64,000 bases of DNA. Origin: Marinobacter sp. F3R11 (GTDB lineage: Bacteria > Pseudomonadota > Gammaproteobacteria > Pseudomonadales > Oleiphilaceae). The translations under genes were made by a program, and so were the position numbers. The notes under the pieces were generated by a model. It had not been told where the DNA came from. It saw only the letters and a program-made list of their open reading frames with translations, and made no database searches. The stretch is taken from contig NZ_QOCH01000015.1 of NCBI RefSeq assembly GCF_003318275.1, positions 159,608 through 223,607 on the forward strand, given 5' to 3'. How positions within the stretch are numbered: the first letter of the stretch is position 1; each line of letters starts with the position of its first letter. Positions 1 through 64,000 of the stretch are shown here, one piece after another.

Positions 1-657
1 AAGTTCCGCCAGGCTCCCCCGTCCTTGCGGTCCGAGAACTCCAAAACCGTGCGCATCGTCAACCACAAGCAATGCGTCATGATCCCGGCAAACCTTCGCC
101 AGGTCCCGCAATGGAGCAACATCACCATCCATGCTGAATACGCCATCGGTGACCACCAGTTTGTGTCCGGCAGTCTGTGAAAGCATGCCCTCAAGTGACG
201 TTACGTCCCCGTGTGCATACCGGCACACCCTCGACCTGCTCAGACTGCAACCGTCAATAATGGATGCATGATTAAGCTGGTCTGAAAAAACAGTATCTCC
301 ACGACCTGCCAGCGCTGAAATCACGCCCAGATTAGCCATATAACCCGTGGAGAAAAACAACGCCGAACTGCGCCGGGTAAATGCTGCAAGGCGCTGCTCC
401 AACCGGTGATGAGCCTCATGATGCCCACAGATCAGATGGGATGATGCTCCACCGAGACCGGTTTCTGGTATAGCTCTTCGCAAGGCTTCCAGATTCGCTG
501 GATGATTGGCCAGGCCAAGGTAATCGTTGCTGCAAAACGACAGTAACCGCTTGCCGTCAGACGTTAAAGCCGGCTGTTGGGGGCCGGAAATCTGCCGGCG
601 GGTACGGTAGAGGCCGGACTGTTTTCGTTCTTGTAATTCAGATGTAAAGTCACGCAC
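1..657 (-). CDS. bioF: 8-amino-7-oxononanoate synthase (partial, C-terminus off the window)
   Basis: PLP enzyme of biotin synthesis that condenses pimeloyl-ACP/CoA with L-alanine to give KAPA. Only the first 219 codons lie in the window. The reading frame opens at GTG 657 (product begins VRDFTSELQERK), about 24 bases after the bioB stop, with a GGTGGA Shine-Dalgarno stretch upstream. The alpha-oxoamine synthase signature DDAHGFGVLG is at residues 200-209. The PLP-binding lysine expected near residue 236-240 is beyond the edge. bioB then bioF on one strand is the usual biotin operon order, so co-transcription under the BirA sites upstream of bioB is likely. No internal stop or frameshift was seen. 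Confidence 0.93.
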   Translation of the reverse strand, partial: MRDFTSELQERKQSGLYRTRRQISGPQQPALTSDGKRLLSFCSNDYLGLANHPANLEALRRAIPETGLGGASSHLICGHHEAHHRLEQRLAAFTRRSSALFFSTGYMANLGVISALAGRGDTVFSDQLNHASIIDGCSLSRSRVCRYAHGDVTSLEGMLSQTAGHKLVVTDGVFSMDGDVAPLRDLAKVCRDHDALLVVDDAHGFGVLGPQGRGSLAEL

Positions 658-681
658 GTTAGTTGCTTCCACCCATAAAAT

Positions 682-1740
682 CTATGCGGATTCCCGGGTT
701 GCGTCATAAAACATGTGACGAGTTGCCTCATACTCCAGATCGTCGGCAATCGACTCTTCCTCCTGTGCCTCAGTAATACACTGTTCCCGCTTCTCGGGAC
801 GGATGCCCAAACGACGGAACAACGCCATATCTGCATCAGCTTCCGGGTTCGCCGTCGTCAGTAGTTTCTCGCCATAGAAAATGGAATTCGCACCGGCAAG
901 AAAACACAATGCCTGCAACTGCTCATTCATCATCTCCCGACCTGCAGACAAACGAACGTGTGAAGCCGGCATCATGATCCGGGCCACAGCTATGATGCGA
1001 ACAAACTCGAATGGGTCCAGGTCCTCCACATGCTCCATGGGTGTTCCCTTCACCTTGACCAGCATATTCACGGGCACACTTTCAGGGTGATGCGGCAGAT
1101 TTGCTAACTGAACCAGCAGACCAACCCGGTCATCTTCATCCTCGCCCATACCCATGATGCCGCCACAACACACCTTCATACCCGCATTGCGAACGTGATC
1201 AAGCGTATCCAGTCGGTCCTGATAGGTGCGCGTGGTAATAATGTGGCTGTAATACTTCTCGGAGGTATCAAGATTATGGTTGTAGTAATCAAGCCCGGCT
1301 TCGGCCAGCTCTTCCGCCTGCTCCGGCTTCAGCATGCCCAGAGTCATACAAGTTTCCAGGCCGAGAGATTTTACCTGCCGGACCATATCCAGCACGTAGG
1401 GCATATCCTTGACGGAGGGACTACGCCATGCGGCACCCATGCAGAATCGCGAAGCACCTTTTTCTTTTGCCGCGCGGGCTTCTGCAACTACTTTTTCCAG
1501 CTCCAGGAGCTTTTCCTTTTCCAGACCCGTGTTGTAATGACCGCTCTGGGGGCAGTATTTGCAGTCTTCGGGACAGGCACCGGTTTTGATCGACAGTAAA
1601 GTGCTGACCTGCACCTCATTGGGGTCAAAATGCTCCCGGTGCACAGTCTGTGCCCGGAACAGAAGATCATTGAACGGAAGATCAAAAAGTGACCGGGCAT
1701 CCTGGAGCGTCCAGTCATGGCGTAATGCTGTGGCAGTCAT
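682..1740 (-). CDS. bioB: Biotin synthase (radical SAM)
   Basis: Inserts sulfur into dethiobiotin to form biotin, using a radical-SAM [4Fe-4S] cluster and an auxiliary [2Fe-2S] cluster. The protein has 352 residues, close to the E. coli enzyme (346). The radical SAM motif CPEDCKYC supplies Cys56, Cys60 and Cys63; the preceding segment [11 protein letters not shown] is typical of BioB. The start is ATG 1740, with AGGAC just upstream. It is the first gene of a leftward bioB-bioF unit. A promoter and two BirA-like operators lie between it and the divergent ComF gene, so repression by biotinoyl-AMP-BirA is the expected control. Confidence 0.97.
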
Positions 1741-1749
1741 ACAGAAGTC

Positions 1750-1781
1750 CTGTTAACCTTTTTGTTAATCTGGGTTTACGG
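1750..1781. promoter_or_regulatory. BirA-type operator, bioB-proximal copy
   Basis: Inverted repeat CTGTTAACC, 14-base spacer (1759-1772), GGTTTACGG. The BirA operator consensus is TTGTAAACC-N14 to 16-GGTTTACAA, so both half-sites and the spacer length fit. It sits 10 bases upstream of the bioB start codon, downstream of the predicted transcription start, so bound BirA would act as a roadblock or cover the ribosome binding region. Function is inferred from the motif and from its position beside bioB. Confidence 0.8.
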
Positions 1782-2525
1782 ATGAATCAGATGATAAAGA
1801 GACTGAGATTGCTGTCAACCTTAAATAAAATAAAGGTTAACAGAGAAGACAAAAGGAACACTTGTGTGGGCTGCCTGTCCACCAACGCCACCAATGGTCT
1901 GTGCGGACCTTGCCGGGCAGACCTTCCGGTAAATCACTGGCACTGCCGCTGCTGCGCTCTGCCTATGGCATACCCCGGAGACAAGCACCTTTGCGGTGAT
2001 TGCCTGACATCACCACCCCCGTTTGATTGCTCATTCATACCCTGGCGCTATCAATATCCGGTCGACAGCATGATCAGCCGTTACAAATACAAGGGGCAGA
2101 GAAAGTTCGCACGACCACTGGTTACCGGCTTTGCGGATTTTATCGGACCCGCCCTTGAGGCGTACGGAGCTGAGAAGCCGGATATACTGATCCCCTCACC
2201 CATGTACCCCTCACGCCGGAGAAAACGCGGTTTCAACCAGGCCCGGGACATTGCCGAGAGCATTGGACAAGCAATCGACGTCCCGGTTGGCATCAGCATA
2301 GTTCGCCGGGTACACAAAGTTCAGGCGCAACGTGGGCTGAACAGAGAATCCAGGCTCGCGAACCTGCGCGGCGTTTTTAAAGTGTGTTCAAGGGTGCCAG
2401 AAAGAGTTGCCATCGTGGATGATGTGGTGACAACCGGCGCAACTGTGCGGGTACTTGCGTCGGTATTAAGGGAGGCGGGAGCACAGGAGGTCCAGATATG
2501 GGCATTGGCGAGGACCCCGGGCTGA
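1782..2525 (+). CDS. ComF/GntX family phosphoribosyltransferase-like protein
   Basis: Member of the ComF (GntX/YhgH) family, which is associated with DNA uptake and DNA use as a nutrient. The N-terminal part has paired cysteines of a zinc ribbon (CVGC...CGPC, then CRCC...CGDC). The C-terminal half is a type I phosphoribosyltransferase domain with the PRPP-loop motif VAIVDDVVTTGA. The open frame reaches back to 1689, but the first residues there overlap bioB and look unlike the family. ATG 1782 or ATG 1791 keeps all four zinc-ribbon cysteines, while GTG 1866 has the better Shine-Dalgarno (AGGA) but loses the first cysteine. It is divergent from bioB, so its expression may respond to the BirA sites. 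Converges with the oxidoreductase at 2537. Confidence 0.85.
   Translation: MNQMIKRLRLLSTLNKIKVNREDKRNTCVGCLSTNATNGLCGPCRADLPVNHWHCRCCALPMAYPGDKHLCGDCLTSPPPFDCSFIPWRYQYPVDSMISRYKYKGQRKFARPLVTGFADFIGPALEAYGAEKPDILIPSPMYPSRRRKRGFNQARDIAESIGQAIDVPVGISIVRRVHKVQAQRGLNRESRLANLRGVFKVCSRVPERVAIVDDVVTTGATVRVLASVLREAGAQEVQIWALARTPG
1791..1818 (-). promoter_or_regulatory. Predicted sigma70 promoter of bioB
   Basis: On the minus strand, TTGACA (1818-1813) and TATCAT (1796-1791) are separated by 16 bases. The -35 box is embedded in the left half-site of the distal BirA operator (1812-1820), so BirA binding should exclude RNA polymerase. Transcription would start near 1784, about 45 bases before the bioB ATG. 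Confidence 0.6.
1812..1843. promoter_or_regulatory. BirA-type operator, distal copy
   Basis: Inverted repeat CTGTCAACC, 14-base spacer (1821-1834), GGTTAACAG; the arms are complementary at 8 of 9 positions. It matches the BirA consensus and overlaps the predicted bioB -35 box. Its centre is 62 bp from the centre of the proximal copy. If the ComF gene starts at 1782, this operator also lies in the first codons of that gene. Confidence 0.78.
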
Positions 2526-2536
2526 GCCGGCCAGGC

Positions 2537-3661
2537 CTATGCCAGCTTGCTCCTCACGAGGTCGGCAATCGCCAGGCAGGAGGTCAGTCCCGGCGACTCA
2601 ATACCAAACAGGTTTACCAGCCCCGGAACACCATGCTCACAGGAACCATCGACCCGGAAATCAAAAAAGCCCCCCTCTGCATTTCTGAGCTTCGGCCGGA
2701 TGCCGGCATAAGCCGGCTGTAAACGGTCAACCTCCAGGCCCGGCCACCATTGCCGGATACCGGCAGCAAAGTCCTGTGCCCGCCCGGGATCAACCGTGTA
2801 GTCCTCCCGCTCAATCCATTCTACATCCGGGCCAAAACGTGCCTGTCCGGCCAGGTCAAGCGTAAGGTGAACGCCCAGTCCGCCTGGTTCGGGAACCGGA
2901 TAGATAAGACTGGTGAACGGATGGCGGCCGCTATAGCTGAAATAAACACCCCGGGCGAACCATTGCTCCGGTTTCTGTTCATCGGGAAGCCCACCCCAGC
3001 GACGGGTCAAGGGCACAGCACCCAAGCCGGCAGCATTCACAAGGTTCCGGACCCTGAGCTTGCACGGCATATCGCCAGCAACGTGAAGCACATGACAACC
3101 ATTAGCCGACTCAATGCTCTCAACCCGTGAGCGCAATGCGAGCGAGCCTCCCGCGTCTTCCAGGTCCCCCAGCAAAGCCAGCATCAGACCATGAGTATCC
3201 AGTATGCCGGTTTCACTCGACCAAAGCCCTGCGCTTACGCTGACTTCCGGCAATTGGCTGGTGACTGCAGTCCCATCCCGAAAAACCAGCGGGGCACCGT
3301 TTGCCTCCGCATGGCACTGTACGCCCTCAAGTATGGGAATCTGTGCTTCGCTGGACGCAATAATCCACTTTCCACACTTGCGATACCTTACCTTGTGACT
3401 TTCACAGTACTCGTACAACTGCCTGCGTCCCTCAACGCAAAGGCGGGCTTTCAACGAGTTTTGTGGATAATAGACTCCGGCATGGATAACCTCGCTGTTC
3501 CGAGACGAGATACCTTCGCCAAAGCGATCTCCGGCTTCCAGAACAATCACATCCCGCCCGCTCTGGGCAAGAGCCCGGGCAACAGCCAGCCCTACAACAC
3601 CTGCTCCGATAACCGCTGTATCCAGTTCGAGAAAATCACCTGTCACGAGAACACCTGCCAT
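2537..3661 (-). CDS. FAD-dependent oxidoreductase, L-2-hydroxyglutarate oxidase (LhgO)-like
   Basis: DAO-superfamily flavoprotein of 374 residues. The N-terminus has the dinucleotide-binding motif VIGAGVVGLAVARAL and an acidic strand end (VIVLEAG). The following SSRNSEVIHAGVYYP is characteristic of L-2-hydroxyglutarate dehydrogenases/oxidases, which oxidise L-2-hydroxyglutarate to 2-oxoglutarate and pass electrons to the membrane quinone pool. It is shorter than E. coli LhgO (about 420), so the substrate is a family-level inference. The ATG at 3661 has a weak ribosome site; a GTG 15 bases downstream (start VTGDFLELD) is preceded by an AGG and may be used instead. It stands alone on this strand. 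Confidence 0.82.
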   Translation of the reverse strand: MAGVLVTGDFLELDTAVIGAGVVGLAVARALAQSGRDVIVLEAGDRFGEGISSRNSEVIHAGVYYPQNSLKARLCVEGRRQLYEYCESHKVRYRKCGKWIIASSEAQIPILEGVQCHAEANGAPLVFRDGTAVTSQLPEVSVSAGLWSSETGILDTHGLMLALLGDLEDAGGSLALRSRVESIESANGCHVLHVAGDMPCKLRVRNLVNAAGLGAVPLTRRWGGLPDEQKPEQWFARGVYFSYSGRHPFTSLIYPVPEPGGLGVHLTLDLAGQARFGPDVEWIEREDYTVDPGRAQDFAAGIRQWWPGLEVDRLQPAYAGIRPKLRNAEGGFFDFRVDGSCEHGVPGLVNLFGIESPGLTSCLAIADLVRSKLA

Positions 3662-3750
3662 ATGCGTCTGTTGGATAACCCAAAACCTCCAGAGCTTACG
3701 TTAACCCAATCCTGCACAGTCCGGAACCATGGAAACATACCTCGCTTGCA

Positions 3751-3779
3751 TTACGGGAGAGCCGCCAAGCAGGTATACT
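3751..3779 (+). promoter_or_regulatory. Predicted promoter of srkA
   Basis: TTACGG at 3751-3756 and TATACT at 3774-3779 are separated by 17 bases, a good sigma70 spacing. Transcription would begin near 3786, about 30 bases before the srkA ATG. The -35 box is only a partial match. Confidence 0.45.
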
Positions 3780-3814
3780 TGGGCCCACATTTACCAGCCG
3801 GGCTGCGCTTTATA

Positions 3815-4813
3815 ATGAACGTTTCAACCCACCCCTACGACGCCCTCACACCAGACGCCATTCTGGACGCCATGGAAGAGGCTGGTTTCGCGGTAAGTGG
3901 CCGCCTGTTTGCCCTGAACAGCTACGAAAACCGGGTATACCAGATTGGCCTGGATGAAGGGGCTCCGGTAATCGCCAAATTCTATCGCCCCGGCCGCTGG
4001 ACAGAAGAGCAGGTGCGGGAAGAACATGAGTTTACCCGGGAGCTGCTGGCAGCGGACATTCCCGTGGTCGCACCCCTGGTGATGCCATCGGGAGACACCC
4101 TGGGGAAACACGGTGACTTTTTTTTCGCCGTTTTTGACCAGCGTGGCGGGCAGGCACCCGATACGAGCGTTACCGATACGCTCTACCGGCTCGGGCAATG
4201 GCTCGGCCAGATTCATAATATTGGCGCGCTTAAACCTTTCCGTCATCGTGAAGCCTTATCCCTGATGGATGGTATTGAAGCGAGCAATCATCTGTTACTT
4301 GAAGGAGACTGGATTCCCAAAGACCTTCGGCCAGCCTGGGACAGTCTGATACCGGATCTGCTAACACACTGCCGGGCCAGGATGGAAGATGCCGGAGAAG
4401 TTGAAACACTGCGGCTACACGGGGACTGCCACGCCGGCAACATACTGTGCCGTGATGAGCAGATGCTGTTTGTGGACCTGGACGATTGCCGTTCCGGTCC
4501 GGCCATTCAGGACATGTGGTTATTGCTGAATGGCGAGGACAACGAACGCGGGGCACAACTGGGCGAATTGCTGGAAGGCTATGAAATGTTCCGGGATTTT
4601 AATCGCCGGGAGAGGCACCTGATTGAACCTTTGCGTTGTTACCGGCAGATCAGCCACTGCGCCTGGCTGGCGAAACGCTGGGATGACCCGGCATTTCCAC
4701 GCTTTTTCCCATGGTTTGCCCAACCACGGTTCTGGTCTGACCAGGTACTGTCGCTGAGAGAACAGCTGGCGGCTTTGCAGGCGCCTTCTATTGTACTTCC
4801 CGGTCAATACTGA
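3815..4813 (+). CDS. srkA: Stress response Ser/Thr protein kinase SrkA (YihE/RdoA)
   Basis: Aminoglycoside-phosphotransferase-fold protein kinase of 332 residues (E. coli SrkA: 328), which in E. coli protects against stress-induced death. The kinase catalytic loop appears as LHGDCHAGNIL and the metal-binding Asp as FVDLDD. The N-terminus (SYENRVYQIGL, then VIAKFYRPGRWT) carries the ATP-binding Lys. The open frame extends back to 3191, but that extension lies antisense to the flavoprotein gene, and ATG 3815 restores the family length. A predicted promoter precedes it. It is followed after 29 bases by the small membrane protein gene. Confidence 0.93.
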   Translation: MNVSTHPYDALTPDAILDAMEEAGFAVSGRLFALNSYENRVYQIGLDEGAPVIAKFYRPGRWTEEQVREEHEFTRELLAADIPVVAPLVMPSGDTLGKHGDFFFAVFDQRGGQAPDTSVTDTLYRLGQWLGQIHNIGALKPFRHREALSLMDGIEASNHLLLEGDWIPKDLRPAWDSLIPDLLTHCRARMEDAGEVETLRLHGDCHAGNILCRDEQMLFVDLDDCRSGPAIQDMWLLLNGEDNERGAQLGELLEGYEMFRDFNRRERHLIEPLRCYRQISHCAWLAKRWDDPAFPRFFPWFAQPRFWSDQVLSLREQLAALQAPSIVLPGQY

Positions 4814-4842
4814 TCATTCATTTATAGCAAATTGAGGTAGGC

Positions 4843-5229
4843 ATGAGCCAGAACGAGACCCGCTACACTATCCGCAGCCTGTTTTTAACCGCCCTGGCAG
4901 CCATCATCGGCACGGTACTGGTGCTGGAAGTGAGCGGAAGCATCAAGCACTCAGACAACAAGGACAATGTACCGGTCGGCGACTTCCAGGCAATTCATGT
5001 AACTCCCGGAGAACCCTTCAGGATGTCACCCAAGGCCTCTGAACTTCATGCAACCTGTGAAAACGGTTATCTCGCTATTGCGGCAGACGTGGATCCATCT
5101 TTTCGCGGCATCCTGGTAGATTACAAAAACCGCGGTGTCCGCTGTTACCGCCCCTCTCCAACAGCACCTGCAGCGATACCTCAGCCAGAAATGCCCGTGC
5201 AACCAGAGGGACCTGCCAGCGATGAGTAA
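4843..5229 (+). CDS. Small single-pass membrane protein of unknown function
   Basis: A 128-residue protein I do not recognise. One hydrophobic segment, about residues 13-30 (LFLTALAAIIGTVLVLEV), would anchor it with the rest probably periplasmic. The C-terminal 25 residues are rich in Pro, Ala and Glu. Three sequence points suggest a real gene: a good Shine-Dalgarno (TGAGGT), an ATG start, and an 8-base overlap with cmoA, which indicates translational coupling. Two cysteines (in ATCENG and VRCYRP) could form a disulfide. No function is proposed. Confidence 0.7.
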   Translation: MSQNETRYTIRSLFLTALAAIIGTVLVLEVSGSIKHSDNKDNVPVGDFQAIHVTPGEPFRMSPKASELHATCENGYLAIAADVDPSFRGILVDYKNRGVRCYRPSPTAPAAIPQPEMPVQPEGPASDE

Positions 5230-5977
5230 AGCCAATCGCTCACCAGAACAACTGACAGACCGGCTTTTCGCCACCGAACGGCAGCCAGAAGACTTTCGGT
5301 TCGATGCAGCGGTTGCCCGCGTATTTCCCGACATGATTCGCCGCTCGGTACCTGGGTACACCACGATCATTCCGATGATTGAAGTGATCACTGAGCAATA
5401 TGCCCAGGCGGGTTCCAATTGCTATGACCTTGGTTGCTCACTGGGCGCATCCACTCTGGCTATGCGTCATGGCATTTCATTTGATAACTGTTCACTGATC
5501 GGCGTAGATAACTCCGCCGCCATGATCGAGCGTTGCGAACACTACATCGCTCTGGATGATCATTCGTTGCCGGTCAGGCTCCGGTGTGAGGATATTCAGA
5601 ACACAGAGCTTACGGACGCCTCGGTGACAACCCTGAATTTTACGCTGCAGTTTATTCCTCCTGAGCAGAGGAGCAGCCTCCTGAGCAGGATTTCCGAAGC
5701 AACCCTTCCTGGAGGCGTACTGATTCTTTCTGAAAAAATCCGCTTTGACTCAGGAGATGAACAGGATATTCAGACCTGCCTTCACCATGAGTTCAAGCGT
5801 GCTAACGGATACTCCGACCTGGAAATAAGCCAGAAACGCAGCGCCATCGAGCAGGTACTCATCCCGGAAACACTGGATGCTCACAAGCAGCGTCTTACAG
5901 ACGCAGGCTTTGACCGCGTGCTTGTCTGGTATCAGTGCTTCAACTTCGTATCCATGCTGGCTATCAAGGCCGCCTGA
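5222..5977 (+). CDS. cmoA: Carboxy-S-adenosyl-L-methionine synthase
   Basis: Makes carboxy-SAM from SAM and prephenate, the donor used by CmoB to form 5-carboxymethoxyuridine at tRNA wobble position 34. It has 251 residues (E. coli: 247). The SAM-binding motif I is YDLGCSLGASTLAM and the family segment MIRRSVPGYTTII is present. ATG 5222 overlaps the end of the preceding gene and has a GAGGGACC stretch upstream; the open frame extends back to 5135 inside that gene. cmoB follows after 24 bases, as in other gammaproteobacteria. Confidence 0.96.
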   Translation: MSKANRSPEQLTDRLFATERQPEDFRFDAAVARVFPDMIRRSVPGYTTIIPMIEVITEQYAQAGSNCYDLGCSLGASTLAMRHGISFDNCSLIGVDNSAAMIERCEHYIALDDHSLPVRLRCEDIQNTELTDASVTTLNFTLQFIPPEQRSSLLSRISEATLPGGVLILSEKIRFDSGDEQDIQTCLHHEFKRANGYSDLEISQKRSAIEQVLIPETLDAHKQRLTDAGFDRVLVWYQCFNFVSMLAIKAA

Positions 5978-6001
5978 ACCCCAGACGGAGACTACGCCCC
6001 C

Positions 6002-6994
6002 ATGTCAAATTTTGACTGGAAAACCTGTTTCGGCCAGCTTCTGACTGACTTGCACGACATTGGCCAGAGCCAGTGGGCAGACATTATCAGAAGTCAGCTC
6101 ATACAGCGCTTCGATGAGAACCCCCACGGCGACCTCAGCCGCTGGCAATCAGCTCTCGACAGTCTCCCGGATATTCCCGGAGCTACCTCGGAGCTGAACA
6201 CCTCAGCGATCTCCCTGAGTTCAGAAACCCCTCTAAGCTCCAGTCAGCAGCATATGCTTGAAAGTGGGCTCAGAGGGCTTATGCCCTGGCGCAAAGGGCC
6301 TTTTGACTTTTTCGGAACTCACATTGATACAGAATGGCGTTCCGACTGGAAGTGGGATCGGGTATCACCTTACCTTTCAGACCTTTCGGGCCGGCGCGTT
6401 CTGGATGTGGGGTGTGGTTCAGGCTACCACTGCTGGCGTATGCTGGGCGAGGGTGCAAAGCGTGTAATTGGTATTGATCCCGGGTTGCTGTTCATGTTCC
6501 AGTTTCTCAGCGTAAAACGCTATCTGGGCGAGGTTGCGGTTGATCTTCTGCCCATACGAATGGAAGACCTCCCTGACGGACTTGAGCTCTTCGATACCAC
6601 CTTTTCCATGGGCGTCCTTTACCACCGCAGGTCACCACTTGACCACCTGCTGGAGCTCAAGGGTACACTACGCCCAGGCGGAGAACTGGTACTGGAAACT
6701 CTGGTGGTGGATGGACCTGAGGGTTACAGCCTGATGCCCGAAGATCGCTATGGGCAGATGCGCAACGTATGGTTCCTGCCAAGCTGCGACACACTGCTTC
6801 GGTGGCTGGACCGTACCGGCTTCCGCAATGTCCGCGTTGTAGATGTGTCTGAAACCAGCACAGATGAACAGCGCAGCACAGACTGGATGCGCTTCAACTC
6901 CCTTCAGGATTTCCTGGATCCCAACGACCCCACCAGAACCATCGAAGGTTACCCCGGCCCCAAACGGGCCACATTCATTGCCGAGAAACCCTGA
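6002..6994 (+). CDS. cmoB: tRNA U34 carboxymethyltransferase
   Basis: Transfers the carboxymethyl group from carboxy-SAM to 5-hydroxyuridine-34 of tRNA. It has 330 residues (E. coli: 323). The family landmark LMPWRKGPFDFFG precedes a Rossmann methyltransferase core with VLDVGCGSGYHCWRM. The C-terminal YPGPKRATFIA is also typical. A GGAG ribosome site lies upstream of ATG 6002. It is co-directional with cmoA (24-base gap) and ends just before a terminator hairpin shared with purA. Confidence 0.96.
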   Translation: MSNFDWKTCFGQLLTDLHDIGQSQWADIIRSQLIQRFDENPHGDLSRWQSALDSLPDIPGATSELNTSAISLSSETPLSSSQQHMLESGLRGLMPWRKGPFDFFGTHIDTEWRSDWKWDRVSPYLSDLSGRRVLDVGCGSGYHCWRMLGEGAKRVIGIDPGLLFMFQFLSVKRYLGEVAVDLLPIRMEDLPDGLELFDTTFSMGVLYHRRSPLDHLLELKGTLRPGGELVLETLVVDGPEGYSLMPEDRYGQMRNVWFLPSCDTLLRWLDRTGFRNVRVVDVSETSTDEQRSTDWMRFNSLQDFLDPNDPTRTIEGYPGPKRATFIAEKP

Positions 6995-6997
6995 TAA

Positions 6998-7032
6998 TAA
7001 AAAACCCGCCGTGCCGTTCAAGGCAGGGCGGG
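6998..7032 (-). terminator. Intrinsic terminator downstream of purA
   Basis: Hairpin with arms 7005-7015 and 7022-7032 (CCCGCC and TGCC paired with their complements, one G-G mismatch) and a 6-base loop. On the minus strand it is followed by seven T residues (A-run 6998-7004), as expected for purA. It probably also slows read-through from cmoB. Confidence 0.85.
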
Positions 7033-7051
7033 CATCCGACCTGGCTGACGA

Positions 7052-8356
<1,305 letters not shown>

Positions 8357-8434
8357 TCAATGCGCACAGATTAGAGTGTGCGTCTTGCAAATTTGGCATA
8401 TGTACCTGAACGAGTTCACCGCAGCTCACTGATA

Positions 8435-9616
8435 TCAGCCCAGCGTCTGAACAACCCAATGACTACCCTGCTTTACCAACTCCCGGTCACAACCCCGGGT
8501 TGAGGGATCCACTCCATTGTCTTCCGGCAAGGCCCGGACGACCGCATCCGTCAGCCTCAGCTCTGAGACAACCTGTTCCAGCTCTGCATCATTGTCTGCA
8601 GGTGCCCACACGGCTTTGCCGGAGCGGGCCGGACGTCTGCCCAGAGTTACCAGTGCCCCTATGTCCAGACTAAAGCCTGTAGCAGGGCGCGCCCGACCGA
8701 AATCACTGCCAATGGAGTCGTAACGACCACCTTTGGCAATGGAATCACCGCAGCCAGGTACATAAGCAGCAAACACCAGACCAGTGTGGTAGTTGTAACC
8801 GCGCAACTCGCAGAAATCGAAGCCGAAGCTGACTTCCGGGTAGTCTTTCTCAAGCTTTTCGGCGACCCGACCCAGCTGATCAAGAGCAGTGCCAAGACTA
8901 TCCGAAGCTCCGTCAAGTATTCTGCGCGCTTCTGTCAGTGCTTCCGGGCCTCCGTTAACACGGGCGAGCTCACGCAGACGTGCACCCGCTGATCCAGAGG
9001 CGCAATCACCAAGCAGTTGGTCCAGTTCGGGTACTGATTTGCGCCCCATGGCGTCGAAGATTGCCGCACTTGTGTCGCGGTCAAACCCGGCTTCGCCGAT
9101 AAGACTTTCATAGATGGACACATGCGCCAGGTCAAGGTGGACACCAGGCAAGCCAGCGACGCGAAGCGTCTCAAGCATCAAGCTGATGATTTCCAGATCC
9201 GCAGCCTCAGAGGCACTGCCAAACAGCTCGCAGCCCGCCTGAATAGGTGTACGCCCGGCCAGCATATGCTTGGGACGAGTATGCAGCACATGGCCGGCGT
9301 AACACAGGCGGGTTATCCCCTCCTGCCCAAGGGTATGGGCGTCAATGCGCGCTGCCTGGGGTGTCATGTCGGCACGAACACCCATCATGCGGCCGGTCAG
9401 CTGATCGGTCAGCTTGAAGGTCTGCAACTCCAGGTCGTGTCCGGTTCCGGTAAAAAGGGATTCGAGATATTCGATTAGCGGTGGGATTACCAGTTGGTAG
9501 CCCCAACGCTGGCAGGTATCCATTACATCCCGGCGCAGGGATTCTATCTGTCCGGCCAGTGGCGGCAAGATATCCGCCACCCCGTCCGGCAGTAACCAGC
9601 GATCAGATACTGTCAT
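8435..9616 (-). CDS. hisZ: ATP phosphoribosyltransferase regulatory subunit
   Basis: Class II aminoacyl-tRNA-synthetase-like protein, a HisRS paralogue lacking tRNA ligase function, that activates the short form of HisG in histidine biosynthesis. It has 393 residues from ATG 9616 (MTVSDRWLLPDGVADILPP). Motif-2-like segments (MGVRADMTPQAARI) and ELRGYNYHTGLVFAAY are recognisable. The open frame runs 10 codons further upstream, but the conserved N-terminus argues for 9616. hisG is not in this window; the purA neighbourhood is the usual place for hisZ in this lineage. Confidence 0.93.
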   Translation of the reverse strand: MTVSDRWLLPDGVADILPPLAGQIESLRRDVMDTCQRWGYQLVIPPLIEYLESLFTGTGHDLELQTFKLTDQLTGRMMGVRADMTPQAARIDAHTLGQEGITRLCYAGHVLHTRPKHMLAGRTPIQAGCELFGSASEAADLEIISLMLETLRVAGLPGVHLDLAHVSIYESLIGEAGFDRDTSAAIFDAMGRKSVPELDQLLGDCASGSAGARLRELARVNGGPEALTEARRILDGASDSLGTALDQLGRVAEKLEKDYPEVSFGFDFCELRGYNYHTGLVFAAYVPGCGDSIAKGGRYDSIGSDFGRARPATGFSLDIGALVTLGRRPARSGKAVWAPADNDAELEQVVSELRLTDAVVRALPEDNGVDPSTRGCDRELVKQGSHWVVQTLG

Positions 9617-9746
9617 GAGATTCCGTTGTCCATCCTGCAAACACATGCCTATGAGGCAGAAGAAGCGTGCAGGTTTTTTTAAGGTGAAATCCGGGGCAGA
9701 AAAACCCGAACCAAAACCTGACGGATTTTACACTGTTGGCGGACAC

Positions 9747-9779
9747 AAAAAAACCGGAATACTGAGTATTCCGGTTTTT
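9747..9779 (-). terminator. Intrinsic terminator downstream of hflC
   Basis: Near-perfect palindrome built from AAAAACCGGAATAC, a short loop and its complement, with A-runs on one side and T-runs on the other. It lies 18 bases beyond the hflC stop and should end hflK-hflC transcripts before hisZ. The symmetry would allow termination in both directions. Confidence 0.88.
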
Positions 9780-9797
9780 CGGCGTACAGAACAGAAA

Positions 9798-10673
9798 TTA
9801 GCTTCCGCCCTTCGAATCCTTCATGAACTTCATGAATTCACTTTTGGAGTCAATAACCATTATATCGTCTTTGGTTGAGAAGGTATTCCTGTATGCCTGA
9901 AGGCTACGGTAGAAGCTGTAGAACTCAGGATTGGAGCCATAAGCATCTGCGTAGATCCGCGCTGCTTCACCATCCCCTTCACCCCGGGTTGTCTCTGAAG
10001 CGGCAAAAGCCTCAGCCAGGGTAACGGTTTTCTGGCGGTCTGCATCGGCACGAATTCCTTCCGCCAGCTCACGCCCCCGGGAGCGGAACTCCTGAGCCAG
10101 TTTTTCACGCTCTGTCGCCATACGACGGTATACGTTTTCACTGACCTGACCCGGAAATTCAATCGCCTTGACCCGGATATCCATTACTTCGATACCGAAC
10201 TCTGTTGTCGAAGTTTCGTTCACACGGTCTCGCAGGGTGTGCATCAACTCATCACGCTGCCCGGAGACAACTTCGTGCATGGTGCGGACACCGAATTCAT
10301 CCCGCAGGCCGTTGTCCACTCGTGACAACAACAGAGACTGAGCACGGAACTCATCGCCACCTGTAGCCCGATAGAACTGGTCCACATTGCGGATTTTCCA
10401 GGCAATATAGGAATCAACATCCAGCGGCTTCTTTTCGACGGTCAGATACTGCCGCGATGGCAAATCCATAGTCAGTACGCGGATGTCAAACTCCCGGACC
10501 TGATCGATTACCGGCACCTTGAAGTGGATACCAGCCCGGATATCGGTCTCAACCAGCTCACCAAATCTCAGCATCACCCCGCGATGGGTTTCCGGAATAA
10601 TATAAACACTCGACATTACCAGCAGGACAACGATAAGAGCGCCTGCAAGACCCACTATGCCTTTAGGTCCCAT
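9798..10673 (-). CDS. hflC: Protease modulator HflC
   Basis: SPFH/prohibitin-domain membrane protein that forms the HflKC complex around FtsH and modulates its proteolysis. It has 291 residues. The N-terminal transmembrane segment (GLAGALIVVLLVMSSVYII) is followed by the SPFH domain beginning ETHRGVMLRFGELV. The C-terminal part is the usual Ala/Glu-rich helix (AEGIRADADRQKTVTLAEA). It begins two bases after hflK ends, so the two are translated from one message. An intrinsic terminator follows. Confidence 0.96.
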   Translation of the reverse strand: MGPKGIVGLAGALIVVLLVMSSVYIIPETHRGVMLRFGELVETDIRAGIHFKVPVIDQVREFDIRVLTMDLPSRQYLTVEKKPLDVDSYIAWKIRNVDQFYRATGGDEFRAQSLLLSRVDNGLRDEFGVRTMHEVVSGQRDELMHTLRDRVNETSTTEFGIEVMDIRVKAIEFPGQVSENVYRRMATEREKLAQEFRSRGRELAEGIRADADRQKTVTLAEAFAASETTRGEGDGEAARIYADAYGSNPEFYSFYRSLQAYRNTFSTKDDIMVIDSKSEFMKFMKDSKGGS

Positions 10674-10675
10674 GA

Positions 10676-11857
10676 TTATCTGCTCCTCCGTGTATTAGCT
10701 TCCTGCCTGGTTCGAATTTCCTGGATAACCTGATCTGTGACCGACTGGATATCCATCTCTCCACCAGTGCCGGAAGACTGACTTCCGCTGCGCGGCAAAG
10801 AGCCCTGAGTCAGGCGGTCCAGAGGCAGATACATCATATTGCCACTGCTTTCCGTATCCACAAGAATCTTGCTGCTGTTAGAAAGTACCGATTCGAGCGT
10901 CTGCAGATACATCCGCTCGCGGGTTACCTCAGGTGCCATCTGGTATACAGCCAGTAATTCTAGGAATCGGGCTGTTTCACCACGGGCACGCTCAATAACT
11001 TCCTGCTTGTAAGCGCTAGCTTCCTCAAGCATACGCTGAGCCTGACCGCGGGCCTCCGGGACCACCTTATTGCGATAGGTTTCAGCTTCTTCTTTCACGC
11101 GCTGCTCGTCTTCACGGGCGCGCTGAACCTCACGGAACGCGTCCTGCACTGCCGCTGGCGGCTGAGTGCTTTCAACGTTAACCCGTACAATTTCGAGACC
11201 GGTTCCATATTCCTTGAGAAAGCCCTGAAGCCGTTGTTCAACACGAACAGCGAGCTCGGCACGTCCTTCGGTGAGTACGTCGTCCAGTGACGAACTACCT
11301 ACTTCGTGACGTAACGCACTATCAGTGGCAAATGCCAGCGCCTGGTTGGAATCCCGTACATTCAGCACATAATCACGGGCATCACCCACCCGGTACTGCA
11401 CCTGCAGATCAACCGTAACCAGGTTTTCATCCTGAGTCAGCATCTGGCCGCTGGACTGGGCGGTTCTCACGCTGGTAACGCGAACCTTGGTCACGTCATC
11501 AATCAGGGGAACCTTGAATCTCAGACCCGGGCTTTCAGTTTTCGAATACTCACCAAAACGCAATACAACTGCGCGTTCCTGCTCGTCCACCGTGTAGAAA
11601 GACTGGAATATCACATATCCAACTAAAAGTATGGCGCCAAGCGCGACCACGGCACCGAAACTTCCAGCACCGCCAGAACTGCCACCGCTGCCGCCGGACT
11701 TCTTACCTTTACCACCCAGCATCTTGTTAAGTTTATCGAGACCTTTTTTCAGTGCCTCATCAAGGTCTGGTGGTCCCTGATCATTACCGCGACGACCACC
11801 GCCATTTCCCCAGGGGTCATTGTCGTTGCGGTTTCCACCCGGTTCATTCCAGGCCAT
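10676..11857 (-). CDS. hflK: FtsH protease activity modulator HflK
   Basis: SPFH-domain partner of HflC; 393 residues from ATG 11857 (MAWNEPGGNRNDNDPWG). The N-terminal region is Gly/Asn/Arg-rich and cytoplasmic, then a transmembrane segment at about residues 80-100 (GAVVALGAILLVGYVIFQS), then the SPFH domain starting TVDEQERAVVLRFGEY. The frame extends 12 codons further upstream, but MAWNEPGG is the conserved family start. It is downstream of hflX (85-base gap) in the classical hfq-hflX-hflK-hflC order. Confidence 0.96.
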   Translation of the reverse strand: MAWNEPGGNRNDNDPWGNGGGRRGNDQGPPDLDEALKKGLDKLNKMLGGKGKKSGGSGGSSGGAGSFGAVVALGAILLVGYVIFQSFYTVDEQERAVVLRFGEYSKTESPGLRFKVPLIDDVTKVRVTSVRTAQSSGQMLTQDENLVTVDLQVQYRVGDARDYVLNVRDSNQALAFATDSALRHEVGSSSLDDVLTEGRAELAVRVEQRLQGFLKEYGTGLEIVRVNVESTQPPAAVQDAFREVQRAREDEQRVKEEAETYRNKVVPEARGQAQRMLEEASAYKQEVIERARGETARFLELLAVYQMAPEVTRERMYLQTLESVLSNSSKILVDTESSGNMMYLPLDRLTQGSLPRSGSQSSGTGGEMDIQSVTDQVIQEIRTRQEANTRRSR

Positions 11858-11942
11858 AGTACTCTCCGTTCCTAACGTGTCGAATGGTTGCAAATACTAG
11901 GGATTTATCATCGTCCCGGCAATAGCTGCTATGGTTTCTGGC

Positions 11943-13235
11943 TTACCTGTCTTCCAGGTTCACCTCTTCTTCACTCATGCCGGCGCGGCTCAGAAGCTGC
12001 AGCCAGTCCCGGCGTTGCAGCCGGACTTCAAGTACAGTTTCTCCGGTCTCACGATGCTCTTCGCCGAGCACAGAACCCGCCTCGTGCAGGAGCGCCCTGA
12101 GCTTGCCGTCCGCAGGCCCGAGCAAAACAAAATGGTGAACAACATCCTCAGCGAGCCGTTCAACGATAGCATCGTACAGGCCATCAAGACCTTCACCCGT
12201 AACGGCCGAAACCCAGGCCCGAACAGGGACACCATCTTCATTACGCTCGACCCGGGGTGCAAAATCATCCATCAGGTCGATTTTATTGAAAACCTGCAAC
12301 ACAGGTATCTCATCGGCACCAATTTCTGCCAGCACCTCTTCAACCTGTTCAATGTTTTCATCACGACGACTGTCGTGGCTGTCAACGACGTGCAACAGGA
12401 TAGTGGCTTCGGTGGTCTCTTCCAGTGTTGCCCGGAATGCCTCCACAAGCTTGTGAGGCAGATGCCGGATAAAGCCCACTGTATCCGCCATTACGACCGC
12501 ACCGATATCCGGAAGTTCCAGACGCCGGATTGTCGGATCCAGCGTTGCGAACAGTTTATCTGCGGCGTATACGGAAGACGTGGTGATCCGGTTGAACAAC
12601 GTGGACTTGCCAGCGTTGGTATAACCTACCAGAGATACGGTCGGAATATCAGCACGCTTGCGCGCTCTGCGGCCTTGATTGCGCTGCCTTCGAACTCGCT
12701 CAAGGCGCTTGTGAATCGACTTTATACGTTCGCGCAGGAGTCGGCGGTCGGTCTCCAGCTGGGTTTCACCAGGACCACGTAAACCAATTCCCCCTCCCTG
12801 CCGTTCAAGGTGGGTCCAGCCACGAACCAGCCGCGTTGACATGTGCTCCAACTGGGCCAGTTCCACTTGCAGCTTACCTTCGTGTGTACGCGCTCGCTGA
12901 GCAAAAATATCCAGAATAACGCCAGTGCGGTCCAGAACGCGGCATTTGAGCTCACGCTCAATATTCCGCTCCTGACTGGGGCTGAGTGCATGATTGAACA
13001 AAACCACATCAGCCTCGTGCAAGGTTACTGCATCGCGAATTTCCTCAAGCTTCCCTTCACCCACAAACAGCCGGGGACTGGGTTGCTTACGGGATCCGGT
13101 TACAATTCCAACCGATTCGACTCCGGCCGACGACACAAGCTCCCGGAACTCATCAGGATCTTCAGAGCCATCGTGGGAGGTAAAATCGATGTGGACGAGT
13201 ATCGCTCGCTCACCTACATCAGGGCGTTCAAACAA
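11943..13235 (-). CDS. hflX: Ribosome-associated GTPase HflX
   Basis: Obg/HflX-superfamily GTPase that splits or rescues stalled ribosomes; 430 residues. The N-terminal HflX domain includes the glycine-rich GIGLRGPGETQLETDRR. The G domain has G1 GYTNAGKS, G3 DTVGF and G4 NKID. The only start consistent with the conserved N-terminus (LFERPDVGERAILVH) is TTG 13235, because an in-frame stop lies four codons upstream. A GGAG lies about 11 bases before it. Low-efficiency initiation may set HflX levels below Hfq, whose gene is upstream on the same strand. Confidence 0.94.
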   Translation of the reverse strand: MFERPDVGERAILVHIDFTSHDGSEDPDEFRELVSSAGVESVGIVTGSRKQPSPRLFVGEGKLEEIRDAVTLHEADVVLFNHALSPSQERNIERELKCRVLDRTGVILDIFAQRARTHEGKLQVELAQLEHMSTRLVRGWTHLERQGGGIGLRGPGETQLETDRRLLRERIKSIHKRLERVRRQRNQGRRARKRADIPTVSLVGYTNAGKSTLFNRITTSSVYAADKLFATLDPTIRRLELPDIGAVVMADTVGFIRHLPHKLVEAFRATLEETTEATILLHVVDSHDSRRDENIEQVEEVLAEIGADEIPVLQVFNKIDLMDDFAPRVERNEDGVPVRAWVSAVTGEGLDGLYDAIVERLAEDVVHHFVLLGPADGKLRALLHEAGSVLGEEHRETGETVLEVRLQRRDWLQLLSRAGMSEEEVNLEDR

Positions 13236-13275
13236 TGGGCATCAACTCCGCAACAATCAGTTTGTTTGTTTACAT

Positions 13276-13332
13276 CACAAAAACAAACACCCGCGACCAT
13301 CAGAACCCGGAGGCTCGTCAGGGACGCGGGTG
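13276..13332 (-). terminator. Candidate terminator/attenuator between hfq and hflX
   Basis: CACCCGCG (13288-13295) is complementary to CGCGGGTG (13325-13332) across a 29-base loop. On the minus strand the stem is followed by TTTGTTTTTG. It could terminate part of the hfq transcripts before hflX. The long loop makes it a weaker call than the other terminators in this window. Confidence 0.45.
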
Positions 13333-13355
13333 GTAATACCGAAAACCGGGGCAGA

Positions 13356-13607
13356 TCAGTCCTCGGACTCATCCTCTCCCGCCGGGTTCTGCTGTGGAAT
13401 GCGAACATTCCGGGCAGGCACAACGGTAGAGATTGCGTGCTTATAGACCATCTGGCTGACAGTATTTTTCAGCAAAATTACGAATTGGTCAAAAGACTCT
13501 ACCTGCCCTTGCAACTTGATGCCGTTAACCAGAAATATGGAAACCGGAATACGTTCCTTGCGTAAGGCATTAAGGTAAGGGTCTTGTAGCGAGTGCCCTT
13601 TTGACAT
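13356..13607 (-). CDS. hfq: RNA chaperone Hfq
   Basis: Hexameric Sm-like RNA chaperone for small-RNA regulation; 83 residues. Sm1 ([21 protein letters not shown]) and Sm2 ([14 protein letters not shown]) are intact. The proximal-face residues in SFDQF and the YKH motif are present. The C-terminal tail is short and acidic (ending GEDESED), as in Pseudomonas-type Hfq. ATG 13607 opens [21 protein letters not shown]. It lies 37 bases after miaA. Confidence 0.98.
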
Positions 13608-13644
13608 GTGTATTCTCCTGTTTATTAGTAAATGCAGATAGTCA

Positions 13645-14661
13645 TTATTCAGAACTAAATGTGGTGTGACATCTGATTTTTTTCAAGGCCGCTTCAACGA
13701 TAAAACCATCTTCGCTGTTCAGCCAGTTCAAATCAGACCACTTACGGAGCCATGTGAGCTGCCGTTTGGCAAGCTGACGGGTGGCCGCAACGCCCTTACT
13801 TACAAATACGTCATAATCGTCTTCGCCAGCCAGATGACTCCAGGCCTGGCGATAACCGACACAACGCATTGACGGAAGATCCGGGTTCAGATCGCCTCTG
13901 CCCATCAGAGCACCGACTTCACTCAACAGGCCCTTTTCGATCATGTTCAGAAAGCGCCGATGTATTCTGTCATGAAGCACGCGTCTTTCCGGAGGCACCA
14001 TGGCAAGCTGCGCTACAGTATACGGAAGCGATGAAGCTTCGTCTGCCTGCCATTGAGTAAAATAAGGGTAATCCTCAATACCCTCCGGGCCCGACTGTTG
14101 CTGAGCCCGCCGACCACCTTCAGACTCCCAGAAAGCCGAAATTGGCCGACCGGTCAGACGAATTACCTCAAGAGCTCTCAAGAGGCGCTGACGGTTATTG
14201 GGGTGAATCAGTCGTCCCGCCACCGGGTCGGCGGCCTGCAGTTCTTCATAGAGTGCATTCCAGCCGAGCTTTTCCGCTTCAGCCTCAAGGGTTCTGCGCA
14301 GCTCCGGGCTGGCAGCCGGCAGCCCGGACATACCGTGCAATAAAGCCTTGAAATACATCATGGTGCCACCAACGAGCAACGGAATACGCCCGGCACCGGA
14401 TATGCGCTCCATTTCAGCCAGTGCATCCCGCCGGAAATCGGCGGCAGAATAGGTTTCAGAAGGATCGCAGATATCAATCAAACGGTGCGGAGCACGTGCC
14501 AGCTCCTCAGCCGTCGGCTTTGCAGTACCAATATCCATACCACGATAGATCATCGCCGAATCAACGCTGATGATGTCACAAGGCAGGCGGTCACAGAGTT
14601 CCATGGCCAGATCGGTCTTGCCGGAGGCTGTCGGCCCCATCAGAAAAATGGCAGGTGGCAT
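13645..14661 (-). CDS. miaA: tRNA dimethylallyltransferase
   Basis: Adds a dimethylallyl group to A37 of tRNAs reading UNN codons; 338 residues. The P-loop is [15 protein letters not shown] near the N-terminus, followed by the [16 protein letters not shown] segment. ATG 14661 is 13 bases after the mutL stop, with GTGGA as ribosome site; the longer frame to 14742 would overlap mutL. The mutL-miaA-hfq-hflX order is conserved across gammaproteobacteria. Confidence 0.96.
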
Positions 14662-14674
14662 TTTTGATTCCACT

Positions 14675-16591
14675 CTACCGCCCCCGCAAAAACAGTTTAT
14701 CGAGTTCCGCCAGAGTAACCAGAGTCCAGGTCGGGCGGCCATGGTTGCATTGACCGCTGCGCTCTGTCGCCTCCATATCCCGCAACAGGGAGTTCATTTC
14801 CGGTATGGTCAGCTGGCGATTTGCCCGCACCGAGCCATGGCAGGCCATGGTCCCCAAAAGCTCGTGGACAACGGCCTCAACCCTGTCACTCTGGCCATGC
14901 TCGATCAGGTCAGATAAAACATCCCTGACAAGTTGTTCTGAATCCGCTCCCCGCAGCAGCGCGGGTACCTGGCGGATAGCAAGTGTTTCCGGCCCGATGC
15001 GCTCAATCTGAAGCCCAAGCTGCTGCAATTCGTCCCCATGGGTCTCTGCCAGAGCAGCCTCTTTCTGACTCACCGCGAGGGACACAGGCACCAGCAGCGG
15101 CTGACTTTTGAGATCCTGCTCTGCCAGCGCGCGCTTCATGCGCTCGTATGTGATCCGCTCATGGGCAGCATGCATATCGACAACGATCATCCCGGCACTG
15201 CTTTGGGACAGCACGTAAATGCCGTGCAACTGAGCAATGGCATACCCCAGAGGCGGCTCTGCCTGATCGTCGGCACTCCCCGGATAATCTGTCCGGGAGG
15301 CATCCACACTTCCCGCACTCCCATAGGGTGCGGCCGTTTGCGGAGAACTTGAACCACCCCCGCCGAGAGACTTGTAAAAAGCCATCTGGTCACTGGCCCG
15401 CCACTCCTGCTGTGGCGCTGACTGTCCACCAAAACCAGTTCCCGGCACATAATTTCCCGCTGCCGGCATCTCAGGCTGCCCGTTCCAGGGCTGAGCCGGA
15501 ACAGGAGCCCCTTCTGCCGGAAGCTCGCCCTGCCCTGCAGCCTCACGGCTGAAAGACTGGGCTGTCGCACCACGAAAATGATCGTCCGGCCGCACATCGG
15601 CCAGAGCTTTGTGCAAAGTCCGGAAAATAAAGTCGTGAACCAGGCGACCATCACGGAAGCGCACCTCGTGCTTGGTTGGGTGCACGTTCACATCAACCGA
15701 GGCAGGATCAACCTCAAGATAAAGCACAAACGCAGGATGGCGATTATTATACAAAACATCGCGATAGGCCTGACGCACCGCATGAGCTACCAGCCGGTCA
15801 CGGATGACACGGCCATTCACGAAGAAATACTGAAGGTCGGCCTGGCTACGGGAAAATGTCGGCAAAGCGACCCAACCCCAGAGCCGCAACCCTGTGGCTT
15901 CGGCATCGATAACCACGGCGTTGTCGATAAACTTCTGCCCGCACAGGGCACCAATACGACGTTCCCTGTCCTGCACAGACTCAGCTGGCCGCAGATTCTG
16001 AACAACCCGCTGGTTATGACGCAGCGTAAAACCTGCATCGAACCGGCTAAGAGCCTGACGGCGCACACATTCTTCAACGTGATTGAATTCAGTTTTCTCT
16101 GTGCGCAGAAACTTGCGCCTTGCAGGGGTATTAAAAAAGAGGTCACGCACTTCAACAGTGGTTCCCACCGGATGGGCCGCCGGAGAAATTCGTGCATCCA
16201 TATCACGCCCTTCGACCTCTACACGGGAAGCCGCCTCCTGATCTTCTGTACGAGAGGTCAGTGCCAGGCGCGATACAGAGCTGATACTGGCCAGAGCCTC
16301 GCCTCTGAATCCCAGGGAAGATACGGATTCCAGATCATCAAGGCTGGAAATCTTACTTGTGGCATGGCGGCTGAGCGCCATGGGCAAATCACTTTCGGCG
16401 ATACCGCTGCCGTCATCACGTACCCGGATCAGCTTGACGCCACCCTGCTCCACTTCCACATCAATACGGTCTGCACCGGCGTCGAGCGCATTTTCTACCA
16501 GTTCCTTGACGACAGAAGCAGGGCGCTCAACTACCTCGCCCGCAGCAATCTGGTTTGCCAACCGCGGCGAGAGCAATCGGATGGAGGGCAT
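14675..16591 (-). CDS. mutL: DNA mismatch repair protein MutL
   Basis: GHKL ATPase that couples MutS mismatch recognition to MutH/UvrD or to intrinsic strand cleavage; 638 residues. The N-terminal ATPase has motif [12 protein letters not shown], motif II DDGSGI and motif [17 protein letters not shown] low-complexity linker of about residues 350-440 (Ala/Gly/Pro/Ser/Gln-rich) joins the C-terminal dimerisation domain, which ends with [12 protein letters not shown] and CNHGRPTW. I do not see the DQHAxxE endonuclease motif; the equivalent reads DMHAAHER. The start at 16591 gives the conserved [21 protein letters not shown]. Confidence 0.96.
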
Positions 16592-16623
16592 ATTTCGGGA
16601 CTACCTCTTGTTCAGAATGTTGC

Positions 16624-17985
16624 TCAGGATGAGGGAATGCGAATGGTTTGCCCTACCATAACACGGTCGTCCCTCAAGCCGTTAAACTGCATGAGCTCGC
16701 TGACAGTAGTCTGATTTTCCCTGGCCACGCCTGAAAGCGTATCGCCACTCTGAACCCTGTACTGACTGACACGACTGCCCCCCTGGCCATTCTGCTTCTG
16801 CCATGCGAGCAAGGTCCCGGGCGGAGGTGTTTTACGAAAATACTCGTCAATACCCTTCATGATCGCACCAGCCAACTTGCGGCGGTACCAGTCTGTAGCC
16901 AGATTCTTTTCTTCCTGGGGATTTGAGATAAAACCCGCCTCCACGAGAATAGACGGGATATCAGGTGATTTAAGCACTGCGAACGCCGCCTGTTCCACAC
17001 CAGGCTTATGCAACTGAGCCACACCATTGAGCTTACCCAGCACAGAACTGCCCACACCCAGGCTGGCATTGATACTCGCCGTCATGGACAGATCGAGCAA
17101 TACACCGGCCAACATATCATCACGCCCATCCAGAGAAACACCGCCGGTTCCGCCGATCAGGTCAGAGCGGTTTTCACTCTGGGCCAGCCAGCGCGCTGTT
17201 TCACTCGTCGCGCCCCGCTGAGACAACGCAAAGACTGAAGCACCCTTGGGCTGGGGCGTACGAAATGCGTCTGCATGTACAGAAACAAACAGATCCGCAC
17301 TGTATTTGCGAGCGAGAACCGTCCGGTTCCTCAACCCGATGTAATAATCTCCCGTCCGGGTGAGTTTGGCGGTATAGCCTGGCTGTTTATTGATCATCTC
17401 CGCAAGAATGTGTGCCATTTTCAGAACCACATCTTTTTCGCGCGTACCTCTGGGCCCGATAGCTCCCGGATCCTCACCGCCGTGGCCCGCATCAATAACC
17501 ACAATGACATCGCGTTTGCCGGCTGAATCATGGGTAACAGTAGGCTTGGCAGCCTTCGCCAAACGACTTCCGTTTTCATCAATAAGGTCAAGCACAAGGC
17601 GATGACCATACTGTTGGTTGGGTTCTAACTGGAAGCTGCGGGGTTTGATGTCACTGGCCAGATCAAGAACCACTCGCAGGTCTGTGCCATTACGTGTGGC
17701 ACTACGGATACGCCGGACAGGGCTGCCAGACAGATCAAGTTTGGAGAAATCTGTTTTCAGGCGGGTGTTCTTGAGATCAATCACCAGGCGTGCGGGGTTC
17801 TTCAACGCGAACATATTGTGTTCAACCTTGCCCGCAGTATCCAGTACCAGCCGGGTGTGATCCGGCGCCGGCCAGATACGAATACCCTCCACCTCAGTGC
17901 CAGCCTGCGCGGGCAGGCCCGACAGAAGCAGCCACAAAGATGCCAGCGCGATCGTTGTTTTCATCATAAGCTTGAGTTTCGTCAT
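16624..17985 (-). CDS. amiB: N-acetylmuramoyl-L-alanine amidase (AmiB type, AMIN and LysM domains)
   Basis: Periplasmic zinc amidase that cleaves septal peptidoglycan during daughter-cell separation. A signal peptide (TTIALASLWLLLSGLPAQA) is followed by an AMIN domain (about residues 30-130), an Amidase_3 domain with zinc-ligand motifs VVIDAGHGGEDPGAIG and SVHADAF, and a C-terminal LysM domain starting YRVQSGDTLSGVA. The frame also opens at GTG 18009, adjacent to the tsaE stop; ATG 17985 was preferred because it gives a clean signal peptide. The amidase domain is expected to need EnvC/NlpD-type activators encoded elsewhere. Confidence 0.94.
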   Translation of the reverse strand: MTKLKLMMKTTIALASLWLLLSGLPAQAGTEVEGIRIWPAPDHTRLVLDTAGKVEHNMFALKNPARLVIDLKNTRLKTDFSKLDLSGSPVRRIRSATRNGTDLRVVLDLASDIKPRSFQLEPNQQYGHRLVLDLIDENGSRLAKAAKPTVTHDSAGKRDVIVVIDAGHGGEDPGAIGPRGTREKDVVLKMAHILAEMINKQPGYTAKLTRTGDYYIGLRNRTVLARKYSADLFVSVHADAFRTPQPKGASVFALSQRGATSETARWLAQSENRSDLIGGTGGVSLDGRDDMLAGVLLDLSMTASINASLGVGSSVLGKLNGVAQLHKPGVEQAAFAVLKSPDIPSILVEAGFISNPQEEKNLATDWYRRKLAGAIMKGIDEYFRKTPPPGTLLAWQKQNGQGGSRVSQYRVQSGDTLSGVARENQTTVSELMQFNGLRDDRVMVGQTIRIPSS

Positions 17986-18016
17986 ACAGCTTGCCTGTTT
18001 ATCCAGCACCGGTCCG

Positions 18017-18514
18017 TCAATGGTCCGGCCCTATCAGTTCAAGTTCGTTCAAAAATGATGCACCCAGTTCCGAACGTGCCCGGACCACCGCCGAACGACC
18101 TTCACCCTGGTGCTCCAGGTGCACGTCAAGATCCGGTGACGGAAGCAGCCCTTCTCCACGCTCCGGCCATTCAATAAGGCAAATACTCTGGCCGTTGAAG
18201 TAATCCCGGATACCCATGTATTCCAGCTCTTCGGGATCACCCAACCGATACAAATCAAAATGATAGGCTGGGGGCGACAGATCTTCGTAGGGCTCAACAA
18301 GCGTATAAGTCGGGCTCTTCACCGCACCTTCATGCCCCAGCCCACGGATAACTCCCCGGCTGAAGGTGGTCTTACCCATCCCGAGATCGCCCTCAAGAAA
18401 CACTGTCAGTCCACGGCCTGACTCTTTTGCCAGGCGAGCCAGTTCACTACCCAGTTTCTCCGTTTCGGCCTCACTTTCAAGAAACAGCCTCCGCTCATTC
18501 CCGAAAATGCTCAT
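18017..18514 (-). CDS. tsaE: tRNA threonylcarbamoyladenosine biosynthesis ATPase TsaE
   Basis: P-loop ATPase that, with TsaB and TsaD, makes the t6A37 modification of ANN-decoding tRNAs; 165 residues. Walker A is LEGDLGMGKTTF, and SPTYTLVEPY is the conserved substrate-loop segment. ATG 18514 overlaps the nnr stop as ATGA and is preceded by GGGAGGA, an ideal ribosome site embedded in the last nnr codons. The nnr-tsaE-amiB-mutL order is typical of gammaproteobacteria. Confidence 0.95.
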   Translation of the reverse strand: MSIFGNERRLFLESEAETEKLGSELARLAKESGRGLTVFLEGDLGMGKTTFSRGVIRGLGHEGAVKSPTYTLVEPYEDLSPPAYHFDLYRLGDPEELEYMGIRDYFNGQSICLIEWPERGEGLLPSPDLDVHLEHQGEGRSAVVRARSELGASFLNELELIGPDH

Positions 18515-20073
18515 CCGTCCTCCCAACTGCAAGCACCGCCCGGCTCTGCTTCTTTGAAAACCTGCGGCAATGCATCGATTACATCGGTCGGTATCAGCCC
18601 CATGTGTCCTTTGTCGGCTGATGCCCTGCAGGCAGCTTCAAGATGCACAACCGCTCCGATTGTTGCTGCATGCGCAGGCGTATCAATCATCTGGGCGTAG
18701 AGCGCACCGATGATGCCCGATAACACGTCTCCCATGCCTCCGGTAGCCATTCCGGGGTTGCTGCCGCCGGCAATATCCACCACATCCATTCCGGACGCGA
18801 TAACCGTTCCGGCCCCCTTCAGCAATACTACTCCCCCGTACAGGGACTGGAGTTTATTGGCGGCAGCTATGCGATCCACCTCTATTTCCGGAACCGTGCA
18901 ACCCAGTAACCTGGCAGCCTCGCCCGGATGTGGTGTAAGAATCTGAGTGCTGGCACACGTGGTTACCCGGGACGAAAGCAGGTTAAGAGCATCCGCATCC
19001 AGAACACGGGGTTTACCACTTTCAACCACCTGCTGAAGCATTTGCTGCCCCCAGGCATTCCGGCCTAAACCCGGGCCACACACTATGACCGTTGCCGAAT
19101 CCAGCATAGCCGGCAATTCCGAGCCATGAATCAACCCCTGAACCATGACTGACGGGCATCTCGCCAGGGCCGCAGTGACGTGTTCAGGGCGGGTTGCCAG
19201 TGAAACCAGCCCGGCACCGGAGCGCACCGCAGCTTCCGCAGCCAGTATTCCTGCTCCACCGAACCCCCGGTCTCCGGCAACCACAAGTACGTGCCCAAAC
19301 CTGCCCTTATGTGCATTAGCCGCGCGGGCGGGCAGCAACTTTTTTACCGAGTTCCAGCGCTGAAGCATGGCTATCGGGCGCTCACCACTTTCCACAACCC
19401 CCGCATCCGCATTCAGCGTTTCAACAATCACATCACCACACACCGCAGCACCCTGACCGGTATACAGTCCGAGTTTTCGGCCGATAAATGTGACCGTCAG
19501 GGCTGCCTGTATTACCTCGCCCTCGGCAGCTCCACTGGTAACATTCAGTCCGGATGGCAAATCAACTGCCAGCACCGGCAACCCGGAGCGGTTGCAGCGC
19601 GAAATCACACTGGCAAAGGGTTCTTTGGGGGCCCCGGAAACACCTGTCCCCAACATGGCATCAACAATCAGTTCCGCCGATTCAAACACAGACGCGAGCC
19701 CGGGTTCGTCTAAGTCTGCCAGCTCCTGCACTTCCACCCCGTCCGCCACTGCCTTCTGCCAGGCCTTGCGGGCGTCACCACCGAGTCTTTCCGTAGGTGC
19801 AACCGCAATACAGCGCACAGTCAAACCCTGGCTCACTGCCTTGGCTGCGACAAGATAACCATCCCCGCCGTTATTACCTGCGCCGCAAAGCACAAGTAAC
19901 CGCTCTACCTCGGGCCAGTGCCCGACCAGACGGCGAAATGCCGCACGAGCAGCGGCCTGCATCAATTCAAAGCCGTCAACACCTTGCCGCTCGATTATGT
20001 ACTGATCAATACGACGCACAGAATCGGCGGAAAACAGTGCATCTGATAAACTGCCTCCAGCGTGCGGTGGCAT
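18511..20073 (-). CDS. nnr: Bifunctional NAD(P)H-hydrate epimerase / ADP-dependent NAD(P)H-hydrate dehydratase
   Basis: Repairs damaged NAD(P)H hydrates. It has 520 residues: an N-terminal YjeF epimerase domain (LVLCGAGNNGGDGYLVA; later VDAMLGTGVSG) and, from about residue 235, a ribokinase-like dehydratase domain (NAHKGRFGHVLVVAGD, DADALNLL, LTPHPGEAARLLG, GNPG-type motif ATGGMGDVLSG). Start ATG 20073. It is the first gene of a leftward run continuing through tsaE, amiB, mutL, miaA and hfq, and diverges from queG across about 147 bases. Confidence 0.95.
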   Translation of the reverse strand: MPPHAGGSLSDALFSADSVRRIDQYIIERQGVDGFELMQAAARAAFRRLVGHWPEVERLLVLCGAGNNGGDGYLVAAKAVSQGLTVRCIAVAPTERLGGDARKAWQKAVADGVEVQELADLDEPGLASVFESAELIVDAMLGTGVSGAPKEPFASVISRCNRSGLPVLAVDLPSGLNVTSGAAEGEVIQAALTVTFIGRKLGLYTGQGAAVCGDVIVETLNADAGVVESGERPIAMLQRWNSVKKLLPARAANAHKGRFGHVLVVAGDRGFGGAGILAAEAAVRSGAGLVSLATRPEHVTAALARCPSVMVQGLIHGSELPAMLDSATVIVCGPGLGRNAWGQQMLQQVVESGKPRVLDADALNLLSSRVTTCASTQILTPHPGEAARLLGCTVPEIEVDRIAAANKLQSLYGGVVLLKGAGTVIASGMDVVDIAGGSNPGMATGGMGDVLSGIIGALYAQMIDTPAHAATIGAVVHLEAACRASADKGHMGLIPTDVIDALPQVFKEAEPGGACSWEDG

Positions 20074-20220
20074 GAGCCTTTGCTCCCGTTAAAGAAACCG
20101 GTTTAAGAAAATTGGCCAGCTATCTGTAAAGCATAGCAAAACCGAAGAAAAGGTCATAACTTAATCAAATTAAATATACTTACTGCCAACGCCTGCCGGG
20201 AAACTGGCACAACGGAACCT

Positions 20221-21300
20221 ATGAGCACACCTGAAACCAACACCTCTCCCATTCCGGAACTGACTGATTTGCCAGCACTTATCCGGCAGTGGGCCAGAGA
20301 ACTCGGATTCTCCGCCGCCGGCATCACAACCGCAGACACCGGCAAACATGCCCAGCACCTGCAGGACTGGCTGGCCGAAGGTTATCAGGGTGAGATGGGG
20401 TATATGGCTCAGCACGGGGATAAACGCTACACCCCAAAATCGCTGGTGCCCGGCACAACCCGGGTTATCTCGGTGCGAATGGACTACATGCCCACACCGG
20501 ACAGCCCGAAAGAAGCGCTTACTAACCGTGAAAATGCTTACATTACCCGCTACGCGCTTGGCCGTGACTATCACAAACTGATCCGCAAGCGGCTGGCAAC
20601 TCTGGCAAAAAAAATTGACGATGCTGTAAGCGGCTATGATCATCGTGCCTTTGTTGATAGCGCCCCAGTACTGGAAAGGGCTTTGGCGCAACGTGCCGGG
20701 CTGGGCTGGATCGGCAAAAACAACATGCTGATACACCCAAAGGCAGGATCGTTCTTTTTCCTTGGTGAGATATTTACCAGCGCCCCTCTGCCTGTAGACC
20801 CGGCCTTTGAAACCGACCATTGCGGCACCTGCTCCGCGTGCCTCGACCTGTGCCCGACGGACGCTTTTGTGGGGCCACACAAGCTGGATGCCCGGCGCTG
20901 CATCAGTTACCTCACCATTGAACTCAAAGGCAGCATCCCTGAAGAACTGCGCCCGCTGATGGGTAACCGGGTTTTTGGCTGCGACGACTGCCAGCTTGTC
21001 TGCCCCTGGCAAAAATTCAAAAAGCCCACCCGAGAGGATGACTTTCAGCCCAGACACGGCCTGAACAGCAGCTCACTGGCAGAACTGTTCTTATGGACTG
21101 AAGAGCAGTTTTTAAAGAGAACCGAGGGTTCGGCAATTCGCCGCACAGGCTATGAGGGATGGTTGCGCAACCTCGCGGTGGGGCTGGGCAATGCGCCTTC
21201 TACAATCCCGGTCATTGAAGCCTTAAAACAGCGCGCGGACTATCCTTCAGAAATGGTCCGCGAGCATGTTCACTGGGCTCTGGCACAGCATGATTTATAG
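20221..21300 (+). CDS. queG: Epoxyqueuosine reductase
   Basis: Cobalamin- and iron-sulfur-dependent enzyme that reduces epoxyqueuosine to queuosine in tRNA, the last step of Q34 synthesis. It has 359 residues. The two [4Fe-4S] sites are encoded by [12 protein letters not shown] and [13 protein letters not shown]; the central [14 protein letters not shown] is the family signature. A TATACT -10-like box sits at 20175-20180, but no good -35 was seen. The stop codon overlaps the convergent orn stop by six bases. Confidence 0.95.
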
Positions 21301-21837
21301 CTTGAAAAAGTGTTCCCGGTAGTAGCGCAACTCGTTGATGGAATCACGAATGTCGTCGAGCGCCTGATGACTACCCTGTTTCTTCACGCCTTTCAGCACA
21401 TCCGGGCGCCAACGGCGGGCCAGCTCTTTTACGGTAGAGACGTCAAGGTTTCGGTAGTGGAAGAAGTCTTCCAGCTGGGGCATGTATTTCACAAGGAAAC
21501 GGCGGTCCTGACCAATACTGTTACCACACAGAGGGGATTCTCCGGGCTCCATATATTCTTTGAGAAAAGCGAGTGTTTGTTGCTCGGCCTCGGCTTCGGA
21601 GATTTTGCTTTCCCGGACACGCCTGGTTAACCCGCTTTCACCGTGGGTGCGGGTGCACCATTCATCCATGGAGTCCAGCAAGCTGTCGGGTTGGTGCACT
21701 GCTATAACAGGGCCTTCGGCCACCAGGTTCAGTTCTGAATCCGTGATGATGGTGGCCATTTCGATGATGCGTTCTTTTTCCGGATCAAGGCCGGTCATTT
21801 CCAGATCAATCCAAACCAGGTGATTGCCTGCTGACAT
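21295..21837 (-). CDS. orn: Oligoribonuclease
   Basis: DEDD-family 3'-5' exonuclease that degrades short RNAs and, in pseudomonads, pGpG from c-di-GMP breakdown. It has 180 residues (E. coli: 181). Exo I is [11 protein letters not shown] and the C-terminal [11 protein letters not shown] supplies further catalytic acids. ATG 21837 is chosen because GAGGAAAG lies just upstream; seven extra in-frame codons precede it. It converges with queG. The pGpG role is relevant to the c-di-GMP genes further along the window. Confidence 0.96.
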
Positions 21838-21980
21838 TCTACTTTCCTCGTTAACCAAACATCTGGGTAGGCGGAGCTGTTATACCATTGGTGAAACAGC
21901 CATATTAAAGCCACACATAATTAATTACCGTATGATGTCACAGCAACGTCACCACTTTCATCCGTGTTATTTGAGATTTT

Positions 21981-23036
21981 ATGGCAAAACGGCAACTGAA
22001 CAAGCAACAGCAATTCCGGATCAAGAAGGTTCAGGAAGAACGAGCAGCCCGCGCAGCTCGCAAGGAGAAGTTGGTTCAGGCGCAGGCTGACGCCGGGGAG
22101 CTGGGGCCTGAACAGGAAGGATTGATTATTGCGCACTACGGGCAGCAGCTTGATGTGGAAGCTCTGGAAGGTGAACGCAAAGGTGATGTTGTTCGCTGTT
22201 TTGTCCGGGCGAATATCGACAGTCTGGTAACAGGTGACCGGGTTGTCTGGAGGCCTGGCAAGAACGAAACAGGGGTGATTGTTGCTCGCTGTGATCGCGA
22301 CAATCTGTTGCAGCGACCGGATAACTTTGGTGCTGTTAAACCCGTAGCAGCGAATATTGATCACATTATTCTGGTGATCGCACCGGAACCGGAACCCCAC
22401 GACAATCTTATAGACCGGTATCTTGTGGCCTCTGAGATCACGGATATTCCTGCCGTTATTCTCCTGAACAAAACTGACCTGATCACTGACCGCAACCGGG
22501 CACAGATTGATGCTCTTCTGGCACGCTATGCCGCGCTGGGCTACGAGATAGTCCGCACCTCGGCAGTTCAGTACGATGGCGGACCTTCTCCAGAAGTTGA
22601 GGCACTGGTAAAAGGCAAAACAAGCGCATTCGTGGGCCAGTCCGGGGTAGGAAAATCGTCCATTATCCAGACACTGATGCCGGACGAAGCTATTCGGGTT
22701 GGCGCGGTTTCAGAGAGCACTGGCAAAGGGGTTCATACCACCACGACAGCAAAGCTCTTTCACCTGCCCATGGGCGGTGATCTGATTGACTCGCCAGGAA
22801 TCAGGGAGTTCGGCCTCTGGCATATGTCACCGCAGGAAATCGAATATGGGTTTCGCGAGATTCGAGATGTGATTGGCTACTGCAAATTCCGCAATTGCCG
22901 GCACATGGGTGATCCCGGCTGCGCCATTGATGCGGCAGCGGAAGCGGGCAAACTCAGCCCGGAACGGCTTCGAAGCTTTCATCGCATTCTGGAGGATATG
23001 GCTGAGCAGCAGTCACGGGGCTTGAAGGCCACCTGA
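21981..23036 (+). CDS. rsgA: Ribosome small-subunit-dependent GTPase RsgA
   Basis: Circularly permuted GTPase in 30S maturation; 351 residues. A basic N-terminal extension (AKRQLNKQQQFRIKKVQEER) is followed by an OB fold, then the permuted motifs: G4 LLNKTDL, G1 GQSGVGKSS and G3 DSPGIREFG. The C-terminal zinc-binding knuckle has CKFRNCRHMGDPGC. It is divergent from orn, as in E. coli and Pseudomonas, and converges with motB. Confidence 0.96.
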   Translation: MAKRQLNKQQQFRIKKVQEERAARAARKEKLVQAQADAGELGPEQEGLIIAHYGQQLDVEALEGERKGDVVRCFVRANIDSLVTGDRVVWRPGKNETGVIVARCDRDNLLQRPDNFGAVKPVAANIDHIILVIAPEPEPHDNLIDRYLVASEITDIPAVILLNKTDLITDRNRAQIDALLARYAALGYEIVRTSAVQYDGGPSPEVEALVKGKTSAFVGQSGVGKSSIIQTLMPDEAIRVGAVSESTGKGVHTTTTAKLFHLPMGGDLIDSPGIREFGLWHMSPQEIEYGFREIRDVIGYCKFRNCRHMGDPGCAIDAAAEAGKLSPERLRSFHRILEDMAEQQSRGLKAT

Positions 23037-23055
23037 TATCACCCTGCCCGGCGAT

Positions 23056-24015
23056 TTACCAGTTAAGCTCGCCGGGACCAGGCTCCGCTTTTTCCTTCAG
23101 CCAATCTCCGCTTTCCAGATTTTCGCGTGCTTTTTTCTGCTCTTCTTCCGATGGCGCCGTTAGGTCGATAAGGGGCTCGCCCGTTGCGCTGGCGCTGCTC
23201 TGGATACTGTTCACGGTTTTCTTGTTGAGCACGATAATAGAAATCCGGCGATTCACGGGCGCTGTCGGCTCGCTCTGATTAAACAGTACGGAATCACTCA
23301 ACCCCACCACTCTTGCAATCTGCCGGGCGCTAACACCACCTGCGACCAGAGCCCGGCGAGCAGTGTTAGCACGGTCGGCTGAAAGTTCCCAATTGGTATA
23401 TCCCGGACGACCGCCGAAAGGGGTCGCGTCTGTATGGCCGGTAATGCTGAGTCTGTTATCCACAGTCCCAAGGGTTTTCGCAAGTTCAAACAGAATTTCC
23501 TGAGAATAGTATTTCAACTCAGCTTTACCACTATCGAACATGGGGCGACCTGAGCGGTCAACAATCTGGATTCGCAGGCCTTCATCCGTGATATCGATTA
23601 ACAGCTGGTCTTTGAATTCCTGTAGCGTTTCATTCTCTTCAATGCGTTGCTTCAGCTCCTGAAACAACTCATTCATGCGGCGCTGCTCAAGGGTTTCAGA
23701 GAGTGCATCCACCACATTATCACTGATCGGAATCTGGCTTGGATCAACATCCATGCTTGCCTCATTGATTACAGAAGCACTGCCCTCAAGATCCACAGGG
23801 TTAGGTGATCCACCGTCAGTAAATCCGACCGGATCGCGGAAATAACCTTCAACAGCTTTTTTCTGTTCCGGAGACGCCGTGGCGGTCAGCCAGAGCACGA
23901 GAAAGAACGCCATCATTGCCGTTGCGAAGTCAGCAAAGGCCACCTTCCAGGAACCACCATGGTGCCCCCCGGCGACAACTTTTTTACGCTTTATGATTAT
24001 CGGCTGTTGTTCCAC
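23056..24015 (-). CDS. motB: Flagellar motor stator protein MotB
   Basis: Peptidoglycan-anchored stator subunit; 319 residues. The single membrane segment FADFATAMMAFFLVLWL holds the proton-channel aspartate (Asp29, equivalent to E. coli Asp32). The C-terminal OmpA-like domain includes LSITGHTDATPFGGRPGYTN. The start is GTG 24015 (product VEQQPIIIKRKK) with GGAG seven bases upstream. Absence of MotY/PomB-type features points to an H+-driven MotAB pair. Confidence 0.95.
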   Translation of the reverse strand: MEQQPIIIKRKKVVAGGHHGGSWKVAFADFATAMMAFFLVLWLTATASPEQKKAVEGYFRDPVGFTDGGSPNPVDLEGSASVINEASMDVDPSQIPISDNVVDALSETLEQRRMNELFQELKQRIEENETLQEFKDQLLIDITDEGLRIQIVDRSGRPMFDSGKAELKYYSQEILFELAKTLGTVDNRLSITGHTDATPFGGRPGYTNWELSADRANTARRALVAGGVSARQIARVVGLSDSVLFNQSEPTAPVNRRISIIVLNKKTVNSIQSSASATGEPLIDLTAPSEEEQKKARENLESGDWLKEKAEPGPGELNW

Positions 24016-24040
24016 AACTCGGCTCCGGCCTCAGGTTACG

Positions 24041-24892
24041 CTATTTGGCGCGCACATGATCGTTCAGTTCCTGAAAACCAGGTCGCTTATCGGTTGGCAG
24101 TGCTTTACGACCAAACTCAATGGCCATCTGGGGAGCCTGCCCCGAAACCGTGGCAACAATAGCGGATTTAACGCACTCGTAGGCCTTGAGTTCATATTTG
24201 GCAGCATGCTCCATGGCAATGGATGTCGGACCAACAAAACCATAGCCCATCCAGATACCCAGAAAGGTTCCCACCAGCGCTGCCGCCACACTCAAACCAA
24301 TGCGTTCCGGCCCTTCACTAAGGAAGTTCATGGTAATAACAATACCGAGAACCGCCGCCACAATACCGAGACCTGGCAGCGCATCGGCAATTTTATTCAC
24401 CGCATGGGCAGGTTCTTCAAGCTCGTGCTGGCGACTGTCGATTTCGTTTTCCATCATGCCTTCGAGCTCATGGGTTGCCATGTTTCCGGCACTGATAATT
24501 CTCAGGTAATCCGTAATAAAGGCGAGCAGTTCTTTTGATTTAAGGATGGCCGGGTAGCGGCTGAAGATCTGGCTGGACTCGGGGTTATCGATATCTTCTT
24601 CGATGGACATAACACCCTGCTTTCGGGATTTATCAAAGATCTCGTAAAGCATGCTCAGCAAATCCATGTAATAGGATTTGTTGAATGGAGAGCCTGTCAG
24701 CAGGCGCAACACACCGGAAAAAACTTCCTTCACAGTATGAAGGGGGTTGGCGATTATGAAAGAGCCTATGGCCGCACCAAAAATAATGAGAACCTCTGTC
24801 GGCTGCCACAACACCATCAAGTTGCCGCCGTGCAGGGTGTACCCGCCAAGAACGCTGGCAACAACAATCACTGCGCCAATGATAAGTAACAT
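24041..24892 (-). CDS. motA: Flagellar motor stator protein MotA
   Basis: Four-helix membrane stator subunit; 283 residues, the length of the E. coli/Pseudomonas MotA type rather than the shorter PomA type. It starts MLLIIGAVIVVASVLGGYTLHGG. The conserved cytoplasmic segment (residues about 60-170) is followed by helices 3 and 4, including ALPGLGIVAAVLGIVITM and the VAAALVGTFLGIWMGYGFVGP stretch. motB follows 25 bases later, so they form one transcript. Upstream sequence has a GCCGACAA resembling a flagellar sigma28 -10 box, but no matching -35 at the right spacing. Confidence 0.96.
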   Translation of the reverse strand: MLLIIGAVIVVASVLGGYTLHGGNLMVLWQPTEVLIIFGAAIGSFIIANPLHTVKEVFSGVLRLLTGSPFNKSYYMDLLSMLYEIFDKSRKQGVMSIEEDIDNPESSQIFSRYPAILKSKELLAFITDYLRIISAGNMATHELEGMMENEIDSRQHELEEPAHAVNKIADALPGLGIVAAVLGIVITMNFLSEGPERIGLSVAAALVGTFLGIWMGYGFVGPTSIAMEHAAKYELKAYECVKSAIVATVSGQAPQMAIEFGRKALPTDKRPGFQELNDHVRAK

Positions 24893-25091
24893 GGGAAGAA
24901 TGTAAGCCTTTATATTTAGGTTGTCGGCCGGTGCCGGTATTGGTCACGGGTTTTCAGGCTTGATCATAGCAAGCCTCTGCGTTATCCGCGAAGCCATGAA
25001 ACAATTTCTATACATACAGACGCATGCACAACACTCTTGTCGTACTATTTGTTAAACTCCGCACCTCTAGAAGAACGCACAGGATCCCTTA

Positions 25092-25949
25092 ATGTTCGAC
25101 AAGTTGTTTGTTCTGAGCCAGTACGTCACGCCCCAGCATACTGTTTCCAGCGTGGCTGGCCGCCTGGCAGACAATGAGCGCGCTCCTGCGCTCAAAAACC
25201 GGGTAGTCAAATGGTTCGTAAAACGCTACGACGTTGACATGAGCGAAGCCGCCGAGCCAGATCCGACAGCCTACCCCAGCTTCAACGCTTTTTTTACCCG
25301 GGCCCTGAAGCCCGGCGCCCGCCCGGTTGCCGAAGGACATAATACACTTGTAAGCCCCGTGGATGGCACTATCAGTCAACTTGGCCAGGTCACCGGTGAC
25401 CGGGTATTCCAGGCCAAGGGACAATCCTTCAGCCTGACAGAACTGCTTGGCGGCGACACACGTTGGGCGGATACTTTTTCGGAAGGTCAGTTTTCAACCA
25501 TTTATCTCGCCCCCAGGGATTATCACCGCATTCACATGCCGCTGGCGGGCACGCTTCGGGAAATGATTCATGTTCCGGGCAAGTTGTTTTCAGTAAACCC
25601 GGCAACAGCGGAGAATGTTCCTAACCTGTTTGCCAGAAATGAACGTGTTGTCTGCATCTTTGATACAGAGGCAGGCCCTATGGCGCTGGTGCTTGTAGGC
25701 GCCATGATTGTGGGTAGCGTTGAAACGCCCTGGGCAGGCGTTGTGGTGCCCAGCAACAGCGGCGTTAAAGCGATCACCTACGAAGGCGAGAGCCCAGTTT
25801 CGTTTGCCAAAGGCGAGGAAATGGGGCGCTTCCGCCTGGGCTCTACGGTGGTGATGGTTATGCCCAGGGGCAGTGTTAGCTGGAATGATGAGCAGGTTGC
25901 AGGAAAGCGGGTTCGTATGGGTGAGGCATTTGGTACGGTTGGCGCTTGA
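25092..25949 (+). CDS. psd: Phosphatidylserine decarboxylase proenzyme
   Basis: Forms phosphatidylethanolamine from phosphatidylserine at the inner membrane; 285 residues. The self-cleavage motif LGST, whose Ser (about residue 251) becomes the pyruvoyl group, is near the C-terminus (RLGSTVVMVM). The charge-relay segment YHRIHMPLAG and SPVDGTISQ are present. Start ATG 25092. The rsgA-(motBA)-psd arrangement matches Pseudomonas except that no rhodanese gene is present here. Confidence 0.96.
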   Translation: MFDKLFVLSQYVTPQHTVSSVAGRLADNERAPALKNRVVKWFVKRYDVDMSEAAEPDPTAYPSFNAFFTRALKPGARPVAEGHNTLVSPVDGTISQLGQVTGDRVFQAKGQSFSLTELLGGDTRWADTFSEGQFSTIYLAPRDYHRIHMPLAGTLREMIHVPGKLFSVNPATAENVPNLFARNERVVCIFDTEAGPMALVLVGAMIVGSVETPWAGVVVPSNSGVKAITYEGESPVSFAKGEEMGRFRLGSTVVMVMPRGSVSWNDEQVAGKRVRMGEAFGTVGA

Positions 25950-25997
25950 TTGTGTTTAGCCCTGCCTGAAACGAAGTTCGGCACTTCTATAAAAACT

Positions 25998-26966
25998 TCA
26001 CGCTCGTTCTAGCGGAAACGCCAATACATCTGCGATATCACGAGTACCAGTTTTTATCATCAATAGACGATCCAGCCCTAGCGCCACCCCAGCGCAGTCT
26101 GGCAAACCCTGCTCTATAGCTGCCAGAAAAGCCTCATCAATCGCCATTTCAGGTTTTCCAGCTGCTTTTCGTAGACGATTGTCTGCCGCGAAGCGGGCGC
26201 GCTGTTCGTCTGCGGCAGTGAGTTCCCAGTAGCCGTTGCATAACTCCAGGCCATTAATATAAAGCTCGAAGCGGTGCGCTACGTCAAAGCCGTCTACGTT
26301 GGAAATTCTGGCCAGAGAGGCCTGGGAGGCCGGGTATTGGTTTATAAATACCGGCGTTTCAGTACCCAGGTTTGGTTCAACGGCGAAACTCATGAGCAAG
26401 TCGAGGCAACCATCGCGGCTGAGGCCCTGGAGTTGTTCGGGCTCAAGCCATTGCCGGCAGCGCTGGTGCAGGTCATTTTCTGTCACCACGAAGGGGTCGA
26501 TGCCAGCCCAGTCAATCATAGCCTGGCGGTAGCTCGTAATTTGTGGTCGGGGGCAATTGAGCCAACCGCAGACCAGATCGGCAACCTCTGCCATCAGGTC
26601 GTTTTCGTCAAAACCGATACGGTACCATTCCAGCATGGAGAATTCCGGGTTGTGGCGGCTGCCACGCTCGCCGTTACGGAAGACTTTCAAGATCTGGTAA
26701 ATGGAGCCGGAGCCCGCGGCCAGCAGGCGTTTCATGTGGTACTCCGGAGAGGTCTGCAGCCAGCCACCCTCAACGCCCTGGACGCATACTCCGGCGGATA
26801 TACTATCAAGGTTGGGCTCAGTTACGCTGCAACGACCAAGTACCGGGGTTTCAACCTCCAGCACACCCCGCTGCGCAAAAAAACCGCGCACGTAAGATAA
26901 CTGTTGTGCGCGGATTTCCAGGGCTGACCGGGAGCTGGCAGGCTGCCAGTCGGGCTGGCTTTTCAT
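25998..26966 (-). CDS. epmA: EF-P--(R)-beta-lysine ligase
   Basis: Class II LysRS paralogue that attaches (R)-beta-lysine to EF-P Lys34; 322 residues (E. coli EpmA: 325). It has class II motif 2 (FRNGERGSRHNPEFSMLEWYR) and motif 3 (GVALGLDRLLMI) but lacks a tRNA anticodon-binding domain. It lies eight bases downstream of efp on the same strand, and epmB diverges from efp, so the modification genes flank their substrate. Confidence 0.96.
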   Translation of the reverse strand: MKSQPDWQPASSRSALEIRAQQLSYVRGFFAQRGVLEVETPVLGRCSVTEPNLDSISAGVCVQGVEGGWLQTSPEYHMKRLLAAGSGSIYQILKVFRNGERGSRHNPEFSMLEWYRIGFDENDLMAEVADLVCGWLNCPRPQITSYRQAMIDWAGIDPFVVTENDLHQRCRQWLEPEQLQGLSRDGCLDLLMSFAVEPNLGTETPVFINQYPASQASLARISNVDGFDVAHRFELYINGLELCNGYWELTAADEQRARFAADNRLRKAAGKPEMAIDEAFLAAIEQGLPDCAGVALGLDRLLMIKTGTRDIADVLAFPLERA

Positions 26967-26973
26967 TTCAGGC

Positions 26974-27549
26974 TCAGCTGCTTTTTACCCGGTTCATGTA
27001 CTCACCGGAGCGGGTATCCACCTTGAGTACTTCGCCAATGGTGATGAACAGAGGCACGCTGACAACGGCACCGGTAGACAGGGTAGCCGGTTTGGAACCG
27101 CCCTGAGCTGTGTCACCTTTCATACCCGGATCAGTTTCAACAACTTCCAGCTCAACAAAATTTGGCGGCGTGACTGTAAGAGGTGCGCCGTTGTACAGGG
27201 TAACAGTGTAAACTTCCTGCTCTTTGAGCCACTTAACCGCATCCCCCACGGCTTTTGCGTCGGCAGCAAACTGCTCGAATGAACCGTCGGTCAGCATGAA
27301 GTGCCAGAATTCCCCGTCGGTATAGAGGTATTCCATATCATGGTCCATTACGTCTGCAGCTTCGATACTTTCACCAGACTTGAAGGTACGCTCCCATACC
27401 CGGTTACTGGTCAGATTGCGCAGCCTGACCCGGTTGAAGGCCTGGCCTTTACCTGGTTTTACGATTTCGTTTTCAAGAATAATACAGGGGTCTCCATCCA
27501 GTAATACTTTAAGACCGCTGCGGAATTCGTTGGTAGAATATGAAGCCAT
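26974..27549 (-). CDS. efp: Elongation factor P
   Basis: Translation factor that relieves ribosome stalling at polyproline stretches; 191 residues from ATG 27549. Domain I carries VKPGKGQAF, placing the modified lysine at Lys34 exactly as in E. coli. Domains II and III (OB folds) follow, with the C-terminal [21 protein letters not shown]. Lys34 together with adjacent EpmA and EpmB indicates beta-lysylation rather than rhamnosylation by EarP, which modifies Arg32 in Pseudomonas. Six extra in-frame codons upstream of 27549 are unlikely to be used. Confidence 0.97.
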
Positions 27550-27594
27550 GAAATGTCCACCTGCCAAAATGCTGTTTAAAATTCGAAGGCCGCT

Positions 27595-28644
27595 ATGATA
27601 CAGCGAACCCCTATCTCTATAGAAGCCCGGCTTTCAGGCGATGATAACCGGAGCTGGCAACAACTGCTTTCCGATTCGATAACTTCACCACAGGAATTAC
27701 TGAAGAGGCTGGACTTGCCAGCCGAGACCTGGCTGGCTGGTGCCGAGGCAGGCCACCATCTATTCCCTCTCAGAGTCCCTGAGCCCTTCCTGGCACGAAT
27801 GGAGAAGGGAACCCCCAGCGACCCCCTGCTAAGACAGGTACTGCCCCTGGGCCTGGAGGGCAACACAGCTGAAGGTTTTGTAACCGACCCGCTGCAGGAA
27901 GACAGTGCAATACAAACTACCGGCCTGATTCGCAAATACCAAAGCCGGGCCTTGCTGATGGTGACCGGACAATGTGCCGTTAACTGCCGTTATTGTTTTC
28001 GCCGTCATTTCCCTTACGCAGAACAGCGCCTGAGCCCCTCCAGCCGGCAAAAGGTGCTGGATACACTTGCGGCCTCCCCTGAAATCAATGAAGTCATTTT
28101 CAGCGGTGGCGACCCTCTGACGGTCAATGATCAGCTTTTGTCCCAGTGGGCATCAGCCATTTGCAGCATCCCCCATATCCGCCGTATACGATTGCATACC
28201 CGCCTTCCGGTAGTGATACCGCAACGTGTGTGTGACGCGCTGTTAAAGTGGATCACTAACACTCCGGTGCAGGTTGTGATTGTGCTTCATATCAACCATC
28301 CAGCGGAGATTGACCAACCGACCCGGCGCGCTCTGGGCTTCCTCCGTTCGGCGGGCGTAACCTTGCTGAACCAGAGTGTTATTCTCAGGGGCGTCAATGA
28401 TAATGCTGGCGTGCTGGAGGATCTGAGTGAGGCGCTTTTTGATGCCGGAGTCCTGCCTTACTACCTCCATGCATTTGATCCGGTCGCGGGGGCTCAGCAT
28501 TTTGACGTCTCCGATGAAGAGGCCCGTTTGCTGGTTCGGGATCTGTTGTCCAGGTTACCGGGGTTTCTGGTTCCACGGCTGGTTCGTGAAGTTCCCGGAA
28601 AGACAGCCAAGACTCCCATCGACCTGTACTCGAAAGCTCTATAA
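27595..28644 (+). CDS. epmB: L-lysine 2,3-aminomutase EpmB
   Basis: Radical SAM, PLP-dependent enzyme that converts L-lysine to (R)-beta-lysine for EF-P modification; 349 residues (E. coli: about 342). The cluster motif is [18 protein letters not shown] and GGDPL is the SAM-binding segment. The C-terminal [18 protein letters not shown] holds lysine-aminomutase residues. It diverges from efp with 45 bases between start codons, so one short region must drive both directions. Confidence 0.95.
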
Positions 28645-28872
28645 TATGAAGATTATGAAAAGTTGTACTGGTTTCACATGTCAGACATTGTTAACGCAGA
28701 ATTTTCTCGCATTCTTGCGCTGGATTGCTACCTTAAAGTCCAGTACCGTCTATTTTGTAAAAAAATGTATTTACGGTGTTTTCCTGGTAAACCGGCAAAC
28801 TGAAACAGTGTCCGCAGCATCGGACAAGAGAGCCAGGAATTCGAAACCCAGTCCTGATATTGGCGCATACTC

Positions 28873-30681
28873 ATGGATGGAATGACCCTTAAACCAGATC
28901 TCCGTGTTCCCGAGCAGAAAACGTCAAGCCTGTCGTTCTGCGATACTACGCCCAAAGCGTTCAGGACATGGATCAGTCAACTTCCCATGGCCAATATTGG
29001 CGAGTCCTCCCGCCAGCTTTATCACGCTATCATAGAACTCAACCATTTGTTCCTGGCGCCACAGCAACGTTTTCAGTTTCTTGAACTGATTCGCAAAAAA
29101 ATTCATTTTGTTTGCGACGAACTCTCCCGTCACTATCTCGGCCATGCCGTAGCCTTACCTGAGAAACAGCGTAAAATTGCCAACCTGTCCCAGGCACTCC
29201 AACTGCATCTTGCCAGCGGCTATAAGCTTTGTATTTTAGAGGCACTGGACGACGGCGGCCTGGACAAGAACCGCAAGCTGATTACTACGGCCATTCACCG
29301 GGCCATATCCGAACTTGCTTCAACAATCCTGCGATCTCACCAGCTCTATTGCCCAAGCCCGGCACAAAGCTGGCTGGAATGCCACCGCATGTTCCGGTTT
29401 GCATACCGCAACAAGCTTGCAGGGACAGCCGTGGATGACGACACCCTGAAGCAAAGACAGGCAAGCACCGTGGCAGACAGCTATAAGCGCCTCCTGCTTC
29501 TGGGTTGCGCACGGCCAAACCAGCTCCGACAGTCTGAGTTACTCCAGGCATATGACCTGTTCGAATCCTGGACTGAGCAAACCCACTGCGGGCCCGACAC
29601 CGGCGAAGATACCCTCTTCGTCGTAAATATGGAGCGGGATAGCGCTCCGGTATACAGGAGCCTGCTTGAATCCAAGCCAGGAGATGAAAGCTTCGGATTT
29701 GATACCCGAGAACTGGCAACCACAATTTCCGAGAACCTCAACGCCAGGCTTCGTCAGCTGCCAGTTCCCGATACGCTGGTTCTACCAGGCAATGTCAACG
29801 ATACTCTGCTCACTCACCTGAGCCAGGCTCTGGGGATTCTGGCAAAACGGAATTTCAACCGTATTGCCAGTCAGGGCACGCTCGAAATATGCGTAGGGCT
29901 TACGGCAGCGCACTATTTCATTGCCGGGGAGAAATCGTTTACTGAGTTTGTCACGGGCAATGACAATGGCAATGCGGACGAAGAAAACCTTTTTATCCGT
30001 ACATCGCGCAAGCGGAGCGACGCCTGGGCCGGTGCTCCTGATGCGTCTCCGACAGATGATCATCTGCACTCTGCAGACACCCCAATCAACTTTCGTGGCA
30101 GCTTCGGGAACACACCAACGACCGCAACCGACAGAAACCGTCCCAGATCCCACATCACATTGCTGGTTAACACAAGCCCAGGTGGCTATTGCGTCTCATG
30201 GGAGTCCAATGTTCCGCCGTCGATGCAGGCCGGAGAGATACTTGGAGTGCGAGAGCAGCGGTCACACCCGTGGAGTATCGCGGTTGTTCGCTGGATCCGA
30301 CAGATCAAAAATCATGGCACTCAGGTCGGCATAGAACTTCTGGCACCCAGCGGCTCACCCTGCGGTGTCCGCCTGATCCAGAAAGTTGGCAACAGCAGTG
30401 AGTACCTGCGCGGGCTTCTGCTTCCCGAAATCAGCGTCGTTAATCAGGCCGCCACACTGATCACACCGCGACTTCCGTTTCAGGAAGGCAGTCGTATTTC
30501 CATGCTGCACAGCGGCCGTGAAGAACAGGGGCAATTACTGAAAAAGATATCGTCAACAGGCAGTATCAGCCAGTTCGAGCTGAAATTACAAAGCAACATC
30601 ACAGCTCCATCTCCTGAGGACGCCTCACTGTCCGTCGGCACCAGTGAAGACGACTTTGATTCCCTGTGGCCATCGCTCTGA
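28873..30681 (+). CDS. Conserved large cytoplasmic protein of unknown function, upstream of fimX
   Basis: A 602-residue protein without a recognisable catalytic motif. It is predicted soluble: no signal peptide or membrane helix is seen. The N-terminal two thirds are helix-rich (for example residues 40-160), followed by a polar, low-complexity stretch around residues 385-430, then a beta-rich C-terminal part (about 430-560). I recall pseudomonads having an uncharacterised gene in the same place next to fimX, which suggests a linked role in c-di-GMP/type IV pilus control; a divergent PilZ-like fold in the C-terminal part is possible but the RxxxR motif is not visible. An in-frame ATG at 28882 is an equally good start. 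A terminator follows, so it is transcribed separately from fimX. Confidence 0.75.
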   Translation: MDGMTLKPDLRVPEQKTSSLSFCDTTPKAFRTWISQLPMANIGESSRQLYHAIIELNHLFLAPQQRFQFLELIRKKIHFVCDELSRHYLGHAVALPEKQRKIANLSQALQLHLASGYKLCILEALDDGGLDKNRKLITTAIHRAISELASTILRSHQLYCPSPAQSWLECHRMFRFAYRNKLAGTAVDDDTLKQRQASTVADSYKRLLLLGCARPNQLRQSELLQAYDLFESWTEQTHCGPDTGEDTLFVVNMERDSAPVYRSLLESKPGDESFGFDTRELATTISENLNARLRQLPVPDTLVLPGNVNDTLLTHLSQALGILAKRNFNRIASQGTLEICVGLTAAHYFIAGEKSFTEFVTGNDNGNADEENLFIRTSRKRSDAWAGAPDASPTDDHLHSADTPINFRGSFGNTPTTATDRNRPRSHITLLVNTSPGGYCVSWESNVPPSMQAGEILGVREQRSHPWSIAVVRWIRQIKNHGTQVGIELLAPSGSPCGVRLIQKVGNSSEYLRGLLLPEISVVNQAATLITPRLPFQEGSRISMLHSGREEQGQLLKKISSTGSISQFELKLQSNITAPSPEDASLSVGTSEDDFDSLWPSL

Positions 30682-30685
30682 AAAT

Positions 30686-30724
30686 CCTCCGGCAACTTTG
30701 TATATTTGCCGGAGGCTTGTTATT
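30686..30724 (+). terminator. Intrinsic terminator after the 602-residue gene
   Basis: Perfect 10-bp stem CCTCCGGCAA (30686-30695) with TTGCCGGAGG (30706-30715), a 10-base loop, then CTTGTTATT as an interrupted U-tract. It lies five bases after the stop codon. Confidence 0.78.
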
Positions 30725-30870
30725 ACGCCTCAACCCCTGCATCATTCATCGGTAGTGATAGTCCGGTCTCGCAGTACCAGTTCACAGTTTCCTGCAAGAT
30801 GCTGTAGTTAAGGTAGAGTTTTTTCTGCCGGGGCCGGCTCAGCCAACCTGTATTACGAGACGCCTTAGGA

Positions 30871-32955
30871 ATGCAGAAACAGAACGCCACCGTACACCTG
30901 CTTATCCTCGACCCTTCCCAGAACGATGCCGAGTCCCTGGTAAGCCTGCTCAGAAATGCCGGCAGGGCCACCCGTGCACACCGCATTACGTCCGAAGAGG
31001 ATCTGGAAGAAGCTCTGAAGAACAGCAACTGGGACCTGCTTCTGGCTCGCGATGTCGAGCAGGAATTCTCAGCGGACAGCGCTTTGGCCATGATCCGGCG
31101 TATGGACAAGGACATTCCATGCCTGTTTCTGACCGAGGAAGAAAGCCGCGAACGAACGGTAGCCGTCATGAAAGCCGGCGGTCAGGGTACGGTTCAGTCT
31201 GGCCATAATGATCTACTGGTTCTCAAGGCCAAGCGCGAACTTGCAGCCCTTGAAGATCGCCGCCGCCGCAGAGCGCTGGAATCCCACCTGCGTGAAGCAG
31301 AGCAGCGCTGCCAGCTGCTGCTTGAAAGCTCCAAGGATGCCATCGCCTATATCAACGACGGCATGCATATCTATGCCAACCAGTCTTACCTGGAGTTTCT
31401 GGGGTACGAAGACATTGATGATCTGATGTGCGTTCCTGTGCTCGATACGCTAACAGCCGAAAGCCAGAACGACTACAAGGCGTTCATGAAGTCCTTCGCG
31501 GAGAAGGGTGAAGATGGCATGACCATCAACTGCACTGCAAAGCGCAGCGATGATCAGGAACTGAAGGTGACCATTTCAGTATCAGCTGCGACTTACGACA
31601 GCGAGGTCTGCACCCAGATCGTAATGCAGCCAGAGCACAGCGATGCGGAACTGGAAGAGAAGTTACGCGAAATCAGCAGCCAGGATCTCCTTACCGGTTT
31701 GTATAACCGACAATACCTGATGAAAGAGCTTGAACAAGCTATCGCCAACGCCGGCAAAAACAATCAGACCGGGGCCCTGGCGTACATCGCTCTCGATAAT
31801 TTTATTGCCATGAAGGGCCAGGTAGGAATTGCCGGCGCAGACTTGCTGCTTGGCGATCTCGCAACCCTGCTGAAGCAAGAGGCCGCAGATGACCTGGTAC
31901 TGGCACGCCTCAGCGATGATGCATTCTGCCTGTTGTCCATGCCTGGTGATGAGAAAACCCTGACAGCCCGGTGTGAGCAAATCCGCAAGGCAGTAGATGA
32001 GTACCTTTTCGATATCAACGGCACTACAGTTCCTTTGACCGTCAGTATCGGGATTACATCAATCACCGAAAACTCTCCAAAAGCTGAAGAGTTGATGGCC
32101 CGGGCTCATAATGCATCCTCCGACGTGCGCAAACTGGAAGGCCACGCTCAGGGCAATGGTATCTGCACCTACAACCCTGCAAATTATGAAACTCTGGATG
32201 ATGGCAGCGCCATAGATGCAATATTGAAGGCGCTGGACGAAAACCGCTTCAAGCTCCTGTTCCAGCCCATTATCAACCTGCGCGGTGAAGGTGAAGAGCA
32301 CTACGAAGCTTTCGTGCGAATGCTGGATCAGGATGAAAAAGAAGTTTCGCCTTACGACTTCCTGCCACCCATGGGTCCAAGTGATACCGCCATCAAGATC
32401 GACCGCTGGGTTATTCTGCAGTCAATCAAACAGCTATCCAGCCATCGCTCGAAAGGCAACGATACACGCATGTTCCTCAATGTGACGGCAGAAACCCTGC
32501 AGGACAAAACCTTTACATCCTGGTTAAGCGTTGCGCTGAAAGCGGCTCGCCTGCCCGGCGACGCACTGATTTTCCAGATCCGCGAAGGCGATGCCAACAA
32601 GTATATGAAGCAGGCCAAAGACTTCACCAAAACCCTGCACCAGCTTCACTGCAAAGTGTCCATAGCCCAGTTTGGCTGCGCTTTGAATCCGTTCAACACC
32701 CTGAAACACATCGATACGGATTACGTGAAAATTGACGGCTCCTTCACGGAAGAGATCCAGAAAAACGAAGAAGCCAGGGAACAGGTGAAAGAAATGGTGA
32801 AGAGCCTGCACAGTGCCGGAAAGCTGACCATTATGCCGCTGGTGGAAAATGCCGCGGTTCTTGCCACACTTTGGCAGGCAGGGGTGAACTACATTCAGGG
32901 ATATTATCTGCAGGCTCCGCTACCGGAGATGAATTACGAATTTGGCGATAACTGA
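30871..32955 (+). CDS. fimX: FimX-like c-di-GMP effector (REC-like, PAS, degenerate GGDEF, degenerate EAL)
   Basis: In P. aeruginosa FimX (691 residues) is a polar c-di-GMP receptor needed for type IV pilus assembly and twitching. This protein has 694 residues and the same order: a receiver-like domain (about 1-130) without an obvious phosphoacceptor pocket, PAS (140-260), GGDEF (270-425) and EAL (435-694). The GGDEF signature reads SDDAF (residues 348-352) and the EAL signature reads EAF (479-481), so cyclase activity is unlikely and phosphodiesterase activity doubtful; binding without turnover is inferred. It lies next to serB, as in Pseudomonas. Confidence 0.88.
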   Translation: MQKQNATVHLLILDPSQNDAESLVSLLRNAGRATRAHRITSEEDLEEALKNSNWDLLLARDVEQEFSADSALAMIRRMDKDIPCLFLTEEESRERTVAVMKAGGQGTVQSGHNDLLVLKAKRELAALEDRRRRRALESHLREAEQRCQLLLESSKDAIAYINDGMHIYANQSYLEFLGYEDIDDLMCVPVLDTLTAESQNDYKAFMKSFAEKGEDGMTINCTAKRSDDQELKVTISVSAATYDSEVCTQIVMQPEHSDAELEEKLREISSQDLLTGLYNRQYLMKELEQAIANAGKNNQTGALAYIALDNFIAMKGQVGIAGADLLLGDLATLLKQEAADDLVLARLSDDAFCLLSMPGDEKTLTARCEQIRKAVDEYLFDINGTTVPLTVSIGITSITENSPKAEELMARAHNASSDVRKLEGHAQGNGICTYNPANYETLDDGSAIDAILKALDENRFKLLFQPIINLRGEGEEHYEAFVRMLDQDEKEVSPYDFLPPMGPSDTAIKIDRWVILQSIKQLSSHRSKGNDTRMFLNVTAETLQDKTFTSWLSVALKAARLPGDALIFQIREGDANKYMKQAKDFTKTLHQLHCKVSIAQFGCALNPFNTLKHIDTDYVKIDGSFTEEIQKNEEAREQVKEMVKSLHSAGKLTIMPLVENAAVLATLWQAGVNYIQGYYLQAPLPEMNYEFGDN

Positions 32956-32975
32956 AACCCGGATGCACCCAGAGA

Positions 32976-33001
32976 GAACGCCGGTTCAAAAACCGGCGTT
33001 C
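32976..33001. terminator. Convergent hairpin between fimX and serB
   Basis: Perfect 11-bp stem GAACGCCGGTT (32976-32986) and its complement (32991-33001) with loop CAAA. One arm encodes the last codons of serB and the loop overlaps its stop. Neither side has a clear T-run, so it may protect 3' ends or terminate weakly in both directions. Confidence 0.5.
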
Positions 33002-34218
33002 TTCAAGCCCTGATTCGTTTCACTCTCACGGAAGCCGATAAGGTACAGGATAGCGTCCAGCCCGAGAGTCGAAATAGCGTGACGGGCGGATTCCTTGACC
33101 AGCGGTTTGGCCCTGAAGGCAACACCAAGCCCCGCCTGGCTAAGCATAGGCAGATCATTGGCTCCATCGCCTACCGCAATGACCTGTTCCCGGGAAATAT
33201 GTTCTTTACCGGCTATTTCCAGTAACAGCTCAGCCTTACGCTTGCCGTCCACGATCTGGCCGGAAACCTCACCGGTCACTTTGCCATCGCGAATCTCCAG
33301 CTCGTTAGCGTACACGTAATCAATGCCCAGCTTGTTCTGAAGGTGTCGGGCAAAGTAGGTGAAGCCACCAGAAAGAATCGCTGTACGGTACCCGAGCGCC
33401 TGCAGGCTCAGAATCAGATGCTCCGCTCCTTCAGTCATCTTCAGTCGTGCTGCAACCCGCTCCAGCACGGATTCATCCAGACCCTTGAGCAGAGCAAGGC
33501 GCTCAGCAAAGCTCTGGCTGAAGTCCAGCTCCCCTTGCATCGCACGCTCAGTAATCTCCGCAACCTGCTCACCAACTCCGGCCTCCCGGGCAAGCTCGTC
33601 AATAACTTCAGCTTCAATGAGAGTCGAGTCCATATCAAACACTACCAGCCGACGGTTGCGCCGGAAGATAGAATCTTCCTGGAACGCAATATCTACATTC
33701 ATCTCACCCGCAATGTGCAGAAAATCAGCTCTCAACTGCCCCAGGTCAGAAGGTGTACCGCGGACTGAAAACTCTACACAGGCGATTCCGTTACTGGTCG
33801 GGTTGAGCGAAGGCCTTGCCGACAGTCTGGTGATATTGTCAATGTTGAGACCATGACGGGCTGTGATTGCAGAAACCCGGGCAATCTGTTCTGCCTTGAT
33901 ATCGCGGGAAAGCAAAGTGACGATGTAACAGGCTCTGTTACGCCCTTCGGCCCAGGTCTGGTATTCCTCTATGGTAATCGGGGCGAATCTTACCTGAAGA
34001 TCCAGCGAGTGCAGGCGGAACAGCAGATCACGGATGACTGGAGAAGATTTCGACTCATCCGGGATTTCAATGAGAATCCCCCAGGTAAGATGGTCATGAA
34101 TAACCGCCTGACCTATATCGAGAATCCGTACATCGTACTGTCCCATGATGCCGGTAATTTCCGACGTGAGTCCGGGTTTATCGCGTCCGGATACGTTGAT
34201 CAGAACAAGTTCACTCAC
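32986..34218 (-). CDS. serB: Phosphoserine phosphatase (two ACT domains)
   Basis: Last step of serine biosynthesis; HAD-family hydrolase of 410 residues. The N-terminal half contains two ACT-like regulatory domains ([21 protein letters not shown], then [10 protein letters not shown] onward), as in Pseudomonas/Mycobacterium SerB. The HAD domain has motif [19 protein letters not shown], motif II SGG and motif [15 protein letters not shown]. The start is GTG 34218, which lies inside the last codons of parC (8-base overlap), pointing to translational coupling; the longer frame to 34275 is just parC read in another frame. Confidence 0.94.
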
Positions 34219-36505
34219 TGTCGGAACTCTCCTCTTCCTTCGCCCTGGCCGCAGAAGGAATAACATCAATAGCATCTACCCGCTGCAGACCTCGGGGCAG
34301 CTTGTGCCCCCTTCTGCCACGCTCACCCAGATAATGCTCAAGATCGCTGAACTGCAGCCCCATCTTGCGCTTGCCTGCACGAACCTCTAGCTGATCATCC
34401 TCTGCAAATACTGCTACTGCCACCACATACTCTTCACGGTTCTGGACCCGGGCTGAGGGAATACTGATAATCTTGTTGCCCTTGCCCTTACTCAGCTCCG
34501 GCAGTTCGCTAAGCGGGAAAACAAGCATTCTCCCTTCATTGGATATCGCCCCCAGATACAGGGTTTTGTCCGTAACAGGAATCACCACCGGCGGCATGAT
34601 CTTCGCTCCTTTCGGAACACTGACCACAGCCTTTCCGTTTCTGTTTTTGCTGATCATGTCAGTCAGCGAAGTCACGAATCCGTATCCGCCATCCGTCACC
34701 AGCAGTGCTTTGCGTGCGGGATCGCCCATCAGCAGACCAGCAAAAGTTGCCCCCGGAGGAGGATTGATCCTACCGGTTAAAGGATCACCCTGGCCTCTGG
34801 CTGAAGGCAGGCTGTGGGCCATAAGTGAATAGGCCCGGCCGGTAGAGTCCAGAAAGATCGCCTGTTGGTTATTGCGCCCCTTGGCTGCCAGTGCAAAGCT
34901 GTCTCCTGCCTTGTAGCTCAGTCCATCCGGGTCAATATCATGGCCCTTGGCCGCACGCACCCAGCCTTTATCAGACAGAATCACAGTGACCGGGTCATTT
35001 GAAACCAGGTCGTTCTCACTGAAAGCCCGCGCCTCTTCCCGCTCAACAATCGGGGAACGACGATCATCGCCGTAGGTTTCTGCGTCAGCCTGCAATTCAC
35101 TTTTGATCAATTCCCGCAAACGATCTTCAGATCCGAGAATCGCCTGAAGCTCGTCCCGCTCTGCGGCAAGCTCATCCTGTTCACCGCGGATTTTCATTTC
35201 CTCAAGCTTGGCCAGGTGCCGCAACTTCAACTCAAGGATGGATTCAGCCTGATCTGCAGACAATCCGAACCGCTCCATAAAGATCGCCTTGGGCTTATCT
35301 TCGGTGCGGATAATATGGATAACTTCGTCAATATTCAGATAGGCAATCAACAGGCCTTCGAGAATGTGCAGGCGCGCCAGCACCTTATCCAGCCTGTACT
35401 GCAAACGGCGAATGACGGTGGAGCGCCTGAACGCCAGCCATTCTGTCAGCATCTGACGCAGCCCTTTAACGCCCGGACGGCCATCGTTACCGATGACGTT
35501 GATGTTCACCCTGTATGTTTTTTCAAGATCAGTGCTGGCAAACAGGTGGGCCATCAGGCCGTCGAGATCGACCCGGTTGGAGCGGGGCACAATGACCAGG
35601 CGAGTCGGATTTTCATGATCAGACTCATCACGAAGGTCAGCCACCATAGGCAGCTTTTTAGACTGCATCTGTTGCGCAATCTGCTCCAGTACACGATTAC
35701 CAGAGGCCTGGTGAGGCAGATCTGTTACCACAATCTCGCCTGCTTCCCGTACCCAGCGGGCACGCATACGCAGCGAGCCCCGGCCGGTTTCATACATCTG
35801 ACGAAGATCTTTCCGGGGTGTGATAATTTCCGCGCTGGTCGGAAAATCCGGCCCTTTTACATGTTCACATAACTGATCTACGGTTGCGTCCGGGTCGTCC
35901 AGCAGCCGCATACAGGCGGCAGTCACTTCTCTGACGTTATGGGGCGGGATATCCGTTGCCATGCCCACAGCTATGCCCGTGGTACCGTTGAGCAACACAT
36001 GGGGCAACCTTGCCGGCAGCACGGACGGCTCGTCCATGGTACCGTCAAAGTTGGGCGTCCAGTCCACAGTACCCTGACCAAGTTCCGACAGCAGCACGTC
36101 AGCAAAACGGGCCAACCTTGATTCCGTATACCGCATGGCCGCAAAGGATTTGGGATCGTCCGGCGCACCCCAGTTACCCTGGCCGTCTACCAGCGGATAA
36201 CGATAGGAAAATGGCTGCGCCATCAGCACCATGGCTTCGTAGCAGGCACTGTCCCCATGAGGGTGGAACTTACCGAGAACATCACCCACCGTACGGGCAG
36301 ACTTCTTGTATTTGGACGTGGACTTGAGTCCCAACTCTGACATGGCGTAGATAATTCGCCGCTGAACCGGCTTCAGTCCGTCGCCGACATTGGGAAGTGC
36401 GCGGTCAAGAATGACGTACATGGAGTAGTCGAGATAGGCTTTTTCCGTGTAGTCCCTGAGTGATACCCGCTCAAAGCCTTCATCCGTTGTCTGAAACTCT
36501 GGCAT
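34211..36505 (-). CDS. parC: DNA topoisomerase IV subunit A
   Basis: Type IIA topoisomerase subunit that decatenates daughter chromosomes; 764 residues from ATG 36505. The catalytic tyrosine is Tyr126 in AAMRYTESR. The quinolone-resistance region is wild-type in form: [11 protein letters not shown] places Ser86 and Glu90 at the positions of E. coli Ser80 and Glu84. The C-terminal domain shows the repeated beta-pinwheel blades. Twenty-one in-frame codons upstream of 36505 are not conserved. serB overlaps its 3' end; parE is about 7 kb away rather than adjacent. Confidence 0.97.
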
Positions 36506-36784
36506 GGATGCCTCTTTTTTGCCTGTATTACCTGATTTTGAAGGAGTTCGTGATGCTAACCTGTGCACCCCGAATAATCACCGAACTTATGAAGTGACAC
36601 ATTATATGGAGCACCGGGCGGATACACCAACAACCTGCGGATTTATTGGCAAAAACTGTTCATAGAAAGCTGTATCCTGCAATTCCAATAGCGGAATTCC
36701 CGCATGGAGAGTCTGTAAGCTGAGCCGTATGCTCGTTTCAGTGATGAATAGAAGACCGTTTTCCCTCCAAACAAGCGGAACACT

Positions 36785-37048
36785 ATGAAACCTAATCTCA
36801 AAGCCTGCGGGCAAGCCATGGCTACAGCAATGGTGAATGCAGCTCTGGCCGTGGCACTGATGCTTCTGGTTGAATTTGCAATCAGTGGCACGTTTCAGGT
36901 TCCTGCAGCCTATCTTGTGGCAGGTTTACTGATATGGCTGGTTATTTTCGCCGCTCAGTTCTGGCGCCAACGGCATCTTTGCCGTGCCTGCGAAACCCAC
37001 CAGGATGCCACCAACACAGCACACCAAAACCTGCACACTGACGTCTGA
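36785..37048 (+). CDS. Small two-helix membrane protein, unknown function
   Basis: An 87-residue ORF with two hydrophobic segments, about residues 14-34 (ATAMVNAALAVALMLLVEFA) and 42-60 (AYLVAGLLIWLVIFAAQFW), followed by a basic, Cys-containing tail (RQRHLCRACETH) that could bind metal. Coding is supported by ATG with CCAAACAAGCGGA upstream and by amino-acid bias. No family recognised. It is followed after about 100 bases by the chemoreceptor gene. Confidence 0.55.
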   Translation: MKPNLKACGQAMATAMVNAALAVALMLLVEFAISGTFQVPAAYLVAGLLIWLVIFAAQFWRQRHLCRACETHQDATNTAHQNLHTDV

Positions 37049-37149
37049 ACGTCATGGTGGGATAAACACCACCACAATAAATTCCTTAAAACCTGCTCTA
37101 TCCTGCTATGCTTTTAAAAAAAACAAGCAGACACGGACACGAGCATACT

Positions 37150-38787
37150 ATGACAATTGGCAAACGCTTCGGACTTCGATCCAAAATCGCACTCCCCTTC
37201 GCCATCACCTCTATTGCCCTGGTTTTTATTGGATTATTCAGCGTTAACACTACCCGCAATCTGGTTTCAGGCACGGAAGATATAGCTGACACCTACCTGA
37301 CCTCGGTCAGCCTTATCCTGAACGGCGACCGGGATCTCTATCAGGCGCTCGTCGCCCAGACATCCTATGTGGAAGCCAGCGCAAAGAATAAAGATGCTTC
37401 CAGCTTTCTTTCAGAATTCAGGGAGAACGCCGGCCAGGCAAGAGAACGCTTCGAGACAACGGTAAAACAGCTAGAAGGCACCGGCGTTTCAGCGGTAGCG
37501 CAAGGATTTGATGCTGCCTTCGAAAACTGGCACAAATCTGCCATGCAAGTAATCAGTCTGGCGGACAGGAATTTACCGGAACAGGCACGGGAACTGGCAA
37601 CGACTGAAACATCCCCCCGTTTTGACTCTCTGCGTAACTACTTTGATGAGGTCGGCGCTCATGTAGACCAAAGAGCGCAAGCGCGCACTTTGGCCCTGGC
37701 CTCTGAAGGACAAAGCAGCTCCGTAACAATTCTGGTCATCACAGCGGTTGCCATTCTCGGCAGCATAGCGCTTTTTGTCATATTCCTGAGGATGATCATC
37801 CAATCCATTTCAACCCTCAAAGAGCAGCTGGACAACATTGCACAGGGTGAAGGGGATCTGACCCAGCGCGTTCCGGTTGAACTGGATGACGATCTGGGCG
37901 CTCTTGCCGGAAGCTTCAACCAGGTTCTTGGAAACCTGCAGTCAATGGTCGCGTCAATCCAGCAACTGACCATAGAGCTGGGCAAAGGTGCAAACAGTCT
38001 CCGCCAGGCTTCCAATGACAATAACGAGGGCATAAGCCGGCAAACCGACGCTATCTCGATGGTAGCAACTGCTATCAATGAAATGCAGAGCGCTATAGAA
38101 GAGGTAGCCGGAAATGCATCTCAAGCGGCAGATGTCACAAGAGAAGCCGAGCACAAAGGTAGCAACAGCGCGAAAATAATCCGCGAATCTTCAGAACAGG
38201 TGCACCGCCTCTCAGCCCAGATTACGAAAGCAGTGGAAGTTATCCGCAAGCTCTCCGACGACTCCGACAACATCACATCGGTTCTGGATGTTATCCGTGG
38301 CGTTGCAGAACAAACCAATCTACTCGCTCTGAACGCGGCTATAGAGGCAGCCCGGGCCGGAGATCAGGGTCGGGGGTTTGCCGTAGTCGCAGATGAAGTC
38401 CGAACACTGGCCCAACGTACACAGCAGTCTACGGAAGATATTCAGGCCATGATTGAAACACTGCAGACGGGTGTTTCAGATATTGTTTCAGTTATGGAAA
38501 CCGGAAGCCAGGAAGCGTCTGAAACAGTGAAGCTGTCAACAGAAGCCGAACAGGAACTGAACGCCCTTCTTGAGGCCATGACCCGGATTGCTGACATGAA
38601 CATCAGCGTTGCTTCCGCCACGGAGGAACAGACTCAGGTTGTTGACGAAATAAACCGCAGCATCACAGAAATCAATGACCTTGCAGCTGAAAGCGCCTCC
38701 AGGTCGGAACAAATTGACGGTATCAGCCAATCCCTGGATGGCTATGCACGAGAACTTGAGAACCAGACAGGCAGATTCCGGGTTTAA
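37150..38787 (+). CDS. Methyl-accepting chemotaxis protein
   Basis: Transmembrane chemoreceptor of 545 residues from ATG 37150 ([17 protein letters not shown]). TM1 is about residues 12-32, a periplasmic four-helix-type ligand domain runs to about 190, TM2 is near 192-214 ([21 protein letters not shown]), HAMP to about 268, and the rest is the cytoplasmic signalling coiled coil. The hairpin tip [20 protein letters not shown] is intact, so CheA/CheW coupling is expected. The ligand is unknown. No CheR/CheB tethering pentapeptide is present at the C-terminus. An alternative start at 37108 adds a basic stretch that would disturb the N-terminal helix. Confidence 0.93.
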
Positions 38788-38804
38788 CCCCGGAATCTGT
38801 TTTG
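38773..38804 (+). terminator. Intrinsic terminator overlapping the chemoreceptor stop codon
   Basis: Ten-bp perfect stem AGATTCCGGG (38773-38782) and its complement (38789-38798), loop TTTAAC containing the stop codon, then GTTTTGG. The terminator is therefore written into the last codons of the gene. Confidence 0.72.
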
Positions 38805-38819
38805 GCAGGAGAACCGGAT

Positions 38820-39404
38820 TTACTGACGGATGCCCTCAACCGAAATAATGATCTCTACAGTCTCGGATGCTTTCCCCAGGTTCGTGGGAATGCCAAAGTC
38901 TTCAAGGCGTAGCTCAGTCTCGGCTTCAAAGCCCATGCGGTACCCGCCCCAGGGATCATTGCCGTAGCCAAGCATTTCAACGTCCAGAGTAACCTCACGG
39001 GTGACACCGCGAAGAGTGAGGTCACCTACAATATCCGCCTCTCCGTCATCATCAACAACCACACGTTTGCTCTTGAAGCTCGCTTCCGGGTATTCATCCA
39101 CATACAGGAAGTCTTCGCCACGCAAGTGTTTGTCCCGCTCAGCGTGATTCGAATCCACACTGGAGGTATCAATCGTTACACTTACCGAGCTGTTTTCAGG
39201 GTTATCAGCATCATAGGAAAACTGACCATCAAAATCGTTGAAACGGCCATAAAGCCAGCTGTAGCCCAGATGGGAAATCTTGAACGTAATAAACTGGTGC
39301 GCACCTTTGCTGTCAAACGCGTAGGTCCCTGAGTGTTCATCAGCCTGTGCAGCACCACCTACCAATGCCATGGACACAGCAGATGCAAGTAACAGCTTCT
39401 TCAT
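38820..39404 (-). CDS. YceI-family periplasmic lipocalin-like protein
   Basis: A 194-residue protein with a signal peptide (MKKLLLASAVSMALVGGAAQA) and a YceI beta-barrel that in this family binds isoprenoid lipids such as ubiquinone-8 in the periplasm. It shows family features such as FDSKGAHQFITFKISHLGYSWLYGRF and DLTLRGVTREVTLDVE. It lies 55 bases downstream of a cytochrome b561 gene, a pairing known for E. coli yceI-yceJ. Co-expression with the cytochrome suggests a role in quinone handling. Confidence 0.93.
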   Translation of the reverse strand: MKKLLLASAVSMALVGGAAQADEHSGTYAFDSKGAHQFITFKISHLGYSWLYGRFNDFDGQFSYDADNPENSSVSVTIDTSSVDSNHAERDKHLRGEDFLYVDEYPEASFKSKRVVVDDDGEADIVGDLTLRGVTREVTLDVEMLGYGNDPWGGYRMGFEAETELRLEDFGIPTNLGKASETVEIIISVEGIRQ

Positions 39405-39459
39405 AAGACTCTCCTTTTATCAAACAAAAACACGCCAAATCAGAGCAGGATTACACAAA

Positions 39460-40020
39460 TCAGTTATCCCGGTGTACTGGAATCAGGATCCGCCGCAAGG
39501 TCATATCACGGTCAATCCAATGATGCTTCAGCGCACCGGCTGCATGAATCAGAGCCAGGACGACCAGAGCCCATGTGCTCCAGTAGTGCACCTGCCCTGC
39601 AATATCCTCCAGACCTTTCACCTGACCAGTCACCGATGGCACCTCAAACCAGCCAAATACGCTAACTGACGAGCCGTCTGCGGTTGAAATCAGAAATCCG
39701 CTCACCAGCGCTACAAAAACAAGTACATACAATAAGCCGTGAGCGGCATGAGCAGTGACAGTCTCCCAACGCTTATGTTCCGCAATCGGGTCTGGCGAGC
39801 CTGTAAAAAAGCGCCAGAATAACCTGAACACCATCAAGGCAAACAACAGAACACCGATACTCCGGTGAGTATCCGGAGCGCGACGATACCAGTCATCGTA
39901 GTACGACAGATCAACCATCCAGAAACCCAGAGCAAACATTCCAAACACTGCAAAAGCAGCAATCCAGTGGACAACAATAGCCATCAGCCCATAACCGGAA
40001 GATGTATTGCTTAATTGCAT
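39460..40020 (-). CDS. Cytochrome b561 family protein
   Basis: Di-haem b-type membrane cytochrome of about 186 residues with four transmembrane helices. Histidine-bearing helices are visible (IVVHWIAAFAVFGMFALGFW; DTHRSIGVLLFALMVFRLFW; HAAHGLLYVLVFVALVSGF; HYWSTWALVVLALIHAAGALKHH). E. coli family members oxidise ubiquinol and reduce superoxide or pass electrons to periplasmic partners. ATG 40020 with GAGGG upstream is preferred over GTG 40029, which is too close to that site. It is upstream of yceI on the same strand. Confidence 0.92.
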   Translation of the reverse strand: MQLSNTSSGYGLMAIVVHWIAAFAVFGMFALGFWMVDLSYYDDWYRRAPDTHRSIGVLLFALMVFRLFWRFFTGSPDPIAEHKRWETVTAHAAHGLLYVLVFVALVSGFLISTADGSSVSVFGWFEVPSVTGQVKGLEDIAGQVHYWSTWALVVLALIHAAGALKHHWIDRDMTLRRILIPVHRDN

Positions 40021-40114
40021 GACAGCCACGCCCTCTTGTTCCCTTGCCTGTAATTCGAGGCAAGAAGTATAAAAACCCTGTTACGCAAAAAAAACCGGAA
40101 TGTTTTGCCCGCTA

Positions 40115-40133
40115 TGATCAGAAATTCTGATCA
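40115..40133. promoter_or_regulatory. Perfect 19-bp palindrome, candidate operator
   Basis: TGATCAGAA, one central base, TTCTGATCA: nine-base arms with no mismatch. It lies about 85-105 bases upstream of the cytochrome b561 gene and about 150 bases upstream of the short ORF. It looks like a binding site for a dimeric repressor or activator; the regulator is not identified. Confidence 0.5.
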
Positions 40134-40266
40134 AGTTTCTCCGGGCCTCAGGCGTTCGGCTTTGGTCGCATGCGGGTTCTACGGATTGTTGAAAACCATG
40201 GCCACGATAGACTCTATCCATGCTGAAATGCCCCGTCGGGGGCCTCATTGAACGAGAGGAAAAAAC

Positions 40267-40314
40267 ATGGAACTTGAATTCGACGAATCCGTTGTAATCC
40301 CAAGCAACAACTGA
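40267..40314 (+). CDS. Possible 15-residue peptide
   Basis: ATG GAA CTT ... TGA encodes MELEFDESVVIPSNN. The Shine-Dalgarno is very strong (GAGAGGA, six bases before ATG). It is acidic, with no signal peptide or membrane segment. A promoter-like TTGTTG-N16-TAGACT lies about 65-90 bases upstream. GC-rich hairpins flank it on both sides. It could be a leader peptide for the downstream EAL gene, a free small protein or a precursor peptide; PqqA is excluded because the Glu/Tyr pair is missing. Confidence 0.4.
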   Translation: MELEFDESVVIPSNN

Positions 40315-40557
40315 TCTGCCATGGCCCCGGTACGGGGCCTCCCTGTCGTCCGCAGCCCGTACCAATTGCCGAAACATTACCAGTCGCTTCCGGTTTCTTC
40401 ATGAAACAGTGGCAATGTTCTCCGGTTTTTGGCAATCTCTATCCCAACCATCAGTTTACTCAGGGTTTTTCCGGTTTCGAGAGGACTGATTCGTGATCGT
40501 ACAGGCGCGTGCTTTCAATCGCACCTGATGCATTCGTTTAATGGCCCGACACTCACT

Positions 40558-41853
40558 ATGCGGCACGCCCTCCCGGAAACACCGACAGACCCCGAACTGG
40601 ATGTGCTGTCGCCGATGTTACACAGAAACGGCAACTCCTGGTCGGCGGATTTTCGTGGCCTGAGCCTGCGCACGGCCCTTCAACCCATTTACAGCATTTC
40701 CCACAAACGAATCATTGGCTACGAAGCCCTGATTCGGGCGTTTGACCCGGATAACGCCAACGTCTTGCCGATACACCTTTTTGAGCTGCCCGCATCAGAT
40801 GCCGAGACGCTCCTTCTGGATCGACTGTGCCGGTATCTCCACATGCAGAACTACAGCATCGCCGAAGATCAGCTGAACTGGCTGTTTCTGAATGTTTCCC
40901 CGCGGGTTGTGACCATAGGCAACCGGACAGATTCATTTTTCGGCGAACTGCTTGCAAAGACCAAGCTACCGCCACACCAGATCGTTATCGAGATTGTCGA
41001 ACAGCCAACTGATGACGCTGAACGCCTGCGCGAGACAGTTGCCTACTATAAGAAGCTGGGATGCCTGACTGCCATTGATGACTTTGGCGCCGGACATTCC
41101 AACTTTGAGCGAATCTGGAACCTGTCACCTGACATAGTCAAACTTGACCGTAAACTGCTGACACGGGCAACAGAAGATCATAAAGCACGACAAATACTGA
41201 ACGGCATCGTTTCACTGCTGCATCAGTCGGGATGTCTGGTTCTGCTGGAGGGTGTGGAAACCAGCGATCAGGCCATGATTGCGATTGATGCCGGCGTGGA
41301 TTTTGTTCAGGGGTTCTTCTTCTGCCGCCCCAGCACAGACCTGACCCAGCTCAGCAATATATCGACAGACTTTGACCAGTTACTGCAAAAATATAAAGCC
41401 AGCCACCAGATAACCCGTGACCCCACCCATCTGCTGGTAGAATTTTTCCAGGACGGGTTTCATAGAGCGACCGAGCAGCTACAGAGTGGAGCCACCATGG
41501 CCCAGGCGTGCAGCAAGCTGCTGAGCCACCCCACAGTTTCGCGCTGCTATCTGGCGGATGACAAAGGCGTTCAGATTGAGGACACGCTGATATCGGATGC
41601 CGGATCCCGAAATCTGGATCCACGTTTCAAGCCACTTGAAAGCACCAGCCACGCAGACTGGTTCCGGCAACAGTATCTTCGCCAGGCACTGGCCCAGCCA
41701 GGAAACCTCCAGGTTTCCACACCCTACCTCTGCGTAACCGGCGCTTACATGTGTGTCACCCTGTCGCTCTGCTTTACTCACGGAAGCGACCTCCGTGTAC
41801 TCTGCTGCGATGTTCTGGCCAACACATCTGCACCTTTTGTTACCCCGGACTGA
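40558..41853 (+). CDS. EAL-domain c-di-GMP phosphodiesterase with C-terminal sensor-like domain
   Basis: About 431 residues. The EAL domain (about 40-280) keeps the catalytic set: GYEALIRAFDP, FLNVSP, the metal-ligand Glu in IVIEIVEQ, AIDDFGAGHSNFERI, a Lys in IVKLDRKLL, LLEGVET and FVQGFFFCRP, so it should hydrolyse c-di-GMP. The C-terminal 140 residues lack membrane helices and look like a PDC/Cache-type sensory fold (SHPTVSRCYLADDKGVQIED). The start is uncertain: ATG 40528 adds ten residues, neither site has a good Shine-Dalgarno, and the open frame continues upstream without family-like sequence. Its stop overlaps the convergent transporter gene by 14 bases. Confidence 0.88.
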   Translation: MRHALPETPTDPELDVLSPMLHRNGNSWSADFRGLSLRTALQPIYSISHKRIIGYEALIRAFDPDNANVLPIHLFELPASDAETLLLDRLCRYLHMQNYSIAEDQLNWLFLNVSPRVVTIGNRTDSFFGELLAKTKLPPHQIVIEIVEQPTDDAERLRETVAYYKKLGCLTAIDDFGAGHSNFERIWNLSPDIVKLDRKLLTRATEDHKARQILNGIVSLLHQSGCLVLLEGVETSDQAMIAIDAGVDFVQGFFFCRPSTDLTQLSNISTDFDQLLQKYKASHQITRDPTHLLVEFFQDGFHRATEQLQSGATMAQACSKLLSHPTVSRCYLADDKGVQIEDTLISDAGSRNLDPRFKPLESTSHADWFRQQYLRQALAQPGNLQVSTPYLCVTGAYMCVTLSLCFTHGSDLRVLCCDVLANTSAPFVTPD

Positions 41854-43615
41854 TTCCATATACCAGAGAAATTACCGTAACCGAAGCCAGGCCAATGAAC
41901 AGGTTCATTGGCAGACCAACCCGTACAAAATCCGAAAAATGATAGCCCCCGGGACCAAAGACCATCATGTTGGTCTGATAGCCCAGAGGGGTGGCGAAAC
42001 TGGCTGATGCAGCCATCATCACCGCTATGACAAAGGGTTCAGCCGCCACACCCATGGCATTGGTCATGGACAGCACCACAGGGATAACCAGAACGGCAGC
42101 CGCATTGTTCGTAATAACTTCCGTAAGAACAGACACCGAAAAATAAACCAGAAGCAGAGCCAGCAATGCATCACCCTTACTGAGCCCCAGGATGGCGCCG
42201 GCAACATAGGTTGCTGCTCCGGTCTGTTGCAGGGCGGCCCCCAGGGCAAAAGAAGAACCAATAGTCATCACCACAGGCACATCAACGGATTTCTGCGCCT
42301 GTCCCACAGAACAACAGCCACTCAGTATCATCAGAGCAGCCCCCAGCAAGGCCGCATTGAGCATGCTGAGCACACCACAAGCCGCAAGCCCCACCAGGAC
42401 AATCAGCACTCCCCAGGACAGCCACGCACGATCGTGCCTGGGAGCCTCTGTCCCCAAATCGTTTATGAGCAAAAACTCTCTGTTGTAGCGCTGGCGGCTC
42501 ACAAACGCAGGCCGGGCTTCGAGCAAAAGCACATCTCCAGGTTTGAGGCGAATATTTCCAAGATTTCCCGACACCCGCGCACCACCGCGGGCAACGGCCA
42601 GCACAACCGCGCCATAACGCTCACGGAACCTTGCATCCCGGATCGTCAGACCAAGCACTTCAGATTGTGGAGACAGGGCAGCTTCAACCAGACACCGTTC
42701 TGCACGATCCTTACTCAGGCTTGGTTCATCCGCGTGTACAGAGGGCACAATACCGTTAATACGCAGCACGTCCGAAATCGCCTGGGTGTCGCCCGCAAAC
42801 ACAAGCCTGTCGCCACCGCACAAACGCTCCTCTGAAGGAACCGCCGTTACAACGCTGCCATCACGCTCAATCTCTACCAGATAAAGCCGTTCCAGCTCCC
42901 TCAGGCCGGCCTGGCCCACCGTTTTGCCGACCAAAGGCCCGCCAAATGCCACAGCGACCTCCAGTGTAAACTCTCTCATAGCACCGAATTTGTGCTGATC
43001 CTCCCTGTTTGGCAAAGCTCTGGGCATGAAAAGTAAAATGGCCGCGACGCCCAGAATCGCTACTGGCAGGCCCACGGCTGTGATGGAAAAGATGGAAAGC
43101 CCGGCTTCGCCGGTCAACTGCTCGTACTGGCCATTGACGACCAGGTTGGTACTGGTACCAATCATGGTCAGCGTGCCACCAAGGATGGCGGAATAGCTCA
43201 GGGGAATCATGAGTTTGGAAGGTGAAACTCCGATCTTCCGGGACCAGGCATGAATGGCCGGAATCATGGTTGCTACGACGGGGGTATTGTTGAGAAAGCC
43301 ACTTAAAAGAGCAACAGGAAGCGTAATCCTTGCCTGAGCAGAACGGACCGTTTTCGGGCTCCGGAGCAAGTGCCTTACCAGCAGATCAACGCCACCGGAA
43401 TGGTGAATACCTGCTGCCACCACAAACAAAGCGACAACGGTCATCAACCCGGTGTTACTGAAACCTGCCAGCGCCTGATCCGCCGAAATAATGCCGCTGG
43501 CACTCAAAACGACAAGAACGCCCATCATAACCAAATGAGGCGCGTAGCGTCCTGAGCTCATGAGCAACAGCGCGCCCCCTGCGAGGCCGAGCGCAAACCA
43601 GCCTTGCCAGTCCAT
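41840..43615 (-). CDS. SLC13-family anion/dicarboxylate permease with two TrkA-C domains
   Basis: A 591-residue secondary transporter of the divalent anion:Na+ symporter group. Two blocks of hydrophobic helices (residues about 1-190 and 390-591) flank a cytoplasmic insert of about 200 residues holding two RCK-C/TrkA-C domains (GQAGLRELERLYLVEIERDG; LTIRDARFRERYGAVVLAVARG). Each half has a substrate-loop NTP or NNAA segment (SGFLNNTPVVATMIP; TEVITNNAAAVLVIP). The substrate cannot be told from sequence; sulfate, dicarboxylates or silicate have been proposed for relatives. It is convergent with the EAL gene. Confidence 0.88.
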   Translation of the reverse strand: MDWQGWFALGLAGGALLLMSSGRYAPHLVMMGVLVVLSASGIISADQALAGFSNTGLMTVVALFVVAAGIHHSGGVDLLVRHLLRSPKTVRSAQARITLPVALLSGFLNNTPVVATMIPAIHAWSRKIGVSPSKLMIPLSYSAILGGTLTMIGTSTNLVVNGQYEQLTGEAGLSIFSITAVGLPVAILGVAAILLFMPRALPNREDQHKFGAMREFTLEVAVAFGGPLVGKTVGQAGLRELERLYLVEIERDGSVVTAVPSEERLCGGDRLVFAGDTQAISDVLRINGIVPSVHADEPSLSKDRAERCLVEAALSPQSEVLGLTIRDARFRERYGAVVLAVARGGARVSGNLGNIRLKPGDVLLLEARPAFVSRQRYNREFLLINDLGTEAPRHDRAWLSWGVLIVLVGLAACGVLSMLNAALLGAALMILSGCCSVGQAQKSVDVPVVMTIGSSFALGAALQQTGAATYVAGAILGLSKGDALLALLLVYFSVSVLTEVITNNAAAVLVIPVVLSMTNAMGVAAEPFVIAVMMAASASFATPLGYQTNMMVFGPGGYHFSDFVRVGLPMNLFIGLASVTVISLVYGISPG

Positions 43616-43736
43616 CTGCGGTTTTCCCGTTCGTAAAACCAGCAGAATAACGGGTCTTAAAAATAATTAAAAAGAATAACAAATTCTTTTTATAGAGTGC
43701 TATCGAATAACTGGTAAGCGAAACGCCTCTGCACGA

Positions 43737-45707
<1,971 letters not shown>

Positions 45708-45745
45708 TTACTGTTTGTATGGACATCCTGCGAACAGCGAAATAT

Positions 45746-46264
45746 TTAAAGCTTAACAACAAGATCCCGTTCCCGAACACCCGACACCCGGATTTCCGGC
45801 CAGTTCGAGGCCGGCACTGCAAGCACAACACAAGGAGAGGTGATAACTTGTGAGACCATTGTTTCCGGCGAAGGCACCCGTAAAGTCATGGCAAGACGTA
45901 AGGTATTGTTCCCGTTTTCAACTGAAGCGGAAGCCAGGCTGACACTGTAACCGCCTGTAGGCTTTTCGCCCAAGGTGACAAACAGCAGGTGCTCCCTGGT
46001 CAGGTCCACCTGCCGCAACTGCTGAACCGCCATATTCTGAGCTGGCAGATCCAACAGTTGCTGCAAGCGCTCGGCGTTTTGGACATAAGCCAACCCGGGG
46101 CCCGTCAGCCCGCAGTGGGCAGACTGGGTAACCTGACGCACCAAAGGCTCTGGCGGCTTGTCTTCCTGAACTTCTGACGAGGCACAACCAACCAACAAGG
46201 CCTGACTGATCAACAAAGACACCACAGGCAGGCCTGCGAATACTTTCCTGCATACTGCAATCAA
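45746..46264 (-). CDS. PrcB-like lipoprotein
   Basis: A 172-residue lipoprotein. The signal peptide MIAVCRKVFAGLPVVSLLIS ends in a lipobox LVGC, and the mature part contains LGEKPTGGYSVSLASASV, the pattern of the PrcB C-terminal domain. In Treponema denticola, PrcB is a lipoprotein partner of the subtilisin-like protease PrtP in the dentilisin complex. Here the gene starts with TTG whose TG is shared with the TGA stop of the upstream protease gene (TTGA), and a GGAG lies seven bases before it, so translation of the two is coupled. The role as partner or assembly factor of that protease is inferred. Confidence 0.72.
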   Translation of the reverse strand: MIAVCRKVFAGLPVVSLLISQALLVGCASSEVQEDKPPEPLVRQVTQSAHCGLTGPGLAYVQNAERLQQLLDLPAQNMAVQQLRQVDLTREHLLFVTLGEKPTGGYSVSLASASVENGNNTLRLAMTLRVPSPETMVSQVITSPCVVLAVPASNWPEIRVSGVRERDLVVKL

Positions 46265-48969
46265 CGCTCTGCTCCGATTGTTTTGGGTGCAGTCGTATCA
46301 GCCGACTGTAGCGTTTTGAGTTTGTAACCCGTGAATCCAGGGCGAGGCAATACATCTGGCGTTGCCACCGAGATAGTGGGACGGGAATAGCTTGTAGTCA
46401 TACGAATACCGGTCAGGTCGGTGTTCTCGTCGATGGTAATCACCTCCCGTACACCTGTTACCGGGTACTCCGCACAGGCCTCTCCGGACTGACAGATAAT
46501 GCCATCGTTATCCAGATCCGTGCCCGCTACAAGATAGTAGTCACCTGGAGGCACATCTGAGAAGCTGGCGTCCGAACGCCCGTCATCCAGGCGGAAACTG
46601 AACTCATATGTCCCGTTAACGGCCGTCATTGAAGTCTGGGCGGCAGCTTCAAGTTCCCCATATGCATTCGGCTCAGTGTATACCAGCAACACAAAATGCC
46701 TGCCCGCATCCCGGGCGCTTTCATCGGTTACAAGTTCGGCAACTACCGGAATCTCAAGCACTCTGTCACTGTCGGTGGTGTAGTTAATTTCCAGCCTGGT
46801 GCGCACAGGAGTACCCGGATCCAGCTCGTCTTTGTTGAGTGAAACCCTCAATGTGAACGGCGGTCCCAAAGAAAGAGACACATCAAGCCAGTCGGGGCTC
46901 ACAATGACCGGATCAATCGTCAGGCTGTTACTCTCGTCACCCAGCACCTGCAAGTCAATATCCTGAAATTCCCGGGTCTCCGACGACAGGCTGACGATTG
47001 AAGGCGATGCGGAAAGAATCGTGACCGAAGGGCTCTCGATCGCCGTCAGTGCCGCCTTGGCCGCATCAATTACCCCATACCCCAGGGCATCTGAACGTCC
47101 GCCAGAAACCGGCAAAGTAAGCTTCCCATCCTCAAGCCAGCCTAATAAGTCCCCAGTATCCAGGTCTGGCTTCAGGCTTTTCATAATTGCAAACACGCCG
47201 GCCACATGAGGCGATGCCATGGAGGTGCCCTGAAGCCCGGAATAATCCGGCTCAAACCCTGTTGTGCCTAAACTGCCACTGGCGCTGATCACCAGATCCG
47301 ACAGGCCATCAAGGTTCGCATCCCTGAGTGCATCGCCACCGGGAGCCGCAAGATCAATCCAGGAGCCGAAGTTGGAATAGCTGGCGAGATTACCTCCACC
47401 ATCCACCGCACTGACAGAAAACACACCCTCTGCGGCGGCCGGGTATGTTAGCAGTGAACTTGTCTGGTTGCCCGCAGCCGCCACAACAATCACGCCATTG
47501 TCGACGGCGTCGGTTATAGCATCCTGCAGCGCTTCTATTTCAGGCAGGCCACCAAGGCTTAGATTGATAATGTCAGCCCTGGGCGGTGAGCTGTCGCCCA
47601 CCCAGCGGATTGCATCAATCAGATCTGTGGACGATCCGACACCCCCCTCACCCAGCACCCGCACAGGCAAAACTTTACTGCCAAATGCCACACCCGTCCC
47701 GCCCAACAGGTTCGTAGCGCTGGCCGCAACCGTACCCGCAACATGGGTGCCGTGAAATACATTGGTGCCCGCAGCATTTCCCGGGTCTCGTGGATCATCA
47801 TCCCGGCCTGGAGAGCTATCATTGTCGAATTCTGCTGAGACGAAATCAGCTCCGGGTGATTCAGAGGATGGATCGACGGGAAGCGGATTAACAACAGCCG
47901 AGGCGAGGTCCGGATGCCAACCCGAACTATCTCTGAACAGCCCGGTATCCAACACTGCTACTGTGACATCAGAACCGCCCTCTGCATCCAGCTGCCATGC
48001 AGCGGGAAGGTTTATCAGGTCGTAATGCCACTGTTTTGGATACAGAGGCTCATCGAGCGGCCCCTGTGCCGATACAATATAGTCAGGTACCGCACTCGCA
48101 ACCCCGGGCTGCTGCCTCAGGGTATCAATCCAGTCCAGAGTATCCAGGTCGTTGGTGGCTGCCTGCGCCGACACGCGACTGGCCGGCATGGCCATTAACC
48201 AGTGCTTATGATCCAACTCCCGAACAGCCTGCCCCACCGCCAGGCTGGATACAAACATCCGCTGGCTGGTCGTGTCCGACATGGTCACAATCGCCCGCCC
48301 CGGAACAAAAAGGTGGCTGGGCCAGTCCAGATTCAGGGCCGCAGACTGGACACCCGCAGTTTTTGACAGCACATAACGAATAGGAGGAGGATCAAAATCA
48401 CCAGCGGAAACCACAACAAGATAACCACCCGCAGCCTCCGTTACTGGCAGCGCCACACTGGCAGAGAATACCCCGTTAGCCGGGTCTGTGATCTGCGACT
48501 CCACAGCGGTTCCGTCCATGCGCTGCAGCTTCAACGTTACCAAGGGTCCGTCAACCTGCTCGGACTGGTCGGTATCAACAAGAAAAGTGCGCAAATACAC
48601 TCGCTCACCGGGCACAAGCGGAACCTGAAACCGGTCTTCCGGATCCAGAGGAAAGTCATCGTAAGGGTCGACGGTGTCCCGGGTATCTTCACTATAACTG
48701 ACATACCCCGCGAGAATAAAAGAGGCGGGTAGCAACTGGGGTTGTGTCAACGGGAGCCTGCCGACCACCAGGCGATCCGCCGAATCACCGTCAACCCGGG
48801 AATTGGCTTCAATCCCGATGGAGCCGCTTACAACAACCGGCGCCAGAGACACCGGGGTATTGCCTCCACCGTCTGCGCTGTCGCCAGACGAGGACGACCC
48901 GCTGCCACAGCCACCCATGACCAGCGAAAGTACCAGGACACCAGCAACCCGGTTGTTTACACAATCCAT
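46261..48969 (-). CDS. Subtilisin-family (S8) serine protease, predicted lipoprotein
   Basis: About 902 residues. The N-terminus is a lipoprotein signal (VAGVLVLSLVMGGC, acylated Cys21) and a Gly/Ser/Asp linker. A prodomain-like region (about residues 215-315) precedes the peptidase domain with all three catalytic residues: Asp in VTVAVLDTGLF, His in FHGTHVAGTVAA, Ser in LQGTSMASPHVAGV. C-terminal beta-sandwich regions (about 660-890) include FSFRLDDGRSDASFSDVPPGDYYLVAGTDLDNDG, which has a calcium-binding look. ATG 48969 (GGAG eight bases upstream) fits better than GTG 48978. It likely sits on the outer membrane and digests external protein. The PrcB-like gene is coupled downstream. Confidence 0.9.
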   Translation of the reverse strand: MDCVNNRVAGVLVLSLVMGGCGSGSSSSGDSADGGGNTPVSLAPVVVSGSIGIEANSRVDGDSADRLVVGRLPLTQPQLLPASFILAGYVSYSEDTRDTVDPYDDFPLDPEDRFQVPLVPGERVYLRTFLVDTDQSEQVDGPLVTLKLQRMDGTAVESQITDPANGVFSASVALPVTEAAGGYLVVVSAGDFDPPPIRYVLSKTAGVQSAALNLDWPSHLFVPGRAIVTMSDTTSQRMFVSSLAVGQAVRELDHKHWLMAMPASRVSAQAATNDLDTLDWIDTLRQQPGVASAVPDYIVSAQGPLDEPLYPKQWHYDLINLPAAWQLDAEGGSDVTVAVLDTGLFRDSSGWHPDLASAVVNPLPVDPSSESPGADFVSAEFDNDSSPGRDDDPRDPGNAAGTNVFHGTHVAGTVAASATNLLGGTGVAFGSKVLPVRVLGEGGVGSSTDLIDAIRWVGDSSPPRADIINLSLGGLPEIEALQDAITDAVDNGVIVVAAAGNQTSSLLTYPAAAEGVFSVSAVDGGGNLASYSNFGSWIDLAAPGGDALRDANLDGLSDLVISASGSLGTTGFEPDYSGLQGTSMASPHVAGVFAIMKSLKPDLDTGDLLGWLEDGKLTLPVSGGRSDALGYGVIDAAKAALTAIESPSVTILSASPSIVSLSSETREFQDIDLQVLGDESNSLTIDPVIVSPDWLDVSLSLGPPFTLRVSLNKDELDPGTPVRTRLEINYTTDSDRVLEIPVVAELVTDESARDAGRHFVLLVYTEPNAYGELEAAAQTSMTAVNGTYEFSFRLDDGRSDASFSDVPPGDYYLVAGTDLDNDGIICQSGEACAEYPVTGVREVITIDENTDLTGIRMTTSYSRPTISVATPDVLPRPGFTGYKLKTLQSADTTAPKTIGAER

Positions 48970-49088
48970 GATACGCACTCCGAAACATCAGCCGTTGAAC
49001 GCCTATAGTGCCACTATACTGAGGATTCGTGACAGGTTTCCCTCACTGAAATACCGACTACTACACAACTCTATGCCCGGATAGCAGG

Positions 49089-49745
49089 TTATGACTGACT
49101 GAAGCCCAGCATCGCGACCACCTGATCAGTCAGTCCGTCCAGAGTCAGGCCACCACGCTCGGGGCGATACCAGGTGACCGTCCAGCTCAGTGCGCCCATC
49201 AACATGCGGCGAACAACAAACGGGTCGGCCGCAAGAGCGCCCTCATCTTTCAGACTGCCTAGTACCTCCAGCCACAAAGCCTCATAAATATCACGAAGCT
49301 TGAGCACTTCAGCCCGGGACGTTTCAGAGAGGCTTCTCCACTCGTACACCAGAACAGCCATAGCCTCACCAGTCTGGCCGTTTATTGACTCCAGCTCTGC
49401 CCTTACCAGTGCCCTCAGCTTTTCACGGCTGGAATCCGCAGCATCCATAGCTGCCTGCATGACAGCTGTGTTCAGCCTGATGGTTTCAACCATAACCGCT
49501 TTCAGAATCTCTTCTTTGGTACGGAAGTGATGGAAAAGACTTCCCGACTGAATGCCTACTGCCGCGGCCAGGTCCCGGACTGTCGTTCGCTCATAACCCT
49601 TATCCCGAAAAAGACGCGCCGCCTCCCTGAGCAGACGGCCCCGGGCACTGTCCGGAGCAGAAACCAGGTTGTCAGCAATAAGCGACTGAAGAATGTCATC
49701 TCGGTTCACGGGCGGGGGATCCACTGGCTTTAAAAGAGTGGACAT
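49089..49745 (-). CDS. atuR: TetR-family regulator of the atu operon (AtuR-like)
   Basis: A 218-residue TetR repressor. The N-terminal helix-turn-helix (about residues 35-85) reads LLREAARLFRDKGYERTTVRDLAAAVGIQSGSLFHHFRTKEEIL. It is divergent from atuA with about 120 bases between, as atuR is in P. aeruginosa, where AtuR represses the acyclic-terpene genes until the pathway is induced. An 18-bp inverted repeat lies in the intergenic region. The C-terminal ligand domain is too variable to name the effector. The start at 49745 has a weak ribosome site. Confidence 0.85.
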   Translation of the reverse strand: MSTLLKPVDPPPVNRDDILQSLIADNLVSAPDSARGRLLREAARLFRDKGYERTTVRDLAAAVGIQSGSLFHHFRTKEEILKAVMVETIRLNTAVMQAAMDAADSSREKLRALVRAELESINGQTGEAMAVLVYEWRSLSETSRAEVLKLRDIYEALWLEVLGSLKDEGALAADPFVVRRMLMGALSWTVTWYRPERGGLTLDGLTDQVVAMLGFSQS

Positions 49746-49771
49746 TCTATCTGATATTTATATGTTTACAA

Positions 49772-49789
49772 ACCAAGCGCTTGCTTGGT
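49772..49789. promoter_or_regulatory. Candidate AtuR operator
   Basis: ACCAAGC-GCTT-GCTTGGT: perfect seven-base arms around four central bases, of the kind bound by TetR repressors of lipid and acyl-CoA catabolism. It sits about 80 bases before atuA, between possible -35 (TTTACA, 49765-49770) and -10 (TATCGT, 49789-49794) boxes of the atuA promoter, where repressor binding would block polymerase. Confidence 0.65.
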
Positions 49790-49868
49790 ATCGTCTGACG
49801 TATGGATCAGATATTGGCCTGCCCACGAGTACGGAGCCCGGGCCAGCACAACAACTGGATGCAAAACC

Positions 49869-51665
49869 ATGCCTGATTCCCGGAAACCCGTTCGCATCGG
49901 TTGCTCCTCTGCATTCTGGGGCGACACCGAAACGGCGGCAGCTCAACTGGTTCACAAAGGCAACATTGATTATCTGGTTGCCGACTACCTTGCCGAAGTC
50001 ACCATGTCGATCATGGCTGGCCAGAAGATGAAGGATCCAGGTCAGGGCTACGCCCGGGACTTTGTGGAAACGGTTATGGGGCCTTTGCTTGGTGATATCA
50101 AAGCAAAAGGCATCCGCGTGCTGGCGAATGCCGGCGGAGTCAATCCGGTGGCCTGCCGAGACGCTCTGCAATCTTTGTGCGACAAAGCCGGTGTAAAGAT
50201 GAACATTGCACTGGTGCTGGGTGACAACCTGCTACCAAAAAAACAGGCTCTGAGCGAAGCCGGAACAACCGAGTTGAGTACTGGTGCGCCTATGCCGGCC
50301 ATGATGGTAAGCCTGAACGCCTATCTTGGCGCACCGGGCCTGGTGGAGGCCTTGAAACAGGGAGCCGACATTGTCCTTACCGGCCGGGTCGTAGACAGCG
50401 CACTGATACTCGCCCCGCTGGTTCACGAATTTGGCTGGGACTGGGCAGATTACGACAAACTGGCCCAGGGCAGCCTTGCGGGTCATCTTCTGGAGTGCGG
50501 CGCGCAGGTAACGGGCGGCAACTTTACAGACTGGGAAGACGTTGCCGAAAGCTTCGCTGATATGGGGTTCCCGATTGCCGAAGTCGGTGCAGACGGCACT
50601 TTTGTCATTACCAAACCCGACGGAACCGGTGGTCTTGTGAGCCGGGGCACAGTGGCGGAACAGCTGGTCTATGAAATCGGCGACCCACGCGCCTACCTGC
50701 TACCCGATGTCACCTGCGACTTTACCGGTGTTGATCTGGAAGAAAGCGGAACAAATCGTGTCACCGTGCGCGGTGCTCGTGGCCTTCCGCCAACCGGCAG
50801 CTACAAGGTGTCCGGCACCTGGCCGGACGGTTTCAAGTGCACCGCAACCTTTCTGCTCGCAGGCATTGATGCCCCGAAAAAAGCCCGGGCCGTGGCTGAA
50901 GCAATTCTGACCAAAACATCTCGGCTGTTCCGGGAGCGAGGCCTGCCCGACTACACCGAGACCAGTATCGAACTTCTGGGTACCGAAACCACTTATGGCA
51001 AACAGAGCCGGGGCCAGAGCACCCGTGAAGTAGTCGTCAAGATTGCTACGGCTCACAGCAATAAAGGAGCGCTCGTGCTGTTCTCCCGGGAGATTGCACA
51101 GGCAGCAACGGGCATGGCGCCAGGTCTTACCGGCATTGTGGGGGGACGGCCAGCGGTGTGGCCGAAAATCCGGCTCTACTCCTGCCTGGTGTCCAAAGAA
51201 GAAGTGGCCGTGTCAGTTGATCTCGACAATAAGGTGACATTTGTTGATATAGATTCCGGCGGTGGATTCCACCCCGGGCAGATCACAGACCAGCCGAAAG
51301 GCAAACCGGCGCAAGCTACAGATACCACCGTGCGTCTGATTGACCTGGCCTGGGCCCGCAGTGGCGACAAGGGGGATCACAGCAACATTGGTGTTATTGC
51401 GCGCAAGCCCGAGTTTGTTCCCTTTATCGAAGCCGCACTGACCGCGGATGCGGTTGCCGAATGGATGAGTCATACCCTGAATCCCGAAACCGGAAAAGTC
51501 ACACGCTGGTCGCTACCCGGGTTTCATGCGTTTAATTTTCTTCTGGAGCACAGTTTGGGCGGAGGCGGTATTGCGAGCCTGCGGATTGATCCGCAAGGCA
51601 AAGCGTTTGCCCAGCAATTACTTGAATTTCCGGTACCCGTACCTTCAACACTGGTTCGTGCCTGA
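49869..51665 (+). CDS. atuA: Acyclic terpene utilisation protein AtuA
   Basis: First gene of the citronellol/geraniol catabolic operon; 598 residues from ATG 49869. It belongs to the AtuA (DUF1446) family: [55 protein letters not shown] and, near the C-terminus, [20 protein letters not shown]. The biochemical role of AtuA is not settled, although atu mutants of P. aeruginosa fail on acyclic terpenes. The longer open frame back to 49785 overlaps the operator region and is unlikely. atuB follows after 22 bases. Confidence 0.93.
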
Positions 51666-51687
51666 ACGTTAAATAAGGTTTTAAACC

Positions 51688-52554
51688 ATGAGCTATCAAT
51701 CTGTATTCCACCCCGGCCTGTTCAGGGGCCGGATATTTATCGTGACCGGTGGCGGTTCCGGTATCGGCCGCTGCACGGCCCACGAACTCGCCTCCCTTGG
51801 GGCAAGAGTTGCGCTTGTTGGTCGCAAGTCCGAAAAGGTTGAAGCAGTAAAAGCAGAAATTCTTGAAGACGGCGGCATTGCCTCGGCTCATGTGTGCGAC
51901 ATCCGTGAAGAAGAGGCAGTGCAAGCCACGGTGACAGCGGTCATCGAAGAGCATGGAGGGCTGAACGGCGTGGTTAATAACGCAGGAGGTCAGTTCCCCT
52001 CACCCCTCGCCGGCATCAATCAGAAAGGCTGGGAAACCGTGGTGCGTACCAACCTCACCGGCGGATTTCTGATGGCAAGAGAAGCCTACACCCAGGCGTT
52101 GATAAAAACCGGTGGGGCCATCGTAAACATAGTGGCGGACATGTGGGGAGGCATGCCCGGCATGGGGCACTCAGGCGCAGCAAGAGCCGGCATGGTGAAC
52201 TTCACGCAAACAGCTGCGGTGGAATGGGGAGCTTCCGGCGTCCGCGTAAATGCCGTTGCACCCGGCTGGATTGCTTCGAGCGGCATGGATAGCTACCCGG
52301 AGCACATGAAACAGTGGATTCGCGGGCTCGCGGACAATGTTCCTGTCAAACGCATGGGGACAGAATCTGAAATCAGCGCTGCTATCTGCTTTCTCCTGAG
52401 CCCCGGGGCTGCGTTTATCAACGGTGACTGTCTGCGTATTGACGGTGGAGCCTCACAGGGTACCCGCGTGTGGCCTCTGCCCAAAGCAAAGAACAACACA
52501 CCCTTTAATGGCTTTCACCGTGCAGTAACACCCAAAGTTCTCAGTGAGGATTAA
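51688..52554 (+). CDS. atuB: Short-chain dehydrogenase/reductase AtuB
   Basis: SDR protein of 288 residues in the atu operon. The cofactor motif is TGGGSGIGRCTA and NNAGG follows at the expected spacing. The usual YxxxK catalytic pair is replaced: the aligned stretch reads MGHSGAARAGMVNF, where His and Arg occupy those positions. The same HSGAARAG sequence occurs in peroxisomal trans-2-enoyl-CoA reductases, so an enoyl-CoA type reduction is more plausible than alcohol oxidation. It is also consistent with the C-terminal VEWGASGVRVNAVAPGWI. It overlaps the open frame of atuC at its 3' end. Confidence 0.88.
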   Translation: MSYQSVFHPGLFRGRIFIVTGGGSGIGRCTAHELASLGARVALVGRKSEKVEAVKAEILEDGGIASAHVCDIREEEAVQATVTAVIEEHGGLNGVVNNAGGQFPSPLAGINQKGWETVVRTNLTGGFLMAREAYTQALIKTGGAIVNIVADMWGGMPGMGHSGAARAGMVNFTQTAAVEWGASGVRVNAVAPGWIASSGMDSYPEHMKQWIRGLADNVPVKRMGTESEISAAICFLLSPGAAFINGDCLRIDGGASQGTRVWPLPKAKNNTPFNGFHRAVTPKVLSED

Positions 52555-52564
52555 GGAAAGCTTT

Positions 52565-54181
52565 ATGCAGACACTGGAATCCAGGGTTAATCCACAATCT
52601 GAAGAGTTTCGGAGCAATACCGAGGCCATGAACACCCATATCCAGATGTTCCGCGACCTGGAGCAGAAGGTTCTGGACCTGGCTGAAGCCGCACGAGAAA
52701 AGTTCACCAGGCGGGGAAAGCTCCTGCCCCGGGATCGCATCAACCGCCTGTTGGACAAAGGCACTCCTTTCCTGGAACTTTGCTCCCTGGCCGGTTACAA
52801 AATGCATGACGACAAAGACGGCAGCATGGCCGGCGGCAACATCATCGCCGGTATTGGAACAGTCAGTGGCATACGCTGTCTGGTGGTCGCCAGCAACAGC
52901 GCCATCAAAGGTGGCACCATCACACCTGCAGGCCTGGATAAAACCCTGCGCCTGCAACAGATCGCCAAAGAAAACAAACTACCGGTTGTTTCCCTGTCAG
53001 AAAGCGGCGGCGCCAACCTGAACTACGCCACCGACATATTCGTGCAGGGTGCACGGAGCTTTGCCAACCAGGCCCGGATGTCTGCAGCAGGCCTGCCCCA
53101 GATTACCGTTGTGCACGGCAACGCTACTGCTGGCGGAGCCTATCAGCCGGGCTTGTCTGACTATGTAATCGCTATCCGTGGCCAGGCAAAAATGTTTCTG
53201 GCAGGCCCTCCACTACTGAAAGCCGCAACCGGCGAAATAGCCGATGACGAAGAACTCGGCGGCGCAGAAATGCACGCCCAGATTGCCGGCACCGCAGAAT
53301 ACCTGGCCGAAGACGACGCTGACGGCATCCGCATGGCCAGGAACATTCTTGAAGCCCTGCCCTGGAATGAGCATCTACCTCTGAAGCGCGAGTTGAAATG
53401 GGATGAGCCGCTTTATCCGGCAGAAGAGCTTCTGGGCGTCATCCCATCTGATGCAAAAAAAACCTGGGACGTTCGGGAAATTCTGGCACGAATTGCTGAT
53501 GGATCCAGGTTCATGGACTTCAAGAATGAATTCGACAATCACACCGTATGCGGCACCATCCGCATTGAAGGGCACGCTGTCGGGATTATCGGTAACAACG
53601 GGCCGATTACACCGGCGGGCAGTGCAAAAGCAGCCCAGTTTATTCAGCTCTGCGATCAGGCCGGCACGCCACTGCTGTTTCTGCACAACACCACCGGTTT
53701 TATGGTGGGGACACACGCCGAGCAGAACGGCATCATAAAACATGGATCGAAAATGATTCAGGCGGTCGCCAACTGCCGTGTACCCAAGGTCGCAATCGTA
53801 ATCGGCGGATCCTATGGCGCAGGCAACTATGCCATGTGTGGCCGCGGCCTGGATCCGCGTTTTATCTTTGCCTGGCCCAACAGCCGCACAGCCGTCATGG
53901 GTTCTGCACAGGCCGGTAAGGTAATGCGCATAGTGGCGGAAGACAAACAACGCCGCAACGGCATAGAGCCTGACCTGAAAACCCTGGATTTTCTGGAGCA
54001 GGCCACAGCCAAAAAGCTGGAGGATGGTTCCACGGCTCTGTTCGGTACAGCCCGGCTCTGGGACGACGGTCTGATTGATCCACGAGACACGCGGCGCGTA
54101 GTCGCCCTGGTTCTGGACGTGTGCCGCGAAGCGGAGATCCGTCAGTTGCGGCCTAATACATTTGGTGTGGCCCGCCTCTAG
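52565..54181 (+). CDS. atuC: Geranyl-CoA carboxylase beta subunit (carboxyltransferase)
   Basis: Transfers CO2 from carboxybiotin to cis-geranyl-CoA; 538 residues from ATG 52565, with AAGGA upstream. It belongs to the acyl-CoA carboxylase carboxyltransferase family, with crotonase-like N and C halves: GGTITPAGLDKTLRLQQIA, LSESGGANLNYATDIFV, GGAYQPGLSDYVIA, GNNGPITPAGSAKAAQFIQLC and VIGGSYGAGNYAMCGRG. Pairs with atuF, about 2.6 kb downstream. Similar to leucine-pathway MCC beta, but the operon context favours geranyl-CoA. A palindromic repeat region follows. Confidence 0.92.
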   Translation: MQTLESRVNPQSEEFRSNTEAMNTHIQMFRDLEQKVLDLAEAAREKFTRRGKLLPRDRINRLLDKGTPFLELCSLAGYKMHDDKDGSMAGGNIIAGIGTVSGIRCLVVASNSAIKGGTITPAGLDKTLRLQQIAKENKLPVVSLSESGGANLNYATDIFVQGARSFANQARMSAAGLPQITVVHGNATAGGAYQPGLSDYVIAIRGQAKMFLAGPPLLKAATGEIADDEELGGAEMHAQIAGTAEYLAEDDADGIRMARNILEALPWNEHLPLKRELKWDEPLYPAEELLGVIPSDAKKTWDVREILARIADGSRFMDFKNEFDNHTVCGTIRIEGHAVGIIGNNGPITPAGSAKAAQFIQLCDQAGTPLLFLHNTTGFMVGTHAEQNGIIKHGSKMIQAVANCRVPKVAIVIGGSYGAGNYAMCGRGLDPRFIFAWPNSRTAVMGSAQAGKVMRIVAEDKQRRNGIEPDLKTLDFLEQATAKKLEDGSTALFGTARLWDDGLIDPRDTRRVVALVLDVCREAEIRQLRPNTFGVARL

Positions 54182-54199
54182 GGGTTGTAAATAGGCGGA

Positions 54200-54312
54200 C
54201 GGCACCGGAGCGAAGCACCACCCAAAAAGCGCCCGTAAATACGTCCCTGTAGGGCTCGGTCGCGCCATCCCTGGCGCTCCACGTTTTTGGGTGGTGCTTC
54301 GCCCCGGTGCCG
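54200..54312. repeat. Palindromic element A (29-bp stem) after atuC
   Basis: Left arm 54200-54228 and right arm 54284-54312 are complementary at 28 of 29 positions; the 55-base core contains GCGCCATCCCTGGCGC and TACGTCCCTGTAGGG. On the reverse strand the core resembles that of elements B and C: GGAG, a small hairpin around NGGA, then ACAGGGACGT. It is non-coding and only 18 bases after the atuC stop. It likely forms a strong RNA stem that could stop or trim the operon transcript. Confidence 0.82.
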
Positions 54313-54390
54313 ATCAACCTGGATTTATCGCACCGAACAAATATTGAAACAGAAAATAGTTAGCTGGTGGCGGTGCAGTTGCAGACATAA

Positions 54391-54500
54391 GCGGCTGTGG
54401 GGACAGGCTTTCAGAAAATGTCGGAGGCCATGGATGGCCGGAGTCAAGCGCACACGGACGTGCTTGTAGCGGTTTTCTGAAAGCCTGTCCCCACAGCCGC
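54391..54500. repeat. Palindromic element B (perfect 28-bp stem) before atuD
   Basis: Arms 54391-54418 and 54473-54500 are perfectly complementary. The 54-base core has GGAGGCCATGGATGGCC and CACACGGACGTG. Core and inner arm are clearly homologous to element C (44 of 52 core bases identical by my alignment), while the outer arm, GCGGCTGTGGGGACA, is not. Together with A it fills the 384-base atuC-atuD gap, where no gene is supported. Confidence 0.88.
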
Positions 54501-54565
54501 GACCCAAGTCAAAGAACCAGCGCCAATAGATGTAAGCAAGAACTAAATATCAGGAGAACAACAAC

Positions 54566-55720
54566 GTGAAATTCACAGCCGAACACGAAGCCCTGAGAAA
54601 AACAGTTCACGACTTTGTACAGAAAGAAATCAACCCATATTGCGATGAGTGGGAAGAAGCAGGGGAATTCCCCATTCATGACATATTCAAAAAAATGGGC
54701 AACCTAGGCCTGCTGGGCATTCAGAAGCCTGAAGAATACGGCGGTATGGGGCTGGACTACAGCTATAACCTTGTAGCAGCTGAAGAACTGGGCATGGCCA
54801 ACTGCGGCGGTGTACCTCTGGCGATTGGTGTGCAAACCGATATGTGTACCCCGGCCATATCCCGCTTCGGCTCCGACGAACTCAAGCGTACCTTCCTGGC
54901 TCCGGCCATTGCCGGTGACATGGTGGGCTGCATTGGTGTGAGTGAAGTCGGCGCCGGTTCCGACGTGGCAGGAATGAAAACTACCGCAAAAAAAGACGGC
55001 GACGACTACCTTATCAACGGCTCTAAAATGTGGATAACCAACGCCCCGAGAGCAGACTTCATATGCCTTTTAGCCAACACCAGCGACGACAAGCCACATA
55101 AAAACAAATCGTTGATCATGGTCCCCATGGACTCCCGGGGCATAACCATGAGTCCGAGTCTGAACAAGCTGGGCATGCGCTCCTCGGAAACTGCCCAGAT
55201 CTTCTTTGACAACGTTCGGGTTCCACAGCGCAACCGCATTGGCGCTGAAGGCATGGGCTTTATGATGCAGATGCTGCAGTTCCAGGAAGAGCGGTTATGG
55301 GGTGCTGCAAATGTTATCAAAGCGCTGGAAAACTGCATCAACCAGACTATCGATTACTGCAAGGAACGCAAAACATTCGGCACACCACTGATTGATAACC
55401 AGGTGATCCACTTCCGTCTGGCCGAACTACAGACTGAAGTAGAGGCCCTGCGCGCCCTTACCTATCAGGCCTGTGAACTGCACATCGAAGGCAAGGAAGT
55501 CACCAAGCTCGCCTCCATGGCCAAGCTGAAAGCCGGGCGTCTGGGCCGCGAGGTTACTGATAGCTGCCTGCAGTACTGGGGGGGCAATGGTTTTATGTGG
55601 GACAACCCGGCATCCCGTGCATTCCGCGATGTTCGTCTGGTATCCATCGGCGGCGGTGCCGATGAAATCATGCTGGGGATCATCTGCAAAATGATGGGAA
55701 CCTTGCCAGGCAAGCGCTAA
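54566..55720 (+). CDS. atuD: Citronellyl-CoA dehydrogenase
   Basis: Acyl-CoA dehydrogenase of 384 residues that oxidises citronellyl-CoA to cis-geranyl-CoA in the Atu pathway. Family landmarks: CIGVSEVGAGSDVAGMKTTA, WITNAPRADF, RNRIGAEGMGFMMQMLQFQEER and, near the C-terminus, CLQYWGGNGFMWDN. It starts at GTG 54566 with CAGGAG 12 bases upstream. Palindromic elements lie on both sides, so its transcript may be processed away from atuABC. Confidence 0.9.
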   Translation: MKFTAEHEALRKTVHDFVQKEINPYCDEWEEAGEFPIHDIFKKMGNLGLLGIQKPEEYGGMGLDYSYNLVAAEELGMANCGGVPLAIGVQTDMCTPAISRFGSDELKRTFLAPAIAGDMVGCIGVSEVGAGSDVAGMKTTAKKDGDDYLINGSKMWITNAPRADFICLLANTSDDKPHKNKSLIMVPMDSRGITMSPSLNKLGMRSSETAQIFFDNVRVPQRNRIGAEGMGFMMQMLQFQEERLWGAANVIKALENCINQTIDYCKERKTFGTPLIDNQVIHFRLAELQTEVEALRALTYQACELHIEGKEVTKLASMAKLKAGRLGREVTDSCLQYWGGNGFMWDNPASRAFRDVRLVSIGGGADEIMLGIICKMMGTLPGKR

Positions 55721-55739
55721 AGCTGAACCTAGATGCCAA

Positions 55740-55812
55740 GCCGGTAATGCGATTGAACTCTTCAGGACACGCCCGCGAGTACGTCCTTGTAGGGCTCGAT
55801 CGCACTACCGGC
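55740..55812. repeat. Palindromic element D between atuD and atuE
   Basis: Arms GCCGGTAATGCGAT (55740-55753) and ATCGCACTACCGGC (55799-55812) pair at 13 of 14 positions. The 45-base core contains GAGTACGTCCTTGTAGGGCTCG, the same core sequence type as element A (TACGTCCCTGTAGGGCTCG). It occupies most of the atuD-atuE gap. Confidence 0.78.
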
Positions 55813-55839
55813 CCCAAATAATGTTCGTGGAGTCTATCG

Positions 55840-56661
55840 ATGGAAACCTTGCCTCACTGCAAAACACTGGTACTGGAAAAACAGGGGCCAGCCCTGCACA
55901 TCACCATCAACCGGCCAGACACCCGGAACGCGATGAGTCTGCAAATGGTGGCGGAGTTATCCAGGATCTTTACCGAAGTGGAATCTGATGCCAGCATACG
56001 CGCCGTGGTAATCCGGGGCTCTGGCGGTCACTTCTGTGCAGGCGGTGACATCAAAGACATCGTCGGTGCCCACAACCAGAAAACCGGTGAAGGCGAAACC
56101 GACCCCTTCTACCGTCTCAATCGTGCATTCGGTCAAATGATCCTGCAGGTAAACGAATCCTCCAAAGTAGTCATCGCCATCACCGAAGGTGCTGTGATGG
56201 GTGGCGGTTTTGGTCTGGCCTGCGTATCCGATGTCGCTATTGCGGGCCCGACTGCCAGATTCGCCATGCCAGAAACCTCCCTCGGCATCATCCCAGCCCA
56301 GATCGCTCCGTTTGTAGTTGAACGCATCGGCCTGACCCAGGCCCGCAGGCTTGCGTTGCTCGGGTTAAGAATTGGAGCAGAAGAAGCCTGTGCGCTGGGC
56401 ATCGTGCACCAGGTCGCCTCATCCGATGCTGAGCTGGACGGCATGCTGGCTCAAGCGCTGGAATGCATTCGCCATTGCGCACCAGGCGCCACCGCGAAAA
56501 CCAAAGCCCTGCTCCACAGTGTTGGGCGCGAGCCCATGAGCGGATTGCTCGACAGTGCAGCTGAAATGTTCACAGCAGCCGTCCGCGGCAGTGAAGGTTC
56601 CGAAGGCACAATGGCATTCATGCAAAAACGCCCACCAGCCTGGGCAGACGAAAACCGTTGA
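55840..56661 (+). CDS. atuE: Isohexenylglutaconyl-CoA hydratase
   Basis: Enoyl-CoA hydratase/isomerase (crotonase) of 273 residues that hydrates isohexenylglutaconyl-CoA after carboxylation by AtuC/AtuF. Crotonase features: the oxyanion-hole segment SGGHFCAGGDIKDI, EGAVMGGGFGLACVSDVAIA and FAMPETSLGIIPA. Start ATG 55840. It is flanked by palindromic elements D (upstream) and C (downstream). Specificity is inferred from the atu operon order, since crotonases are hard to separate by sequence. Confidence 0.88.
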   Translation: METLPHCKTLVLEKQGPALHITINRPDTRNAMSLQMVAELSRIFTEVESDASIRAVVIRGSGGHFCAGGDIKDIVGAHNQKTGEGETDPFYRLNRAFGQMILQVNESSKVVIAITEGAVMGGGFGLACVSDVAIAGPTARFAMPETSLGIIPAQIAPFVVERIGLTQARRLALLGLRIGAEEACALGIVHQVASSDAELDGMLAQALECIRHCAPGATAKTKALLHSVGREPMSGLLDSAAEMFTAAVRGSEGSEGTMAFMQKRPPAWADENR

Positions 56662-56671
56662 TTGCGGAGCG

Positions 56672-56781
56672 AGTGAGAGGGAAAGAGGCTTCCAGAAAGT
56701 GTTGGAGGCCAAGGACGGCCGGAAACAAGCGCACATGGATGTGCTCGTAGCGGTTTTCTGGAAGCCTCTTTCCCTCTCACT
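56672..56781. repeat. Palindromic element C (about 27-bp stem) between atuE and atuF
   Basis: Arms 56672-56698 and 56755-56781 are perfectly complementary. The core carries GGAGGCCAAGGACGGCC and GCACATGGATGTGC. It is homologous to element B in core and inner arm (CAGAAA-TGTNGG), but its outer arm AGTGAGAGGGAAAGAGG is unrelated to that of B. It begins 11 bases after the atuE stop and ends 32 bases before atuF. Confidence 0.88.
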
Positions 56782-56813
56782 TACGGCCTTGCACCGATTA
56801 AGAGAAATACGCC

Positions 56814-58775
56814 ATGTTGAAGAAATTACTAATAGCAAACCGGGGCGAAATCGCAGTCCGCGTCATTCGCACTGCCAAAGCCCTGGGATACCGCACCGTG
56901 GCCGTATACTCAGAGGCTGACGTCAACGCCATGCACACCGGGCTGGCAGATGAAGCCGTATGCATAGGGCCAGCTCAGGTATCCGCGTCTTACCTGAACA
57001 CCGGGGCCATACTCGATGCTGCCCGTAAAACAGGCGCTGACTGCATACACCCGGGTTACGGTTTTCTTTCCGAAAATGCCGGTTTTGCCAACGCCTGCAA
57101 AGACGCAGGTATCGTATTCGTAGGCCCTCCAGCCAGCGCCATTGAACTCATGGGCAGCAAGCGCCGTTCAAAGATCGCCATGCACAAAGCCGGAGTCCCC
57201 GTCGTTCCCGGATATGAAGGCGACAACGCCAGTGATGATGAACTCATCTCCGCTGCAGCCGACATTGGCTACCCTCTGATGATCAAAGCCTCCGCCGGCG
57301 GCGGTGGCCGAGGCATGCGTCTGGTCGAGAAAGAGTCAGAACTGGCCAGCAACATCAAGCGCGCCAGATCCGAATCAAGGCAAGCCTTCGGCGACGACGA
57401 ACTGATCCTCGAAAAAGCTGTTATCGAACCTCGCCACGTGGAAATACAAGTCTTTGCCGATCGCTACGGCAACGCCGTGTACCTGGGCGAAAGAGACTGC
57501 TCAGTGCAGCGCCGGCACCAGAAAGTCGTGGAAGAAGCTCCTTCCCCTTTCGTGACCCCCGAGCTCCGGGCTGCCATGGGCAAAGCTGCCGTTAAAGCAG
57601 CCCTCGCCTGCAACTACGAAGGTGCTGGCACCGTCGAATTTCTCGTGGACAAGAACCGGAACTTCTATTTTCTGGAAATGAACACCCGCCTGCAGGTAGA
57701 ACACCCGGTTACCGAATTGATTACCGGGCAAGATCTGGTCGCCTGGCAGTTGATGGTGGCTGAAGGCCTGCCTCTGCCGATAGCTCAGAATGACATTGAA
57801 CTGAACGGCCACGCCATCGAAGTCCGGCTCTACGCCGAAGATCCCTCTCAGGGGTTCACCCCTCAAACAGGCCTGATGCATGTGTTTGAACCCGCAGAAG
57901 GCGAAGGCCTGCGCTTTGATACAGGCGTCCGCTCCGGCGATACGATTACGCCTCACTACGACCCCATGCTCGCAAAAGTTATCGCCTGGGGAGAAAACCG
58001 GGATCAGGCCCGCCGGCGGCTGATCCGGGCCCTGGAAGACACCTGCGTCTTTGGTGTAAGCACCAACCGGTACTTCCTCAGCCGCATTATTTCAGACAGC
58101 AGCTTTGGTGCTGGCGAGGCAACCACCGCCTTCCTGCAGACGAGATTCAACAAAGACCCGTCGCTGCAACCAGCCAAACCAGAGATCCGCCAGCTTGCCC
58201 TCGCAGCCTGCATACTGACTCACGGCACTACCGGGGAGGAATACTGGAGCAACGCACCAGCCACCTACATTCCCATGAAACTCGACACTGGGAATGAAAC
58301 CGTTGAACTACTGGTGAAGCGAAGCGGCAATACGCTTTCCTGCACACTGAACGACAAACATCATGAGATAGCAGTCATCAGCATTCACAACGGCAGCTTA
58401 TGCACCAACGACAACGGGGTTCGCCAGCGCTGCCGATATCACCATGAAGGGGACTCGCTGTATTTACAGGCACACGGAGAATCCTGGGCAGTAAGAGACC
58501 TTACTCATCAGCCCGCAGCCATTGCCAGCGGGCCTGGCAACGGACACATCCAGGCCCCGATGGACGGTTCCATTATCGACGTGCTGGTTGAGCCCGGCCA
58601 GCCAGTTAGCCAGGGCGACCCCCTGATCATACTGGAAGCCATGAAAATGGAGCACCCGGTTAAAGCCGGCTGTGACGGCATTATTGCCCAGGTTCTGACA
58701 CGTAAAGGCGACCAGGTGAAGCGCAATCAGGTGCTCGCCGAAGTCTCCTCAGGGGAAGCCATTCCGGGGCGCTGA
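56814..58775 (+). CDS. atuF: Geranyl-CoA carboxylase alpha subunit (biotin carboxylase and BCCP)
   Basis: Biotin-dependent carboxylase subunit of 653 residues. Domains: biotin carboxylase N-terminal domain (LLIANRGEIAVRVIRTAKALG), ATP-grasp (MIKASAGGGGRGMRLV), C-terminal carboxylase domain (EVRLYAEDP), and a BCCP domain in the last 75 residues with the biotinyl lysine in EAMKMEHPV. It partners AtuC. It needs biotinylation by BirA, and bioB/bioF are near the start of this window. Element C separates it from atuE; a quinone oxidoreductase gene converges at its 3' end. Confidence 0.93.
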   Translation: MLKKLLIANRGEIAVRVIRTAKALGYRTVAVYSEADVNAMHTGLADEAVCIGPAQVSASYLNTGAILDAARKTGADCIHPGYGFLSENAGFANACKDAGIVFVGPPASAIELMGSKRRSKIAMHKAGVPVVPGYEGDNASDDELISAAADIGYPLMIKASAGGGGRGMRLVEKESELASNIKRARSESRQAFGDDELILEKAVIEPRHVEIQVFADRYGNAVYLGERDCSVQRRHQKVVEEAPSPFVTPELRAAMGKAAVKAALACNYEGAGTVEFLVDKNRNFYFLEMNTRLQVEHPVTELITGQDLVAWQLMVAEGLPLPIAQNDIELNGHAIEVRLYAEDPSQGFTPQTGLMHVFEPAEGEGLRFDTGVRSGDTITPHYDPMLAKVIAWGENRDQARRRLIRALEDTCVFGVSTNRYFLSRIISDSSFGAGEATTAFLQTRFNKDPSLQPAKPEIRQLALAACILTHGTTGEEYWSNAPATYIPMKLDTGNETVELLVKRSGNTLSCTLNDKHHEIAVISIHNGSLCTNDNGVRQRCRYHHEGDSLYLQAHGESWAVRDLTHQPAAIASGPGNGHIQAPMDGSIIDVLVEPGQPVSQGDPLIILEAMKMEHPVKAGCDGIIAQVLTRKGDQVKRNQVLAEVSSGEAIPGR

Positions 58776-58776
58776 A

Positions 58777-59757
58777 TCAGGCTCCGACTTTAAGGACTAC
58801 CTTGCCTGTAGCTCTGCGGCCGGTCAGCGCGCCAAGGGCTTTTACGTAATCCTCAAACTCAAAAACCTCACTGATTACCGGGTCGATTTTGCCCTCGTTA
58901 TAGAGCTTCATCAGCTCCATCATATTCTGGGCACTCGCCTCGGGTTCATTCCGGGTAAAGCTGCCCCAGAACACACCAACAACAGAGCAGCCTTTCAGTA
59001 ACGTGAGATTTGCCGGAATCCTGGGGATATCGCCTGCGGCAAAGCCAACGATCAGATGGCGGCCATTCCAGGCCATGGCCCGCAATGCCTGCTCTGTAAA
59101 ATCGCCACCCACAGGATCGTAAATGACATCCACACCCTTGTTATCAGTCAGACGCTTTACTGCGTCCTTCAAAGGTTCCTCTGAGTAATTGATCAGCTCA
59201 TCGGCACCGGCTGCCCTGGCCACTGCCAGTTTCTCAGCGGAGCTGGCTGCAGCGATAACGCGCGCGCCCATAGCCTTTCCCAGCTCAACCGTTGCCAGCC
59301 CTACGCCACCACTGGCCCCCAGAACCAGAAGAGTCTCTCCGGGCTTGATATCGGCTCGCTGCTTGAGGGCGTAGTAAGAGGTGCCATAAACCATGGTAAA
59401 CGCCGCTGCCTTCTCATCACTCATGCCATCAGGCACTGGCAGCAGGTTGCGCTCCGGAACAATCACTTCCTCGGCAAATGAGCCATAGCCCGTCAGACCC
59501 GCAACCCGGTCACCGACCTTGAAACGGGTTACCTTATCACCCACCGCAACCACTTCACCGGCCATTTCGCCACCAGGTGAAAAGGGTCTGGCCGGCTTGA
59601 TCTGATACTTGTTTTCGATAATCAGCGTGTCGGGAAAGTTCAGACCTGCGGCTTTCACCCGGACTTTAACATCGTGTTCTTTAGCTTCAGGACTGGGCAC
59701 ATCTTCGATGACAAGTGTTTCCGCAGGGCCATATTCCTTACAGAGGATCGCTTTCAT
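58777..59757 (-). CDS. Zinc-free NADPH:quinone oxidoreductase
   Basis: Medium-chain dehydrogenase/reductase of 326 residues. The N-terminal catalytic fold contains AAGLNFPDTLI and FSPGGEMAGEVVAVGDKV; the Rossmann fold has VLGASGGVGLATVELGKAMGARVIAA. The zinc-ligand residues of alcohol dehydrogenases are absent, as in QOR/zeta-crystallin proteins. Good Shine-Dalgarno (AAGGAG) before ATG 59757. It converges with atuF; I see no link to terpene catabolism beyond position. P. aeruginosa carries atuG and atuH here, which are missing. Confidence 0.88.
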   Translation of the reverse strand: MKAILCKEYGPAETLVIEDVPSPEAKEHDVKVRVKAAGLNFPDTLIIENKYQIKPARPFSPGGEMAGEVVAVGDKVTRFKVGDRVAGLTGYGSFAEEVIVPERNLLPVPDGMSDEKAAAFTMVYGTSYYALKQRADIKPGETLLVLGASGGVGLATVELGKAMGARVIAAASSAEKLAVARAAGADELINYSEEPLKDAVKRLTDNKGVDVIYDPVGGDFTEQALRAMAWNGRHLIVGFAAGDIPRIPANLTLLKGCSVVGVFWGSFTRNEPEASAQNMMELMKLYNEGKIDPVISEVFEFEDYVKALGALTGRRATGKVVLKVGA

Positions 59758-59982
59758 TAGGGCTCCTTTTGATGGGTTCTGTTGTTATTGACTTGCATCA
59801 AGCTAAACAGACTCAACCCGCGAAGCAAATAAAGAACCTTTATCCGGATTTATAAACAGGGCTTATAGCCTGATTATTACGGGCAGGTTTCCAGAGATGA
59901 ATCGGGCGTCATTTTCCGCTATTCTTCCCGCTCCTGATCCGAGCCACTTGGCAGCCATCCGCCTTTCCCTCAGGGTTCAACT

Positions 59983-60603
59983 ATGCTCGATGTCATCTAT
60001 TCCCTTGAAATGATTGGAATTGTAGCCTTTGCCATATCAGGCATGGTGGTTGCGCGCTCCAAGAATATGGATCCGGTCGGCGTTTTTACCATCGCATTTA
60101 TCACGGCCCTCGGTGGTGGAACCCTGCGTGATCTCATCATGGATAACCATCCGGTCTACTGGATAAAGCACGAGGAGCAACCCATTCTTATTCTCGCAAT
60201 GGCGATTGTTTTCAGTTACTGGAAACATTCCGAACGTATTCGCGAGTCCTGGATTGTATTTCCGGATGCCATCGGGCTAGGTACTTTCTCCATACTGGGA
60301 GCACAGCTGGCTCTTGACCTGGGACATTCGTGGTTTATCGCGTCAATGCTCGGCGTTATGACAGGCACATTCGGTGGTGCCCTTCGCGATACGCTCTGTA
60401 ACGAGGTGCCCTTCATTTTCCGCAAGGACCAGATCTACGCATCCATTTCCTTTGCAGGCTGCTGGCTTTATTTCCTTTGCCAATGGGCGTTGCAAAGTGA
60501 AGCCCTGTCGTTGACGATTGGCCTGTTATTTATCGTCATTGTGCGAATGGCTGCGGTACGTTTCGATATCCGGTTACAGCGCGACCCTGCACAAGGCCAA
60601 TAG
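59983..60603 (+). CDS. TRIC-family cation channel (UPF0126/YicG)
   Basis: A 206-residue membrane protein with seven predicted helices in two homologous triplets. Features are the paired glycine-rich segments (FITALGGGTLRDLIMDN; TGTFGGALRDTLCNEVPFIF). It belongs to the prokaryotic trimeric intracellular cation channel group, thought to conduct K+/Na+. Start ATG 59983. It precedes the purine permease by 100 bases on the same strand; co-transcription is possible. Confidence 0.88.
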   Translation: MLDVIYSLEMIGIVAFAISGMVVARSKNMDPVGVFTIAFITALGGGTLRDLIMDNHPVYWIKHEEQPILILAMAIVFSYWKHSERIRESWIVFPDAIGLGTFSILGAQLALDLGHSWFIASMLGVMTGTFGGALRDTLCNEVPFIFRKDQIYASISFAGCWLYFLCQWALQSEALSLTIGLLFIVIVRMAAVRFDIRLQRDPAQGQ

Positions 60604-60703
60604 CGGGCAAGCGCCAATCATCTCTTGGCCCGGGACATCCCAGCCAGTAAGATTACCGTTTTTTCACCCTACACTCTGACATCCCTAGAGGCAGACTCCC
60701 CAC

Positions 60704-62002
60704 ATGCTCGAACGACTGTTCAAACTTCAGGCCCACGGCACCAATGTACGTACAGAGCTGGTTGCGGGCATCACAACCTTCCTGACCATGGCGTATATTA
60801 TTGTCGTCAACCCGGACATCCTGTCCTCAACGGGTATGGACTTCGGCGCGGTGTTTGTCGCCACCTGTCTTGCGGCGGCTATTGGCTCCCTGATCATGGG
60901 GCTGCTGGCAAATTATCCTATCGCTCTGGCTCCGGGTATGGGGCTGAATGCTTTCTTTTCTTTCACTGTGGTGGGCAGCCTGGGCTATAGCTGGGAAATA
61001 GCTCTGGGGGCGGTATTCCTTTCAGGCTTTATTTTCCTCCTGCTGAGCATTTTCAAAGTTCGGGAGTGGATCATTAACAGCATCCCCATGTCGCTACGCT
61101 TCGGCATTTCTGCAGGCATAGGGTTCTTTCTCGCTCTGATCGCTCTTAAAAATGCCGGCATCGTAGTAGATCACCCCGCCACCCTGGTAGGTCTGGGCGA
61201 TCTGAAATCCGCGGAAAGCCTCTTGTTCTTTGGCGGGTTTGTACTGATCTGCGCACTGTCATTCCGTCGTATAACCGGCTCTGTGATGATCGGCATTATT
61301 TCTATAACCGTGATCGCCATGATGCTGGGGATGGTTGAATACAAAGGCTTCTTCGCAGCCCCCCCAAGCCTTGCGCCCACATTCATGCAAATGGACATTG
61401 CCGGCGCACTGAACCTAGGCATGATCAGCATTGTGTTTGCCTTCCTGTTTGTCGATTTGTTCGACACTTCCGGCACCCTCATTGGTGCGGCCCACCGTGG
61501 TGGATTACTGGACAAGGACGGCAAGCTTCCGCGTCTGGGCAAAGCCCTGATGTCTGATTCCGTTGCCACCATGTCCGGCGCAGCACTGGGTACCTCAACA
61601 ACCACCAGCTATATCGAATCCACTGCGGGCATCTCTGCCGGTGGCCGTACCGGTTTGACCGCCGTAGTTGTAGCTGTTCTGTTTCTTGCGTGCCTGCTGC
61701 TATCCCCGATTGCCAGCATTATTCCATCGTATGCGACAGCTCCTGCACTTTTATACGTTGCGGTATTGATGGCCAGCGGCCTTAAACTGATAGACTGGGA
61801 CGACATTACCGAAGCCGCACCTGCGGTTGTTACCGCGCTGATGATGCCACTGACCTTCTCCATCGCGAATGGCATTGCCATGGGTTTTGTCACTTATGCT
61901 GTCATCAAGGCGCTGAGCGGACGCTGGTCTGATCTGAGCCCAAGCGTGATGGTGATCTCCGCCGTATTCATCCTGAAATTCATCTTTCTGGACGCAGCCT
62001 GA
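60704..62002 (+). CDS. NCS2/AzgA-family purine permease
   Basis: A 432-residue transporter with about 12 to 14 helices, of the AzgA/PurP type that imports adenine, guanine or hypoxanthine by proton symport. Recognisable segments: [53 protein letters not shown] and [26 protein letters not shown]. The adjacent apt gene (30 bases downstream) suggests adenine as a main substrate and one salvage operon. Confidence 0.92.
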
Positions 62003-62031
62003 GCTGCGCCCGGACGGAGGGGCTGACTTTT

Positions 62032-62574
62032 ATGGATTACTTTTCCCAGAGCATCAAACAAGCCATTCGCACTGTGCCGGACTGGCCCAAACCCGGCGTC
62101 GCCTTCCGTGATATCACCACTGTGCTACAGGATAAGACTGCCTTCCGGAAGCTGATTGATGCATTCGTTCATCGCTACCACGGCCAGAAGATTGATGCTG
62201 TGGCAGCGGTGGATGCCCGGGGTTTCATCATTGGCTCAGCACTGGCCTATGAGCTCAATGCCTCGCTGGTTCTTGTGCGCAAGAAAGGCAAGTTACCGTT
62301 CGATACGCTGGTGGAGGACTACGAGCTCGAATACGGCACCGCGTCAGTGGAACTGCATCAGGATGCCTTCAAGCCCGGTGACCAGGTCGTGCTTGTAGAC
62401 GATCTGATTGCTACCGGCGGAACCATGCTGGCAGCCAGTCGTCTGATTCGACGCATTGGTGCAGACATAGTGGAGGTCGCAGCCATGATTGACCTTCCCG
62501 ACCTTGGAGGCTCAGCCAAACTGCAGGAAGAAGGCCTCAAGGTCTATACTGTATGCTCGTTTGAGGGCGAATAG
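62032..62574 (+). CDS. apt: Adenine phosphoribosyltransferase
   Basis: Converts adenine and PRPP to AMP; 180 residues. The PRPP-loop motif is [17 protein letters not shown], and the N-terminal [17 protein letters not shown] is typical of Apt. Strong ribosome site (CGGAGGGG) in the gap after the permease. It forms a salvage unit with the upstream AzgA-type permease, and complements de novo purA near the other end of the window. Confidence 0.96.
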
Positions 62575-62629
62575 ACGCTGACGCCCCGTCATCCTCGCGA
62601 GTACGCAAAACGGCATTGGGAGCTGCTTT

Positions 62630-63292
62630 ATGGAACAATATCAGCACTACTGGAAAGACGGCACACCGGTGCATCTGCCTTTGGGAAAGATTGTCTGCGT
62701 TGGCCGCAACTATGCGGAACATGCGAAAGAACTCAATAACCCGGTACCGGCTGAGCCTTTGCTGTTCATTAAACCCGCTACCGCCGCAGTCCATGTAACG
62801 CGCCCTCTCAAGCTCCTGGCAAACCGGGGCCAGGTGCATTTTGAAACTGAACTGGCGGTATTGATTGGCAAGCCCCTCACTGACGCGTCCCCCGGCGAGG
62901 CCCAGGCGGCCATTCTTGGCTACGGCCTGGCACTGGATCTGACGCTCCGGGATCTGCAAAGCCGGCTTAAAGAAAAGGGACATCCATGGGAACTGGCAAA
63001 AAGCTTTGATGGCGCCTGCCCCCTGTCCCCTTTTGTGGCAGCTGAACGTTTCACTGACGATCACATCACCTTCAGCCTGGATATCAACGGGCAACGCCAG
63101 CAAAGCGGTGATACACGGGATATGCTTTTCCCGATCATTCCATTACTTACGCACATAAGCAGCCATTTCACACTGCTGCCCGGTGATATCGTGCTCACAG
63201 GCACCCCGAAGGGTGTCGGCCCTCTCTCCTCAGGGCAGACACTTTCACTGCAACTGGAAGACCAGTTGTCTGTTTCCACTAATGTGGTTTAA
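62630..63292 (+). CDS. Fumarylacetoacetate hydrolase (FAH) family protein
   Basis: A 220-residue member of the FAH fold, close in length to E. coli YcgM. Motifs: GKIVCVGRNYAEHAKELN, PLLFIKPATA, the metal-ligand Glu pair in VHFETELAVLIG, and LTGTPKGVGPLSSGQTL at the end. It likely hydrolyses or decarboxylates a beta-keto or acylpyruvate-type compound; oxaloacetate decarboxylase activity is known in the family. It starts ATG 62630, 55 bases after apt. Confidence 0.88.
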   Translation: MEQYQHYWKDGTPVHLPLGKIVCVGRNYAEHAKELNNPVPAEPLLFIKPATAAVHVTRPLKLLANRGQVHFETELAVLIGKPLTDASPGEAQAAILGYGLALDLTLRDLQSRLKEKGHPWELAKSFDGACPLSPFVAAERFTDDHITFSLDINGQRQQSGDTRDMLFPIIPLLTHISSHFTLLPGDIVLTGTPKGVGPLSSGQTLSLQLEDQLSVSTNVV

Positions 63293-63339
63293 CTTGGGCC
63301 GACACAATCTTTCTTTCTGAAGAGCACGTATAGTCAGCC

Positions 63340-64000
63340 ATGGCAAAAAAACCGGTTACCTCACGCAGTGGACGATTCTTCAAGCTTGCGGGTATGACGG
63401 CCTCGGTAGCTGGGCAGTATGCGGGCCAGAAAGCCCGCAGCATGTTCAGCAGCGAAAACGACGACGGTGCCCGCAGCGAAAGTTATACCCGCATGGCAAA
63501 CCGCATCACCGATACACTCGGTGAAATGAAAGGTGCGGCCATGAAGCTGGGCCAGATTGCCTCCCAGACTCAGGATTTCCTCCCCCGGGAGTTTTCCGAT
63601 GCGCTTCAGAAGCTTCAGAAAGAAGCGCCACCCATGCCCTTCGAAATTATTCTGGAACAGATAGAAACCGAACTGGGAAAACCGGTAGGTGAGCTGTTTG
63701 AATACCTGCAGGACACACCCTACGCCGCGGCATCAATAGGTCAGGTACACCGCGCCAGACTGCATGACGGCACAGATGTCATTGTAAAGGTGCAGTATCC
63801 GGGTGTTGATGAATCCTGCGATTCTGATCTGAAACAGTTACGCCTTGCTCTGAAGCTTGGCGGTTTGCTGAAAATGCCCAAGGAATCGGTCGACCAGTTA
63901 TTTACGGAAATCCGTGAACGGCTCAGGGAAGAGCTGGACTACGAAAACGAAGCCCGAAATATCGATCTGTTCCGGGAGTTCCACGAGAAGGATCCCTGGG
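63340..64000 (+). CDS. ABC1/AarF/UbiB-family atypical kinase (partial, C-terminus off the window)
   Basis: The frame opens at ATG 63340 and runs 220 codons to the edge. The product starts MAKKPVTSRSGRFFKLAGM, with the KxGQ motif in AAMKLGQIASQ (about residues 68-71), the Ala-rich loop AAASIGQVHRA and the ATP-binding Lys in VIVKVQYPGV, all signatures of ABC1/ADCK kinases tied to quinone biosynthesis or mitochondrial-type quinone homeostasis. The sequence is not the canonical UbiB with C-terminal membrane anchor as far as visible, so no symbol is given. Confidence 0.9.
   Translation, partial: MAKKPVTSRSGRFFKLAGMTASVAGQYAGQKARSMFSSENDDGARSESYTRMANRITDTLGEMKGAAMKLGQIASQTQDFLPREFSDALQKLQKEAPPMPFEIILEQIETELGKPVGELFEYLQDTPYAAASIGQVHRARLHDGTDVIVKVQYPGVDESCDSDLKQLRLALKLGGLLKMPKESVDQLFTEIRERLREELDYENEARNIDLFREFHEKDPW

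Follow-up and report, generated by a model that had tools for sequence, protein, structure and literature searches.

Palindromes of a Marinobacter atu operon belong to a dispersed YPAL/RU-2-related repeat with twin loops resembling CsrA sites

The atu palindromes are copies of one repeat

Palindromes A, B and C and the truncated D, which lie between genes of an atu operon in Marinobacter sp. F3R11 (Table 1), are copies of one dispersed miniature repeat related to the YPAL/RU-2 repeat of Yersinia. Marinobacter-type genomes hold dozens of such short hairpin repeats, whose stems vary yet pair and whose tips nearly always carry twin loops of the type recognised by CsrA, a global RNA-binding regulator. 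The role of YPAL-, ERIC- and REP-type hairpins, mobility aside, is a long-standing question; for the present repeat, we give an even chance to the reading that RNA of its GGA strand would be a site for a CsrA dimer, set on a structural stem.

The original prediction placed palindromes in three gaps of the operon. These are real: the arms of A, B and C were confirmed, D has, inside a weaker hairpin, arms of 14 nt that pair with a single mismatch, and the gaps do separate genes for carboxyltransferase, acyl-CoA dehydrogenase, enoyl-CoA hydratase and biotin carboxylase. A single element, with arms of 27-29 bp flanking a core of 54-56 nt, accounts for A, B and C, and D is its fourth copy; in the nearest relative D is complete, and the copy analysed here is 40 nt shorter. 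The matching cores and unrelated outer arms claimed for B and C were borne out (87% identity over 82 nt), whereas the "rearranged" core of A proved to be intact and to lie on the minus strand. Folds of all four beat 200 of 200 dinucleotide shuffles, with GGA-strand z scores of -9.3, -9.6, -8.2 and -4.4 for A, B, C and D, respectively. In the window (the whole 64,000-nucleotide stretch of DNA analysed), a covariance model found A, B and C, plus B again on the reverse strand, as expected from the claim that the window holds no further full copy; D falls below the model's reach. An Rfam scan of positions 53800-57000 gave no known family above threshold; many sub-threshold miRNA matches met in Rfam scans of element copies reflect long stems only.

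Table 1. Repeat copies, their parts and the surrounding genes (positions in the window)
Feature	Position	Strand	Description	Covariance model (bits)
Carboxyltransferase subunit gene	52544-54181	+	AtuC-like by gene order	
A/B pair	54200-54500	.	-/+ order, 78-nt middle; sole order seen among close neighbours	
Element A	54200-54312	-	29-nt arms, 55-nt core on minus strand	91.2
Element A arms	54200-54228/54284-54312		29 nt, 97%	
Element A core	54229-54283	-	55 nt	
Element A hairpin-2 hexaloop	54243-54248	-	AGGGAC, stem TAC/GTA	
Element A hairpin-1 hexaloop	54267-54272	-	AGGGAT	
Element B	54391-54500	+	28-nt perfect arms, 54-nt core	107.1
Element B arms	54391-54418/54473-54500		28 nt, 100%	
Element B hairpin-1 hexaloop	54430-54435	+	ATGGAT	
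Element B hairpin-2 hexaloop	54454-54459	+	ACGGAC	
Acyl-CoA dehydrogenase gene	54566-55720	+	AtuD-like by gene order	
Element D	55740-55812	-	Truncated copy; 40-nt deletion removed hairpin 1 and part of one arm	
Element D retained hairpin-2 loop	55783-55788	-	AAGGAC	
Enoyl-CoA hydratase gene	55840-56661	+	AtuE-like by gene order	
Element C	56672-56781	+	27-nt perfect arms, 56-nt core	100.4
Element C arms	56672-56698/56755-56781		27 nt, 100%	
Element C loops	56711-56716; 56735-56740	+	AAGGAC; ATGGAT (places taken from sequence)	
Biotin carboxylase gene	56814-58775	+	AtuF-like by gene order	

Copy number and genomic placement

The genome-wide covariance-model search that had been proposed returned 29 copies in the window's own genome (31 rows, two of which were reverse-strand repeats of places already listed); thus, the repeat is not confined to the atu operon. 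All 24 congeners searched carry it, in numbers per genome that range from 3 to at least 106, and the family extends to other Gammaproteobacteria, including the published Yersinia repeat. Empty sites in relatives, which the original prediction also suggested looking for, exist: presence of the element differs among relatives at the atu gaps (90 loci analysed, 30 + 60, of 105 found) and at C5:979289-979615. Absence at such a site is either loss or non-insertion. Partial-deletion scars were seen at several element sites. Inspected by eye in one genome (G126), the strand of the copies showed no clear pattern with respect to replichore.

The median distance from a stop codon to a single copy downstream of it is 35 nt (no more than 60 nt for 31 of 41), and single copies are rare between divergent genes (6 of 64, vs 59 of 250 gaps); in co-directional gaps, 22 of 41 are antisense. 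These orientation counts use a simple longest-ORF caller, which left 78 of 172 elements as "unclear". Such placement would suit ordinary operon hairpins of the REP/ERIC kind, acting in either orientation as mRNA stability barriers, RNase III substrates or attenuators. Every strand tested folds far better than shuffles, which also fits this explanation, and a review passage states that YPAL is expressed with upstream genes ("co-translated") and might affect the stability of their RNA (PMC2229807). The mismatch pattern of the arms, described below, bears on it.

The core carries two ANGGAN-loop hairpins

The core folds into two hairpins with hexaloops A-N-G-G-A-N, spaced about 21 nt apart. In an alignment of 19 copies from the window's genome, 99.4% of cells are paired and 26 of 33 pairs have changed on both sides, a result that none of 500 shuffles equaled; in each of the two hairpins, C-A-N-G-G-A-N-G is among the invariant columns. 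When elements at two sites were detected by stem alone, 92 of 96 distinct cores had two hexaloop hairpins, and ANGGAN fitted the first loop in 83 of these 92 and the second loop likewise in 83; this set read every C-gap hairpin as plus strand, and minus-strand neighbours there were scored as misses. Among 343 elements gathered by a core pattern with 4 mismatches allowed, 338 have two ANGGA motifs 19-22 nt apart. Cores come in subtypes, and different species hold different subtypes at the same orthologous site, in one such case with a similar outer arm.

Arms vary by compensation and keep a strand bias

Outer arms are mostly unrelated between copies (mean identity 0.37 vs 0.30 expected from composition) and are shared by only 1 of 351 pairs of elements in the window's genome. 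For example, A and the copy at C5:140551 are identical at 54 of 55 core positions and at 7 of 17 arm positions compared. The idea that the stem is copied as a unit is not supported in general: near-identical cores carry unrelated arms, and different core subtypes share a similar outer arm at one site. At orthologous sites the arms change by compensation, with 84 compensated changes of transversion type and 82 of transition type. Because YPAL targets are said to span or adjoin dyads (PMC2229807), insertion into pre-existing terminator hairpins was considered. It found no support, since compensation in the arms takes place at the site itself and, by eye, runs of A/T stand at the inner and not the outer arm end.

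Mismatches in the arms are strongly asymmetric. Read on the GGA strand, 216 elements have 152 G.T and 17 A.C mismatches (90:16 when each position and type is counted once per site). The G.T:A.C ratio is 57:3 and 8:2 at sense sites, 30:2 and 20:3 at antisense sites and 36:7 in elements elsewhere. A set of 172 elements beyond the fetched atu loci, which overlaps the 216, gave 124:17, including 27:3 for co-directional antisense, 21:1 for sense and 34:3 for non-Marinobacter copies. Because antisense copies share the bias, what seems to be under selection is the element's own strand in single-stranded form, not the operon mRNA; in other words, the folded form of the GGA strand seems to matter, whichever way the neighbouring genes run. 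Strong selection as RNA structure, as originally predicted, is thus supported in its structural part, by compensated arms at orthologous sites and by the excess of G.T over A.C; that this structure is RNA we infer, and the operon mRNA is not the relevant strand.

On the same test, an operon-mRNA hairpin was rejected as the selected form, which weakens the operon-hairpin explanation as a whole: antisense copies would put A.C into the mRNA, but in these copies, too, the element strand retains G.T (30:2, 20:3 and 27:3). The loop motif would also be left without a role, and we consider this explanation improbable.

Paired copies and DNA-level events

Where two copies are close neighbours, they stand in -/+ order without exception (22 of 22 pairs in named loci and 11 of 11 in G126), and a CAGGCTA-like motif lies on the outer side of 26 of 60 paired elements, in the flank, vs 10 of 112 single ones. 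One -/+ pair block is missing in two genomes (G092 and G134) and inverted in four (G061, G008, G077 and G101); in G008 its outer flanks are themselves inverted repeats.

These features would be expected if the GGA strand were recognised as folded single-stranded DNA by a nuclease or transposase, so that only well-folded copies move or exchange, and if -/+ pairs with TAGCCTG-type ends formed a composite moving unit. The dispersal of the repeat and the occurrence of different core subtypes at one site agree with such a mobile hairpin. So does the G.T bias, as in single-stranded DNA, too, G.T is the milder mismatch. On the other hand, the REP-associated transposase proposed originally shows no association with the elements and was rejected as their mover: Y1_Tnp was found in 16 of 28 genomes tested and is absent from 12, among them the window's own and several high-copy genomes, and none of 30 Y1_Tnp loci examined carries an element in the stretch of flank covered. 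Moreover, element sites are orthologous across the genus with arms still compensating, a mobile hairpin would not explain why both loops are ANGGAN, and viral contigs gave no match to a pattern strict enough to leave room for looser relatives. We judge a mobile single-stranded hairpin, the main rival to the CsrA reading, unlikely.

Alternatively, the repeat could be a functionless mutational by-product, its arms perfected by template switching at palindromes and its cores homogenised by recombination. The near-equal numbers of transversion- and transition-type compensations, the inverted pair block with its inverted-repeat flanks in G008 and the partial-deletion scars are all in keeping with this. 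However, template switching should ignore the element strand and would explain neither the 152:17 asymmetry nor the ANGGAN loops. The asymmetry argues against a by-product as the whole story, which we regard as very improbable.

A candidate site for a CsrA dimer

According to PMC7652899, the features of CsrA sites include the SELEX consensus RUACARGGAUGU, an ANGGAN hexaloop and bridging by a dimer across 10-63 nt; the element, with two ANGGAN hexaloop hairpins within that spacing, matches this description. A csrA gene was found in 17 of 17 relatives searched and was not found in the G000 assembly, the window's own, which is 82% complete. In the reading that we place at even chance, the selected form would be RNA transcribed from the GGA strand, whose two loops would seat one CsrA/RsmA dimer. 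The long stem would be a mere scaffold, displaying the loops and shielding the RNA, so that any paired sequence would suffice and arms would vary because pairing alone is tested; copying of one arm onto its partner during replication probably adds to this variation. Recognition of the loops, together with exchange among copies, would keep the cores similar. Each copy may then be a CsrA landing pad for nearby RNA, or all copies may jointly form a dispersed sponge. As signs of an internal promoter, TATAAT-like matches were sought ahead of the GGA strand; they did not surpass those on the opposite strand of that flank and were slightly better than those downstream.

Several observations weigh against the CsrA reading. 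Since about half of the co-directional single copies are antisense, read-through alone would make no GGA-strand RNA from them. The sole family-based RNA evidence, Rfam Ysr224, concerns the opposite (TCC) strand, TwoAYGGAY was reached below threshold only, and the published CsrA site has no perfect 28-bp stem. The strict -/+ pairing and the inverted block point to DNA-level processes, and compensations of transversion type as frequent as those of transition type fit copying of one arm onto the other better than stepwise selection by way of G.U.

More broadly, and with tentative, rather low confidence, we suggest that a transposon-like repeat may have carried a full binding RNA for a CsrA dimer to more than 100 places per genome, with element-made RNAs tethering or titrating CsrA regardless of orientation, and that selection on the fold in place, not only transposition, would keep copies alive. 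Searches of open-access literature (the primary YPAL paper lies outside it) found no report that links YPAL or REP-type repeats with CsrA. A strand-specific structural constraint independent of host gene direction, together with two near-invariant loops matching the site of a named regulator, gives an old repeat class a testable job, so that a binding experiment could directly address what has been a vague debate between RNA stability and selfish DNA. If true, it would reveal that marine Gammaproteobacteria have many hitherto hidden CsrA ligands.

Comparison with known systems

REP/BIME sequences (GTAG and CGTC families) are likewise intergenic palindromes that form inverted dimers downstream of genes (PMC3733652), but REPs measure 20-40 bp, and the Marinobacter-type element lacks their RAYT/Y1 association. 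CsrA-sequestering sRNAs of the CsrB/RsmZ type also present GGA in hairpin loops at several sites (PMC7652899); however, they are sRNA genes with many sites per molecule, whereas the present element has two candidate sites per dispersed copy.

TwoAYGGAY RNA (Rfam RF01731), reportedly from Weinberg 2010, shares the two AYGGAY-loop hairpins and outer stem. The best-scoring loci reported here (L122, 33.9 bits; L310, 32.0; L126, 31.6) stay below its gathering score of 43; the window stretch scanned gave no match, and 18 loci of named genomes gave none at gathering. Its CsrA binding was predicted from motifs (PMC4333381), it is listed in gamma-Proteobacteria and Clostridiales (PMC2864571), and, unlike the present element, it is not described as a dispersed repeat in the relevant passages of either source.

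Rfam Ysr224 (RF02770), an annotated Yersinia sRNA, spans YPAL-type copies and the same core region, although its model is built on the opposite strand, with TCC loops. Yersinia, Pectobacterium and Samsonia copies score 73-130 bits; the Marinobacter-type copies scanned all fall below the gathering score of 70 (A, 23.3 bits; best copy scanned from the window's genome, L058, 32.9 bits).

The closest relative is YPAL/RU-2 of Yersinia and Pectobacterium, which has a homologous core and is likewise intergenic and dispersed, at sites present or absent among relatives. A and the published Y. pestis RU-2 core share 43 identical positions (0 of 5,000 shuffles as good), and model R1 matches Y. similis, Pectobacterium and Samsonia copies (L250, 55.5 bits; L232, 57.6; L252, 50.9; L228, 48.7). 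YPAL is about 168 bp long with imperfect internal inverted repeats, according to PMC2229807 and PMC2759123, and its flanks are common to copies, whereas Marinobacter-type copies are about 110 nt long with near-perfect, mostly unrelated arms that differ at each site, and have -/+ pairs with terminal motifs, core subtypes and copy numbers that reach at least 106. The element thus links three separate entries: the YPAL repeats, Rfam Ysr224 and the TwoAYGGAY architecture.

Conserved hairpins in the atu operon

The hairpins of the atu operon belong to a dispersed family of elements with two ANGGAN loops in the core, arms conserved in pairing only, strand-specific mismatches and close neighbours in -/+ pairs. 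As originally predicted, four hairpins lie in three gaps of this operon. Arms of A, B and C (29, 28 and 27 nt, with complementarity of 97 to 100%) enclose a core of 54 to 56 nt; the D hairpin is weaker, and each of the four folds better than 200 of 200 shuffles. The surrounding genes (carboxyltransferase, acyl-CoA dehydrogenase, enoyl-CoA hydratase and biotin carboxylase) follow what we take to be the order of the atu cluster, and no atu-cluster-specific NCBIfam model reached its cut-off on the genes flanking the hairpins. The predicted likeness of the B and C cores holds (82 nt common at 87%), whereas A, taken by the first prediction as rearranged, carries the common core unrearranged on the minus strand. 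D lacks 40 nt relative to its counterpart in the nearest relative, which is a full element, with 1 mismatch over the remaining aligned stretch.

Elements and loci of the family
Feature	Coordinates	Strand	Description
A	window 54200-54312	-	atuC-atuD gap
B	window 54391-54500	+	atuC-atuD gap; strong element
D	window 55740-55812	-	atuD-atuE gap
C	window 56672-56781	+	atuE-atuF gap
Strong element	C5:4452-4552		contig of G000
Strong element	C14:351698-351798		contig of G000
Single copy	C5:140551		traced in relatives
Pair	C5:979289-979615	-/+	traced in 12 relatives
L381, L383, L386, L388			inverted orthologues of the pair block; TAGCCTG/CAGGCTA ends

A dispersed family

With B and A as queries, BLASTN recovered more copies in G000, the genome containing the window. 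The 20 elements extracted from it (19 full ones and D) share one plan, with arms of 22 to 30 bp that mostly differ per copy and, in the full elements, a core of 52 to 58 nt. In the 19-copy alignment 99.4% of cells are paired, and both sides have changed in 26 of 33 pairs (0 of 500 shuffles as good). The genome-wide covariance-model search suggested with the original prediction, run with a model built from this alignment (R1), found 29 places in G000. R1 copies occur in every one of the 25 genomes of the genus (G000 with its 24 congeners) and also in 3 of 13 further genera within the order; a genome holds between 3 and 106 or more. Scanning named genomes with a sequence pattern gave at least 115 stretches, the matches listed including Marinobacter, Halomonas, Vreelandella, Saccharospirillum, Alloalcanivorax, Stenotrophomonas, Idiomarina, Haliea, Pectobacterium, Samsonia and Yersinia similis; R1 was positive on 30 of 30 non-Marinobacter loci scored. 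The three strong elements marked in the table also reach 41 to 42 bits when read in reverse, and caution is therefore due wherever a strand is assigned from a weak match alone.

Two ANGGAN loops in the core

Invariant columns of the 19-copy alignment include C-A-N-G-G-A-N-G in both core hairpins. To avoid circularity, the loops were tested on hairpins detected by stems alone in two orthologous gaps: 92 of 96 distinct cores had two hexaloop hairpins, and ANGGAN, its first N being any of the four bases, occupied 83 of 92 first loops and 83 of 92 second loops, some of the misses arising where a minus-strand neighbour was read as plus. Among 343 distinct elements collected with a core pattern permitting four mismatches, 338 carry two ANGGA motifs 19 to 22 nt apart, mostly 21. 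PMC7652899 describes the CsrA/RsmA site as a hairpin with an ANGGAN hexaloop (SELEX consensus RUACARGGAUGU), one dimer spanning two sites 10 to 63 nt apart. By eye, hairpin 2 is near this consensus (CUACAGGGACGU in A, GUACAGGGACGU in several other copies).

An extra domain of approximately 80 to 85 nt was seen inside the hairpin 2 loop at loci L076, L094, L100, L122, L134, L139, L149, L157, L245, L248, L310 and L361, where it takes the place of the end of the ANGGAN loop. It has hairpins of its own (ATGAAGC..GCTTCAT, AGCAATC..GATTGCT and CCCC..GGGG), is found at various sites and occurs twice in L139, L149 and L245; perhaps it is a second-order insertion or an alternative apical domain.

Evolution of the arms

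Copying of the stem as a unit, one of the two readings first proposed, does not explain unrelated arms beside alike cores. A and the single copy C5:140551 are identical at 54 of 55 core positions, but of the arm positions compared only 7 of 17 agree. The 351 pairs that can be formed from G000 elements have an outer-arm identity of 0.37 versus 0.30 expected from composition, and one pair has common arms. Across the 90 atu loci analysed, out of 105 located in the genus, the elements are orthologous, those detected in the D gap being on the minus strand and those in the C gap on the plus strand; eight genomes have an additional minus-strand neighbour in the C gap, one of them (L157) with its plus copy interrupted by the extra domain. 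When copies at a single site are compared, three or more types of Watson-Crick pair are found at 12 to 19 of the 26 arm positions. Compensated pairs are the commonest difference between nearest neighbours (82 of transition and 84 of transversion type), beside 44 G.T, 4 A.C and 35 other mismatches. In the B gap the core subtype varies by species and the outer arm remains similar, among the sequences listed. Given this compensation at orthologous sites and the subtype swaps, the arms seem to change at their own sites with pairing as the constraint, the cores being exchanged or homogenised separately.

Upstream of atuD, seemingly just the right arm of B remains in L091, L101, L109 and L116, fused near the atuC stop and, by eye, similar in the four species. 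Another recurrent hairpin, GTCGGATTACGCC...GGCTAATCCGACCTACG, adjoins some elements in the atuD-atuE gap (L139, L144, L147 and L154) and is also present in the atuC-atuD gap (L099 and L112).

The selected strand

Each G.T mismatch of a given strand corresponds to A.C on the complement, and the stem search scored both equally. On the GGA strand, whose core shows the ANGGAN loops, 216 elements hold 152 G.T and 17 A.C, with ratios of 57:3 and 8:2 where this strand is operon sense and 30:2 and 20:3 where it is antisense; these counts ignore phylogeny, and the ratio becomes 90:16 when any position and mismatch type is allowed once per site. The 172 elements beyond the analysed atu loci, a set partly overlapping the 216 and including A, B and C, give 124:17 (co-directional antisense 27:3, sense 21:1, non-Marinobacter 34:3). 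The outer arm portion holds most G.T cells. Mutational bias driven by transcription or replication would track the gene or fork rather than the element. From the G.T excess regardless of operon direction, we conclude that the element's own GGA strand, as a single-stranded fold, is likely under selection. Because of the core loops, RNA is the natural reading of the selected form, although folded single-stranded DNA predicts a bias of equal sign.

Pairs and movement

Neighbours within 400 nt were always -/+. This holds for all 22 cases from named loci, all 10 from G000 and its relatives, where some loci enter twice, and all 32 at atu loci, which are orthologous and hence not independent. In the one-contig genome G126 this order holds for 11 of 11 neighbours within 500 nt, and all four orders are present among 13 neighbours 0.5 to 5 kb apart. 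The middles of pairs show no likeness among those listed. A CAGGCTA-like motif lies in the outer 3' flank of 26 of 60 paired elements versus 10 of 112 singles, and in the 5' flank of 0 of 60 and 8 of 112.

The traced C5 pair lies within a block of ~400 bp with inverted TAGCCTG motifs at its limits, and its site could be read in 10 of the 12 relatives, all but G096 and G072. The block is oriented as in G000 in G093 and G119 (L378 and L379), inverted in place with its own arms kept in G061 and G008, and inverted with partial deletion in G077 and G101. Its flanks join directly in G092 and G134, compatible with either absence from the start or loss; the site holds 90 nt in G041, including a piece like one end, and 28 nt in G042. 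In L383 (G008), the flanks beyond the TAGCCTG ends form a near-perfect inverted repeat of ~20 bp (TTGGTGCTCTTTTTCTTTG vs CAAAGAAAAAGAGCACCAA). The single copy C5:140551 is present with altered arms in G061, G119, G134 and G096; its place holds a different core and arms in G093, G077 and G101 and an interrupted core in G008, and no element was found in the compared stretch of G041, G042, G092 and G072.

Candidate mechanism

By a simple ORF caller, which left 78 of 172 elements unclear, the 64 classifiable single copies lie in co-directional (19 sense, 22 antisense), convergent (17) and divergent (6) gaps; all gaps above 60 nt in the named loci are 144:47:59 co-directional, convergent and divergent. 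The median distance from the upstream stop to a single copy is 35 nt. Under the RNA reading, the GGA strand would be transcribed, CsrA would bind the element RNA, and the element would affect either RNA in its vicinity or the pool of CsrA. A csrA gene was found in 17 of 17 relatives searched, and none in the G000 assembly, which is 82% complete. Against a CsrA ligand, antisense copies would require their own transcript, and the annotated Yersinia sRNA is the opposite strand. These objections, together with block inversion and -/+ pairing, which indicate DNA processes, leave an appreciable minority of the weight to a mobile single-stranded DNA element, which we consider the less likely reading.

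Known relatives

The core of A shares 43 identical positions with the core of the Yersinia repeat RU-2/YPAL as printed in Table 1b of PMC2759123 (0 of 5000 shuffles as good); the element is thus affiliated with YPAL by core homology, but not by length or shared arms. The Rfam RNA Ysr224 is the YPAL core on the opposite strand, and A matches it below threshold. Repeats of YPAL type in Yersinia similis, Pectobacterium and Samsonia (L250, L252, L228 and L232) exceed the Ysr224 cut-off, on the strand opposite the ANGGAN loops in all four. For TwoAYGGAY RNA, PMC4333381 gives CsrA binding as predicted from motif matches; its model reached 31.6 to 33.9 bits in three loci against a cut-off of 43. We class the element neither as TwoAYGGAY nor as Ysr224, and propose that it may act like a two-site CsrA ligand.
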